DNA of 46,703 bases, taken from contig CALHTB010000032.1 of the NCBI GenBank assembly GCA_938038785.1, positions 1 to 46,703 of the forward strand, in the 5' to 3' direction. Below, piece by piece: positions 1 through 46,703 of this stretch (within the stretch, counting starts at the first letter, position 1; each line of letters begins with the position of its first letter). The notes under the pieces were generated by a model that saw only the letters and a list, made by a program, of their open reading frames with translations, ran no database searches and was not told the origin of the DNA. Both the position numbers and the translations under genes were made by a program. Source of the stretch: an uncultured Acidimicrobiales bacterium. Lineage in GTDB: Bacteria > Actinomycetota > Acidimicrobiia > Acidimicrobiales > SHLQ01.

Positions 1-945
1 CACTACCGCTTGGCTACCGATCACCGAATTGGTCACTTGGGAGTTCGGTCCGACGATTGCTCCGTCGCCGACAACCGTGGTTCCTTCGAGGACGGTTCCG
101 GGCAGTATCTGAACGCCCTTTCCGAGGGTGACCGTTGCGTCGATCGTGACTTGGCGTGGGTCGGGCATCGAAACGCCGCGCTCGATCCAGGTGGCGACGA
201 TGCGGTCTCGCAGGGCCATTTCGATGGGGGCCCGGGTCGCTGCCGATCGGATCGAAGCGATTGGTTGGTCGCGCTCGATGATGTCGACGGCGTGGCCAAC
301 CTCGGTGAGGACACCTGCGATTTCTGCGAGCGGTGCGCCACTTTGCCAGCGTGGGGCTACTGCTCGATGCAGCGCAGCGGGGAGCAACGATGCCCGAATG
401 CACAAGATGCCCGGCGCGTCTCCTTCGGAATCGACGATGGAGACGATCTGTCCTGCGGTGTCTCGAACGACCACTGGCTCTCCAGAGCTTTGGGCCATCG
501 GCGTGGCCATCAGTGTGGCGGCCGCGCCTGAGGAGACATGACGATCAACCAACGAGCGGAGCTCGGCTGAACCGATCTGGGGCGTCTCGGCAGGGAGGAT
601 GAGGATGTGGGCGGAGTCGCGCAGGGTGAGCTCGGAGCCGATCCGTTCGACGGCGAACATCAACGTGTCGGTGATGCTCGACATCGGGGTGACGAATTCG
701 ATGAGCGCGTCATCGGAACGTGCGGCGAGTTCTGATCGGGCTTCGACCGAAGGGTCGTTTGCAACGATGCCGATTCGACGTACCGACGCTGCGAGGGCAG
801 CATCGACGATCCAGCTGTAGATCGACTTGCCAGCGATCGGGGAGAGCGGATCAATATCGCCGGGCTTAGGGGCGTCAGGCCCAGCGGAAATACTTGGCGC
901 TGGCTGGGTTGGCACGATCAGTGCAGCAATCTGCGTGCGATTCAT
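1..945 (-). CDS. glmU: GlmU-like nucleotidyltransferase/hexapeptide protein with degenerate N-terminal motif (C-terminus outside window)
   Basis: The reverse strand is open from ATG at 945 to the window edge, giving 315 residues. The layout matches bifunctional GlmU (GlcN-1-P acetyltransferase plus GlcNAc-1-P uridylyltransferase, for peptidoglycan precursors). An N-terminal Rossmann-like nucleotidyltransferase part is followed at about residues 270-315 by hexapeptide left-handed beta-helix repeats (VTIDATVTLGKGVQILPG). The N-terminal domain is odd. The usual LxAGxGTRMxSxxPK signature is not there (residues 7-40 read AALIVPTQPAPSIS...IAGKS), and the GDVPL-like metal-binding motif reads PAETPQ at about 113-118. 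The neighbourhood (tRNA-Gln, ispE, rsmA, rpf, tatD, metG) is where actinobacteria keep glmU. It could be a divergent GlmU or one that kept only the acetyltransferase. Family call fairly sure; enzymatic activity of the N-terminus doubtful. Confidence 0.7.
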   Translation of the reverse strand, partial: MNRTQIAALIVPTQPAPSISAGPDAPKPGDIDPLSPIAGKSIYSWIVDAALAASVRRIGIVANDPSVEARSELAARSDDALIEFVTPMSSITDTLMFAVERIGSELTLRDSAHILILPAETPQIGSAELRSLVDRHVSSGAAATLMATPMAQSSGEPVVVRDTAGQIVSIVDSEGDAPGILCIRASLLPAALHRAVAPRWQSGAPLAEIAGVLTEVGHAVDIIERDQPIASIRSAATRAPIEMALRDRIVATWIERGVSMPDPRQVTIDATVTLGKGVQILPGTVLEGTTVVGDGAIVGPNSQVTNSVIGSQAVV

Positions 946-976
946 GTCTCAAGTATTAGCACCTGATCCGGCGAAA

Positions 977-1052
977 TGGTTGGCCAAGAAGGGATCGAAC
1001 CTTCGACCTCCAGAATCAAAATCTGGCGTTCTACCAACTGAACTATTGGCCA
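977..1052 (-). tRNA. tRNA-Gln (anticodon TTG)
   Basis: The reverse strand folds as a complete cloverleaf. The acceptor stem is TGGCCAA/TTGGCCA, the D arm starts GTTCAGTTGGTAGAAC, the anticodon stem CCAGA/TCTGG encloses loop TTTTGAT (anticodon TTG), and the T arm is GAAGG-TTCGATC-CCTTC. Discriminator A and a genome-encoded CCA lie at 977-980. It sits between the GlmU-like gene and the bS22 terminator. Confidence 0.96.
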
Positions 1053-1116
1053 TCGTTGTGCCATCACGTTATCGTCCACCGGATTGGTTGAGCGGACCAA
1101 CGAAATAGCGGCGCGG

Positions 1117-1137
1117 AAAAGGCCCGCTGGGCGGGCC
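1117..1137 (-). terminator. Rho-independent terminator after bS22/ispE operon
   Basis: On the minus strand a perfect 7-bp GC stem (GGCCCGC/GCGGGCC, 3-nt loop) is followed by TTTT. It lies 33 bases after the bS22 stop codon and before tRNA-Gln, so it would end the metG-to-bS22 transcription unit. Confidence 0.75.
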
Positions 1138-1169
1138 AATCCACATCGGTTTTCTGCGCTTGTGCGGTA

Positions 1170-1268
1170 CTAGCGACCGCGCTGACGCTGCGCTCGAGTC
1201 CGCTTCAACATCTTGCGGTGCTTCTTCTTACGCATGCGCTTGCGGCGCTTCTTAATCAAAGATCCCAT
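1170..1268 (-). CDS. Small ribosomal protein bS22 (AURKAIP1/COX24-type), 32 aa
   Basis: A 32-residue, extremely basic peptide begins MGSLIKKRRKRMRKKKHRK and ends QRQRGR, then TAG. It closely matches the actinobacterial AURKAIP1/COX24-domain peptide, which is known in mycobacterial 30S subunits as bS22 near the decoding region. The ATG lies inside the 3' end of ispE: the two genes overlap by 17 bases in different frames, so translation is probably coupled to ispE, and no independent Shine-Dalgarno is evident. A terminator hairpin follows. The gene is too short for most gene callers. Identification rests on length, composition and the conserved GS(V/L)IKKRRKRM start. Confidence 0.93.
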   Translation of the reverse strand: MGSLIKKRRKRMRKKKHRKMLKRTRAQRQRGR

Positions 1269-2001
1269 AACGAGAAGGCACGATAGCGCGAACCGTAGTC
1301 AAGACCTCGCCTGCATCAGGAAAGTCCCCCTCAACAAACCAAGAACTACCACTTCCTGCCAAGCGAGGTGTGAGTCCTGTGGCGTCGCCGAGCGCGTCGC
1401 GTGCGTGGGCTAGCTCGGGAGCAACTGCGAGCGCTGCTGGTTCAAGATCGTTTCCGTTGTCGCCGGTTGGGCCGCCTAGCTCGTCCCATTTTCGGTACAC
1501 CGCCGGTGTGCTGCAATGCACGGGTGGGGTGATCAGCGTGAAGGTCGTTTCCACGAACGGAAGCGGTTCGATGATCTCGCCAATGCCGCTCACCCTTGCC
1601 CGACCTCCCACGAGGCAGAACGCGACGTCAGCACCGATCTGGGCGGCCCCGAGGAGGTCGCTGTAGCCAGCCCAACGAAGAATCGCAGCAGCGTCAGCCG
1701 AGCCGCCGCCGAGTCCGGCCCCAGACGGGATTCGCTTGGTGACCGTGGCGCTTAGCCCGTCGATGCCTGCGAGAAGCGCTGCCTGGGTGACGAGGTTGTC
1801 GAGCGGGTCGATGTCGGCGCTTGCGTGGGGCCCTTCAAAACCGATCCCAGGCTCGCCATTCGTGGCGATGACGATGTCGTCGTAGAGGTTGAGCTCGACC
1901 ATCTCGGCTTCGATGAGATGCATGCCGTCGTTTCGAACGCCGATCACTCGCAACGTCTTGGTGAGCTTCGCGGCAGCTCGAAGCAGAAGCGTCGTACTCA
2001 T
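1252..2001 (-). CDS. ispE: 4-diphosphocytidyl-2-C-methyl-D-erythritol kinase
   Basis: IspE is the ATP-dependent GHMP kinase that phosphorylates CDP-ME in the MEP isoprenoid pathway. The 249-residue product shows the substrate-binding N-terminus (AKLTKTLRVIGVRNDGMH, where families normally have AKxNL), the GHMP phosphate loop IPSGAGLGGGSADA at about 91-104, and the catalytic Asp in GADV (D125). It is somewhat shorter than typical IspE. The start ATG overlaps the rsmA stop (ATGA). The 3' end overlaps the bS22 start by 17 bases. The rsmA-ispE order is conserved in actinobacteria. Confidence 0.93.
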   Translation of the reverse strand: MSTTLLLRAAAKLTKTLRVIGVRNDGMHLIEAEMVELNLYDDIVIATNGEPGIGFEGPHASADIDPLDNLVTQAALLAGIDGLSATVTKRIPSGAGLGGGSADAAAILRWAGYSDLLGAAQIGADVAFCLVGGRARVSGIGEIIEPLPFVETTFTLITPPVHCSTPAVYRKWDELGGPTGDNGNDLEPAALAVAPELAHARDALGDATGLTPRLAGSGSSWFVEGDFPDAGEVLTTVRAIVPSRYGIFD

Positions 2002-2816
2002 GGTGCTGACTGTACGGCGCGGGTGAGGCGAACCCAGGCGTCAAGATCGAGTTGTTCGGCGCGGTCGGTGGGTGCAACGCCGGCGGCTGCGATCTCGTCC
2101 TCGGTAAGCAAGTCGGCCAGCGCCCGGCGCAGCATCTTGCGGCGCTGCCCGAATCCGGCTTTCACGACACGGCGGAGATCCTTGTGAGGCACCGCTGGAG
2201 GCTGCGCTCGGCGAGTCAGTTTCACCAACGACGATTGCACCTTGGGCCGGGGCACAAACACCGTTGGCGGCACTGTGGCTAAAACGACGGCGTCGGCGTG
2301 TAGCGCGGCCATGACCGACGGGATTCCGTACGTCTTGGAGCCGGGTGCCGCCGCGAAACGCTCGGCTACTTCGCTCTGAACCAACACGGTGACCGAATCG
2401 ACCTGAGGTACGTCGGCGAGGATGTCGAGAACCAGTGTCGTGCCGATGTTGTACGGCAGGTTCGCCACCACATGCACGGGGCCTTCATGGGAGCCGACCA
2501 CCTTGTCCCAGTCGACGGTTTGCGCATCTGCCGCGATCACCCGGGCCTGGGTACCAACGACGTCTGCCACCACTGCGGCTAATCCTGCGTCAACTTCGAT
2601 GGCCACAACGTCCGCACCGGTTTCGATAAGTGCGAGGGTCAGCGAACCAAGCCCAGGCCCAATTTCGACGACCAGATCGCCTTCTCCCACGTTCGCTAGG
2701 GAGGCGATTCGACGGACGGTGTTTGGATCGGCGACAAAGTTCTGCCCGAGCTCACGCCGCGCGGCGAGGCCGTGGCGTTCGAGCAGCTCGTGAATTGCAG
2801 GGCGGCTGTGGGTCAC
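1998..2816 (-). CDS. rsmA: 16S rRNA (adenine1518-N6/adenine1519-N6)-dimethyltransferase
   Basis: RsmA/KsgA dimethylates two adjacent adenines in the helix 45 loop of 16S rRNA, late in 30S assembly. The 272-residue product has LGQNFVADPNTVRRI at 23-37, the SAM-binding motif VVEIGPGLGSLT at 49-60, the acidic ribose-binding residue in VAIEVD at about 71-76, and the catalytic NLPY motif at 119-122. A basic C-terminal domain (GFGQRRKMLRRAL) follows, as in the family. The start is GTG. It lies 9 bases after the rpf-type gene and overlaps ispE by 4 bases. Confidence 0.96.
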   Translation of the reverse strand: MTHSRPAIHELLERHGLAARRELGQNFVADPNTVRRIASLANVGEGDLVVEIGPGLGSLTLALIETGADVVAIEVDAGLAAVVADVVGTQARVIAADAQTVDWDKVVGSHEGPVHVVANLPYNIGTTLVLDILADVPQVDSVTVLVQSEVAERFAAAPGSKTYGIPSVMAALHADAVVLATVPPTVFVPRPKVQSSLVKLTRRAQPPAVPHKDLRRVVKAGFGQRRKMLRRALADLLTEDEIAAAGVAPTDRAEQLDLDAWVRLTRAVQSAP

Positions 2817-2825
2817 CCGCTAGTT

Positions 2826-3866
2826 CTACAGCAAGTTCTTGCCGCAGATTGGCCACTGGTCCCAGCCACGCATCGCGTAGAGGGTGTACGCCATAACGTC
2901 CTGCCAGGCAGGTTCCGCGTTGATTGGGTCGATCCCCACGAGGTGCGGTTGATGGATGCCAGCTACCCAATCCCACGTCACCTGCGAGAACTGGTATGCG
3001 CCCCGGTACAAACCCGTCGGACTGATCGCGGCGTAGTTGTGGGTGGACTCGCACTTGCGAACCGCGTCCCACTGAGCAGCGGTTGGGCCACCGGCTGGAG
3101 GCGGAACTCGACCATCGACTTGAGCAGGCGCACGCGGTGCGGTGGGACCGGGATCTTCGATGACCGGATCGATTGGCTCCGGCACGGGCTCAGGATCTGG
3201 TTCAGGCTCAGCTGGTTCGGTTGGTTCCGTGGGTTCATCACCGTCGTCGGGCTGTTCAGCTGGGTCGGGGTCCACCGCCGCGGGATCCGGTGCGGGCTCT
3301 TCAACGGGATCGGGGTCGGGTTCAGGAACCGCTGTTTCAGGGGTCGGTTCGGGTTCGACCGGATCTGGCTCGACAGCGGCGGGGTCAACCGCGTCGGGCT
3401 CGGTTGCCGGTTCTGGCTCGGGAGCCGGGCTGACGACCGGCAACAAGCTCAGATCGGTGTCCGATGGTGGAGGAATGGTGTTTACTGCGACCAAGCCATC
3501 AGCAATTGCCTGTCCGCGAGCAATGTTCCACGTGCTGGCTTGATCAGCCAGGCGGCTGATGTCGGGAGCGATTTCCGCGGCAACGACGACAAGACCGTCA
3601 TTGTTCAACTCGGGTTCGTCAGCGGCGACGAACGTTGTCGTCGTGGATGTTGTTGTGGTCGAGGGAGGACTGTTGGTCTCGACCACGCCTTCAGCGGGCG
3701 CCGGGGAATCGATCACCAAGAACGGGATCGCGAGAGCGGCAACGAGTCCAGCGAGTGCGACTCGCCAGCGTTCGTTTACCTTTGGAGGATTCACCGATCC
3801 AGGCCCTTCATTGGCTTCTACATGCAGGCGCACGGAAAGGACAAGGCCCGACCGCGCGCGACCCAC
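2826..3866 (-). CDS. Resuscitation-promoting-factor-like transglycosylase with long acidic Pro linker
   Basis: The C-terminal about 80 residues (266-346) form an Rpf/transglycosylase-like domain: WDAVRKCESTHNY with the probable catalytic Glu at 273, YRGAYQFSQVTWDW, and a closing RGWDQWPICGKNL. Rpf enzymes cleave peptidoglycan outside the cell and help growth and exit from dormancy. An N-terminal hydrophobic segment (about 36-52) anchors or secretes the protein. A Thr-rich stretch and a roughly 130-residue linker of Glu/Asp/Pro repeats follow. Its place between tatD and rsmA equals that of mycobacterial rpfB, but the DUF348 and G5 domains of RpfB are absent. The start is uncertain: GTG at 3866, or GTG at 3794 just before the hydrophobic segment. 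Confidence 0.88.
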   Translation of the reverse strand: MGRARSGLVLSVRLHVEANEGPGSVNPPKVNERWRVALAGLVAALAIPFLVIDSPAPAEGVVETNSPPSTTTTSTTTTFVAADEPELNNDGLVVVAAEIAPDISRLADQASTWNIARGQAIADGLVAVNTIPPPSDTDLSLLPVVSPAPEPEPATEPDAVDPAAVEPDPVEPEPTPETAVPEPDPDPVEEPAPDPAAVDPDPAEQPDDGDEPTEPTEPAEPEPDPEPVPEPIDPVIEDPGPTAPRAPAQVDGRVPPPAGGPTAAQWDAVRKCESTHNYAAISPTGLYRGAYQFSQVTWDWVAGIHQPHLVGIDPINAEPAWQDVMAYTLYAMRGWDQWPICGKNLL

Positions 3867-3930
3867 ACGCTAGGAAAGGTCCTCTACGCATGCAACCTGA
3901 GCCACGGCGATTCTCACTTAACGCGCGAAA

Positions 3931-4710
3931 CTACCCCACATCGAGGCCATAAAACGTTCTTGCGCGGGCTGAGGTGGCAAGTGCCACGTCCGAAACGGCG
4001 AGTCCGTGGAGCTCGGCGACCGCCTCGCCGACATGCACCACGTTGGCCGGTTGGTTCTTCTTGCCTCTATGGGGAACCGGCGCCAAATACGGCGAGTCCG
4101 TCTCGACCATCAACATGTCGAGCGGTGTGGCTCGCACCGCGTCGCGCAGATCCTGGGCATTCTTGAACGTGACGATGCCGCTCACCGACACCACAATGCC
4201 TCGGTCGAGGCCTTGGCGAGCCTCGTCGGGGCCACCCGTGAAGCAATGAAACACCGTGCGTCTTGGCGTCCCCTCAGCGTCGAGAATGTCGAAGGTGTCA
4301 GCCCAGGCGTCGCGAGTGTGGATAACCAACGGCAGATCATGTTCGTTCGCGAGCGAAATGTGCTGCGCGAACACGTCCTTTTGGATGTCGCGCGGCGAAT
4401 GGTCGTAGTGATAGTCCAGCCCTGCCTCACCAATCGCCACTACCTTCGGAGCGCTGACGAGCTCAGCGATGCCACCGATTCCGTCGACGGCATCGTGGGG
4501 ATGCACGCCGACGGTTGCGAATACCTGGTCGTGCCGGGCTGCGACCGCTATTGCTTCAACCGAACGTTCCCTGGTCACGCCAACGGTGATCATCTCCTCG
4601 ACCCCCGCGGCTCGAGCTGCCTCTACCCAAACATCGCCGTCTTCGCCCGGTGGAATATGACAGTGGTTGTCGATCCAGGTGGGTGTCACCAACTCCGAAG
4701 AACCTGACAT
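3931..4710 (-). CDS. tatD: TatD family metal-dependent hydrolase (DNase)
   Basis: A 259-residue TIM-barrel amidohydrolase-type protein with the TatD metal ligands in order: HxH (H16, H18), Glu in IGEAGLDYHY (E95), H131 in VIHTRDAW, H155 in HCFTGG, and D205 in ETDSPYL. Family members are Mg-dependent 3'-5' DNases/RNases. The start is 2 bases after the metG stop, so the two are co-transcribed. A 64-base gap separates it from the rpf-type gene. Confidence 0.93.
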   Translation of the reverse strand: MSGSSELVTPTWIDNHCHIPPGEDGDVWVEAARAAGVEEMITVGVTRERSVEAIAVAARHDQVFATVGVHPHDAVDGIGGIAELVSAPKVVAIGEAGLDYHYDHSPRDIQKDVFAQHISLANEHDLPLVIHTRDAWADTFDILDAEGTPRRTVFHCFTGGPDEARQGLDRGIVVSVSGIVTFKNAQDLRDAVRATPLDMLMVETDSPYLAPVPHRGKKNQPANVVHVGEAVAELHGLAVSDVALATSARARTFYGLDVG

Positions 4711-4712
4711 TG

Positions 4713-6242
4713 CTAACCCTTTAGGCGAGGGAACAACGGGTCACCCGACACCAACGTGAGGCCGCCGGGGTAACCGCCCCACGACGCGGCTTCGGGAAGA
4801 CGCTGGTCCTCGACCTTTCCCGGCAGACCAATGCGCTCCCATGCAGCTTGTGCTGCGGCGGGGATTGCCGGTGATGCCAGAATACAAACGATCCGGATGG
4901 CTTCGAGCGAGTCGCCCATTACCGTGTCGACCTCGGCCCCTTCGTCCATCTTCCATGGCTCGTTGGCGGCCAGGTACTCGTTGGTCTCGCGGATGAGCCG
5001 CCACGTGGCGTCGAGCGCGACCGGAGGCTGAGCGTTCTCCCACGCCCGAGCCGTGTCCTCATACGCCGTGACTGCCTCGGCCGCCAAAGACGACTCTGGC
5101 GAAGGTGCCGGCGACAGTTCGCCACATTTCTTCCCGGTCACCGTGATGACCCGCTGCACAAGGTTCCCGAACTGATTCGCCAAGTCGCTGTTGTAGCGGG
5201 TGACCATCTGCTCGTAGCTGAAGTCGTTGTCGGGCCCAAATGCGGGGTCGCGTAAGAAGTGATAGCGGAAGCCATCGACGCCGAAAGCGACGTAGCCGGC
5301 CTCGTCGTCGCCGTTGATGAGCTGCGCTGGGGTAACCGAGTTCAAGCTCGACTTCGACATTTTGTCGCCACCGATTAGCAACCAGCCATGCACGTAGTAC
5401 TTGGGCAGGTCGGTAATGCCTGCGGCGAGCAACATCGCTGGCCAAAAGACGCAGTGGAACCGGATGATGTCCTTACCCAAGATGTGATGCACGTTTGGCC
5501 ACCACTTCTCAAACGCCTCGTCATCGCTAGAGAACCCTGCTGCGGTGGCGTAGTTGATTAGGGCGTCGTACCAGACGTAAAACACGTGGTTCTCGTCCCA
5601 TGGCACCGGAATGCCCCAGCTGATCGACGAGCGTGAGATGCTCACATCTCGCAGCTCTTGACGTAGCAGCCCGAGCACTTCCTTGCGATAGCCGTCGGGT
5701 TTGACGACCCCGGCAGTGTTCTCGAAGTAGTCGAGCAGCTGATCGGCAAACGCGCTCAGCTTGAAGAAGTAGTTCTCCTCGACCATTCTCTCGATGGCCC
5801 TTTGGTGAATTGGGCAGTTGCCGTCGTCGAGCTCGTCTTCGGCGTAGTACGCCTCGCACGCCACGCAGTACGGACCCTCGTAGGTATCGGAGTAGATGTA
5901 GCCGTTGTCGTACACCCGCTGCATGAGTTCTTGGACAGCCGCGTAGTGCCTCGGCTCGGTCGTGCGAATGAAGTCGTCGTTCGCAACGTTGATGAGCTCG
6001 GCTGCGTCACGAAACAGCACGCTCGTCGAATCGACCTGCTCTTGGGGCGTGACACCGTTGTCCTCGGCCGCCCGCTGGATCTTCAGACCATGCTCATCGG
6101 TGCCAGTGACCATCATCGTGTCGTCGCCCAGAAGCCGGTGCCAACGAGCAAACGCATCGGCCAACACAGTGGTGTACGCGTGACCAATATGAGGTGCATC
6201 GTTGACGTAATAAATGGGGGTGGTGATGTAGAACGTGCTCAC
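4713..6242 (-). CDS. metG: Methionine--tRNA ligase
   Basis: A class I aminoacyl-tRNA synthetase of 509 residues with HIGH at 18-21 and KMSKS at 294-298. It has a single zinc knuckle (C126, C129, C143, H146) in the connective peptide, followed by an anticodon-binding helical domain. No C-terminal tRNA-binding (TRBP111) domain is present. The start is GTG, and a TANNNT element 7 bases upstream suggests a leaderless transcript. It is first in the metG-tatD-rpf-rsmA-ispE-bS22 cluster. Confidence 0.97.
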   Translation of the reverse strand: MSTFYITTPIYYVNDAPHIGHAYTTVLADAFARWHRLLGDDTMMVTGTDEHGLKIQRAAEDNGVTPQEQVDSTSVLFRDAAELINVANDDFIRTTEPRHYAAVQELMQRVYDNGYIYSDTYEGPYCVACEAYYAEDELDDGNCPIHQRAIERMVEENYFFKLSAFADQLLDYFENTAGVVKPDGYRKEVLGLLRQELRDVSISRSSISWGIPVPWDENHVFYVWYDALINYATAAGFSSDDEAFEKWWPNVHHILGKDIIRFHCVFWPAMLLAAGITDLPKYYVHGWLLIGGDKMSKSSLNSVTPAQLINGDDEAGYVAFGVDGFRYHFLRDPAFGPDNDFSYEQMVTRYNSDLANQFGNLVQRVITVTGKKCGELSPAPSPESSLAAEAVTAYEDTARAWENAQPPVALDATWRLIRETNEYLAANEPWKMDEGAEVDTVMGDSLEAIRIVCILASPAIPAAAQAAWERIGLPGKVEDQRLPEAASWGGYPGGLTLVSGDPLFPRLKG

Positions 6243-6249
6243 CCCGCCA

Positions 6250-6255
6250 AGCCTA
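6250..6255 (-). promoter_or_regulatory. Leaderless -10 element of metG
   Basis: TAGGCT is followed by 7 bases and then the GTG start of metG. The spacing matches the actinobacterial leaderless pattern, and no Shine-Dalgarno is seen. Confidence 0.55.
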
Positions 6256-6326
6256 CGCCGTTCGCTTCGCTCACTAACCGAGTTTCGTCTCTGGCGATCC
6301 GAAACATCGACGCGTTGAGGCTGTTT

Positions 6327-7634
6327 CTAGCCGTTCACCACTTCACGGAGCGGGGGCCATGTCTCGCCCTCCCCTAGGATCTCGGCGTCAGCAATGGCAT
6401 CGGCCGCCTCAATGGGCGATGCCTGGAGCGCGTCGATCTTTCGCACCTGCTTACCAAGCTGGTTTGTACGTGCGCCTGCAAGCTCGTTGAACGAATTCAT
6501 TGCAGTGGTGAGCTGCTTGCCGTGCTTATCGACCTGACCAGAGAACTTCTCCCACTCCTTCTTGAAGTCGGCGAGGCAATCCATAATCTCGTTGCTGCGC
6601 TGCTCGAGCATGAAGTTGTCCATTGCTTGGCGGACGACCTGCAGTACGGCAATGAGCGTGCTTGGGCCACACAGCACAATCTTTGCTCGCATGGCCGTGT
6701 CCATGAGCTCGGGGTCGTTCTCCTGCACAAACGAGAAGATGCTCTCGTTCGGGATGAACAACACGACGGTGTCGACCGAGTCCGATTCCTCGTGGTAGCG
6801 GCGCGCAGCTAACTCCTTCACGCGGTCACGGGCATCTTTGATGAATTGCTTACGAAACCCTTCTACTTCCGGAGAGCCGGACTGCTCGGCTTCGAGAAAG
6901 TTGAGATAGTTGTCGGCAGGGAACTTCACATCCATGTGCAGCACCATCTGACGCGGCATCAACACGGTGAAATCGGGACGACCGCCCGACTCGATACCCT
7001 TTTGCACCCGGTAGTTCACGCCCTCGACCATGCCCGCATGGTTGAGTACGTCCTGAGCCATTCGCTCACCCCAGTTTCCACGCTTGCGCGAGTTGCCGAG
7101 TGCGTCCCGCAAGCTACCGGTGGTTTGCTGGAGCTGTGTGGTCACCTGGGCAGCCTGGCGAAGCTGGGTCACAACGGCACCGTGCTGACCCGATGTCTTT
7201 TCTTGGAGGTCGGTGATCATCTTCTCGATACGCAACATCTCGCGGCGCACCTCGTGATTCTGCTTCTCGATGACCGATGTACTCGAGTCATACTTTTGTC
7301 GGCCCAACTTCATATTCGCTTCGAGCTTTTCGGCTCCACGCTGGAATCGCGCGTCGAGCTGTTCGGTGCCGGCGCGCATATGCGCGTTGAGCTTCTGTTC
7401 GGCGACTTCGGCAGCGCGAGCAACGGCGGTATCGACGGTGACCATCCGCTCACGGCCTAAGGCATCTGCGGTTGCCCCTCGCTCGACCAGTGCGGCCTTA
7501 ACGGCTGCGGCCACCGCCTGGTCGGTTCCGGCCGCCGCATGGGCTTCACCGGCGCGGCGCAAAAGAAAGAACAACGCCGAGAATCCAATAGCGAAGCCGA
7601 CGAACATGATGAGGGTGAGGGGGAGAAGTTGCAT
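6327..7634 (-). CDS. rmuC: RmuC-family protein (DNA recombination protein RmuC)
   Basis: The start is set at ATG 7634 because residues 2-25 then form a clean membrane anchor (LLPLTLIMFVGFAIGFSALF) and a TANNNT box lies 7 bases upstream; the open frame continues further without similarity. The 435-residue product has a long coiled-coil-rich region (about 30-200) and then the RmuC domain: NWGERMAQDVLNHAGM, GGRPDFTVLMP, and DVKFPADNY, the last two forming the PD-(D/E)xK-like core. RmuC is thought to be a nuclease limiting rearrangements at inverted repeats. It stands alone between metG and the divergent DUF3179 gene. Confidence 0.9.
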   Translation of the reverse strand: MQLLPLTLIMFVGFAIGFSALFFLLRRAGEAHAAAGTDQAVAAAVKAALVERGATADALGRERMVTVDTAVARAAEVAEQKLNAHMRAGTEQLDARFQRGAEKLEANMKLGRQKYDSSTSVIEKQNHEVRREMLRIEKMITDLQEKTSGQHGAVVTQLRQAAQVTTQLQQTTGSLRDALGNSRKRGNWGERMAQDVLNHAGMVEGVNYRVQKGIESGGRPDFTVLMPRQMVLHMDVKFPADNYLNFLEAEQSGSPEVEGFRKQFIKDARDRVKELAARRYHEESDSVDTVVLFIPNESIFSFVQENDPELMDTAMRAKIVLCGPSTLIAVLQVVRQAMDNFMLEQRSNEIMDCLADFKKEWEKFSGQVDKHGKQLTTAMNSFNELAGARTNQLGKQVRKIDALQASPIEAADAIADAEILGEGETWPPLREVVNG

Positions 7635-7641
7635 GAAGAAC

Positions 7642-7647
7642 ACAGTA
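7642..7647 (-). promoter_or_regulatory. Leaderless -10 element of rmuC
   Basis: TACTGT is followed by 7 bases and then ATG of rmuC at 7634. It supports the chosen start. Confidence 0.55.
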
Positions 7648-7666
7648 GAGATGGGGTATGACAACA

Positions 7667-7749
7667 ACTTCTCGGCACTTCCGGCCGAGATCCCCACGTT
7701 GCTTTCACGTTCAGTCTGACTTCTTCGCACTCCCGGCCGAAATCCGCGG
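7667..7749. repeat. Imperfect direct repeat in rmuC/DUF3179 intergenic region
   Basis: Two 31-base copies, 7667-7697 and 7719-7749, lie 52 bases apart in the 168-base divergent intergenic region. Both contain ACTTCT, GCACT and CCGGCCGA-ATCC blocks. They could be a duplicated regulator site or a remnant of a coding duplication. Confidence 0.5.
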
Positions 7750-7802
7750 AAATGACTTTGCTCAAGCGGGAAGTCTGACGACCGTCCACGGGTTTCGAGC
7801 TC

Positions 7803-8849
7803 GTGCAGCATGCGGCTACCCCACCGGAACGAATCCGAACTCTTGGGCTCGCCCTCGTTGGCTTGCTCGTAATTAGCACCTGGGCGTTTTGGCCATCGAG
7901 CCAAGCCCAGGTCACCGCGGCAGGCGTTCGGGTCAACGCACAATCGGCGTACAACCCGGTACTCGGCGGAGAACAACTACCCGCCGACTTCCGACAAATT
8001 TTGCCCCGCGACGCAATCCAGCCGATCTATGACCCAACGTTCGCCCCTGCCGGCCAAGTTGACTGGCCCGACTCGACCGATGTGATCGGCGTTTCGTTCG
8101 GCACCGAGGCAAAGGCCTACCCTGTCGCCCACCTCAATGGCCGCGAGCTGGTCATCGACGAGGTCGACGGCATCCCCATACTCGTCAGTTGGTGACCGCT
8201 CTGCGCAACGGCGATGGTCCATCGCCGCCAGGTTGAAGACGAAACCCTCATCTTCGGCGTGCACGGAGCACTGCTCGGCAATGCAATGACGTGGTGGGAT
8301 CACAGCACGGGGTCAATCTGGACACAACCCACCGGCGAGGCAATCGCTGGGCCTCGCAAGGGTGAGGTTGTCGAGTTGTTGCCGTCCCAGTTCACGTCGT
8401 GGGGTGCGTGGAAAGAGCTTCACCCGCAGACCCAAGCCCTCGATGTGCGCGCCGGACCATCGTCGTTCGACCTCACCGATTTCCTCATCGTCGTCGATTT
8501 CACGGCGCAAGCTCGGGCATACCCGGTTCCCGACCTACGTCGGGTTGGGGTAATCAACGACATCGTGGCCGACGTTCCAATTGCGGTCGTGAGCGACCCG
8601 GCCGACCCAACCCGCTGGGCCGTGTTCTCTCGAACAGTTGGCGGCGAGGTACGCGAATTCGACATGGTCGATGGGGCGCTCGTCGATCGGTCCACCGGCT
8701 CCTCGTTCACCGCGGCCCGAGGCATCGGGATAGAGGGTGAACTCGCCGACGAAATCCTCGACCAGCTCGCCGGCTTCACCGCGTTCCCGTCGGACTTCCC
8801 CACATTCTGGCCCGATGGGACCATCTGGCAGGAAGGAGACCCTCGATGA
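7803..8849 (+). CDS. DUF3179 domain selenoprotein (in-frame TGA decoded as Sec131)
   Basis: One reading frame runs from GTG 7803 to the stop at 8847-8849, interrupted only by TGA at 8193-8195. Read through, it gives 348 residues: a membrane anchor/signal at about 13-32, then a DUF3179 domain. Family landmarks lie on both sides of the TGA: LPRDAIQPIYDP, GTEAKAYPVAHLNGRELV, GIPILVSW before it; PLCATAM, LIFGVHGALLGNAMTWWD, TGSIWTQPTGEAIAGP after it. The TGA falls on the first Cys of the C-P-L-C motif, so the protein reads U131-P-L-C134. A strong hairpin follows at SECIS distance. A nonsense-mutated gene is the alternative, but the exact Cys position, intact downstream domain and hairpin make selenocysteine much likelier. 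The molecular function of DUF3179 is unknown; a thiol/selenol redox role is inferred. No start lies further upstream (stop at 7776). It overlaps the next gene by 4 bases. Confidence 0.85.
8209..8227 (+). promoter_or_regulatory. Candidate bacterial SECIS hairpin
   Basis: A perfect 8-bp stem (CGGCGATG/CATCGCCG) with loop GTC begins 14 bases after the TGA at 8193-8195. The loop G lies 21 bases beyond the TGA. Bacterial SECIS elements lie just downstream of UGA and carry GU at the apical loop bound by SelB, so size, distance and loop agree. Extra pairing CAAC (8206-8209) with GTTG (8232-8235) is an alternative extension. The residues encoded here (VHRRQ, where the family typically has VFDRR) depart from the family pattern, as expected if RNA structure constrains the codons. 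Confidence 0.75.
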
Positions 8850-9394
8850 GCAGCTTTCCTATCTTTCTCCGGATCGACACGGGCACCTGGTCCCGAGCTC
8901 AAGCCGAGACGCTGCCTCGCCGAACCCTCACCGTCGTGGGCGCGTTCGCCCTAGCTGCGTGGAACCGGTTTGGGGCCCAAGGGTTTCTCGGTCCCCGAGC
9001 GCCAATTCGACTCATGCTGACCGGACTGTATGGCTGGCTAGCGCTCACGTTCGTCATCTGGCTCGTGGCGCGGAGCCGAGAGGCATCGGTGCCGGGATCG
9101 GCGACATACACCCTCCAACGCACGGCCGCAGCCGTGACCGTTGCACACTTTCCGCTCATCATTCTCGGTTTCTACATCGCAACGTTCGGTGCGTTCATTC
9201 GCACACCAGTGCCGGGCACGCTCTTGGCCGTCGCGGTCTTCGCCTTCTGGATTCCCGCACTGCTGATCAAGGCAATGCAACACCTGGTCGACACGAGCTC
9301 AACCACAGCACTTCTTCTCATTGCCGTCCCCTACCTCCTTTGGCTCGGGTGGATTGGGCGCTACCTGTTCGTGCAGGTTGGTCACCTGCTCTGA
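8846..9394 (+). CDS. Multi-pass membrane protein, coupled to DUF3179 selenoprotein
   Basis: A 182-residue protein with about five hydrophobic helices (roughly 28-44, 57-76, 94-117, 123-144, 150-178). I do not recognise a family; the layout resembles Yip1-like small membrane proteins, but this is weak. The ATG overlaps the stop of the DUF3179 gene (ATGA), and AAGGAG lies 8 bases upstream, so it is translated well and in step with the selenoprotein. A joint membrane function is inferred from this coupling. Confidence 0.8.
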   Translation: MSSFPIFLRIDTGTWSRAQAETLPRRTLTVVGAFALAAWNRFGAQGFLGPRAPIRLMLTGLYGWLALTFVIWLVARSREASVPGSATYTLQRTAAAVTVAHFPLIILGFYIATFGAFIRTPVPGTLLAVAVFAFWIPALLIKAMQHLVDTSSTTALLLIAVPYLLWLGWIGRYLFVQVGHLL

Positions 9395-9412
9395 CTTGGG
9401 CAGACTCTTTCG

Positions 9413-10885
9413 GTGACAGACAACGACCGGACCAAAGGACTCTCGCACTCGTTGTCGATAATCCTGGTTGCCGCTACGTCGGGGCTCGTTCTGGTCATCG
9501 AGATTCTTGCCGGTCGCTTGATGGCCCCCTATGTGGGTGTCTCGCTTGAGACCTTTACCGGGATCATCGGAACCATCCTTGGCGGCATTGCTCTCGGTGC
9601 AGCGGTCGGTGGTGCGCTGGCCGACCGCAAAGACCCCGTCCGGCTCATTGCCCAAGCACTCTTCTTTGGCGGCGGGCTCACATGGCTGAGCTTGCCGATC
9701 GTTTCGATCGTTGGCCCGGCGCTCGATTCGGGCCCGGTTGCCATCGTCATCCTCGCCGCCAGTGCGTTCCTGGCCCCCGCTGCCGTGCTCAGCGGCATCG
9801 GACCCATGGTTGCGAAGCTTGAGATCGACAGCCTCACCGAAACCGGCGCGGTGGTCGGGCGTCTCTCGGCGGCGAGCACGTTTGGAGCGCTCCTTGGCAC
9901 GTTCGGAACAGGGTTCGTCTTGATTGCGTTCCTTCCAGTTCGTGCAATCATCATTGGTGTCGGCGCATTGTTAGTTCTCGCCGGCATATTCGTTTTCATT
10001 ACGTCCGGAAGGGCTCGTCCCGACGGCCCTGAGATCGGGGCGGTTATCTTTGCCGCTGTCGTGGGTTTCCTGGTCCCCTCGCCATGCGATATCACGACCG
10101 ACTACTTCTGTGTGCGGGTCGTGGCCGATGCCGACAGAAACGTTGAAGACCCGCGGCCCGGAGGCCGAAGCTTGATCCTCGACCAGCTTCGCCACGCCCA
10201 CGTCGACCTCGAGGACCCAACCTTTCTCGACATCCGCTACATCCGACTGCTGGCCAACGCAACAGCCTCGCAACCCGAAGGGCCTCTCCGGGTCCTGCAC
10301 ATCGGCGGCGGAGGTTTCTCCCTCCCCCGCTATATCAGCGCCGTCCGCCCCGGAAGTACGAACGTCGTTCTCGAGCTCGACGACCAGCTCGTCGACATCG
10401 CCCGCGACCAGCTTGGTCTCACCGAAGCTGACAACCTCGACATCCGAACCGGCGATGCACGCCTGCACCTCGATGAGCTGCCCACGAACGGATTTGATCT
10501 GATCATCGGCGACGCGTTCGCCGGGTCATCGGTCCCCTGGCATCTCACCACCGTCGAGGTTATGAGCGAGGTCGACCGACTGCTCGACACCGATGGCCTC
10601 TATGTGATGAACGTGATTGACGGCGGCGACAACCGATATGCCCGGGCCCAGCTCAACACGCTGGGCGAGGTCTTTAGCGATCTAGGCGTGATTGAACCAG
10701 TGGACGGCGTTGGTTCCACCCGGGTGAACCAAATTCTGATCGCCCGCCAAGGTGCTGTGCCGGTGCTGGAAATCGACTCTGGCGATGGCCGTCAGCTCGA
10801 TGCTGACGAGACCAGCAGGTTTGTCGGCGACATCGGAGTCATCTTGACCGATGACTTCGCCCCAGCCGACCAGCTGCTGACCTAA
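9413..10885 (+). CDS. Membrane-fused spermidine synthase-like protein
   Basis: 490 residues: an N-terminal half with about 6-7 membrane helices (residues 12-215; starts SIILVAATSGLVLVIEILAG, typical of the MFS/spermidine synthase fusion family), then a soluble class I methyltransferase-fold domain like spermidine synthase. The SAM-type loop is VLHIGGGGFSLPRY, followed by VVLELDD, TGDARLHLDEL and DLIIGDAFAGSSVPWHL. The aminopropyltransferase catalytic Asp region is represented only by GDAF, so the true substrate is unknown. The GTG start lies 18 bases after the previous gene and ends the plus-strand trio that begins with the DUF3179 gene. Confidence 0.85.
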   Translation: MTDNDRTKGLSHSLSIILVAATSGLVLVIEILAGRLMAPYVGVSLETFTGIIGTILGGIALGAAVGGALADRKDPVRLIAQALFFGGGLTWLSLPIVSIVGPALDSGPVAIVILAASAFLAPAAVLSGIGPMVAKLEIDSLTETGAVVGRLSAASTFGALLGTFGTGFVLIAFLPVRAIIIGVGALLVLAGIFVFITSGRARPDGPEIGAVIFAAVVGFLVPSPCDITTDYFCVRVVADADRNVEDPRPGGRSLILDQLRHAHVDLEDPTFLDIRYIRLLANATASQPEGPLRVLHIGGGGFSLPRYISAVRPGSTNVVLELDDQLVDIARDQLGLTEADNLDIRTGDARLHLDELPTNGFDLIIGDAFAGSSVPWHLTTVEVMSEVDRLLDTDGLYVMNVIDGGDNRYARAQLNTLGEVFSDLGVIEPVDGVGSTRVNQILIARQGAVPVLEIDSGDGRQLDADETSRFVGDIGVILTDDFAPADQLLT

Positions 10886-10888
10886 CGG

Positions 10889-10977
10889 CAACACCGCCGC
10901 CGCTCCAACACCGCCCTAACACCGCCACCGCTCAAACACCGCTCTAACACCGCCACCGCTCCAACACCGCCTCCGGC
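10889..10977. repeat. 28-bp tandem repeat (17+11 bp units, about 3 copies)
   Basis: Units alternate between 17 bp (e.g. TAACACCGCCACCGCTC) and 11 bp (e.g. CAACACCGCCC), giving a 28-bp higher-order period: 10889-10916, 10917-10944 and a partial copy from 10945. It begins 3 bases after the plus-strand fusion gene and lies between convergent genes. The rest of the gap (10978-11074) holds a short GCCGC-TG-GCGGC hairpin at 11056-11067 and nothing else I can name. Confidence 0.8.
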
Positions 10978-11074
10978 GCCCAGGCTCCGTGCCGCTTGAA
11001 CGGCCCCCGGAGGGGACGATCAGTCCGACTGCGAAGGCAGCAAAATCGCGGCGGAGCCGCTGGCGGCAAAGCGG

Positions 11075-12739
11075 TCAGAGCTCGATCGTGCCGGTGCTGG
11101 TAGCCACGGTTGAAACGAACTTTGGGTCGGTCGAACGGATCGTTATGAACCACTCGCCGGTGCCCACGAACTGCGGGGGAACGGTCCAGCGGTACACATT
11201 GTGCTTGGACACCACGACCTTGAACCCAATTTGATGTTCGCCGACGCCGTCGCCGTCACGGTCGAGGAAGATGCGAGCTTTGGTGCCTTTTTCCCATGCA
11301 AGATCGCGATAGCCGATGGCCACTTTGCCGTTCACCGGCTTGTCGTTCTCCGACAGATTGATCCAATCAACGCGGAACTTGCGCGTGCCTTTGTCTTCGT
11401 GTGGGTCGAACCGGATGTCCTTGATCTGTTGTCCATCCCACATCGACGACGTCGCTCCACCCTCGATGAGCTTGGACGGCGGGGTGTCGTCGAGATCGAT
11501 CGTGATCGTGTTCCATCCCGGGAACACAACAATGTCTTCGCTGACCCGCCACACGCCGTCTACGGTTCGCCACACCAGACGTGCGTTCATGCCGCCGCCG
11601 GGTTGACCTGAAAGCGAGAAATCACCTTCGTAGAACACCCGAGCTGAGAAGTTCGTGAACCGACTGCCGTCGACCAACTTGTCTTGTGGGATGGTGACCC
11701 GGAATCCCGAGTCACTGGGGGTCGGCCCGGTATTGGTGCCGACGAGTTCGCCGTTCGCAAGCGTGAACGTCATATTTCGAAGGAACGACTGGTCGGTCCG
11801 CTGCGAGAAGTCCCACGCATCGCCGCGTACAACGGTTGCGTAGTCTCTGCCGCCGATGGCATCGGGTTGCAGAACTCGAGGGCGAGGGCGCTTGTTGACC
11901 TTCAGCGTGTTGATGAGCGATCGGGTGCCGTCGGGACGAAGTGAGTAGAAGTGGTACGCCCCTGGGAACATTGCGTCGACGTTGAACGTGCCGCTCGTAC
12001 CCTCCGAAACGACACCCCAGTTCGGATTGGCGGGCGAGTTGTTTCCGGGGATCCGATCGCGGTCCCAAATCAGCGTTGACCCAGCGGTCGCGTCGCGTGA
12101 GGTGATCGTGATCACGTCGTTGGTCGGCTGATACAGCCGTACCCAATCGATCTCGATGAAGCCGCCCGGGGCACTCGGAGTGAACACCAAGCCGCGGATC
12201 TCGCCGGCCCAAGCCACCGGCCCGCGATTGGGGTCTGCCTCGATCGCAAAGTCGTACGTCTGCCAGCCTTCAAATACCCGCACTGGTTGAGCGCCTCGGC
12301 ACGCTTGCACCAGCCGGCCGCAGTCGTACCAACTGAGCTCTCCCCAAGCTGCTTTTGTGCCGGTGAGCCGCATTCGGATCGAAACGTGGGTGTAGGTGTC
12401 AGCATCGATGGGCGTCGCTTCACCATCACGGCCATTGGGCAAGCTGTTCCAGCTTTGCAGCAGGCGGATGTTGGCCTGTGCAGCAGCCTGGCCCTTCCAA
12501 CGCCCGCCTGACATCGACACGTTGGTGAAACCTTTGTGTGTTAGCCCCGGCACGTTAGGAAGGTCTCGATCCTGGCCGAAGTCCCACGAGTCGGCCATGG
12601 CCGTCGAGGCAAAATCGGGTGCTTCAGGCACAAACCGACGCGACAGTTCGGGGCGTTTGGCCTGTTGGGCTGACACGGGAGCCGCGGCGAGGACCGAGAC
12701 GACGAGTGACGTGGCAATCAACAGAGCAAGACGGCGCAT
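11075..12739 (-). CDS. Secreted protein with two beta-sandwich (CBM-like) modules
   Basis: The start is set at ATG 12739 because AGAGG lies just upstream and the product then begins with a clean signal peptide (MRRLALLIATSLVVSVLAAAPVSAQQ). The mature protein of about 530 residues contains two related modules. One runs from ADSWDFGQ to IEIDWVRLY; the other from GDAWDFSQ to FRVDWINLS. Between them is a domain with ITITSRDAT and FPGAYHFYSLRPDGT. A final calcium-like DRDGDGVGE loop and an Ig-like ending follow. The WDF...DW(V/I)xL pattern resembles galactose-binding-like/carbohydrate-binding jelly rolls, but I see no catalytic domain. Function unknown; extracellular glycan or surface binding is inferred. 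It lies 31 bases after the PdtaS-type gene. Confidence 0.8.
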   Translation of the reverse strand: MRRLALLIATSLVVSVLAAAPVSAQQAKRPELSRRFVPEAPDFASTAMADSWDFGQDRDLPNVPGLTHKGFTNVSMSGGRWKGQAAAQANIRLLQSWNSLPNGRDGEATPIDADTYTHVSIRMRLTGTKAAWGELSWYDCGRLVQACRGAQPVRVFEGWQTYDFAIEADPNRGPVAWAGEIRGLVFTPSAPGGFIEIDWVRLYQPTNDVITITSRDATAGSTLIWDRDRIPGNNSPANPNWGVVSEGTSGTFNVDAMFPGAYHFYSLRPDGTRSLINTLKVNKRPRPRVLQPDAIGGRDYATVVRGDAWDFSQRTDQSFLRNMTFTLANGELVGTNTGPTPSDSGFRVTIPQDKLVDGSRFTNFSARVFYEGDFSLSGQPGGGMNARLVWRTVDGVWRVSEDIVVFPGWNTITIDLDDTPPSKLIEGGATSSMWDGQQIKDIRFDPHEDKGTRKFRVDWINLSENDKPVNGKVAIGYRDLAWEKGTKARIFLDRDGDGVGEHQIGFKVVVSKHNVYRWTVPPQFVGTGEWFITIRSTDPKFVSTVATSTGTIEL

Positions 12740-12770
12740 CCCACCTCTACGTCGTATCGCATCAGTTTCT

Positions 12771-14291
12771 TTACCCATCAATTGCTGGCCCTGCTACGCG
12801 GTCTTCCCACCCGCGGGGAAATTTCAGAATGGTCGCTGTGCCCGGTGCATTATCAGGGCCGTCACCGCGAACCATCGAGATCGTTCCATGCAGCTCGGCG
12901 GTGACAAAAGTGTGGACCAGTGTGAGGCCAAGCCCCCGGGCCTCGGCAAAGTCGAAACCCTCGGGTGGGCCGATTCCGTTGTCGGAAACACTCACAAACA
13001 GGTCGTCCTCTGTCGTATCGAACGCAACGGTCACGATACGCCCTTCTTCGGGCACGCAGCCCGGCGGAAACGCGTGATCAACAACGTTCTGCAGCAACTC
13101 GGTGAGCACCACCGCAAGCGGCATCGAGCGGATGAGCGGTAGCCGGCCGGCCTCGCCAACAAGATCGAACCGAATGGGGTTAACGGGCCGCTGAAGCCCT
13201 TCCTCGATGAGGCGGATGAGCGGACGAGCGACGTCCTCGAAGGGAGCGTCGTCACCTGAGGCATCATCGCTAGCGTCGTTGGCGAGCGTCTCATGCACGA
13301 TGGCGATCGCGCCGATCCGGCGCACCGATTCATGCAGTGCGAACTTGCCTTCCTCAGATTCGACACGGCGAGCCTGCAGCCGAAGCAGTGACGAAATCGT
13401 CTGCAAGTTGTTCTTCACGCGATGGTGAATCTCGCGAATCGTCGCGTCCTTGGACAGCAACAGCCGGTCCCGGCGCTTTAGTTCAGACACGTCGCGCAAC
13501 AAAATGAAGCCGCCGTCAACCTCTCCGTTCGAGATGACCGGCAGGCATCGGGTGGTGACGGTGACGTTTCGACGTTCGATTTCCTGGGTGACCCCTACCT
13601 TCATCGCATAGGCGGTGCGCACGAACGAATCGTCCAGGCCAATGTCGTCGACGCGCAAGCCCGTGGGGGGCCGATGAATCCCCAACCGGTGAAGTGCCGA
13701 GACGGCATTTGGGGATTGGAAGACAACACGTCGGTCGGCATCGAGTACGAGCAGTCCATCGCCAACTCGAGGAGCGCCGTACTGCGGTTCGTCAGCTCCG
13801 ACAAAGGGGAAGTACCCGTCGGCGATCATCTGCATTAGACGATCTGATAGGTCCAGGTAGGTCTGCTCAAGCAGCAGAAGCTCACGCTGGAAGACCCGCC
13901 GTTCCCGGAGTGCCACGCCAATGATCTTGCCGTCGAGTTTAAACGGCGCGGCGATGACTTCGGCTCGGCCCTCGGGGTAATGGGGGCCGAGATCAACCAC
14001 ATCGCGAAGCAACACGCCCTCGGTAAAGGCCTGGTGTGCAAGAGGCCGGTTGTTCGCTCGATGACGATCGCCGATGGGGTCGTGGGTGTACAACGTGGTG
14101 GCGGTCGACGCTCGAACGTTGGCCAACACGACGTATTGGTCGGGATCGGCAACCGTCGGGGCTAGCACTAACACATCACCAAGAGCGAGGTCGGCGAGAA
14201 GACCCCAGGTTCGGATTAGCCGCTGGAGTTGCGCGACCGAGTCTGCGTCATAACCGGCTGCCTGGCGCGCAAGTTCAATGGGGGATGCCAC
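12771..14291 (-). CDS. pdtaS: PdtaS-type sensor histidine kinase
   Basis: A soluble 506-residue kinase with a GAF-like N-terminus (about 1-155), a PAS domain (about 175-270), the HisKA_2 phospho-acceptor motif REIHHRVKNNLQ (His at 289/290) and an HATPase_c domain (ELLQNVVDHAF, DNGIGPP, GLGLTLVHTF). The arrangement equals mycobacterial PdtaS, which phosphorylates the ANTAR-domain regulator PdtaR that controls termination in target mRNAs. No pdtaR-like gene is in the window. The start is GTG, 2 bases after the upstream ATPase gene stop, so it probably shares its transcript. Confidence 0.88.
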   Translation of the reverse strand: MASPIELARQAAGYDADSVAQLQRLIRTWGLLADLALGDVLVLAPTVADPDQYVVLANVRASTATTLYTHDPIGDRHRANNRPLAHQAFTEGVLLRDVVDLGPHYPEGRAEVIAAPFKLDGKIIGVALRERRVFQRELLLLEQTYLDLSDRLMQMIADGYFPFVGADEPQYGAPRVGDGLLVLDADRRVVFQSPNAVSALHRLGIHRPPTGLRVDDIGLDDSFVRTAYAMKVGVTQEIERRNVTVTTRCLPVISNGEVDGGFILLRDVSELKRRDRLLLSKDATIREIHHRVKNNLQTISSLLRLQARRVESEEGKFALHESVRRIGAIAIVHETLANDASDDASGDDAPFEDVARPLIRLIEEGLQRPVNPIRFDLVGEAGRLPLIRSMPLAVVLTELLQNVVDHAFPPGCVPEEGRIVTVAFDTTEDDLFVSVSDNGIGPPEGFDFAEARGLGLTLVHTFVTAELHGTISMVRGDGPDNAPGTATILKFPRGWEDRVAGPAIDG

Positions 14292-14293
14292 GG

Positions 14294-15388
14294 TTAGCCC
14301 TCGTCCCAGAGCTGCTCGCCGAGGCGTCGCAATCCGTCGATATCGGTCGGTGAATGTACCAAACGAGGAACCGTAGCGACCGTGTCAGCAGGGAGCGAAT
14401 CGATTACTTGACGTTGGGCCTGAGCAACCTCGCAGCGTTCCCGCACATACTCCGCACCTGGGGCCACCAACACCGTTTGATTGTTCGTGAGCGGACTCTT
14501 CGTGTCCGCTGCGACCCGAGTGGCCACATCGAGCACCTTTGGCTCCCAGAACACGTCGGGCTCGACGCCGTTGACAACGACGGCATCGAAGGTCAGTTCT
14601 CGTTGTGCAAGCGCATCAGCGAGGCGTTCGAGACGCGCGACGACGTCGGTGGCCGGTGAGGTTACGGCGACGAACGCTGCGTCGTCACCGGCGAGGTCGG
14701 CTGCTACAGCACTGGTGCGCTCAACCATCTCGGGCACGACGCTGTTCATGAGCTGGAAGAACTCGACGACGTCTGCGAAGAATTCGGCGCCAAGCAACTT
14801 GTCGGCGACTGTGGCGAAGGTCTTCGCCGCCGCTCCCCCGACAAAAGTGCCATCACCGCCGGTCAGCCAGCCGAGCAGGGAACTCCCAAAGAACTCCGAT
14901 ACCCGATTGGGCGCGTCGAAGAAGTCGAGCGCGTTCTGTGACGGCGGGGTGTCGACGATGATGAGCCGATACCGATCCGATGCGATCGCTTCGTCGAGCC
15001 ACCCCAGCGCGGCATAGTCGTTTCCGTGCACAAAGGTGTCGGCGATGCGCCGATACACCGAGTTGGCCATGATTCGCTCGGCGATCTCGGGCGAAGCTGC
15101 CCGTTCGACCATGGCGTCCCAGGCGGGGCCGGGGTCGAGCATTGCTGCGTAAAGATTTGAGTGTGTACCACCGGGTACGGGGACTTGAACTGCTTCGTTG
15201 CCGTCGATGTCAATGCCAAGGGCGTTGGCGAGTCGGCGGGCTGGGTCGATGGTGAGCACGAGCACGTCACCGTCGAGATGGTGCGCAGCCGCAAGTCCAA
15301 GGGCTGCCGAGACGGTGGTCTTTCCCACACCGCCGCTCCCAGCGACGACAACGAGCGATCGCCCCTCGATGATCTGCCGCAGGGTCAC
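14294..15388 (-). CDS. ArsA/Get3-like ATPase (second subunit)
   Basis: 364 residues with the deviant Walker A GSGGVGKTT at 17-25 and the ArsA/Get3 signature LTIDPARRLANALG; switch DTPPSQNALDF follows. It overlaps the preceding ATPase gene by 4 bases (ATGA). Tandem pairs like this are known in mycobacteria (Rv3679/Rv3680, BagA/BagB), where they form a Get3-like heterodimer. There is no arsenite-transport gene nearby, so arsenical resistance is unlikely. Gene pair and kinase are co-oriented and nearly touching. Confidence 0.88.
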   Translation of the reverse strand: MTLRQIIEGRSLVVVAGSGGVGKTTVSAALGLAAAHHLDGDVLVLTIDPARRLANALGIDIDGNEAVQVPVPGGTHSNLYAAMLDPGPAWDAMVERAASPEIAERIMANSVYRRIADTFVHGNDYAALGWLDEAIASDRYRLIIVDTPPSQNALDFFDAPNRVSEFFGSSLLGWLTGGDGTFVGGAAAKTFATVADKLLGAEFFADVVEFFQLMNSVVPEMVERTSAVAADLAGDDAAFVAVTSPATDVVARLERLADALAQRELTFDAVVVNGVEPDVFWEPKVLDVATRVAADTKSPLTNNQTVLVAPGAEYVRERCEVAQAQRQVIDSLPADTVATVPRLVHSPTDIDGLRRLGEQLWDEG

Positions 15389-16299
15389 AGCGAGAGCTCG
15401 TCGGCAATAGCTTCACGCACTGCTGCCGGGATGCTGTCTACGACACCGAATTCGGGCACATGGAGAACCGGTGTGGCGTCCGTGAGTTCGGCCCGCAGGC
15501 GCGCATCAATTTGAGAGGCGACGTCAGCACGGTCAAGACCAACCTGCACTGCCTCTAGCACCCCTCGGGAACCTGCCGATAGCCGCTTTGGTGGGTCGGC
15601 AAGCAACTCGTCGAGCTGGGCGCGCTTGGTACGTGCGTACAACTGCGGTCGGGTCCGGTTGACCACGACCGCAGCCAGGTGAGCTGGCGTCTCACTATGG
15701 AGGCGATCGATGAACTCAATCGTCTCGGAGACTGGCACCTCTTCAGCGAGGGTCACGTTGACCACGCCGGTGAGCTCGGGGTCCGCCAGCAGCGCAATCA
15801 TCCAGCCGGTCTCGCGGGCAAGTCGACCAACAGGTGCGATCTCGCCGACGTTCTTGGGCGCGGACAGTTCGCCCAGTAGATGCCCGCTGGACGCAGCATC
15901 GACGACGACCAAATCCCAGTCGCCGCTTCGAGCCTCGTGGGCGTACTTGCCGACCAGCAATAATTCTGAAACCCCCGGCGCAGCTTCAGCCACGAACGAG
16001 AAGGCGTTCGCAACTGGCTTCCCGACCGCTCCAAGAGGACCCAGCTGCAACGCAACGAACTCCGACAGCGAGTCAGAGGAATCGATCTGGACGACGCTCA
16101 AATTTCGCTTGACCTCGATGGCCTCGTGTTCAGGCTCGACGCCAAAGAAACCCGCCGCACCCGGGCTGCCGTCAGCGGAGATCAACAATGTCGACTTGCC
16201 ACGAAATGCCGCCAGGTCTGCGAGCGCGGCAGCGACCGACGACTTTCCCGTCCCACCCTTCCCGCCGACGATGAGAAGTCGGCGGTCAAGGATGGTCAT
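15385..16299 (-). CDS. ArsA/Get3-like ATPase (first subunit)
   Basis: 304 residues with P-loop GGKGGTGKSS at 12-21 and LISADGSPGAAGFFG, a variant of the usual DPA motif: the family's TDPAH region is here SADGSP, as in the partner-type subunit of mycobacterial BagA/BagB pairs. VVVDAASSGHLLG fills the switch II position (DTAPTGH in ArsA). It is shorter than its neighbour and probably forms the regulatory half of a heterodimer (inferred). It overlaps the second subunit by 4 bases. Confidence 0.85.
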   Translation of the reverse strand: MTILDRRLLIVGGKGGTGKSSVAAALADLAAFRGKSTLLISADGSPGAAGFFGVEPEHEAIEVKRNLSVVQIDSSDSLSEFVALQLGPLGAVGKPVANAFSFVAEAAPGVSELLLVGKYAHEARSGDWDLVVVDAASSGHLLGELSAPKNVGEIAPVGRLARETGWMIALLADPELTGVVNVTLAEEVPVSETIEFIDRLHSETPAHLAAVVVNRTRPQLYARTKRAQLDELLADPPKRLSAGSRGVLEAVQVGLDRADVASQIDARLRAELTDATPVLHVPEFGVVDSIPAAVREAIADELSL

Positions 16300-16310
16300 G
16301 GTATTCGGGT

Positions 16311-16541
16311 TCAGCCGAAGCCGATCGGGCGGGTCGCGTCGTCGCTACCGATCTCGACATAGGCAATCTTGGTCGACGGAACACCGATCTGACGGCCCTT
16401 CTTGTCTTCTATCCACAAGATGGCGGTCTCGCTGGAAAGCGCAGCCTCAACGTCGGACTTCACGGCCGCCGACGATGTTCCATCGGCGAGCTCGAGCATG
16501 ATTTCCTTGGCGGTGTACGTCACACCAATTCGAATTTCCAC
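16311..16541 (-). CDS. DUF3107 family protein
   Basis: A 76-residue protein starting GTG, with the DUF3107 pattern: EIRIGVTYTAKEIMLEL, then a helix, and GRQIGVPSTKIAYVEIG near the end. It is a small actinobacterial protein of unknown function (TB9.4 in Mycobacterium tuberculosis). It stands between mrp and the ArsA-like pair with short gaps, and GAGAG lies upstream of the start. Confidence 0.88.
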   Translation of the reverse strand: MEIRIGVTYTAKEIMLELADGTSSAAVKSDVEAALSSETAILWIEDKKGRQIGVPSTKIAYVEIGSDDATRPIGFG

Positions 16542-16583
16542 TGGGTTCTCTCTTCTTTCTGGACGATCTACTCGGCGATTGCT

Positions 16584-17726
16584 CTAGTTGAGCAGGTTCA
16601 GCTTCTTGGTGTAGCGACGCTTCGGGGCCATCTCGACATCGACCTTCTCGGCCATTGCCGCAAAAACCTTGCTCGCTTCACTATTCGGGTCGATCGCCAT
16701 AATTGGCTTGCCCGAGTCCGAACCCTCTCGCAGTGCTGGCACCAACGGAACCTGGCCGACGAGTGGGACTTCAAGACGGTCGGCGAGATCCTTGCCGCCA
16801 CCGGCTCCAAACAGGTAGTAGGTCTTGCCGTCGTCACCGGTGAAGTGGCTCATGTTCTCGATCACACCATGCACCTTCAAGTTGACCTTCTCACCCATGA
16901 ACGCGGCGCGTTGGGCAACGCGCTGCGCGGCTGGCTGCGGGGTGGTCACGACATAGAGCTCCGAGCGTGGCAGGAACTGTGCCAGCGACAACGAGATATC
17001 GCCGGTGCCCGGCGGAAGATCGATCAGCAAGTAGTCGGGCTCGTCCCAAAACACATCGGTGAGAAACTGCTCGAGTGCCTTATGCAGCATCGGACCACGC
17101 CAGATCACCGGCTGGTCTTCCTCAGCAAAAAAGCCCATCGAGATTGCGCGAACGCCATGGGTTTCCGGCGGGATCAACATGTCGTCGATCACAACAGGGG
17201 CGTGTTCGATACCGAGCATGCGCGGAATCGAGAAACCCCACACATCGGCATCGATTAAGCCAACCGATTTTCCGCGTTGGGCAAGGGCAATGGCGAGGTT
17301 GGTGGTGACCGAGCTCTTGCCCACGCCACCCTTGCCCGAGGCAATGAGCATTACCCGAGTTCGGCTATCGGGATCGGCGAAGGGAATGTCTCGACCTTCT
17401 GCGTGTCCATGGGACGGGTTATTACCGGCAGTGGAAGCCGGGTCGCCGTGGAGCATCTCGCGCACCTTGGCTCGTTCCTCGTCGTTCATGACGGTGAAGT
17501 CCACCGATGGGCTACCAACGCCGAGCTCAGAGAGGGCGCCGGTGACCCGTTGGGTGATCTCGTTCTTGAGCGGGCAACCAGCAACGGTAAGCGCGATCTG
17601 CACGTCGACTGCGTCGCCAGCAATTGCGATGGTTTTGACCATACCTAAGTCGACGATGCTGCGGTGAAGCTCTGGGTCTTCGACGGGGCGTAGCGCCTCG
17701 ATGACCTGGTCTTCAGTGATCGACAT
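16584..17726 (-). CDS. mrp: Mrp/NBP35-type Fe-S cluster carrier ATPase
   Basis: 380 residues: an N-terminal MIP18/DUF59 domain (1-90, with AGCPLKNEI) and a P-loop ATPase with SGKGGVGKSSV (130-140), LIDADVWGFSIPRML and LIDLPPGTGD. Family members bind and transfer Fe-S clusters. The C-x-x-C usually found after NMSxF is absent: here the text reads NMSHFTGDDGKTYYLFG. Cluster binding by that pair is therefore impossible, and only C51 of the DUF59 part remains as an obvious ligand. GAAGGT about 6-8 bases before ATG acts as the ribosome binding site. Confidence 0.92.
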   Translation of the reverse strand: MSITEDQVIEALRPVEDPELHRSIVDLGMVKTIAIAGDAVDVQIALTVAGCPLKNEITQRVTGALSELGVGSPSVDFTVMNDEERAKVREMLHGDPASTAGNNPSHGHAEGRDIPFADPDSRTRVMLIASGKGGVGKSSVTTNLAIALAQRGKSVGLIDADVWGFSIPRMLGIEHAPVVIDDMLIPPETHGVRAISMGFFAEEDQPVIWRGPMLHKALEQFLTDVFWDEPDYLLIDLPPGTGDISLSLAQFLPRSELYVVTTPQPAAQRVAQRAAFMGEKVNLKVHGVIENMSHFTGDDGKTYYLFGAGGGKDLADRLEVPLVGQVPLVPALREGSDSGKPIMAIDPNSEASKVFAAMAEKVDVEMAPKRRYTKKLNLLN

Positions 17727-17817
17727 TTTGGGTTACCTTCTCTCGACGGTGTGGCGAACTAGGCCCACGATCGTCAGGCTACCGAGCACGGGGATATTTT
17801 GATGGTTCGAGCCGCAC

Positions 17818-18249
17818 TCAGAAGAGGTCGGAAACCCATTCCTGGCCGCCGTTGAGCCACCAGTAACCACCTAGGGCAGCAGCGGCCATCAGCATGACGG
17901 ACACCGCGATTGTTGACTTAGGGATTGGCCCTTCTTCTTCGAGACCAGGAACCTTCTTGCGGAGGTACCGCAGCGCGGTGTCTGCCCACTTCACGTCCCG
18001 AGACAAGATCACTAGGCCGCCGGCCATCACGATGGCGCCGGGTCCGGGGAGCACCATCATCGCCAGACCAGCGAGCAACAGGATGAATCCGAGGCACATT
18101 CGCCCGATCCGAATCAGCACGTGGTACCAGGCTTGGGTGCGGGTCTCCTCGGTGTGGCCAACGACCAGCTCGGCGTCGATCGCCGCCTTTCGGAACTCGT
18201 CATACGAGGACTCGGCATCAGATGTGGATGACGGAGATTGTTCGGACAT
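17818..18249 (-). CDS. PGPGW-type small membrane protein
   Basis: 143 residues: acidic Ser-rich N-terminus, two close hydrophobic helices (about 48-82) containing MVLPGPGAIVMAGGLVILS, a soluble piece, then a C-terminal helix (about 112-132). The LPGPG motif and layout match the PGPGW/TIGR02611 family of unknown function. The start is supported by a TANNNT element 7 bases upstream. The 91 bases between this gene and mrp (17727-17817) hold nothing I can identify. Confidence 0.8.
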   Translation of the reverse strand: MSEQSPSSTSDAESSYDEFRKAAIDAELVVGHTEETRTQAWYHVLIRIGRMCLGFILLLAGLAMMVLPGPGAIVMAGGLVILSRDVKWADTALRYLRKKVPGLEEEGPIPKSTIAVSVMLMAAAALGGYWWLNGGQEWVSDLF

Positions 18250-18256
18250 CTAGTCC

Positions 18257-18262
18257 AGAGTA
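18257..18262 (-). promoter_or_regulatory. Leaderless -10 element of PGPGW gene
   Basis: TACTCT lies 7 bases before the ATG at 18249, with no Shine-Dalgarno between. Confidence 0.5.
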
Positions 18263-18286
18263 CCGGCTGCGAGAAGGCCAGCGGGA

Positions 18287-19453
18287 TCAGCCAATAGTGC
18301 CGTCGAAGGCAGATGCAGCGATCGCAGTGACGCATGCTCCAACGATCATCACCACCGCGGTTGCAAGCCACATTGCGGAGAATCCGAACCACTCGATCAC
18401 GAAGCCCGACAGCAACGGACCGCCAAACACACCTAAGTAGACCCCGGTTTGGGTAACGCCGCTGGCCGCGGCCGCAGCCTCTCTGTTCGCACGGACCACG
18501 CCATAGTTGGTGAAAACAGGCCAAATCCAGCCGCATCCGAATGCAAGGACGGTGGCCGCAATGGTTACCAGCGGTGACGAAAAGGCCAACATCATGATGC
18601 CTACGCCACCGAACGAGCTTAAGAGTGCAGCCATCAACAGTGGAGACCGCTCCGACCTATCGAGTCGGAAACCGAAGAACAGGCGGACACCCACACCCAT
18701 CCCCGCGCCCAAACTCAACAACAGCCCAGCGGGTCCTTCGTCGATTCCGGAGAAGTCATGCGCCGAGCTCACCAGCCAGGCGTTAAGCGAGCCGGCTGCG
18801 TAGGCCATGCAGCCAAAGCCAACCGATGCCAAGAGCAGTGAACCGGGCGGTGTGACCGGGCGGATGGACTGGCGGCGAGCTGTTGGCTCAGGGGTCGCTG
18901 CCCGTTCGATTCGACGAAAGATCAACAACCCCGCTAGCACAGCTCCCACGGCGCACAGGACATACGCCCAACGCCATCCGACGGTTACCGCAATGGCAGG
19001 TACCGCCAATCCGCCGAGCATTGCTGCGGCCGGCATTCCAGATTGTTTCAATGCAATGGCAAGTCCCAGTCGCGGCAAATTCGCCTGGCTGAGCAACAGG
19101 TTGACCGCGCTTTGGTTCGCAGAATTTGCCAAGCCCGCAATCGCCAACGCCAGTGTCATCACCAAAAACGACCTGGCGATGCCGGCGATGAATAGTGACG
19201 CAACGGCCGAGGTCAGCTGCGCGGCCACGACTTGGATGCGCGGACCAACCTTCTGTGCGGTCCGACCAAGCACAGCCGAGCCCAATGCAGCCGCCAAGAA
19301 GAACGAACCGAGACCCCATCCGTACACCGCACGGGTAACGCCAAAGTCGCTGCGAATCTGCACCGATAATGCGCCGACAAGAAAACCCGGAATCACCGTC
19401 ATGATCGTGGCGAACATCGCCACCGGAATCACTCGGGACCCCTTGGTTATCAT
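18287..19453 (-). CDS. MFS transporter
   Basis: 388 residues with about 12 hydrophobic helices in two halves. Between helices 2 and 3 lies LGRTAQKVGPR, the MFS motif A region in degraded form. The N-terminus (GALSVQIRSDFGVTRAVYGWGLGSFFLAAALG) resembles the CynX/NimT-like group. The substrate cannot be told. It is flanked by small gaps (37 and 50 bases), with no co-directional regulator adjacent. Confidence 0.85.
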   Translation of the reverse strand: MITKGSRVIPVAMFATIMTVIPGFLVGALSVQIRSDFGVTRAVYGWGLGSFFLAAALGSAVLGRTAQKVGPRIQVVAAQLTSAVASLFIAGIARSFLVMTLALAIAGLANSANQSAVNLLLSQANLPRLGLAIALKQSGMPAAAMLGGLAVPAIAVTVGWRWAYVLCAVGAVLAGLLIFRRIERAATPEPTARRQSIRPVTPPGSLLLASVGFGCMAYAAGSLNAWLVSSAHDFSGIDEGPAGLLLSLGAGMGVGVRLFFGFRLDRSERSPLLMAALLSSFGGVGIMMLAFSSPLVTIAATVLAFGCGWIWPVFTNYGVVRANREAAAAASGVTQTGVYLGVFGGPLLSGFVIEWFGFSAMWLATAVVMIVGACVTAIAASAFDGTIG

Positions 19454-19503
19454 CGGTGCCCCAGTCGTAAACGTATCGAAAGCCTACGTGGCGGCGCCGG
19501 CAG

Positions 19504-22056
19504 CTATTTGGATTCTTCGGGCTTGACCAATCGACGCCACTGCAGATCGACGAAGACTTCTTCTGCCGTTAGTGGACGGTTGCTCTTTCGCGCCTCACCA
19601 TCGTTCAATCGACTCCATTGCAGGTCGGCGAGAAGTTCCTCGGGTGAGATGGGCCGCGAGAACAAATACCCTTGTAGGAGGTCGCACGATTGGGACCGAA
19701 GCCATTCGGCCTGGTGTTCCACCTCGACGCCCTCAGCAACGGTCACCAAGCCCATCGACCGAGCCACGTGGAACGCCGCACTGATTACCGGTTCGTCGCC
19801 GTCGGTCAGGATTCGGTCGGTGAAGCTCTTGTCGATCTTCAAAATGTCGACCGGCAGGTCGTACAACACGGCGAGCGACGACTGGCCGGTACCAAAATCG
19901 TCGATGGCAATCCGCACCCCATGCTCACGAAGCCGGTCAAGAATCCGCACGATTGCTGTATCGGTGTGAAGGACCGCTGTCTCGGTGATCTCGATGATGA
20001 TGTTTCGGCCGGCGAGCCCATGCCGGTCGAGCGCTTCGAGCACGTACTCACCCAAGCGGTCGGTTTGGAACTGCTTGCGCGACGCGTTGATCGCCACGGT
20101 GAAGTTGTCGGGCACCAAGTTCTGCTCGCGCCACGACGAGAGAGCGGAGAGAGCCGATTCGATGACCCACTCGCCCACTTCAACAATGAGATCTGTCTGT
20201 TCGAGGTATGGCAAGAACTCGTCCGGGGTCTTCACCGGGCCATCTTCTGGCGACAGACGCAGCAACGCTTCAACGCCACGGATCTTTGAGGTACGAGCGT
20301 CGATGATTGGCTGGTAGCGAAGCAAGAAATCGTTGTTGTTGACCGCCTTTCGAATGCTCATCTGCTGGTCGAGAGCGTCATCAGCTGCGTCACGCATAGA
20401 GGTTTCAAAGACCTTTACCCGCGACTTGCCATCGCCCTTTGCCTCGTAGAGGGCAATGTCGGCGTCTCGCAATAGCTGGTCGGCTTCTTTGTGCGTTTCA
20501 TCGACGTACACCACGCCGATGCTCGCCGTCATGTAGAGATCGAGCCCCGACACAGTCATTCGTTCACGGATGACCTGTGCAATCGCCGTGGCATTGCGCA
20601 AGATTTGCGCCTTCGTACGGTTGGTCATGAAGACCGCAAACTCGTCGCCGCCAAGACGGACGATGCTGAGGTCAGGATCGAGCACTTCCTGCAGACGCTT
20701 CGAAATCTCCGAGAGCACCTCATCGCCAGCCTGGTGTCCAAGCGAGTCATTGATCACCTTGAAATAGTCGAGGTCGAGCATCAGCAGGCCTGCGTCCTCG
20801 CCGTCGAGGAGTGTCTGTTCGATCTCCTCCATAATCGCTCGACGGTTACCCAAACCGGTTAGCGGATCATGAGTGGCCAGGTATTCGAGCCGCGAGGTGT
20901 GGTTTCGTTCGTCGGTGACATCGGTCGCCGAGCCAATGACCCGCACGACTTCACCGTTTATCGCGAGTGATGTGCCCACCATCTCGACCCAACGTTCGGT
21001 GCCGTCAACCATGCTGACGCAAACCTCTTGGGTGAACACTCCCTTGGGGTCTTGGCGGAGGGAAATCACCGAGTCTCGAACCAGGTCGACGTGGTCTTCT
21101 CGGATTCGCTTGGCGATCTGTTTCCAGGGCACCGGCTCGGTGGTAATGGGGATATCGAGCAATTGGCAACAGCGCGGTGACAGGATGCCTTCCTCGCGTT
21201 CGAGGTCGTAGTCCCAAATTCCATCTCGGGTTGCCCGGGCAGCCAAGGCGTACCGTTGCTCGCTCTGGGCGAGGGCCTCCACAAGAGCGGTTGGCTCGGT
21301 CACGTCGTGACTGAAACCCATGAGTCCAACGATCTCGCCAGTGCGATCGCGGATTGGGAACTTCGATGTGTGCATGACCTCGACCGAACCATCGTTTCGG
21401 GTCTGCGATTCGGTCATGCCAATAACCGGCGCACCTGTGTCCAAGATTTGCTGATCGGTACGTCGAAGCAACTCCGCCTCGTCAGGATGATGGAGTGACT
21501 CGTCGGTCTCACCAATGATGTCGGCCGCCAGCCGTTGGCCGAGCGTTCGAGCAAGTCGCGGGTTGGCGCCAACAAATCGGGTATCGCTGTCCTTAAAGAA
21601 GATAGATACGGGGAGTCGTTCGAAGAGGTCGCGATAGAGCGACAGTTCGTCGACCTTTGGCCCGTACATGGTGCGATCGTCATCGACTAACAGCAGGCCG
21701 GAGACCCCAATGGTGTTCTCGCCCTCCACCTTCGCAACGCCCAGGAGCATGTGCGGAGAGTCGCCCAGGTTGAGTCGAACTCGAAGCCGGGAGATTCCTC
21801 CGTCTCTCATCGTTGACTCAACGACCTCGCGAAACGCCCGCCGATCGGCAGAAACGACGACGTCGAGAAGCGGCCGACCATGAGCGCGCAAACCGAAGGG
21901 CTCGACGAGGACTTGGCGCACGACATAGGCGTCATCACACTGCATGTCTAGGTCGAGGGCAGATCCTGGTTGTTCCGACGACGAAAACGAGAAAGTTCTC
22001 CCGTAGTCAGCGTCTTGCCACAGCATCCCGAGAGATGCGGCTTCACCCTTCACCAT
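19504..22056 (-). CDS. PAS-PAS-GGDEF-EAL cyclic-di-GMP signalling protein
   Basis: The start is placed at ATG 22056 (AAGG just upstream), although the frame stays open to 22164, overlapping lhr. The about 850-residue product has an N-terminal region, PAS (FFKDSDTRFVGANPRLA) and PAC (SKFPIRDRTGEIVGLMGFSHDVTE), a second PAS/PAC, an intact GGDEF domain (RLGGDEFAVF) and an intact EAL domain (GVEALLRL, DDFGTGQSSL, KIDKSF). Both diguanylate cyclase and phosphodiesterase motifs are complete, so either or both activities are possible. There are no membrane segments, so it is a cytosolic sensor. After the EAL domain the tail carries a duplicated segment (RPISPEELLADLQWSRL and RPLTAEEVFVDLQWRRL). Confidence 0.92.
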   Translation of the reverse strand: MVKGEAASLGMLWQDADYGRTFSFSSSEQPGSALDLDMQCDDAYVVRQVLVEPFGLRAHGRPLLDVVVSADRRAFREVVESTMRDGGISRLRVRLNLGDSPHMLLGVAKVEGENTIGVSGLLLVDDDRTMYGPKVDELSLYRDLFERLPVSIFFKDSDTRFVGANPRLARTLGQRLAADIIGETDESLHHPDEAELLRRTDQQILDTGAPVIGMTESQTRNDGSVEVMHTSKFPIRDRTGEIVGLMGFSHDVTEPTALVEALAQSEQRYALAARATRDGIWDYDLEREEGILSPRCCQLLDIPITTEPVPWKQIAKRIREDHVDLVRDSVISLRQDPKGVFTQEVCVSMVDGTERWVEMVGTSLAINGEVVRVIGSATDVTDERNHTSRLEYLATHDPLTGLGNRRAIMEEIEQTLLDGEDAGLLMLDLDYFKVINDSLGHQAGDEVLSEISKRLQEVLDPDLSIVRLGGDEFAVFMTNRTKAQILRNATAIAQVIRERMTVSGLDLYMTASIGVVYVDETHKEADQLLRDADIALYEAKGDGKSRVKVFETSMRDAADDALDQQMSIRKAVNNNDFLLRYQPIIDARTSKIRGVEALLRLSPEDGPVKTPDEFLPYLEQTDLIVEVGEWVIESALSALSSWREQNLVPDNFTVAINASRKQFQTDRLGEYVLEALDRHGLAGRNIIIEITETAVLHTDTAIVRILDRLREHGVRIAIDDFGTGQSSLAVLYDLPVDILKIDKSFTDRILTDGDEPVISAAFHVARSMGLVTVAEGVEVEHQAEWLRSQSCDLLQGYLFSRPISPEELLADLQWSRLNDGEARKSNRPLTAEEVFVDLQWRRLVKPEESK

Positions 22057-22142
22057 GAACCTTGGATCGGACCGAAACAGGGGCGATTTGAGGGATTTTT
22101 GGCCCTTTTCGCGTTCGCCAACCACCCCACCGTCTGCGCAAA

Positions 22143-25100
22143 TTACGACAACTGGGCATCGCAAAACGACGGTTGCGGCAACCCATCGATATAGGTGATC
22201 GTGAGTGATCGGCGCGACGGCACTCGCTCGCCGGGAGTAATAACGCCGGTTAGGTTCGCTGGGTCACATGCATTGACGAGCACTTCGAGCCCGGTCCGCT
22301 CTGATCGACGTATGCGGTCGAGGTGCTCTACGGCCTCGGCCGAGGCGTACTGTTCACCGCTAAATCCGGAAACAAAACGGCCGCCCGCGATGAGCCCGCG
22401 GGCTTCGAGGCGACGCAAGGCCCAGAGGATCTCACGCCACGGTAGCGCCAGGCTCTCACGAGCAACAAGGGCGTGAAACACCACTCCCCAGCGAGCCAGG
22501 AGCTGTTCGGCAACCGCCTCGGCGAGCTCGTCACGATCAGCCTCCAGGCGGTGTTCGGCGAACGTGGTCCAACGTCCCTCACCACCGTGACGCACTGCCG
22601 TGCCCTTGCGAAGACCGCGACGCGATCGAGCTGGCGCCGCACCGCGATCGCGGGCCTCAAACAACGAACGCACCGCGTGGAAGCTGTCAGCGTGCACACT
22701 CCCCCGCCACACCAACTCCCACAGCCCTTGCTCGATGTCGGATGGAAGGCGGCCGGTTTGTTGACCAAGCTCATGATGAAAGCGGGCGCCCCGGTCGCGA
22801 AGCTCGGCGAGCAGCGCCCCTGCACACCCCTCATCACTCACCTCAGGCTGAGCGTCGCCCCGCGCCGCCTCGACCAACCACTCGAGGTCGTTTCGCAGCA
22901 TCAAGGTGATCGGGGTGGTCTTGGTTGCCGTTGGACGAACCGCGTCGGTATTTCGCACGACGAGGCGTCCCCAGGTGATATCACCTGCCAGGCTTCGCCG
23001 ATCCAACACCTCAGGCCGGAAGTCGGTGAGCCGTCGAGACAAGATCTCGGGTTCCCACGCCGCCGCCGCGCAATGCCAACCCTGCAACTGGGCAACAACC
23101 GAGGTCAGCCCTTCAACTCCGGACTGTTGTGTGCCCGGTGCAAGGTGGTGCCATTCGAGCATGAAGCGCATGAAGTCCTGTGCCGTCGCCGGTTCGACAC
23201 GGGCACGCTTCCCCTTCTGGGAATACACATGCATCCGGGCCAATAACCGTCGACTGGCCCACTGGTTCGCCGGCCGGTCGCTGGCTGGTGGGGCTGTGCC
23301 CCAGTTGCCTTGGATGGCGAAGCCTTCCTCTTCTAGGCCTACGAGGGTGAACTCGACCGAGGACACGTCGACGCCGAGCTGAACAGCCAGGGCCTCGGCG
23401 GTGGTGGTGGCGCACACATCAAGGCGACCCCGAACCGCCTTTGTTAGGGCTTCGGTTCGATCTGATGGTTCGGTAGGAACCTCGCGCCAAAGGTCGGGGC
23501 GAATTGCCGCAGCCGCCGTCCTATTCGACTTCACTGCCCAATACTCCGACGTGCCAACCCCAACAATGGCCCGGTCGCCATCGGCAAGCGTGTCGAACAT
23601 GGTGCGCCACGCGTCGACCGCGTTGGTCACCACCAGCGAATCGAGCAGCTCGTATAGCTCGTCTGGGGTGGCGGGCTCGGGGATGACCTGGTCGGCCACC
23701 GCAGCCATTGCTTCGGTCGAAACGGTGCCAATCTCGCTGAGATCAACCGGGAGCCCGCGGCGCAGCGGCACCGCACGACTTCGACGATCGATAGCTTCGG
23801 CGTCGTCGAGAAAGGTAAACGCCTTGCCAACGAGTAGCTCGTGACACAACGGGGACGGTTCGGTGCTGTCGACCGTCACCACCTCGATGTCACCTTGCTC
23901 AAGGCGTTCAACAAGTGACCGGAGCCCATCGACGTCCATAGCTTCGCGCAACGTGTCATTCATGGTTTGTTGCACGATGACGTGATCGGGCAATTCGATT
24001 GGGCCCGACACGTTCTCTTGGCACGCCGCAGCCACGGGGAACAGAGCAGCCATTACATCATCGGCTTCCATCCGTTGGATAGGCGGCGGGTTCTTGCGGC
24101 CACCCTTCCAGCGAAGAACGAGCAGCGACCGGTTGAGGTTCCAGCGCCAACGGCTGAGAAACATCGGCGACGGCGGCACCAGCGTGGCATTGATCAACGT
24201 CGATTCAACCGTCTTTGAGGCGAGGAAGTGCGCAACATCGCCCAACGGGAAGCTGTGTTGGGGCCCAAGCGACAAACACACCGCATCGTCAGATGCCGCT
24301 GCTTGCAACTCGAAATCGAAGTTCTTGCAGAACTTCTTGCGCAACGCCAGGCCAAAGGCCCGATTCAAACGCGCACCCTGAGGTGAATGCACGATGAGCT
24401 GCATGCCCCCGGTCTCGTCGAAGAACCGTTCGATGACCAGCTTGTCTCGGGTTGGCAAGGTGCCGAGGATCGCCAACGACGCAGCCAGGTAGCGCACGAC
24501 CTGTTCGGCGGGTTCGATATCGATTTGAGCTGCTCCCATAAGCCAAGTCCGCGCCGCATCAGCATCACCAGATTTGAGGCGCTCCTCGATGGCGCGGCGG
24601 ATCCGACAAACCTCCTCACTGAGCTCGGCGGTGCGCCCGGGCGCCTCGCCGAACCACACCGGGATCGTTGGCGGTAACCCCTCGGCATCAACCACGCGAA
24701 CAACGCCAGGCTCAATTCGGCGAATCCGCCAGCTGTGGGTGCCCAACGTAAAGATGTCCCCTGGCATCGACTCGGTAGCCCAGTCCTCGTTCACCGAACC
24801 AATGAAGGTGTCGTCAGGGTCGAGTAGCACCCGGTAGTCGCCAAGCTCGGGGATGGCACCTCCACTGGTGAGAGCCGCCATTCGAGCGCCGCGACGGCCT
24901 CGCAACTGGTCGTGCTCTTCGTCGTGGTGCATCCACCACGACCGAACGCCGCGACCGGTTTGCACGCCATTGGCAGCAAGCTCGATGCACTCGTCGAAGT
25001 CGTCACGCGACAACGACTTGTAGGGCCCAGCTTGGGTCACTAACGCGTACAGTCCGTCCACGTCCCACTCTTGTGCGGAAACCTCGGCCACCAACTGCTG

Positions 25101-26474
25101 CACCAAGATGTCGAGCGGCGCAATCGGCGGTATCAGCGCGTCGAGGCGTCCACCGTGGACGGCGGTTAACAGGGCGCAGCATTCGACCAGGTCGTCGCGG
25201 GTCTGTGGAAAGAGCCTGCCCTTTGGGATGCCGTAGCGGTTGTGATTGGCCCGCCCAACTCGTTGCAAGAACGTGGCGATATTTCGGGGCGACCCGAGCT
25301 GACAAACGAGGTCGACCGGCCCCACGTCGATACCCAGCTCGAGCGATGCGGTGGCCACAAGTGCTTTGAGGTCGCCAGCGCGCAGGCGGCGCTCGACCTG
25401 CAGGCGGCGGTCTTTGGACAACGACCCGTGATGGGCCACCACGTGAGCTTCGGCGCCTTCGTCGCGTTCGGCCAAGCGCTCGCCCAGCTCGTGACTTATG
25501 CGCTCGGCCATGCGGCGGGTGTTGACGAAGATCAGCGTCGTGGTGTGGGCGTCGACGAGGTCGGCGATGTGATCGAGGATCTCGCCCATTTGTTCTGCCG
25601 GGGCAATGGCCTCCATCTCCGAAGGCGGCACGACGAGGTCGAGGTCGAGCTCGCGAACATGCCCTTCGTCGACGACCTGGCACGCCGACTCACCGGACTC
25701 GTTAGTCCGGCTACCGACGAGCAGCTCAGCAACCGTAGAGATGGGTTTCTGCGTAGCCGACAGCCCTATTCGAACGGGGCTTTCACCTGCGGCATCACGG
25801 CAGATGTGATCGAGCCGTTCCATCGTCAGCGACAGATGCGAGCCACGCTTGTCCCTGGCAAGGGAGTGGATCTCGTCGACGATGATCGTGTCGATAGTGC
25901 TGAGTGCGGCCCGGGCCTTCGACGAGGTGCACATCAGATAGAGGGACTCGGGGGTGGTCACGATGAACGCGGGTGGTTTCTTGACCATGGACGCCCGCGC
26001 TGACCTCGGTGTATCGCCCGAGCGAACGCCAACGCGAATCGTCGGCGCACCCAGGCCCATCGACTTGGCAATGGCCGCTATCTCGAGCAACGGTCGTTCG
26101 AGGTTTTCGGCGATATCGACCGCAAGCGCCTTGAGCGGCGAGATGTAGACAACCCGAGCAACTCCGTCGGTGGCCTCGCCACGCTCATGGGCCTTGTACA
26201 GGCGATCGATGGCCACCAGGAAGGCCGACAACGTCTTGCCCGAGCCGGTTGGCGCAGCGACCAACGTGTGGGTTCGGGCCGCAATGTGGGGCCACGCTGC
26301 TCGTTGAGGCGGCGTCGGGCCATCGGGGAACCGGTCGCTAAACCATGCCCGGACAGCCGGATGGAACAACTCCATGCTGGGGTGGTCGAACAACCCCGGA
26401 GCAATCGATGCAGCGCCCGAAGTTGAACGTTCTGTTGGAACAAGATCGGCAATGTCGGTGTCAATTATGGCCAC
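22143..26474 (-). CDS. lhr: Lhr-type ATP-dependent helicase
   Basis: A very large (1443 aa) superfamily 2 helicase. Motifs in order: APTGSGKT (74-81), SPLKALA, VTTPESL, VDEIHSL (DExH box), GLSATQ, FVNTRRMAERI, VAHHGSLSKDRR, ATASLELGIDVG and QRVGRANH. A winged-helix/Lhr-core and the long C-terminal region of full-length actinobacterial Lhr follow. Mycobacterial Lhr is a 3'-5' translocase acting on RNA:DNA hybrids and is induced by mitomycin C. The start is GTG, supported by a TANNNT box. It ends within the N-terminal extension region of the GGDEF gene. Confidence 0.94.
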   Translation of the reverse strand: MAIIDTDIADLVPTERSTSGAASIAPGLFDHPSMELFHPAVRAWFSDRFPDGPTPPQRAAWPHIAARTHTLVAAPTGSGKTLSAFLVAIDRLYKAHERGEATDGVARVVYISPLKALAVDIAENLERPLLEIAAIAKSMGLGAPTIRVGVRSGDTPRSARASMVKKPPAFIVTTPESLYLMCTSSKARAALSTIDTIIVDEIHSLARDKRGSHLSLTMERLDHICRDAAGESPVRIGLSATQKPISTVAELLVGSRTNESGESACQVVDEGHVRELDLDLVVPPSEMEAIAPAEQMGEILDHIADLVDAHTTTLIFVNTRRMAERISHELGERLAERDEGAEAHVVAHHGSLSKDRRLQVERRLRAGDLKALVATASLELGIDVGPVDLVCQLGSPRNIATFLQRVGRANHNRYGIPKGRLFPQTRDDLVECCALLTAVHGGRLDALIPPIAPLDILVQQLVAEVSAQEWDVDGLYALVTQAGPYKSLSRDDFDECIELAANGVQTGRGVRSWWMHHDEEHDQLRGRRGARMAALTSGGAIPELGDYRVLLDPDDTFIGSVNEDWATESMPGDIFTLGTHSWRIRRIEPGVVRVVDAEGLPPTIPVWFGEAPGRTAELSEEVCRIRRAIEERLKSGDADAARTWLMGAAQIDIEPAEQVVRYLAASLAILGTLPTRDKLVIERFFDETGGMQLIVHSPQGARLNRAFGLALRKKFCKNFDFELQAAASDDAVCLSLGPQHSFPLGDVAHFLASKTVESTLINATLVPPSPMFLSRWRWNLNRSLLVLRWKGGRKNPPPIQRMEADDVMAALFPVAAACQENVSGPIELPDHVIVQQTMNDTLREAMDVDGLRSLVERLEQGDIEVVTVDSTEPSPLCHELLVGKAFTFLDDAEAIDRRSRAVPLRRGLPVDLSEIGTVSTEAMAAVADQVIPEPATPDELYELLDSLVVTNAVDAWRTMFDTLADGDRAIVGVGTSEYWAVKSNRTAAAAIRPDLWREVPTEPSDRTEALTKAVRGRLDVCATTTAEALAVQLGVDVSSVEFTLVGLEEEGFAIQGNWGTAPPASDRPANQWASRRLLARMHVYSQKGKRARVEPATAQDFMRFMLEWHHLAPGTQQSGVEGLTSVVAQLQGWHCAAAAWEPEILSRRLTDFRPEVLDRRSLAGDITWGRLVVRNTDAVRPTATKTTPITLMLRNDLEWLVEAARGDAQPEVSDEGCAGALLAELRDRGARFHHELGQQTGRLPSDIEQGLWELVWRGSVHADSFHAVRSLFEARDRGAAPARSRRGLRKGTAVRHGGEGRWTTFAEHRLEADRDELAEAVAEQLLARWGVVFHALVARESLALPWREILWALRRLEARGLIAGGRFVSGFSGEQYASAEAVEHLDRIRRSERTGLEVLVNACDPANLTGVITPGERVPSRRSLTITYIDGLPQPSFCDAQLS

Positions 26475-26480
26475 CGTCGG

Positions 26481-26486
26481 ACATTA
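26481..26486 (-). promoter_or_regulatory. Leaderless -10 element of lhr
   Basis: TAATGT is followed by 6 bases and then the GTG start of lhr. It lies in the last codons of, and just before, the neighbouring gene's end. Confidence 0.45.
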
Positions 26487-27293
26487 CTGATGGGGTATGA
26501 CATCCAAGGGTGGCGTGACTTCGCGGACCTTCGGCACAACCAGCGCATCGCCGGCCCTGCGAATGCGAATGCATCCGTGAGCGACCACCAGGGAAGACGG
26601 AATGATGCTGGCGTGATAAGCGCGTTCGAACCAGGTCGGTGCAGCTACAGCATTGGCGAAGCTCGTGCTTGCCCAGACGAAGATTCCGGCGAGCAAGACC
26701 AGCACACCAAAGTGAACCGCCGCGACGCGACGATGTCCAAGCTTCGAAGACAGCAGAAAGATGACTGTGCCGAGGCTTGTGATCAACGCTCCTGGGAGTG
26801 TTGCAAACTGCGCATCAGACATGGGCGTTGCGGTATCGGCGAGGCGATTGGTAGCCGGAACACCGATCGACGCTGCGAAGATCAGGATCAGCCCAAACCG
26901 AGCAAGGCGTCGGCTGACCAGTCCATCCTTGGCACACCAGAGGCCGCGAGCGAACGCCGCGAACCCGATGACGACGAGAAAGTACATCAACCCGAGTAGC
27001 GATTCGCCAGCGACAAGGGCGTGCACGGTGAAAAAGAGCGCAGGCACCATGAGCGTCAGGCCGACGAGAAAGCCGTCAAAGAGCCCCGGGACAAACGCTG
27101 AACGAAGGGTGAAGGCAAGTCGCGGTGCTCCGACGAGCACTTGCAGCCGAAACACCAGTGCAGCAAATCCACCCTCGTGTTCGGAAATCGCGACGCTTTC
27201 GGCGGCCCATTCTGCGAGGAACCGTTCGCGGTTACCTTCCGGAAGAGCTGCCGACGCCAGCTTCAGCGTTCTCGGACGTGGGGTTTGCGTCAT
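26484..27293 (-). CDS. Membrane protein partner of PadR regulator
   Basis: 269 residues with an N-terminal cytoplasmic part (ALPEGNRERFLAEWAAE, like the prefix seen before some ABC-permease-type membrane proteins) and about six hydrophobic helices. I do not recognise the family. It overlaps the PadR gene by 4 bases. Such PadR/membrane-protein pairs are common in actinobacteria, where the regulator usually controls its partner. Confidence 0.75.
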   Translation of the reverse strand: MTQTPRPRTLKLASAALPEGNRERFLAEWAAESVAISEHEGGFAALVFRLQVLVGAPRLAFTLRSAFVPGLFDGFLVGLTLMVPALFFTVHALVAGESLLGLMYFLVVIGFAAFARGLWCAKDGLVSRRLARFGLILIFAASIGVPATNRLADTATPMSDAQFATLPGALITSLGTVIFLLSSKLGHRRVAAVHFGVLVLLAGIFVWASTSFANAVAAPTWFERAYHASIIPSSLVVAHGCIRIRRAGDALVVPKVREVTPPLDVIPHQ

Positions 27294-27610
27294 GGCGTCA
27301 ATGGGGCCGAGCCAGCGATCTTCGTGATCGCTGCAGCCTCGGCCTCAACCGAAATCCCCGCAGCAACACCGTCTGCGGTCAACCGGTAGTAGCGGCGGGC
27401 TGGCCTGCGGGCAGTTTCGGGGTCAATGCGTTCCCAAGTACCGGTAATCCAACCGGCCTCCTCGAAGCGCGCGAGGGTTGGGTACAGCGTTCCGGGCTTG
27501 AGCCCAGTTGCCTTGAGAATCTCAAAACCGTAGTGGTCTCCCTCGGAATCCATGAGGAGGTAGCTGATCAGCTGCCGGGTTTGCGGGGTCATCCGGAAGG
27601 GTGCATTCAT
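27290..27610 (-). CDS. PadR family transcriptional regulator
   Basis: 106 residues from ATG 27610 (GTG at 27616 is the longest option). It has a winged helix of the PadR type: LISYLLMDSEGDHYGFEILKATGLKPGTLYPTLARFEEAGWI, then the wing with RRPARRYYRLTADG. The short C-terminus places it in the small PadR subgroup. It probably represses itself and the overlapping membrane gene. Confidence 0.9.
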   Translation of the reverse strand: MNAPFRMTPQTRQLISYLLMDSEGDHYGFEILKATGLKPGTLYPTLARFEEAGWITGTWERIDPETARRPARRYYRLTADGVAAGISVEAEAAAITKIAGSAPLTP

Positions 27611-27618
27611 GAACACAG

Positions 27619-27624
27619 ACAGTA
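27619..27624 (-). promoter_or_regulatory. Leaderless -10 element of padR
   Basis: TACTGT is 8 bases before ATG 27610. It favours that start over GTG 27616. Confidence 0.45.
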
Positions 27625-27631
27625 GCGAACG

Positions 27632-28099
27632 TTAGTAGGGCCCAAGGAAGTGGGCTTCGGTGATGTCGCTGCCTCGCGTCCGCAGTTCCCACGTGGAACC
27701 CTTGGCCCATGCTCGGGCGCCGACGATGACCATGCCTTCGCGGGCGAGTGTTTGGATCAGGTCGGGAATGATGTCGCCGTGGCTACACAGTGCTGCCGTG
27801 GTGTCGCTGGATGCGAGCGTTCGGGCGAGGTGGATGGCCATCGTGGCGCTCTGCCCTTCGGTCAGCCCGGCATCGATCTGGACGGTTGTGCCGATGTGAG
27901 TAGCGAGCGGTTCGACGGTTTCGCGACACCGCACTGCTTCCGAGGAGTACACCTCGGTCACCCCGCGATCACCAATTAAGTCGACGATCGCTTGGGCTTG
28001 GTCGTGGCCCACTGCATCGAGGGTCCGCGACAGGTCGTTGTCATAGCCGAGACGGCCTCGCGCTCCAGCTGATGCATGTCGAATGAAAAACAGGGTCAT
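27632..28099 (-). CDS. SixA-like phosphohistidine phosphatase (histidine phosphatase superfamily)
   Basis: 155 residues from ATG 28099, chosen because the family begins right at the catalytic motif: MTLFFIRHASAG (R7, H8 phospho-acceptor). Other active-site residues are in VYSSEAVRCRET and ALCSHGDIIPD (second His). Small size without other domains matches SixA, which dephosphorylates phosphohistidine in signalling proteins. Some ORF (12 codons) lies upstream. It is 40 bases after the ligase remnant. Confidence 0.85.
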   Translation of the reverse strand: MTLFFIRHASAGARGRLGYDNDLSRTLDAVGHDQAQAIVDLIGDRGVTEVYSSEAVRCRETVEPLATHIGTTVQIDAGLTEGQSATMAIHLARTLASSDTTAALCSHGDIIPDLIQTLAREGMVIVGARAWAKGSTWELRTRGSDITEAHFLGPY

Positions 28100-28139
28100 G
28101 GAGGCGCCAGTGTACGTGCCAGCCTCGAGCACCTACTAG

Positions 28140-29696
28140 CTACCTGATAAGCGCTCGCAAGTCGTCCAACGTGTTGGCTTCGGCTGCGAGCTTGTCGCTG
28201 CGGTACCGCTTTACCCGGGCAAAGCGAAGCGCCAACCCACCCCGATACGTCGTCGACCGTTGCACTCCGTCGATTGCTATCTCAACCACGAGCTCGGGAC
28301 GGGCAAACACCGTGATTCCCTCGCGGCCCGACTCTCGCTCGAGAATTGCTTCGGTCTGCCATCCGAGCAGCTCGTCGGTGAGACCCTTGAACGTCTTACC
28401 CACCATCACAAAATCGTCGCCATTGCGAGCACCGAGGTGCAGGTTCGACAGCCAACCGGTGCGCCGGCCATGTCCCCATTCAGCTCCGAGCACTACGAGG
28501 TCGTAGGTGTGGACGGGCTTGACTTTGCGCCATGTCTTTCCGCGCCGACCGGCGGCGTAGATCGAGTCGAGCGCCTTGACCATGACCCCTTCGTGCCCGG
28601 CTGCGAGCGTGGCAGCCGCAAACTCCTCAGCTTCAGAAATATCGGCGGTCACAGTTCCGTCGATCACAGTTCAGTCGATCACAAGGCCATCGATCATATG
28701 GTCCCCCGCCACGTCGGCAAGCGCTGCCAGGCGGGTACCGAGCGGTTCGTCGACGAGGTCCACGCCGTCTCGGTGCAACAGGTCAAAGAACCGGAGGCCG
28801 AGATCAACCCGCCCACTGCTGCCACCGGAACTAAAGGTGGACGCGGTGTCTTGGAACATTTCGGGGGAGTCTTCGGAGACACCGATCAACTCGCCGTCGA
28901 GCACGAGCTCACTCCCGGGAAGGCTTCGGACAAGTTCGCAGATCGCTGGGAGGCGCTCGGTCACGTTGTTGAGGTTGCGCGTGTAGAGCGTCACCTCGTC
29001 GACACTGCGGTGCACCTGCAAGCGGATGCCGTCGAGCTTGGCCTGAATCGACACCGCTACCGATCCGTCGTCACGAACCAACTCGGCCATCACTTCGGCA
29101 ACCGACGTCGAGGTGGCCGCAAGCATTGGCTCGACCCCTCGGCCGACCTTGAGCCCGACAGCCTCGAGAGCGTCCTGTCCATCGGCCAGGGCGATCTGAG
29201 CGGTCTCGCCAAGATCGCCCGAGAACATCGAGGCCCGCCGTACCACCCCAACAGGCACTCCGGCCGCCTTTGCAATCGCCGTGGCCATGACCCCGTCGAG
29301 AGCACCCTGGCGCAAACCGCCCGTGAGCACGGTTGATAGGAACTCCATCTCCGACGCAGTCGCCTGACCAAGGAGGCGCTCTAGACGTTCGGTGCGTCGA
29401 GCCTTCGATCCCAAGCCGCTGATTTGGGCCAGCTCGGTCATAGCCGAATCGACGTCGGTAACACGGAGGCTCGACTTGCTGGCCGGGTTAACGTCGAGGT
29501 CGCGAACCGCTGCCCAGCCAACACCAATGCGCCCCTGGCGAACCTCGCCGGTCAGCAGACCAACCACAATCGGCACCTCGGACGGGTCGATTCGCCCCAA
29601 CAACGCTGCAAGCGCCGCCACCTTGTCGTTGCGCGCTGAACTGGCCGCAACAACCGCCGCGGTCTCAACAACGTCGCCAAATAACGCCTGCTTCAT
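28140..29696 (-). pseudogene. ATP-dependent DNA ligase interrupted by in-frame TGA
   Basis: One frame from ATG 29696 to the stop at 28140 encodes an ATP-dependent DNA ligase similar to mycobacterial LigB, except for TGA at 28671-28673 (codon 342). Before it: N-terminal DNA-binding domain, motif I AKLDGIR (Lys220), motif III LVLDGELIG, motif IIIa RFFDLLHRDG. After it: motif [13 protein letters not shown], motif [11 protein letters not shown] and an OB-fold with [13 protein letters not shown]. The stop lies within a 15-base tandem duplication (GTGATCGACTGAACT then GTGATCGACGGAACT): removing one copy restores a normal linker. If termination occurs, the nucleotidyltransferase domain is cut and the ligase is inactive. 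A sequencing/assembly error, readthrough, or two polypeptides (second from GTG 28667, no ribosome binding site) are alternatives. Confidence 0.8.
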
Positions 29697-29704
29697 CGTT
29701 CAGC

Positions 29705-29710
29705 ACCGTA
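29705..29710 (-). promoter_or_regulatory. Leaderless -10 element of ligase gene
   Basis: TACGGT is followed by 8 bases and then the ATG at 29696. Confidence 0.4.
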
Positions 29711-29736
29711 GCCGCCCCACCCTGTTCGCCGAATAG

Positions 29737-29911
29737 GGAACCTGGTACCTTTCGCCAAAAAGGTACCAGGTTCGTTTTGAGCGTTAGGAGCGCGGTACCT
29801 CACCTCAAACCCCGACATTCAACTGTCCGCAGCGCTGATCTCGAAAGGAACCTGGCACCTTTCGCCAAAAAGGTACCAGGTTCGTTTTTGGCTTTAGGAG
29901 CGTGGTACCTC
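29737..29911. repeat. Twin palindromic repeat (two ~65-bp copies, each a 15-bp-stem hairpin)
   Basis: Two direct copies lie 110 bases apart (29737-29801, 29847-29911). Each starts with an inverted repeat: GAACCTGGTACCTTT, loop CGCCAA, AAAGGTACCAGGTTC (29738-29773; second copy 29848-29883 with one mismatch). GTTTT(T) follows on the plus strand, then TTAGGAGCG(C/T)GGTACCTC. It fills the 224-base gap between ccmI and the ligase. The hairpins could terminate ccm transcription, but the conserved flanks suggest a REP/MITE-like unit. Confidence 0.85.
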
Positions 29912-29920
29912 GGGTGGGGG

Positions 29921-31081
29921 CTATCCAGCGAGGGCTTCGTCGAGATTGAAATCGGCTATGAGTGCGAGCATGTCGGCTGGTTGTTGGGTTTCGGGAAGCG
30001 CTTGGAACGCAGCGAAATCGACGCGGGCTTCGTCGACACGGTCGAGACGGTTGTACACGAACGCCCGAAACACCCGGGCATCGGCGGCAGTGGGGTCAGC
30101 AGCGACAGCTCGGTCAAGCCAATCGACTGCGTCGGGAAACAGCTCTTCCGCGCCGGATTGGGCGAGTAGCGCAAGCGTCCATCCGTGCCAGGCCAGGGCA
30201 TCAGCGTTCTCGGGTTCGAGGGCAACGACCGCGTCAAACGAGCGAAGGGCCCGCCTCGGGTCGTCGAGTTGAACGAACAACTCACCGGCCAGTTGGGCTT
30301 CGGTCACATCGATACCGGCTGCGTCGAGGTCCGGGGCCGCATCGGGATCCTCGGTCGAGTCGAGCAGCTCGGCCATCCGGGCTACGCCGATGCGCTCACG
30401 CACTTGGCGTTCAGCGACGAGGTTCTGCGCCACCGCCGTAGGGTTCGACGAATCAAATGCGGCGATCTCGGCGGCGGCCTCGTCAAACTCGCCCGAGTCC
30501 AGAGCAACAATTGCCCGAAAGACCCGGACGTCGGCATAGTCGGGTTCGAACGCAACAGCCTCGTCGAAGTCGGCCCGAGCCTCGTCGTCGTTGCCGCTCT
30601 GATACTGGATCCACCCTCGATACGTCAGCGCTTCAACATTGGTAGGCGAGATCTCGAGCACCTCGCCGTAGAGCTCGATCGATCGCTCGACGTTGCCCTG
30701 ACCAAACTCAGCCGCAGCGTCGTTGAGCAACGACACGGTACTTAGGCGAATCTCGCCGCTTGCCGTTTCGCCGGTGCCTCGGGCGCCCGAGAACTGCACC
30801 ATCGCCCACGCGGAGAAGCCGGCGATAGCCACCACCGCTGCCACCCACGCAAGCCTGCTCGACGCTGGCGGACGCTCGGCGGACGTTCGGGTGACCTTTG
30901 CTCCATCGAGCGCTCGGGTGAGCTTGGCTGCACGAGCGGTGTAGTCGTCTTTGAGTGTGTCGTAGTCGAGCTGGTCGATATCACCCGCCGCCAGCTCGGC
31001 ATCGAGATCGTCGAGCGAAGCGAGTAGATGTTCACGCTCGTCGGAAAACCGAAGGCGTTCGGCCTCGGTCAGCGAACTCAT
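29921..31081 (-). CDS. ccmI: CcmI-like TPR protein of cytochrome c maturation
   Basis: 386 residues: an N-terminal heptad-rich segment (RLRFSDEREHLLASLDDLDAEL...DYDTLKDDY, as in CcmI/NrfG-type proteins), a single membrane helix (about 79-96), and an extracytoplasmic TPR region (PTNVEALTYRGWIQY, PDYADVRVFRAIVAL, PENADALAWHGWTLAL). CcmI chaperones apocytochrome c to the CcmF/CcmH ligation complex. It overlaps ccmH by 4 bases and ends the ccm operon. TPR repeats and context support the call; sequence outside them is divergent. Confidence 0.82.
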   Translation of the reverse strand: MSSLTEAERLRFSDEREHLLASLDDLDAELAAGDIDQLDYDTLKDDYTARAAKLTRALDGAKVTRTSAERPPASSRLAWVAAVVAIAGFSAWAMVQFSGARGTGETASGEIRLSTVSLLNDAAAEFGQGNVERSIELYGEVLEISPTNVEALTYRGWIQYQSGNDDEARADFDEAVAFEPDYADVRVFRAIVALDSGEFDEAAAEIAAFDSSNPTAVAQNLVAERQVRERIGVARMAELLDSTEDPDAAPDLDAAGIDVTEAQLAGELFVQLDDPRRALRSFDAVVALEPENADALAWHGWTLALLAQSGAEELFPDAVDWLDRAVAADPTAADARVFRAFVYNRLDRVDEARVDFAAFQALPETQQPADMLALIADFNLDEALAG

Positions 31082-31557
31082 GACGATGCCTCGCCGGACC
31101 GTTCACGTCGTAGCGATTCGATCAGCTCGATGTCATGGTCGCTAGCAGTCTGGGTTGCTGCGTCCTTCCAGCGGCGAAATACGGCGGCGAGCGCAGCGAA
31201 TCCAAACACCATCACAACCACCGGAACGATCCAGATCAGGCCAACAACCCCACCCGATCGCGGTCGAAGGTCGATTGACTCGTCATAGGCGGCCACAAGC
31301 GCATCGGTGATCTGCCCGTCTGTTTCTCCCTCGTCAACACGCCGGCGAATGTCACGACGGATCTCCTGGGCAACGACTGCCTCGGACTCAGCAACCGACT
31401 GCCCATCGCAGGTGGGGCAGGCAAAGTCTTCCGACAGCGCACGAACGCGGTCCTCATTGGTGCGTGGCGGCCCGTCGACCTGGGTCGACACGACGAGTGC
31501 CGATAGGAACGCTGCCAGCAAACACAGCCAGATGATCGATTTCTTGCTGAATATCAC
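31078..31557 (-). CDS. ccmH: Cytochrome c-type biogenesis protein CcmH
   Basis: 159 residues: N-terminal signal/anchor helix (about 6-24), a three-helix thiol-reductase domain with the redox pair C47-P-T-C50 in EDFACPTCDGQSVAES (family motif LRCxxCQxxSIxDS), and a C-terminal membrane helix (about 104-126). CcmH reduces the apocytochrome CxxCH disulfide before heme attachment. It overlaps ccmG and ccmI by 4 bases on either side. Confidence 0.93.
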   Translation of the reverse strand: MIFSKKSIIWLCLLAAFLSALVVSTQVDGPPRTNEDRVRALSEDFACPTCDGQSVAESEAVVAQEIRRDIRRRVDEGETDGQITDALVAAYDESIDLRPRSGGVVGLIWIVPVVVMVFGFAALAAVFRRWKDAATQTASDHDIELIESLRRERSGEASS

Positions 31558-32138
31558 GACGAGAGTCCGATTACTCGAGCCATCTCGTTCTCGAGGTCGG
31601 CTTGGGTTATGCCGCCGATGAACTTGCTTGTGACGATGCCGTTGGGCGACACGAGGTAGGTCTCGGGTACGGCAGCAACCCCGTAACTAATGGCATGACG
31701 CCCGGTGTCCTCGGCAAGAACCGACCAGTCGCCACCGTTGTCCCTGAAGAACTCTTCAACGTTCTTCGCCGAGTCACTGAACGCAATGCTCACTACCGAC
31801 GCATCACCGATTTCCGAGTGAGCCTCGTCGAACGCCACCAGTTCGGGGTGTTCTTGAATGCACGGCACACACGTGGTGGCGAAGAAGTTCACGACGACCC
31901 AACGGCCCCGCTCGCCCTCGAGGTCGAAGGTTTGCGCGTCGACGGTCCCGCCGATGATCTGCGGGGCGGGTTTCGCGATGAGCGGGCTCGCCCCCAGACC
32001 TTGCTCGGTGCTGCTCGTCGCCAAGACCGCGATAAACGCCACGAGAACTACACCGGCGACCAAGGCCGCGAGCGGCGCTAATCGGGAGGAACCCGACGGA
32101 ACGACGAGCTCGACCTCTTCGCCAACATGGTCGTCCAT
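31554..32138 (-). CDS. ccmG: Thioredoxin-like CcmG/DsbE/ResA protein
   Basis: 194 residues: membrane anchor (about 20-40), then a TlpA/ResA-type thioredoxin fold. The active site is VVNFFATTCVPCIQEHPEL with C90-V-P-C93, where the usual W before the first Cys is T; the cis-Pro is in AAVPETYLV. The protein passes electrons to CcmH or apocytochrome outside the membrane. The ATG overlaps the ccmF stop by one base (TGATG). Confidence 0.92.
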   Translation of the reverse strand: MDDHVGEEVELVVPSGSSRLAPLAALVAGVVLVAFIAVLATSSTEQGLGASPLIAKPAPQIIGGTVDAQTFDLEGERGRWVVVNFFATTCVPCIQEHPELVAFDEAHSEIGDASVVSIAFSDSAKNVEEFFRDNGGDWSVLAEDTGRHAISYGVAAVPETYLVSPNGIVTSKFIGGITQADLENEMARVIGLSS

Positions 32139-34114
32139 CAGACCGCCACCACCGGCGGGTCAACGTCGATGGGGTTGTCGGAGGTAGGCATGGCCGATGT
32201 GGGAGCGGTGGGACGACGGCGCTTGCCTGGCACCAGCGCGAGCGCGGTGCCGACGGCCATAAGCCCGCCGCCGATCCACAGCCACCGAACCAGGGGTTGC
32301 ACCGTGACCCGGATAACGGCCTTTTCGTCCTCCTCGTTCGTCGGGATCACCGAAAGCTGCACGTCATCGATCAGCGAGCCTCGAGTGGACGGCGTGCCAA
32401 GGGTTCGACCGGCAAATGGGAACAGGGTCAGCGCTGGACGTTCGATTGTGCCGTCAACTTCGACGAGCACTTGGTTGTCGATACGGCCGTCGGGCGAAAC
32501 GAGCTCGTCGTCGCCGACGTAGGTAAACGTGTGACCGGCGAACTCTTTTGTTTCGCCGACCCGTTCGAACGAGAACTCGGCTTGGCGTAGGTAGGCATTG
32601 CTGCCGGCAAAGGCGACCGCGATCAAGATGACGCCCAGGTGCACGATCATGCCGCCGTTGGTTCGCCCAACAAGCCCACGCCACCCCTGCCGCTTGGTGG
32701 CAAGCACCAGTTGGCGAATGGCAGCACCAGCTGCAATGCCAGCGAGGCCAAAGGTGAGAACCGGAGCCCACCCTGCTGCTCCGAGCAGCAACGACGCGAC
32801 CATTGCACCGACCCCGGCTACGACGGGCCAGAAAAGCCGGTCGCCCAGAACCTCGCCCGAGGCTTTCCGCCACGGCAGCACCGGAGCCATAGCCATGAGG
32901 AACAACAGGACGAAGCCGATCGGCATGGTCATTCGGTCGAAGAACGGGTTGCCCACCGCAATGCGATCGCCGTTAACCGCCTCGATGATGAGCGGCCAGA
33001 CGGTGCCGAGAAGCACAACAAATGCGAACGCCGCAAACACCACGTTGTTCGCCAAGAAGGCACCTTCGCGCGATACGGGCGAGTCGATCTTGCCAACCGA
33101 ACGCAGTGCGTCGCCGCGCCAGCCAATAAGGCCAACGGTGACCGCAACGATGACCGCGAAGAAGCCAAGCAGAATTGGCCCGATGCCCGACTCGCTGAAT
33201 GCATGCACCGATGCAATGACACCCGAACGGGTGAGGAAGGTTCCGAGAATGGTTAGCGCGAACGTGGCGCAGACAAGCGACAGGTTCCACACCCGCAGCA
33301 TTCCTCGGCGTTCTTGGACCATGACCGAATGGATGAATGCGGTGCCGGTGAGCCATGGCAGGAACGACGCATTCTCGACGGGGTCCCACGCCCAATAGCC
33401 GCCCCAGCCAAGCGTCTCGTAGCTCCACCAGGCGCCCAGCACGATGCCGAACGTGAGGAAGCCCCACGCAAAGACGGTCCAGCGGCGGGTCTCGACCAAC
33501 CAGCCTTCACCAACCCGACCGGTGACGAGTGCCCCGATGGCAAAGGCGAAGGGAACGGTGAAGCCGACGTATCCGAGGTAGAGCATCGGCGGATGGAATG
33601 CCATGAACACGTTGTTCTGCAGCAACGGGTTCAACCCGGGGCCGTTGTCCGGCGGGTTGGCCACCGAGATAAACGGGTTGGCCGGGCCCAACATGAGCCC
33701 GAAGAAGAACGCAGTGACCACGAGCATCGTAAGTAACGCCCAACCGACCATCGGGTCATCGGAACGATCACGGAACCGCCAGGCGACGATGGCTAGGTAC
33801 CCCACCAAGATGAGCGCCCACAACAAGATCGACCCTTCGAGCGCACCCCAGAGGGTGGCGATGGTGAACAGCACGGGGGTTCCTATGCGGCCATGCTCGG
33901 CCACGTACTTCACGCTGAAGTCATGCTGGAGCAGCGCAGATTCCATAACGACCGTTGCCACCACTGCGGCGACAGCGATGAGGGCGACGTACACCCGCAC
34001 CGACCTCATCAGATGTGGTTGTTTGCGCGCCAGCGAGACGATCGTGGTACCGATACCGAGCAGTGCGCCAGCAAACCCCAGCGACACGGCGCCGTAGCCG
34101 ATTAGAACATGCAC
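32138..34114 (-). CDS. ccmF: Cytochrome c heme lyase subunit CcmF
   Basis: 658 residues with about 14-15 membrane helices. The heme-handling signature is WGGYWAWDPVENASFLPWL; flanking motifs include FVAFHPPMLYLGYVGFTVPF-like text (MAFHPPMLYLGYVGF) and LTRSGVIASVHAF. CcmF attaches heme to apocytochrome c in System I. It lies 3 bases after ccmE and overlaps ccmG by one base. Confidence 0.96.
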   Translation of the reverse strand: MHVLIGYGAVSLGFAGALLGIGTTIVSLARKQPHLMRSVRVYVALIAVAAVVATVVMESALLQHDFSVKYVAEHGRIGTPVLFTIATLWGALEGSILLWALILVGYLAIVAWRFRDRSDDPMVGWALLTMLVVTAFFFGLMLGPANPFISVANPPDNGPGLNPLLQNNVFMAFHPPMLYLGYVGFTVPFAFAIGALVTGRVGEGWLVETRRWTVFAWGFLTFGIVLGAWWSYETLGWGGYWAWDPVENASFLPWLTGTAFIHSVMVQERRGMLRVWNLSLVCATFALTILGTFLTRSGVIASVHAFSESGIGPILLGFFAVIVAVTVGLIGWRGDALRSVGKIDSPVSREGAFLANNVVFAAFAFVVLLGTVWPLIIEAVNGDRIAVGNPFFDRMTMPIGFVLLFLMAMAPVLPWRKASGEVLGDRLFWPVVAGVGAMVASLLLGAAGWAPVLTFGLAGIAAGAAIRQLVLATKRQGWRGLVGRTNGGMIVHLGVILIAVAFAGSNAYLRQAEFSFERVGETKEFAGHTFTYVGDDELVSPDGRIDNQVLVEVDGTIERPALTLFPFAGRTLGTPSTRGSLIDDVQLSVIPTNEEDEKAVIRVTVQPLVRWLWIGGGLMAVGTALALVPGKRRRPTAPTSAMPTSDNPIDVDPPVVAV

Positions 34115-34117
34115 GGG

Positions 34118-34705
34118 CTAGGCCCCCTCATCGCTCTTAGGAGCGTCGGGCTCTTCGCCGCCACACGATGCCGCCTCTTCAACGCGGTCCTCTCGGTACT
34201 CGTTGTCGTGTTCGACCAGCATTCGGTCGCTCTCGAAGTAGTAGCCGTCGTTCGCGCCTGATTCCCACGACACGCCAAGGCTCGCACTGTCGGTCCATCG
34301 ACCCTCGAGCACTACGGGTACGCCCAGCTGGAACGACTCGGCCACGTTGCCGACATGGATGACGTCGACCGCGGTGCCGTCACACGCAATCGAAAAGCGA
34401 ACTGCGGTGTTGTTCTCGAATTCGAACTCATCTTCGGAGACCGCAATTGGGGAACCGGTGAGCCGGAAGCGCCGTTCGGCTAGATCGTTGCGTTCCACTA
34501 CCGCGGCGTCGGCGGTGCGAACGAACAGGGTTGCTCCGGAGAGTCCCTGGAACAGCACAAACGCAATGACACCGAGAACCGCAGCGATCACCAGGCTCGG
34601 CAGCAAACGCGAGCCGCGCTTCTCGCTATCGCGAAGGCGCGGTGTGAGGTCGAGGTCGTCCCCAAAGTTGGAGTCCTCGAGGTCAGATTCGTGATCGTCA
34701 ACCAT
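34118..34705 (-). CDS. ccmE: Heme chaperone CcmE
   Basis: 195 residues: acidic cytoplasmic N-terminus, membrane anchor (about 36-54), and a small beta-barrel (OB-like). The covalent heme-binding His and axial Tyr are in LVEHDNEY (H166, Y170), the HxxxY type rather than the CxxxY type. A Glu/Asp-rich tail containing CGGEE follows. The start codon shares one base with the ccmD stop. Confidence 0.92.
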   Translation of the reverse strand: MVDDHESDLEDSNFGDDLDLTPRLRDSEKRGSRLLPSLVIAAVLGVIAFVLFQGLSGATLFVRTADAAVVERNDLAERRFRLTGSPIAVSEDEFEFENNTAVRFSIACDGTAVDVIHVGNVAESFQLGVPVVLEGRWTDSASLGVSWESGANDGYYFESDRMLVEHDNEYREDRVEEAASCGGEEPDAPKSDEGA

Positions 34706-34872
34706 CAGCTCTCACCAATGACGTCGGCGTCACCACCGGTCATCCAGCGTCGGCGATCGACAGGGACGAGGGCGGCGAGACGCTTCGAACGGCGCATTAC
34801 CGATGCGGCGTAGAGCGCAATAACTACGAGGCTGATTCCCCAGCCAGCGATCAGATACGGAACGTGGGTCAT
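34705..34872 (-). CDS. ccmD: Small membrane protein CcmD
   Basis: A 55-residue protein with one membrane helix (YLIAGWGISLVVIALYAASV, residues 6-25) followed at once by basic RRSKR. This, the position between ccmC and ccmE, and the size are the features by which CcmD is recognised. CcmD is needed to release holo-CcmE from CcmABC. It overlaps ccmC by 4 bases (ATGA) and ccmE by one base. Easily missed by gene callers because of length. Confidence 0.9.
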   Translation of the reverse strand: MTHVPYLIAGWGISLVVIALYAASVMRRSKRLAALVPVDRRRWMTGGDADVIGES

Positions 34873-35696
34873 GACGAGATCCCTTCAGAATGGGTGTGGC
34901 CTTCTGCCCGACGGCGAACGATGGCGTCGTCGATGCCAAACCGGTCGTATTGACGCTCGAGCCAAGCCAACCTGAACCGGTGGATGAGCATCCAGGCGTA
35001 GGCGGCTGCGCCGAGCAGTATCGAGTAGTAGAGGGTGAACGCTTTGAGGTCTTCGATCTTGGCGTCAGCGATGGTCGACTGTTGGTGGATTGTCGAGTCG
35101 GCCCACCACTCGACCGACCGGTTCACCAAAATCACGTTGAAGATAAGCAGCAGTCCAACGATCGCTGAGCGCTTTGCCCGCTCTTCGGCGGTTCCTTCGA
35201 GTCGACGCACAGCCAAGTAGCCGAGCGACATCATGAACAGCACGAGCGTGGTGAGAAGTCGTACGTCCCCCCACTCCCACCAGGTGTTCCAAATCGGCTT
35301 GCCCCAGATGGACCCTGTGATCAACGCGAGGGCTGCTGAGACCGCACCGATCTCGGCCGAGGATCCGGCGACCAAATCCCACCAGACGGACTTCTTGAAC
35401 AGCACCATTGCCGACCCGACCGACGTGACAAAAAATGCGAGGTACGCAGTGATCGCAGCGGGAACATGGACGTACATGAGACGCACCGCATCGAACTGCC
35501 CTATTTCGTTACCGTCAACAATGCGAACATCGGGGTCGGTTGCGCCGAAAGCCAAGAACAACCACAGCGCCGCTCCAGCGAGAACCACCGCACCGAGAAT
35601 TGTGGTGGTGCGACTGCGGGTGACTCCGGCGACTCCTGCCGTGTCGGCCGACATCGCCATCGATTCGGTGTTGGTGCCCGGGCTATCGATCGTCAT
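34869..35696 (-). CDS. ccmC: Heme exporter/transfer protein CcmC
   Basis: 275 residues from ATG 35696, chosen because GGAGG lies just upstream and the ATG overlaps the ccmB stop by one base; an extra 30 codons are open upstream. Six membrane helices and the tryptophan-rich heme-handling segment (WGKPIWNTWWEWGDVRLLTTLVL) with conserved His in MYVHVPAA. CcmC loads heme onto CcmE. Confidence 0.95.
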   Translation of the reverse strand: MTIDSPGTNTESMAMSADTAGVAGVTRSRTTTILGAVVLAGAALWLFLAFGATDPDVRIVDGNEIGQFDAVRLMYVHVPAAITAYLAFFVTSVGSAMVLFKKSVWWDLVAGSSAEIGAVSAALALITGSIWGKPIWNTWWEWGDVRLLTTLVLFMMSLGYLAVRRLEGTAEERAKRSAIVGLLLIFNVILVNRSVEWWADSTIHQQSTIADAKIEDLKAFTLYYSILLGAAAYAWMLIHRFRLAWLERQYDRFGIDDAIVRRRAEGHTHSEGISS

Positions 35697-36370
35697 CAGT
35701 TTTCCTCCATGAGCACGCCGTGGCTCAGCACGCCGAATGCGCAGTAGATAGCCGCGAAAGCGTAGAGCAGTTGCGTCCATTGCCAACCATCAGATGTGGT
35801 TGTTCCCATCGCATCGCCGAAGGCGCGGGTCGCAGCGATCAGGACGGGCGCAAGCACTGGCAAGAGCAAGATCGGCAAGACGGTCTCCCGGGCTCGTTGG
35901 CTTCCGAGTAGGGCTCCATAGAGCGTACCCGCGGCACCTACGCCAAGAACGGCGCCAAGGAGTGACGTGACGAGAAGCACGGGGTCCGAAATCGACGCGC
36001 TGTAGAAGATCAACACTCCGCCCAGCAACACGATGGCGACGATCAGGAGCTGGGCGACGAGGGCGACGACTTTGCCGAGGTACACCGACGCTGGGCGCAG
36101 GCCGCTCAGCAGCAGTCCTTCCCTTGCTCCCTCGCCTGCCTCGACGGCAACCGAGCGGTGGACCGCAAGAATCGATGCCAGCAGCACCGTCATCCAATAC
36201 AGCCCCGGAGCAAAGGTTTGGAGCGCTACTCGGTCGGCGTCGAGAGCGAAGCCAAACAACACGATGACCAAAAGCGCAAACGGAGCGATTTGGTTGAGGG
36301 CAACTTTGGACCGCCCCTCGATCCGGAGGTCCTTGCCCGCAATGAGTGCGATCTCCTCGAATAGTGTCAC
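35696..36370 (-). CDS. ccmB: Heme exporter subunit CcmB
   Basis: 224 residues, six hydrophobic helices, with the CcmB features KDLRIEGRSK near the N-terminus and EAGEGAREGLLLSGL (family pattern D...G..E.l.lsp.p). It pairs with the CcmA ATPase to release CcmE with heme. The ATG overlaps the ccmA stop by 4 bases. Confidence 0.94.
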   Translation of the reverse strand: MTLFEEIALIAGKDLRIEGRSKVALNQIAPFALLVIVLFGFALDADRVALQTFAPGLYWMTVLLASILAVHRSVAVEAGEGAREGLLLSGLRPASVYLGKVVALVAQLLIVAIVLLGGVLIFYSASISDPVLLVTSLLGAVLGVGAAGTLYGALLGSQRARETVLPILLLPVLAPVLIAATRAFGDAMGTTTSDGWQWTQLLYAFAAIYCAFGVLSHGVLMEEN

Positions 36371-37029
36371 TCCTGCTCACCTTCGTTGCGGCGCACCTCG
36401 GTGGCGAGGCCGCCGGCGATGGTAATTCGGCGGTCGACAACCGGCTCAACTCGTTCGAGCTCGTGGGAGGCCACCAGCACCGCTCCTCCAGCATCGGCAG
36501 CATCGGTAATGAGTGCGTCGACGATGTCTCGGCCGTCTTGATCGAGCCCGGCGTGTGGTTCGTCGAGCAACCACAGCTCGGGACGTCGAGCCGCGGCAAC
36601 GGCCAACGCGGTTCGGCGTCGTTGGCCTGCGGACAGTCGCGCTACCGGAACGTCAAACAGACGCCCTCGAATCTGCATCCGGTCGGCAGCAGCGAGCTGC
36701 TGCGACTCATCAACCCCGGCAGCTCGACCCCAAAAGCGCAAGTTCTCGCCAACGGTCAGGTCGTCGTAGAGCATCGAATGGTGTCCTACGTAGCCGACTC
36801 GAGAACGCACCGAGCGGCGGTCACGGCGAAGGTTCTGCCCCAAAACCATTGCGTCCCCACGCTCGGGGCGAAGTAGCCCGGCACACAGGCGAAGCAGAGT
36901 CGACTTGCCCGCGCCATTTGGCCCTTGCAAGAGCACGGCCTCGCCGGGTTCTACCGACAGCGATGCACCTGCGAGCGCGGGAAAGCGACCGAGCAACACA
37001 ACAACGTCTTGCAGGTCGACAGCATGCAC
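36367..37029 (-). CDS. ccmA: Heme ABC exporter ATPase CcmA
   Basis: 220-residue ABC ATPase. Walker A GPNGAGKST (36-44), signature LSAGQRRR (132-139), Walker B LWLLDEPHAGLD (152-163). The RRR after LSAGQ is typical for CcmA. First gene of the ccm operon; the GTG start has a TANNNT box 6 bases before, so expression of the whole operon is probably driven from here. Confidence 0.94.
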   Translation of the reverse strand: MHAVDLQDVVVLLGRFPALAGASLSVEPGEAVLLQGPNGAGKSTLLRLCAGLLRPERGDAMVLGQNLRRDRRSVRSRVGYVGHHSMLYDDLTVGENLRFWGRAAGVDESQQLAAADRMQIRGRLFDVPVARLSAGQRRRTALAVAAARRPELWLLDEPHAGLDQDGRDIVDALITDAADAGGAVLVASHELERVEPVVDRRITIAGGLATEVRRNEGEQE

Positions 37030-37035
37030 CTCAGA

Positions 37036-37041
37036 ACGCTA
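37036..37041 (-). promoter_or_regulatory. Leaderless -10 element of the ccm operon
   Basis: TAGCGT lies 6 bases before the GTG start of ccmA. Confidence 0.45.
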
Positions 37042-37092
37042 CCGCTGCAACCGTCACACGCCGGGCCCAAATCCCCTGAAAAACATGGGTTC

Positions 37093-37125
37093 TTGCGCAA
37101 TTCTCACCGGTGTTTACGCAATTCT
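37093..37125. promoter_or_regulatory. Direct repeat between ccmA and sortase genes (possible operator)
   Basis: TTGCGCAATTCT (37093-37104) and TTACGCAATTCT (37114-37125) lie 21 bases apart, i.e. two helical turns, in the divergent intergenic region. This spacing suits a dimeric or tandem regulator; no regulator is known. Confidence 0.4.
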
Positions 37126-37162
37126 TTGCTGGGACTGATCAGAGAGTGACGTGTGGCTCCGA

Positions 37163-37168
37163 TACGTT
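37163..37168 (+). promoter_or_regulatory. Leaderless -10 element of sortase gene
   Basis: TACGTT is followed by 7 bases and ATG 37176, without a Shine-Dalgarno. Confidence 0.55.
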
Positions 37169-37175
37169 CACCATC

Positions 37176-38375
37176 ATGACCTCGCGAATCCTCGGCGGCA
37201 TCGGACGTTTCTTCATCACTACCGGACTCGTAATCCTGCTGTTCGTGGCCTACCAGCTGTGGGGCACCGGCATCCAAGAAGCGTCAGCGCAAAACAACCT
37301 CGGCTCCGACTTCGACGAGCTGCTCGAATCGGTTCCTGAAACGACCACGTCCACGGTTGCTCCAACGACCACAGTCGATACCGCAAGCTCGACGACCACC
37401 ACCTCGACCACGACCACCACGTTGCCTGCCGCCGGTGGAACCATCCCGGTCTTGGAAACCGAGCTCGCCGAAAAGCTGTTCCGGGAAGGCGGCGAAGCGA
37501 TCGCCCGCATCAACATCCCCAAGATCAACGTCAACAAAATCGTGGTTCAGGGAGTGAAGGTCGAGGACTTGCGCAACGGTCCGGGCCATTACCGAGCAAC
37601 GGTGTTCCCCGGACAGGTAGGCAATTCGGGGATTGCTGGCCATCGAACCACCTACGGTGCGCCCTTCAACCAGATCGATGAGCTTGTGCCCGGCGACGAG
37701 ATCCGCGTGACGACCGTGCAAGGTGAGCACCTCTACCGGGTAATGCCCGCTGGCGAGGCCTACTCGCGTGAAGCGCTTGGCACCTTGTCGGACTTTCAAG
37801 TCCCTGCTGGCAACGAGAACCTCGGCCACATCATCGTCCGCCCCGAGGCCACGTGGGTCCTGGGCGACTTTGATGACAACCGGATCACACTCACGGCATG
37901 TCACCCCAAGTATTCGGCTCGCGAACGAATCATCGTGGCCGCCGAGCTGGTCTCGACCGCGGTTGACGCGCCGGACGCTCCCGACAACTACGCGGTCGTC
38001 GACGAGATCGAATTGCCAACCGAAGACCTGGCAAACGAAGCAACCGGACAGGATGCTGCCGATAGCCAGATTGTGGCTGCACCAACCTCCGATGACGACG
38101 ACCCCGACGAGGTCGCGTTGGGCGATGCTGGAAATGAACCGGTCGCCAGCGAATTCACCACCGAGGTAAGCCTCGACGAAGGCCTCAACGGCGACAAGTC
38201 TGCACTTCGCCCGGCGCTGCTTTGGGGCGCCCTCGCTATTGCGGTCTACCTGTTCTTCAAAGAGCTCGCGAGGCGTTGGAAGTTCTGGCCGTCCCTTGCG
38301 CTAGGCATCGTTCCGGTTGTCATCCTCATGGGCCTCTCCTTCGAGAAGATCGACCGTTATCTACCCGCTGGCTGA
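37176..38375 (+). CDS. Class E-type sortase with C-terminal membrane segments
   Basis: 399 residues from ATG 37176, fixed by the leaderless element. N-terminal membrane helix (about 6-29), Thr-rich linker, then a sortase domain: ARINIPKINVNKIVVQG, catalytic His in AGHRTTYGAPF (H156), catalytic Cys in ITLTACHPKYSARERI (C242) and Arg at about 249-251. A long acidic linker and two C-terminal hydrophobic helices follow. Class E sortases anchor surface proteins at LAxTG-type signals; no such substrate is in this window. Confidence 0.88.
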   Translation: MTSRILGGIGRFFITTGLVILLFVAYQLWGTGIQEASAQNNLGSDFDELLESVPETTTSTVAPTTTVDTASSTTTTSTTTTTLPAAGGTIPVLETELAEKLFREGGEAIARINIPKINVNKIVVQGVKVEDLRNGPGHYRATVFPGQVGNSGIAGHRTTYGAPFNQIDELVPGDEIRVTTVQGEHLYRVMPAGEAYSREALGTLSDFQVPAGNENLGHIIVRPEATWVLGDFDDNRITLTACHPKYSARERIIVAAELVSTAVDAPDAPDNYAVVDEIELPTEDLANEATGQDAADSQIVAAPTSDDDDPDEVALGDAGNEPVASEFTTEVSLDEGLNGDKSALRPALLWGALAIAVYLFFKELARRWKFWPSLALGIVPVVILMGLSFEKIDRYLPAG

Positions 38376-38429
38376 GCCGATGGCCCCAGCACCCGCCCAT
38401 CTCACCTGTCGCAATTCATGATGGGCCGG

Positions 38430-38435
38430 TAACGT
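38430..38435 (+). promoter_or_regulatory. Leaderless -10 element of septum-formation gene
   Basis: TAACGT is followed by 7 bases and then GTG 38443. Confidence 0.55.
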
Positions 38436-38442
38436 TTTCTTC

Positions 38443-39021
38443 GTGGGAAATCTTCGTCGTCGCCTACGTATCGCACTTCTGCTCGTAACGCTCGTGGCAA
38501 GTGCGTGTTCGTCGACGGATTCCACCGATGGTGAGAACGCCTCAAATGGCCAGGGCTCGGCCTCGGATTCTTCGGGCACGGACGTGGAAGTGAACGTCGA
38601 GGCCCCGCCAAACGTTCCTGGGGCTCCGCTGAACCCGTTCGATCTCCGTGCGGGCCAGTGTTTCAACGAGGGCAGCTGGTATGACGAGGTCCTCGAGCGC
38701 CGGATCGATCTGACGGCAATGGTGGAGTGCGATCAGCCGCATCAAAAAGAGATGTACCACGAGGCCGAGTTCCCTGCGCCCGCGGGTGCTCCCTATCCGG
38801 GCGAAGCCAAGATGACCGAGTGGAGCACCCAGGTTTGTTACGAGGCGTTCGTTGGCTTCGTGGGTGAGGAATACGAACTCTCCCAGTTCGAGCTCGGCTT
38901 CCTGCAGCCGACCGAAGCGACGTTCGAACACGAGGTTGGGCGCCATCGCCGAGTCACCTGTTATCTGTTCGATCCAAGCCAAGAGGTCGTCACCGGGAGC
39001 GCAAAGAGCGCCGGCGTCTAA
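38443..39021 (+). CDS. Septum-formation-family lipoprotein
   Basis: 192 residues. Signal sequence with lipobox LVASAC (lipid-modified C22), Ser/Thr/Gly-rich spacer, then a domain with the pattern DLRAGQCFN, VECDQPHQKEMYHEAEFP, CYEAFVGFVG, GRHRRVTCYLFD. This is the actinobacterial Septum_form pattern, with paired Cys that probably form disulfides outside the cell. The role is poorly defined. The GTG start is supported by a leaderless -10 element. Confidence 0.85.
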   Translation: MGNLRRRLRIALLLVTLVASACSSTDSTDGENASNGQGSASDSSGTDVEVNVEAPPNVPGAPLNPFDLRAGQCFNEGSWYDEVLERRIDLTAMVECDQPHQKEMYHEAEFPAPAGAPYPGEAKMTEWSTQVCYEAFVGFVGEEYELSQFELGFLQPTEATFEHEVGRHRRVTCYLFDPSQEVVTGSAKSAGV

Positions 39022-39031
39022 ACGTTGTTGT

Positions 39032-39070
39032 CGACGCGTCGCATCATGATGCTCGCGCGGTTCGCGCGAG
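39032..39070. other. Three adjacent palindromes between septum-formation and DUF5317 genes
   Basis: CGACGCGTCG (39032-39041), GCATCATGATGC (39041-39052) and the hairpin CTCGCGCG-GTT-CGCGCGAG (39052-39070) follow one another and share edge bases. The last could be a terminator, although no T-run follows it; the others could be protein sites. Confidence 0.55.
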
Positions 39071-39097
39071 GTTCCCCACTCACCGCGCGACCTTGAC

Positions 39098-39103
39098 TAG
39101 CGT
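39098..39103 (+). promoter_or_regulatory. Leaderless -10 element of DUF5317 gene
   Basis: TAGCGT lies 7 bases before GTG 39111, arguing for that start rather than the TTG at 39093. Confidence 0.5.
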
Positions 39104-39110
39104 GGTCGCC

Positions 39111-40376
39111 GTGCTCCTCACCATCTTTGCCATCACAATTGGTTGTGCGATCGGCCGGATTCGCGGCGGAAAGCTGTCAGGCGTCAACCTGGCTCGCTTC
39201 CATCGTCCCGGCGTGCTCGTTCTTGCGCTGACCACAATGCTGGTCCTGAACCTGATCGGGCCTGCCTTCCCACTCCTCTGGGCGCTTATCGGTACGTTCG
39301 CGCTCTTCTTCTTTGGCTTCCGCAATCTGCAGCTGTCGGGAATGATCGTGCTGCTCATCGGCCTGCTCATGAACACCGCTCCCCTGCTGGCCAACGGCGC
39401 GGTTCCGGTTTCCGAGCTGGCGCTCATTTCCGTTGGCGATGTCGACGATTCGGGCCTTGCGGTAATTGACGGACTCCGCGAGTCAACCGACACCGCCACC
39501 GCGTTTGCGGCCTTCGGCGATGTCATTCCAGTCCCGATCTTCAACACCGTCGTGTCGATCGGCGACCTGATCATGCTGGTCGCCCTAGCTGACATCATGA
39601 CGAATCTGTTCTTGCGAAGTCGTCGCCGTGAAGACCTCGACAGTGGCGGCGTCACCTTTGAAAGCGACGAGACCACCACGACCGAAAGCCGCCCTGCAGT
39701 GTTGTCGCCCTTGAGCTTGGGTGTCTCGAACCGGCCCGCCCATGCAGCACACCGTCGCCCGCGGCGCAAGGCTGCGCCCAGCACACACGTACCAGCCCAT
39801 GCCAAACAGTCAGACTTCTTTGATTTGACCGACCCAGAAACTGTCATCGTGCTCGATGGGGCTGAGGCGTACGTCGAGTCCGGCGTGGCAAAGAACAAGA
39901 TTCCTGAGGTTGATCAACCCATCGCAACCACCGTGCCGACGGCTTCACCCGAACATCACGATGTTGCAGTTGAGGATCGTGTCTCGAAAGACCCAGTTGC
40001 TGAAGAACCCGCCGCTGACAACGCAGCGGCACCCAAGACCGAGAACATCCTGCCTGACGAGCAGGTAGCACCAGCGGCCGCCGACGCAGCGGTTCCAGCG
40101 CTCTTCGACGCAGACGCCGACGAAGAGCCAGAGGCCGAAGACCACGCCCCCGCCCACGCTGTTGAGGCAACCCCGGAGCGCGTCGACAAAGAGATTGCGG
40201 ATCGGCGCCCGATCATCGATCTCACCGTTTCGCCGACCGACGAGCAACTGCAAGAGTTCCTGCGCCGTCGCGCAGAGGCGGACGCCGAGTTGTTGGCGCG
40301 GACAAGTCCTGGTCCTCGCCGCCGACGTGGCCGTGCCCCACGTCGCAGGGCTGAAGTTGCCGAAGCCGCCCGTTAA
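39111..40376 (+). CDS. DUF5317-type membrane protein with acidic C-terminal tail
   Basis: 421 residues from GTG 39111. The N-terminal about 175 residues match DUF5317: several membrane helices, IGLLMNTAPLLANGAVPVS, then FGDVIPVPIFNTVVSIGDLIMLVALA. The C-terminal 240 residues are low in structure, rich in Ala, Glu, Asp and Pro, and end in Arg-rich RRRGRAPRRRAE. Function unknown. A neighbouring small membrane gene follows 16 bases later. Confidence 0.82.
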   Translation: MLLTIFAITIGCAIGRIRGGKLSGVNLARFHRPGVLVLALTTMLVLNLIGPAFPLLWALIGTFALFFFGFRNLQLSGMIVLLIGLLMNTAPLLANGAVPVSELALISVGDVDDSGLAVIDGLRESTDTATAFAAFGDVIPVPIFNTVVSIGDLIMLVALADIMTNLFLRSRRREDLDSGGVTFESDETTTTESRPAVLSPLSLGVSNRPAHAAHRRPRRKAAPSTHVPAHAKQSDFFDLTDPETVIVLDGAEAYVESGVAKNKIPEVDQPIATTVPTASPEHHDVAVEDRVSKDPVAEEPAADNAAAPKTENILPDEQVAPAAADAAVPALFDADADEEPEAEDHAPAHAVEATPERVDKEIADRRPIIDLTVSPTDEQLQEFLRRRAEADAELLARTSPGPRRRRGRAPRRRAEVAEAAR

Positions 40377-40392
40377 GCCGCAGGCTTACGGG

Positions 40393-40671
40393 GTGTCTGA
40401 CGAATCCGACGACCCCATTCTTGCGCAGCGGGCGCGAATTCGAACGCAGGCCACTTCGGCTCAACGGGTCGGATACGCCGCCTACGGGCTGGCAACGGTG
40501 TTGTTCTTCGTTGGATTAGCGACCACATTGTCGGGTGCGCTGGTCACCGCAATCGTGACGCTTTTGATCGTGGGCAGTATCGTGTTGGCCATCGCAATCC
40601 AGGTGGGATACGCCATCCGAGGGGCCGAGCGTCACGAAGAGGATTCCATTGCAATGCGACGGAAACGATGA
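40393..40671 (+). CDS. Small two-helix membrane protein
   Basis: 92 residues from GTG 40393: charged N-terminus (SDESDDPILAQRARIRTQATSAQR), two hydrophobic helices (about 28-47 and 53-72), basic end. I do not recognise a family. The start is uncertain: the frame extends to 40162 inside the DUF5317 gene, but only the part from 40393 has a sensible membrane-protein layout. It precedes the TetR gene by 4 bases. Confidence 0.7.
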   Translation: MSDESDDPILAQRARIRTQATSAQRVGYAAYGLATVLFFVGLATTLSGALVTAIVTLLIVGSIVLAIAIQVGYAIRGAERHEEDSIAMRRKR

Positions 40672-40675
40672 GGAT

Positions 40676-41266
40676 ATGACTGATCAAGGGGTGCGGCTGG
40701 GAGCAGCGGAACGCCGGGTACAGCTGCTTGGCGCCGCCCGCGAAACCTTCGGGGCCAAAGGCTTCACCGCCACGTCGATGAACGACATCGCTGTCGCTGC
40801 TGGCGTAACCAAGCCCGTGCTCTACCAGCACTTCGAATCCAAGCATCAGTTGTTCCTCGAGCTGCTCACCGAGACCGCGTCAAAGCTCATCAGTGAAATC
40901 GACGCTGCCGTTGCCAACGCTGACACCGGTCGAGAGAAGATCGAGGTGTCGTTCAGGGCGTACGTTCAGTTCTTTGCTGACACACCAACGAGCTATCAAG
41001 TGTTGTACGGCGAGGGTGTACGCACCGAGCCCGAGTTCGCCGAAGCCCATCGAGCCGTCATCGACTCGATGCACCATTTCACCGCCGAACACATCGACAT
41101 CGCCAGCCTCGACCAGGACCACCGCATACTTGCCGCCACAGCCATTGCGGGACAGCTAGAAGCAGTCGTTGCGCAATGGCTCGAAGACGGGCAAGAGCAG
41201 TCGGTCGAGGATCTTTCGAACTTGCTGTCGTCGTTGGCATGGCGCGGCTTGCGCGGCACCACCTGA
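40676..41266 (+). CDS. TetR/AcrR family transcriptional regulator
   Basis: 196 residues from ATG 40676 (GAGGA directly upstream). N-terminal helix-turn-helix: RRVQLLGAARETFGAKGFTATSMNDIAVAAGVTKPVLYQHFESKHQLF, the TetR signature. The C-terminal ligand-binding half is helical, ending LSSLAWRGLRG. Its ligand is unknown. It is co-directional with the small membrane gene and 64 bases before the SelW-like gene. Confidence 0.93.
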   Translation: MTDQGVRLGAAERRVQLLGAARETFGAKGFTATSMNDIAVAAGVTKPVLYQHFESKHQLFLELLTETASKLISEIDAAVANADTGREKIEVSFRAYVQFFADTPTSYQVLYGEGVRTEPEFAEAHRAVIDSMHHFTAEHIDIASLDQDHRILAATAIAGQLEAVVAQWLEDGQEQSVEDLSNLLSSLAWRGLRGTT

Positions 41267-41317
41267 TCTTTGCACGCAGCTCGACACTGGACCTCAGCAC
41301 ACGGTGATGCGGACCGG

Positions 41318-41323
41318 TAAGGT
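41318..41323 (+). promoter_or_regulatory. Leaderless -10 element of selW-like gene
   Basis: TAAGGT is followed by 7 bases and then ATG 41331, supporting the short selenoprotein ORF. Confidence 0.5.
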
Positions 41324-41330
41324 ACCGACC

Positions 41331-41594
41331 ATGCACACAATCAGCATTGAATACTGCGTTAGTTGAGACTATTCGAGTCACGCCGTGAGCGCGACCGAGG
41401 ACCTGCTCAGCACCTACCAACACATCATTGGCGACACGACGCTCATCCATGGGTCGAAGGGCATCTTCGATGTCATCGTCGATGGTGAAGTGTTGTACTC
41501 GAAGTTCGAGACCGGCCGCCATGCCGAGTCGGGCGAGGTACTGCAGTTGTTTCGCGAGAAGTACGGGCAGGGCGTCACCGAATACGGCAAATGA
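41331..41594 (+). CDS. SelW/Rdx-family selenoprotein (Sec12, CxxU motif)
   Basis: Read through the TGA at 41364-41366, the frame from ATG 41331 to the stop at 41592-41594 gives 87 residues. The N-terminus reads ISIEYCVSU, i.e. C9-x-x-U12, the redox motif of SelW-like (Rdx) proteins, which begin with a beta strand ending in YCxxC/U. Downstream, GSKGIFDVIVDGEVLYSK matches the family pattern GxxGxFEVxVDGxLxxS, with the EVLQLFREKY helix after it. Without readthrough only 11 residues are made, and the C-terminal piece would lack the motif. SelW-like proteins are small thioredoxin-fold oxidoreductases of uncertain substrate. A leaderless -10 element supports the start. The TGA position exactly at U makes a random mutation unlikely. 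Confidence 0.87.
41373..41394 (+). promoter_or_regulatory. Candidate SECIS hairpin of selW-like gene
   Basis: TCG(41373-41375), AG, TCAC(41378-41381), loop GCC, GTGA(41385-41388), GCG, CGA(41392-41394) folds as a 4-bp apical stem plus 3-bp lower stem with an internal loop. The loop begins with G 15 bases after the TGA. It is weaker than the DUF3179 hairpin, and the loop lacks GU. Confidence 0.45.
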
Positions 41595-41641
41595 TTTGTA
41601 CACGGTTTCAGACCGCCGAGGTGGGCAAACCGTGTACAAAT
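41594..41641. promoter_or_regulatory. Perfect 15-bp inverted repeat before glcD
   Basis: ATTTGTACACGGTTT (41594-41608) and AAACCGTGTACAAAT (41627-41641) are exact inverted repeats with an 18-base spacer, starting at the last base of the selW-like stop. Each arm contains the palindrome TGTACA. No T-run follows, so an operator pair for the glc genes, or an mRNA 3' hairpin, is likelier than a terminator. Confidence 0.6.
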
Positions 41642-41686
41642 CTCGGCGACGTACGCTCTTTGGAGACGTTCGAAAGGATGTAAGCA

Positions 41687-43192
41687 ATGTCGTTGCTCCG
41701 TCGAGCGGTTGACAGGGTGCGAGGCACCGACGACTCAGTGCGAGGCGCCCAGGATCACACGACCGACCCCCTGCTCGATGCCCTCATCGATGCCCTCGAC
41801 CCGGCGAGGGTGAAATTCGACGACGCCCAACGGTCGCTACTCGGTAAGGACGCCTCAGTATTCGACGGCGGCAACGCCGGACCGATCTGCTATCCCACGT
41901 CCACGAGCGAGGTGGTGGCGATCATGAAAATCGCGACCCAGTTCGACCGGGCGGTGGTTCCACGCGGTGCCGGTACGGGCTTGGCCGGGGGTGCCATCCC
42001 GCTAGGAGCGCCCATCGTTGTGGCCGTCACCAAAATGCGTGACGTCATCGAAATCGATGAGGCGAACGGGGTTGCGTGGGTGGAGCCTGGCGTGATCAAC
42101 CTCGACCTGACCCGGCATCTAGCGCCGTTGGGCTACCACTTCGCGCCCGACCCCTCCAGCCAACAGGTGTGCACGATCGGCGGAAACGTTGCCAATAATT
42201 CCGGAGGCCCACACTGCTTGGCCTACGGAGTCACCAACGCGCACATTCAGGCCATCGAGGTCGTCACTCCCGCTGGCGACGTCGTCATGCTCGGAGGGCT
42301 CGACGCCGAACCCGACGGCTACGACCTACGGGGAGTCTTTGTCGGCAGCGAAGGAACGCTCGGCATTGCCACGAAGGTCGCGGTAAAGCTCACCAAAAAC
42401 CGCCCCGCTGTGCGCACGTTGCTGTTGTCATTCAGCTCGGTGCGCGATGCCGCGAACACCGTGTCTGGGGTGATCGCCGCAGGCATCGTTCCAGCAGCGA
42501 TGGAGGTGATGGACAACGCCATCACGCAAGCGGTCGAGAACTACGTGAACGCCGGATATCCACGCGACGCTGCCGCCGTGCTTCTCGCCGAGGTCGATGG
42601 CCCCAATGAAGGCATCGAGATCGACGCTAATCGCATTCGGGAAATCGGCCTAGAAAACAACGCCACCGATGTTCGTCTCGCAGCTGACGAAGCCGAGCGG
42701 GCGTTGCTGTGGAAAGGCCGCAAGACCGCCTTTGGCGCCGTGGCCCAAATCGCCCCGAACTACTACCTTCACGACACGGTCGTGCCGCGCTCGAAGCTGG
42801 CCGACGTGCTCGATCAGATCTATGCGATTGCCGCCAAATACGAATTGTTGATCATGAACGTGTTCCACGCAGGCGATGGCAATCTGCATCCGCTCATCGT
42901 GTTCGATGGCCGCGACGAGGGCATTCTCGATCGGGTGCACGCAGCCGGAGCCGAGATCATCGAAGCATCACTCGCCGCTGGCGGCGTGTTGTCCGGAGAG
43001 CACGGCATTGGCGTCGAGAAGCAGGCATACATGCACCTATTGTTCTCCGACGCCGATCTCGACCACCAGAATCGCCTTCGCCGGGCCTTCGACCCCACAT
43101 GTCGTGCAAACCCAGGGAAGGTATTGCCAGCAGGTCACAGCTGTGCAGATATCCAACATCTGCGATCTGTCCCTGCGGGATTGTGGGGATGA
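41687..43192 (+). CDS. glcD: Glycolate/D-lactate oxidase FAD subunit GlcD
   Basis: 501 residues. FAD_binding_4 domain with PRGAGTGLAGGA (92-103) and GGNVANNSGGPHCLAYGVT; FAD-oxidase C domain with HAGDGNLHP (active-site/metal His) and GEHGIGVEK. GlcD oxidises glycolate (or D-lactate) with FAD and passes electrons through GlcF. AAGGA lies 8-12 bases before ATG. It overlaps glcE by 4 bases. Confidence 0.93.
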   Translation: MSLLRRAVDRVRGTDDSVRGAQDHTTDPLLDALIDALDPARVKFDDAQRSLLGKDASVFDGGNAGPICYPTSTSEVVAIMKIATQFDRAVVPRGAGTGLAGGAIPLGAPIVVAVTKMRDVIEIDEANGVAWVEPGVINLDLTRHLAPLGYHFAPDPSSQQVCTIGGNVANNSGGPHCLAYGVTNAHIQAIEVVTPAGDVVMLGGLDAEPDGYDLRGVFVGSEGTLGIATKVAVKLTKNRPAVRTLLLSFSSVRDAANTVSGVIAAGIVPAAMEVMDNAITQAVENYVNAGYPRDAAAVLLAEVDGPNEGIEIDANRIREIGLENNATDVRLAADEAERALLWKGRKTAFGAVAQIAPNYYLHDTVVPRSKLADVLDQIYAIAAKYELLIMNVFHAGDGNLHPLIVFDGRDEGILDRVHAAGAEIIEASLAAGGVLSGEHGIGVEKQAYMHLLFSDADLDHQNRLRRAFDPTCRANPGKVLPAGHSCADIQHLRSVPAGLWG

Positions 43193-44115
43193 GCCGCCTG
43201 CACACTGCTGACCCGGTGCTCGACGCCTTTGCCAAAGAGGTGGGAACCGAGGGTGCGGTAGCGATCTCGGGCGCGCAAACCCGTTGGAACACTGGTGGCG
43301 AGCTAGCTGCTGGGACCCGAACGATCACCGCCCCATCGGGCATCGTCGAGTACATCCCCGAGGAGATGATCGTTACCGTGCGGGCCGGCACCTCCGTGGC
43401 CGAATTGCATGCGGAACTACGCGTCCATGGCCAATGGACAGCATTGCCCGAACGCGGCGGCACCGTCGGCGGCGCCATAGCCGTTGGAGAAAATGACTAT
43501 CGCCGTCCGGCCCGCGGCGACGTGCGCACAGCAGTCCTACAAGTTCGATACGTCAGCGCTGAGGGAGAGATCGTCACCGGCGGAGGCCCAACGGTCAAGA
43601 ACGTTTCGGGGTTCGACATCCCCCGCTTGATCACTGGTTCACTTGGCACGCTTGGGTGCATCGCCGAGGTTCTCCTTCGAACCAACCCAATGCCGAGCGG
43701 ACAACGATGGTTCACGTCCGCCGATGTCAACCCGTTCGCGTTGCACCAGATGCTGTTGGCCCCAGGCCCGATCTTGTGGGACGGCGCAACCACCACGGTC
43801 ATGTTGTTCGGTCACGATGTCGACGTCGAAGCCGACCGGGGGCGAATCGATTCGCTGGGCACATTCACCGAAGTCGACGCCCCAACAATGCCGAGCGGTT
43901 TTCGCTGGTCGCTACCTCCCGCCGATCTCCAAGACCTCAGCGCCCTAGACACCGGGGTGTTCGTTGCCGAAGTCGGCGTTGGCACTGTTCACGCCGAGAA
44001 ACCGCAGCCAAGAACACCGCTCTCACCCGCCGTGCAGCTCATCCACGATCGAATGAAAGCCGAGTTCGACCCCACCGGGCGGCTGAACCCCGGACGAATC
44101 GTGGGAGGCCGCTAG
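43189..44115 (+). CDS. glcE: Glycolate oxidase FAD-binding subunit GlcE
   Basis: 308 residues from ATG 43189, overlapping the glcD stop (ATGA); the open frame upstream lies inside glcD and is a shadow. It has an FAD_binding_4 domain: YIPEEMIVTVRAGTSVAELHAEL, ERGGTVGGAIAVG, VKNVSGFDIPRLITGSLGTLG; the end FDPTGRLNPGRI is typical of the family. It is the partner of GlcD in the GlcDEF complex. Confidence 0.92.
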   Translation: MSRLHTADPVLDAFAKEVGTEGAVAISGAQTRWNTGGELAAGTRTITAPSGIVEYIPEEMIVTVRAGTSVAELHAELRVHGQWTALPERGGTVGGAIAVGENDYRRPARGDVRTAVLQVRYVSAEGEIVTGGGPTVKNVSGFDIPRLITGSLGTLGCIAEVLLRTNPMPSGQRWFTSADVNPFALHQMLLAPGPILWDGATTTVMLFGHDVDVEADRGRIDSLGTFTEVDAPTMPSGFRWSLPPADLQDLSALDTGVFVAEVGVGTVHAEKPQPRTPLSPAVQLIHDRMKAEFDPTGRLNPGRIVGGR

Positions 44116-45263
44116 TGGACCTGCATCTCGACGAAGACGACCTGAACTCGTGTGTGCAGTGCGGGCTTTGCCTGCCTCATTGCCCGACGTTCCGGGTGAC
44201 GGGCGACGAAGCCATGTCGCCACGCGGGCGTATTCATCTGATGCGCGAGGTTCAGGACAACGGGGCGCCGTTAACGCCCGAGGTTCTTGAGTCGTTCGAA
44301 ACCTGCGTGCAGTGTCGGGGATGTGAGCCCGCGTGTCCTTCGTCGGTTCCGTACGGCCATCTGATGGAGCGAACCCGTGAAACCCTCGCTGACGCGGGTG
44401 CGATCACGCCCTTGTGGCAGCGGGCGATGTTTGCACCACTGGCAACACCAGTGGCCTTAAAGGCAGGTTCGGCCGCACTTGGGGTTGCCAAGCGCTTGAA
44501 GCTCGTGCCCAAGCGCCTGGGCTTACCCGACGATCTTCCCCTCCGCCAAGAACCCCTCGAGCCAACTGGCACCGACGTGTACTTCTTCACCGGGTGCGTA
44601 ATGGACGCTTGGCAACGCGACGTTCACCGGTCGGGAATGCGGGTGCTCAAAGCGGCCGGAATTGGAGCGACACCGACCAACGAGCTGGCGCCGTGCTGCG
44701 GCGCTCTCCACGCCCATGCTGGCCTTGCCGACCAAACTCGCGACCTCGCCGAGCAGATGATGGGCAACCTCCGAGATGACAAGCCAATTCTTGTCGACTC
44801 GGCAGGGTGCGGCGCAGCGATGAAAGACTACGGCCACCTACTAGGCACGACCGAAGCCGAGGCCTTTAGTAGCCGAGTATTCGACATCCAAGAGTTCCTC
44901 GCCGACCATGTCGGTGCACTGCCACAAGTCGACCCGCTCGACCTGCGCGTGGCGGTACAAGACCCGTGTCACCTGCGTCATGTCCAACGGGTGCATCTTG
45001 CGACGCGGACGGTGCTTGCTCCGTTTGTTCGCGAGCTTGTCGAAATCAATGATGACGGCTTGTGCTGCGGCGCAGGCGGCGCATATTCGGTTTTGCAACC
45101 GGAGCTGGCCGGGCAGATCCGCGACCGAAAGGTCAACTCAATCTCGGCGGTGCAGCCCGATGTGGTGGCGTCAGCAAACCCTGGGTGTTCGTTGCATCTC
45201 GCTGGCGCAGGCGTTCAAACGCTGCACCCAATGCAGATCGTCGACGAAGCGCTTAGTCAATAG
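44115..45263 (+). CDS. glcF: Glycolate oxidase iron-sulfur subunit GlcF
   Basis: 382 residues from GTG 44115, whose G is the last base of the glcE stop. Two 4Fe-4S ferredoxin motifs: C13-x2-C16-x2-C19-x3-C23 (CVQCGLCLPHC) and C64-x2-C67-x2-C70-x3-C74 (CVQCRGCEPAC), each followed by P. Two CCG-domain motifs (CCGALHAHAG, CCGAGGAYS) follow. It moves electrons from GlcDE to the membrane quinone pool. Confidence 0.94.
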   Translation: MDLHLDEDDLNSCVQCGLCLPHCPTFRVTGDEAMSPRGRIHLMREVQDNGAPLTPEVLESFETCVQCRGCEPACPSSVPYGHLMERTRETLADAGAITPLWQRAMFAPLATPVALKAGSAALGVAKRLKLVPKRLGLPDDLPLRQEPLEPTGTDVYFFTGCVMDAWQRDVHRSGMRVLKAAGIGATPTNELAPCCGALHAHAGLADQTRDLAEQMMGNLRDDKPILVDSAGCGAAMKDYGHLLGTTEAEAFSSRVFDIQEFLADHVGALPQVDPLDLRVAVQDPCHLRHVQRVHLATRTVLAPFVRELVEINDDGLCCGAGGAYSVLQPELAGQIRDRKVNSISAVQPDVVASANPGCSLHLAGAGVQTLHPMQIVDEALSQ

Positions 45264-45277
45264 CGGCCTCGGCCGCT
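45262..45277. terminator. Possible bidirectional terminator between glcF and SH3b gene
   Basis: AGCGGCC-TC-GGCCGCT forms a 7-bp palindrome overlapping the glcF stop and lying between convergent genes. The T-run is poor (TTCT). Confidence 0.4.
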
Positions 45278-45278
45278 T

Positions 45279-45980
45279 CTACTGGCCCGAGCTGTTCTGG
45301 GTGCCGACTGGGCGTAGGTAATTGCCCGATGACCAGCCGGTCACACCGTTGTAGGTGACTTCGATCCAGGACCCCTCCGTGCGGCCAGTGCCCACAACTT
45401 GGCTGCCTGTTGGGGCTCCGGTCACGAGTTGTGCCTTGGGGTTCGCCGAGGCCCGCATGTTGACTCCAACGACGTTTCCGTGGACCTCGTAGACGACGAA
45501 GCTCTCCTCAACGTCTTCTGCTTGGACGACGATTGGTTCGGCGGCGCCGGTGTCAAACACGATGCGACGCTTGCTGACCCAACCCTCAAGATTGCCGTAG
45601 ACGACGTAGACCCACTCGCCGGTCTGATCGCCCGTGGCCAGCACCTCAACACCGTCGGGGAGCGCGGCCAGACCTTCATATGTGGTACCGGGGCCTGAGC
45701 GCAGACTTGTGTCCACGCCGTTCGTGTCGATATCGAGCCGGAGGAAATCACCCGACGCCAGCGCATCCGAGAAGGCGATCGCTTCGGGCGTTTGGTCGGA
45801 AGTGCTCGACTCCTCGTTGGACGGGATGGTCGTACTTGCTTCGGCGGCACGGTCGATTAGTTGCTCGTTGAGCGGGCGATCGGTGATTGAGACCGGTGAG
45901 CCAAGCGAGCCACAGGCACTCAGTCCGAATACGGCAAACGCCAAGATTGCCCATGATTTCCAAGAACGCGGGGAGAACAT
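45279..45980 (-). CDS. Lipoprotein with two bacterial SH3 domains
   Basis: 233 residues from ATG 45980, chosen because the lipobox then follows a normal signal (MFSPRSWKSWAILAFAVFGLSAC, lipidated C23). Two SH3b domains: one with TSLRSGPGTTYEGLAALPDGVEVLATG...EWVYVVYGNLEGWV, the second with VNMRASANPKAQLVTGAPTGSQVVGTG...SWIEVTYNGVTGWSSGNYL. SH3b lipoproteins usually bind peptidoglycan or other wall parts. Confidence 0.87.
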   Translation of the reverse strand: MFSPRSWKSWAILAFAVFGLSACGSLGSPVSITDRPLNEQLIDRAAEASTTIPSNEESSTSDQTPEAIAFSDALASGDFLRLDIDTNGVDTSLRSGPGTTYEGLAALPDGVEVLATGDQTGEWVYVVYGNLEGWVSKRRIVFDTGAAEPIVVQAEDVEESFVVYEVHGNVVGVNMRASANPKAQLVTGAPTGSQVVGTGRTEGSWIEVTYNGVTGWSSGNYLRPVGTQNSSGQ

Positions 45981-46030
45981 GTAGGTCAATCGGCCTATGT
46001 CCTGGCGTCTTAAGCAGACGAAGTAGAGAT

Positions 46031-46594
46031 ATGGGGTTCCGCAGACCAAAAGTTGTCGAAAAGGGTATGTTCACATCTCCGGCGCTCGGGACCGACTCCC
46101 CCTACGAGCTAATTGTCGATAAGTCGATGCCCAATGGGCTTGCGGTTCGATGCGTGGAGAGCAAGGAAACCTACGGCACCGAAATCCTGGCAACACCAAC
46201 GCTGGCGCAGGTCGACCAGCAGCACAACGCGTTTGAGCGCGAGCTGTGTGCGTGGCTTGTCGCCAACAGTCCAGCTCCTGAACGTCAGGCTTCGGCCGTT
46301 TCGGAAATTCGCCGCCTGACTGCGCTCGATTACACCTCCGACGACCTAACCGTAGATGTCGAGTGGATCCGCCAGACCGAAATCAGCCACCGCTTACGCA
46401 TTCTTGCGGCCCATCTCGACGACAGCCGCCGTATGGGGCTCCTACGACTTGGCGCAGCAGTCGCCGCGTCAAGCGGTCTCGGTGAAACCGATGCACAGTT
46501 CATCGAACGGTTGGGTGCCGGACTCGGCTTCGACGAGGACACGGTCATGCAGGTAGTCATTACGGCGATGAACAGCGGGCAAGCGGCCGCGTAG
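46031..46594 (+). CDS. TerB-like/unknown protein
   Basis: 187 residues from ATG 46031 (ATG 46067 is another possible start, with AAGGG upstream). The N-terminal half is unrecognised. The C-terminal part (RMGLLRLGAAVAASSGLGETDAQFIERLGAGLGFDEDTVMQVV) has the helical pattern and acidic turn of a TerB/tellurite-resistance-like domain. Function unknown; the call is weak. Confidence 0.6.
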   Translation: MGFRRPKVVEKGMFTSPALGTDSPYELIVDKSMPNGLAVRCVESKETYGTEILATPTLAQVDQQHNAFERELCAWLVANSPAPERQASAVSEIRRLTALDYTSDDLTVDVEWIRQTEISHRLRILAAHLDDSRRMGLLRLGAAVAASSGLGETDAQFIERLGAGLGFDEDTVMQVVITAMNSGQAAA

Positions 46595-46652
46595 AGCGTG
46601 CTCTAGCAGCAGTATTCCCTACGCGAACTCCGACGGCTATCGTGGGACGTTC

Positions 46653-46703
46653 GCCCGGGTGGCGAAACTGGCAGACGCGGGGGGCTTAAACCCCCCTGGA
46701 GGG
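46653..46703 (+). tRNA. tRNA-Leu (anticodon TAA), 5' part
   Basis: The sequence begins GCCCGGGTGGCGAAACTGGC, has the long D loop of leucine tRNAs, the anticodon stem GGGGG/CCCCC with loop CTTAAAC (anticodon TAA), and starts a variable arm (TGGAGGG). The 3' end is cut by the window edge. Confidence 0.92.

Follow-up and report, generated by a model that had tools for sequence, protein, structure and literature searches.

One gene or two

The window analysed here is a stretch of 46,703 nucleotides from an uncultured Acidimicrobiales bacterium. On its forward strand two open reading stretches (7803-8192 and 8196-8849) lie in one frame, and in the open reading frame list the sole interruption between them is the TGA at 8193-8195. 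The question raised by this locus is whether the TGA closes one gene ahead of a second or is read as selenocysteine inside a single DUF3179 gene, as was originally predicted from the letters alone. The coordinates and the reading of the two stretches in that prediction are correct. The main features of the locus are:

7803-8849, + strand: DUF3179 selenoprotein gene; predicted GTG start, the first possible in frame; TGA stop at 8847-8849; 348 residues with Sec131
8193-8195, + strand: in-frame TGA, read as selenocysteine (U131) on the basis of TGA conservation in homologous loci
8193-8204, + strand: U131-P-L-C134 motif, its second Cys invariant (75/75 and 35/35 rows)
8214-8849, + strand: false 211-aa frame from an internal ATG in the open reading frame list, expected from ordinary annotation

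The read-through product of 348 residues matches the Pfam model of DUF3179 (PF11376; 2.2e-51, 175.5 bits, curated cut-off 27 bits), and the best stretch of the match, residues 69-217, runs over the TGA. Thus the domain does continue across the interruption, which falls at the first Cys of the CPLC motif and does so at the same place in homologues.

If the TGA were a true stop, the locus would hold two genes or one decaying gene, with a product of 130 amino acids and a separate one of 211 amino acids from 8214. Mechanical calling does return the frames 7803-8195 and 8214-8849, the second of which is the false gene that had been foreseen. However, the frame after the TGA is under purifying selection, with pN of 0.22-0.29 and pS of 0.53-0.67 between the window and nine relatives. 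The internal ATG at 8214 lies within the conserved core and inside the hairpin region described below, where it encodes the Met of TAMVHRR (Met in 59/75 rows). Homologues with Cys cross the site without a stop, and 79 of the 80 homologous loci kept, mostly from Actinomycetota and Chloroflexota by name, have a TGA in this position. Two products from this locus are therefore very improbable. Very probably 7803-8849 encodes one DUF3179 protein with the TGA read as selenocysteine, a degree of confidence that applies to the selenoprotein reading alone and excludes its chemistry.

Conservation of the TGA in relatives

A set of 118 related genomes, own genome included, contains DUF3179 in 46. Among the PF11376 rows from this set, 17 have one in-frame stop. 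The stop is TGA in all 17 and stands in each at the first Cys of CxxC, giving UPLC in 14 rows and UTLC, UVVC and UAIC in the other three (L066, L067 and L068), with the UAIC gene cut by a contig end. Of the five DUF3179 genes found in the host genome, three have no stop; the other two, on contig C32 (the window) and contig C56, each carry a single TGA. The gene on C56 (C56:971-1918, minus strand, L070) is 42% identical to the window's and has the same hairpin.

A scan of GTDB contigs found 118 confirmed relatives, of which 80 loci were kept, 12 of these apparently being genes already in the 118-genome set. The TGA form is present in 79 of the 80, a ratio biased towards Sec forms because the search patterns were derived from such forms; L213 has TGC only and L180 has both forms in tandem. 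The names of the kept records are mostly of Acidimicrobiia or other Actinomycetota and of Chloroflexota, and three are filed as Acidobacteria. Homologues with an in-frame TGA, which the original prediction had proposed to look for, occur in both sets. In the window's gene the UGA takes the place of the first Cys of CxxC and the second Cys is kept.

These counts bear on the idea that a TGC was misread as TGA in sequencing or assembly. The host assembly (3.67 Mb) is fragmented into 134 contigs and is 73% complete, which leaves room for errors, whereas the same TGA recurs in the genome's own second copy on C56 and in 79 other loci. An error of this kind is extremely improbable.

A tree built from 107 rows unites all 81 Sec forms in one supported group of 85 (99/97, midpoint root) that also has four Cys rows from three loci, counts that are rough because 12 of the 33 Cys loci are missing, three Cys loci were entered twice and L066-L068 are absent. 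One contig named Acidimicrobiaceae (L180:5001-6700) carries a Cys and a Sec DUF3179 gene in tandem. Its Cys copy retains the hairpin sequence and is perhaps the result of a recent Sec-to-Cys change.

A bSECIS-type hairpin after the TGA

The original prediction pointed to the segment just after the TGA as the place to look for a SECIS element, and a hairpin of bSECIS type is found there:

8209-8227, + strand: bSECIS-type hairpin CGGCGAU-GGUCC-AUCGCCG with a 7-bp stem; its apical loop (8216-8220) starts 20 nt after the UGA

Published rules for bSECIS elements specify a loop of 3-9 nt, a stem of 4-16 bp, a G in the first two loop positions, a spacing of 16-37 nt between UGA and loop, and an MFE of -7.5 or lower (PMC13188914, section 5). 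The window's hairpin falls within all four bSECIS constraints as given in that section. Its 5-nt loop begins with GG and its MFE is -12.8 kcal/mol for a 30-nt piece. Energy folding of 8209-8227 closes one extra pair and leaves the loop GUC. With its 7-bp stem, GG-initial loop and 20-nt distance the window's element resembles the bSECIS model and the SECIS of E. coli fdhF. Most Chloroflexota copies (17/19 rows) differ in having a longer loop and a stem displaced by one register position.

The hairpin DNA is almost invariant in 14 genes, even though identity between the window's protein and the 13 others is as low as 37-62%. Stability was compared with that of synonymous-codon shuffles using each gene's own codon use. 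The Sec subfamily (83 rows, 81 TGA and 2 TGC, related and hence not independent) has a mean z of -2.21, with 94% of rows below -1. For 20 Cys homologues, which are those of the 33 Cys loci caught by the search pattern (13 were missed), the mean z is -0.15 and 25% (5/20) are below -1. The Cys gene L213 and the first, Cys copy of L180 also fold well. The stability of the hairpin thus goes beyond what the encoded protein by itself would impose, a signal not seen in the 20 Cys homologues. By dinucleotide shuffles the window's hairpin is unremarkable (z -0.95), and three others that were folded gave -3.11, -0.47 and -0.13.

Among the 79 genes with TGA from the contig scan, 49 have a Watson-Crick stem of at least 7 bp in a fitting position after the TGA; by the same criterion such a stem follows 19 of all 1272 TGAs on both strands of the window, the DUF3179 TGA included. 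In an alignment of 81 rows, 91.4% of the cells of the 7-bp stem are paired, and 23 stem cells are changed on both sides, of which 14 are U-G. Since these 14 are attributed to 17 Chloroflexota rows, little of the count of 23 is real covariation. In those 17 rows 90.2% of cells are paired when the stem is taken in its shifted register, and no double changes were found within them. Clear double changes that preserve the stem occur in L200 and in the two other Chloroflexota rows, L217/L228, and L163 has a G-G mismatch within the stem. RNAalifold returned no pairs for the mixed alignment of all 81 rows, probably because of the shifted register in 17 of the 19 Chloroflexota rows.

In single-sequence folds run without a control, the UTLC, UVVC and UAIC genes (L066-L068) form SECIS-like hairpins in roughly the same position but with different sequences, and Sec use in DUF3179 may have arisen more than once. 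The hairpin provides a handle for finding further genes of this kind.

Selenocysteine machinery in the host and its relatives

Profile searches of the host genome returned SelB at 285.7 bits (cut-off 242) and SelD at 267.4 bits (cut-off 125), and a tRNA-Sec with anticodon tca scores 66 bits (cut-off 47). The genome thus holds tRNA-Sec, SelB and SelD as expected for a bacterial selenoprotein. The original prediction would have fallen with a genome devoid of sel genes; selB, selD and selC (tRNA-Sec) are present, and selA was not found in the assembly of 134 contigs and 73% completeness. The selB frame extends to the end of its contig (C52, 3186 nt), and all ten genomes of the same genus have a selA match no more than about 150 nt upstream of selB. 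Because selB meets the contig end at the side where selA adjoins it in relatives, the absence is best explained by the assembly. A short sequence at the end of C52 (L008:2560-2658) occurs in two copies beyond the selB start, and this repeat may be the cause of the assembly break there.

All 12 genomes with a TGA-containing DUF3179 gene have tRNA-Sec and SelB over the cut-off, and 11 of the 12 have SelA. The association of such genes with tRNA-Sec gives P 0.28 within the 46 DUF3179 genomes, a weak test since 42 of the 46 have tRNA-Sec anyway, and P 0.004 over all 118 genomes with kinship ignored. Likewise with kinship ignored, tRNA-Sec is commoner in genomes with DUF3179 (42/46) than in those without it (35/72).

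The host genome also encodes a formate dehydrogenase alpha subunit, FdhA (C9:118872-120737, L240), with an in-frame TGA in a U-H-A-P motif, a canonical Sec site. UHxP is the Sec motif of formate dehydrogenase in the table of a review (PMC13188914). The loop of the FdhA hairpin, GGUCU, is close to the window's GGUCC; its stem counts only 4 bp by the Watson-Crick-only measure because G-U pairs are excluded. FdhA is an independent selenoprotein in the same genome and serves as a control for Sec use. A piece matching the first 51 positions of the FdhA profile lies about 2.6 kb from L240.

Decoding of the TGA as Trp or Cys in place of Sec, or plain leakage, would also yield a full-length protein. 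A TGA followed by C is a leaky stop context, and C follows the TGA in 81 of 81 alignment rows. Against such recoding, the gene's own terminator is a TGA, the tRNA-Sec, SelB and SelD are all present, and the stability of the hairpin exceeds what the protein code would lead one to expect; this explanation is highly improbable. The conserved TGA, the bSECIS-type hairpin and the Sec machinery of the same genome together support selenocysteine at the first Cys of CPLC. The evidence for this codon comes from sequence, and selenocysteine is very probably inserted. SelB and tRNA-Sec would read the UGA at 8193-8195 under the direction of the hairpin at 8209-8227, and the product would be a single exported or membrane-anchored DUF3179 protein.

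Predicted architecture and chemistry of the protein

The protein-level features of the gene are:

7842-7892, + strand: hydrophobic N-terminal segment (about residues 14 to 30) that would serve as signal peptide or anchor
8064-8402, + strand: first Rieske-like half by predicted fold, bearing U-x-x-C and D166-H167 (residues about 88-200)
8298-8303, + strand: D166-H167; the D is common to Cys-type homologues and the H marks the Sec subfamily
8478-8837, + strand: second Rieske-like half by predicted fold, a degenerate duplicate without CxxC (residues about 226-345)

An N-terminal hydrophobic stretch is present in 73 of 79 genes tested. A lipobox-like motif is present in 22 of the 79, and the window's gene is without one. 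Judged from these sequences, the protein is probably located outside the cytoplasm.

Both halves are predicted to be Rieske-like. Rieske-like matches among the best 1000 Foldseek rows include 1vm9, 2qpz, 8hn2 and 3c0d, with identities of 6 to 19% among the matches listed. No thioredoxin-like rows are among the matches listed from the best 1000, a range too narrow to bear on a thioredoxin fold. Comparison by hhalign gives the two halves a common origin (probability 99.3, E 1.3e-20). Searches by sequence gave no match in NCBIfam and nothing below E 0.5 in the PDB for the window protein; for 75 members no Rieske model was listed by Pfam at E up to 5, with search filters that drop weak matches.

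The first of the two tandem domains would hold the likely active site, formed by U131-x-x-C134 and D166-H167-x-T169, and the second would be a degenerate copy with the active site lost. As the likeliest chemistry, to which we give about an even chance, U131 and C134 would act as a selenothiol redox pair in the reduction or oxidation of a substrate outside the cytoplasm, and H167 would assist or tune the selenolate. Together with Sec insertion we infer topology, fold and chemistry, including the thiol/selenol oxidoreductase role that the UPLC motif had suggested in the original prediction.

Given the predicted Rieske-like fold, a metal-site reading of the selenoprotein stands beside the oxidoreductase one. 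U131 and C134 would then coordinate a metal or an iron-sulphur centre and not act as a redox pair. Rieske [2Fe-2S] clusters are bound by C-x-H and C-x-x-H motifs, which are absent from the window protein. Unlike the Rieske [2Fe-2S] proteins 1vm9, 2qpz and 8hn2, it has no cluster motifs, and its domain is duplicated. The fourth match, 3c0d, is a nitrite reductase small subunit of NirD type, with a Rieske fold that is not known to hold the cluster. Cys or Sec occurs in the window protein at 131 and 134 only, so that these are its sole thiol/selenol residues, and His occurs at 3, 110, 140, 154, 167 and 207. H140 and H167 are mostly absent from Cys-type homologues (present in 2/35 each) and are thus not family-wide. 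Ligation of a metal or cluster by U131 and C134 is for these reasons unlikely. A more elaborate form, in which a duplicated Rieske-like protein lost its iron-sulphur ligand loops and a Sec-x-x-Cys arose in the first domain, is quite unlikely. Here Sec, with Cys134 and His167 or His140, would make up, on a Rieske scaffold, a new selenolate-bound metal or redox centre outside the cytoplasm in Acidimicrobiia and Chloroflexota.

Relation to known selenoproteins

DUF3179 is tabulated as a selenoprotein family with the motif UxxC/T, and both tables credit Zhang and Gladyshev 2007 on the Olavius algarvensis symbiont (PMC9312934; PMC13188914). The '(seleno)protein' label that the original prediction mentioned for this family does exist: among the 20 listed plasmid records, H5, H10 and H13 read 'DUF3179 domain-containing (seleno)protein'. 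As the family was listed before, the window's gene is not the discovery of a selenoprotein family. It shares with the tabulated proteins the Pfam family and Sec as the first residue of UxxC. The hosts differ, the listed one being a symbiotic deltaproteobacterium according to the cited title, whereas those described here are Acidimicrobiia-like with Chloroflexota relatives. The hairpin, the fold and the His marker are described here and are not given in the DUF3179 entries of PMC9312934 and PMC13188914. What is added is the hairpin as RNA signal, the occurrence of relatives in two phyla of bacteria, the prediction of a doubled Rieske-like fold and a His marker of the Sec subfamily.

In the literature searched, no link between DUF3179 and Rieske, no selenoprotein with a 'Rieske fold' and no structural idea for DUF3179 was found. 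What standard annotation would divide in two becomes one selenoprotein, and the predicted double fold with its Sec-subfamily His gives an uncharacterised domain a structural hypothesis that can be tested, either a redox pair or a metal centre.

Neighbouring genes

The gene that follows overlaps the selenoprotein gene by ATGA:

8846-9394, + strand: small Yip1-like membrane protein; weak match (25.9 bits, cut-off 28.6)

Neighbourhood analysis of 81 loci found no general partner gene and no conserved redox partner gene. The Yip1-like family occurs in 15 of the 81 and is therefore not a general partner; a CcdA-like protein occurs in 7 and a TlpA-like protein in 6, both named by eye from sequence. 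On the opposite strand, the longest frame of an RmuC-family gene (6327-7976, minus strand) reaches into the first part of the DUF3179 gene, and the true start of the RmuC-family gene is probably further in.
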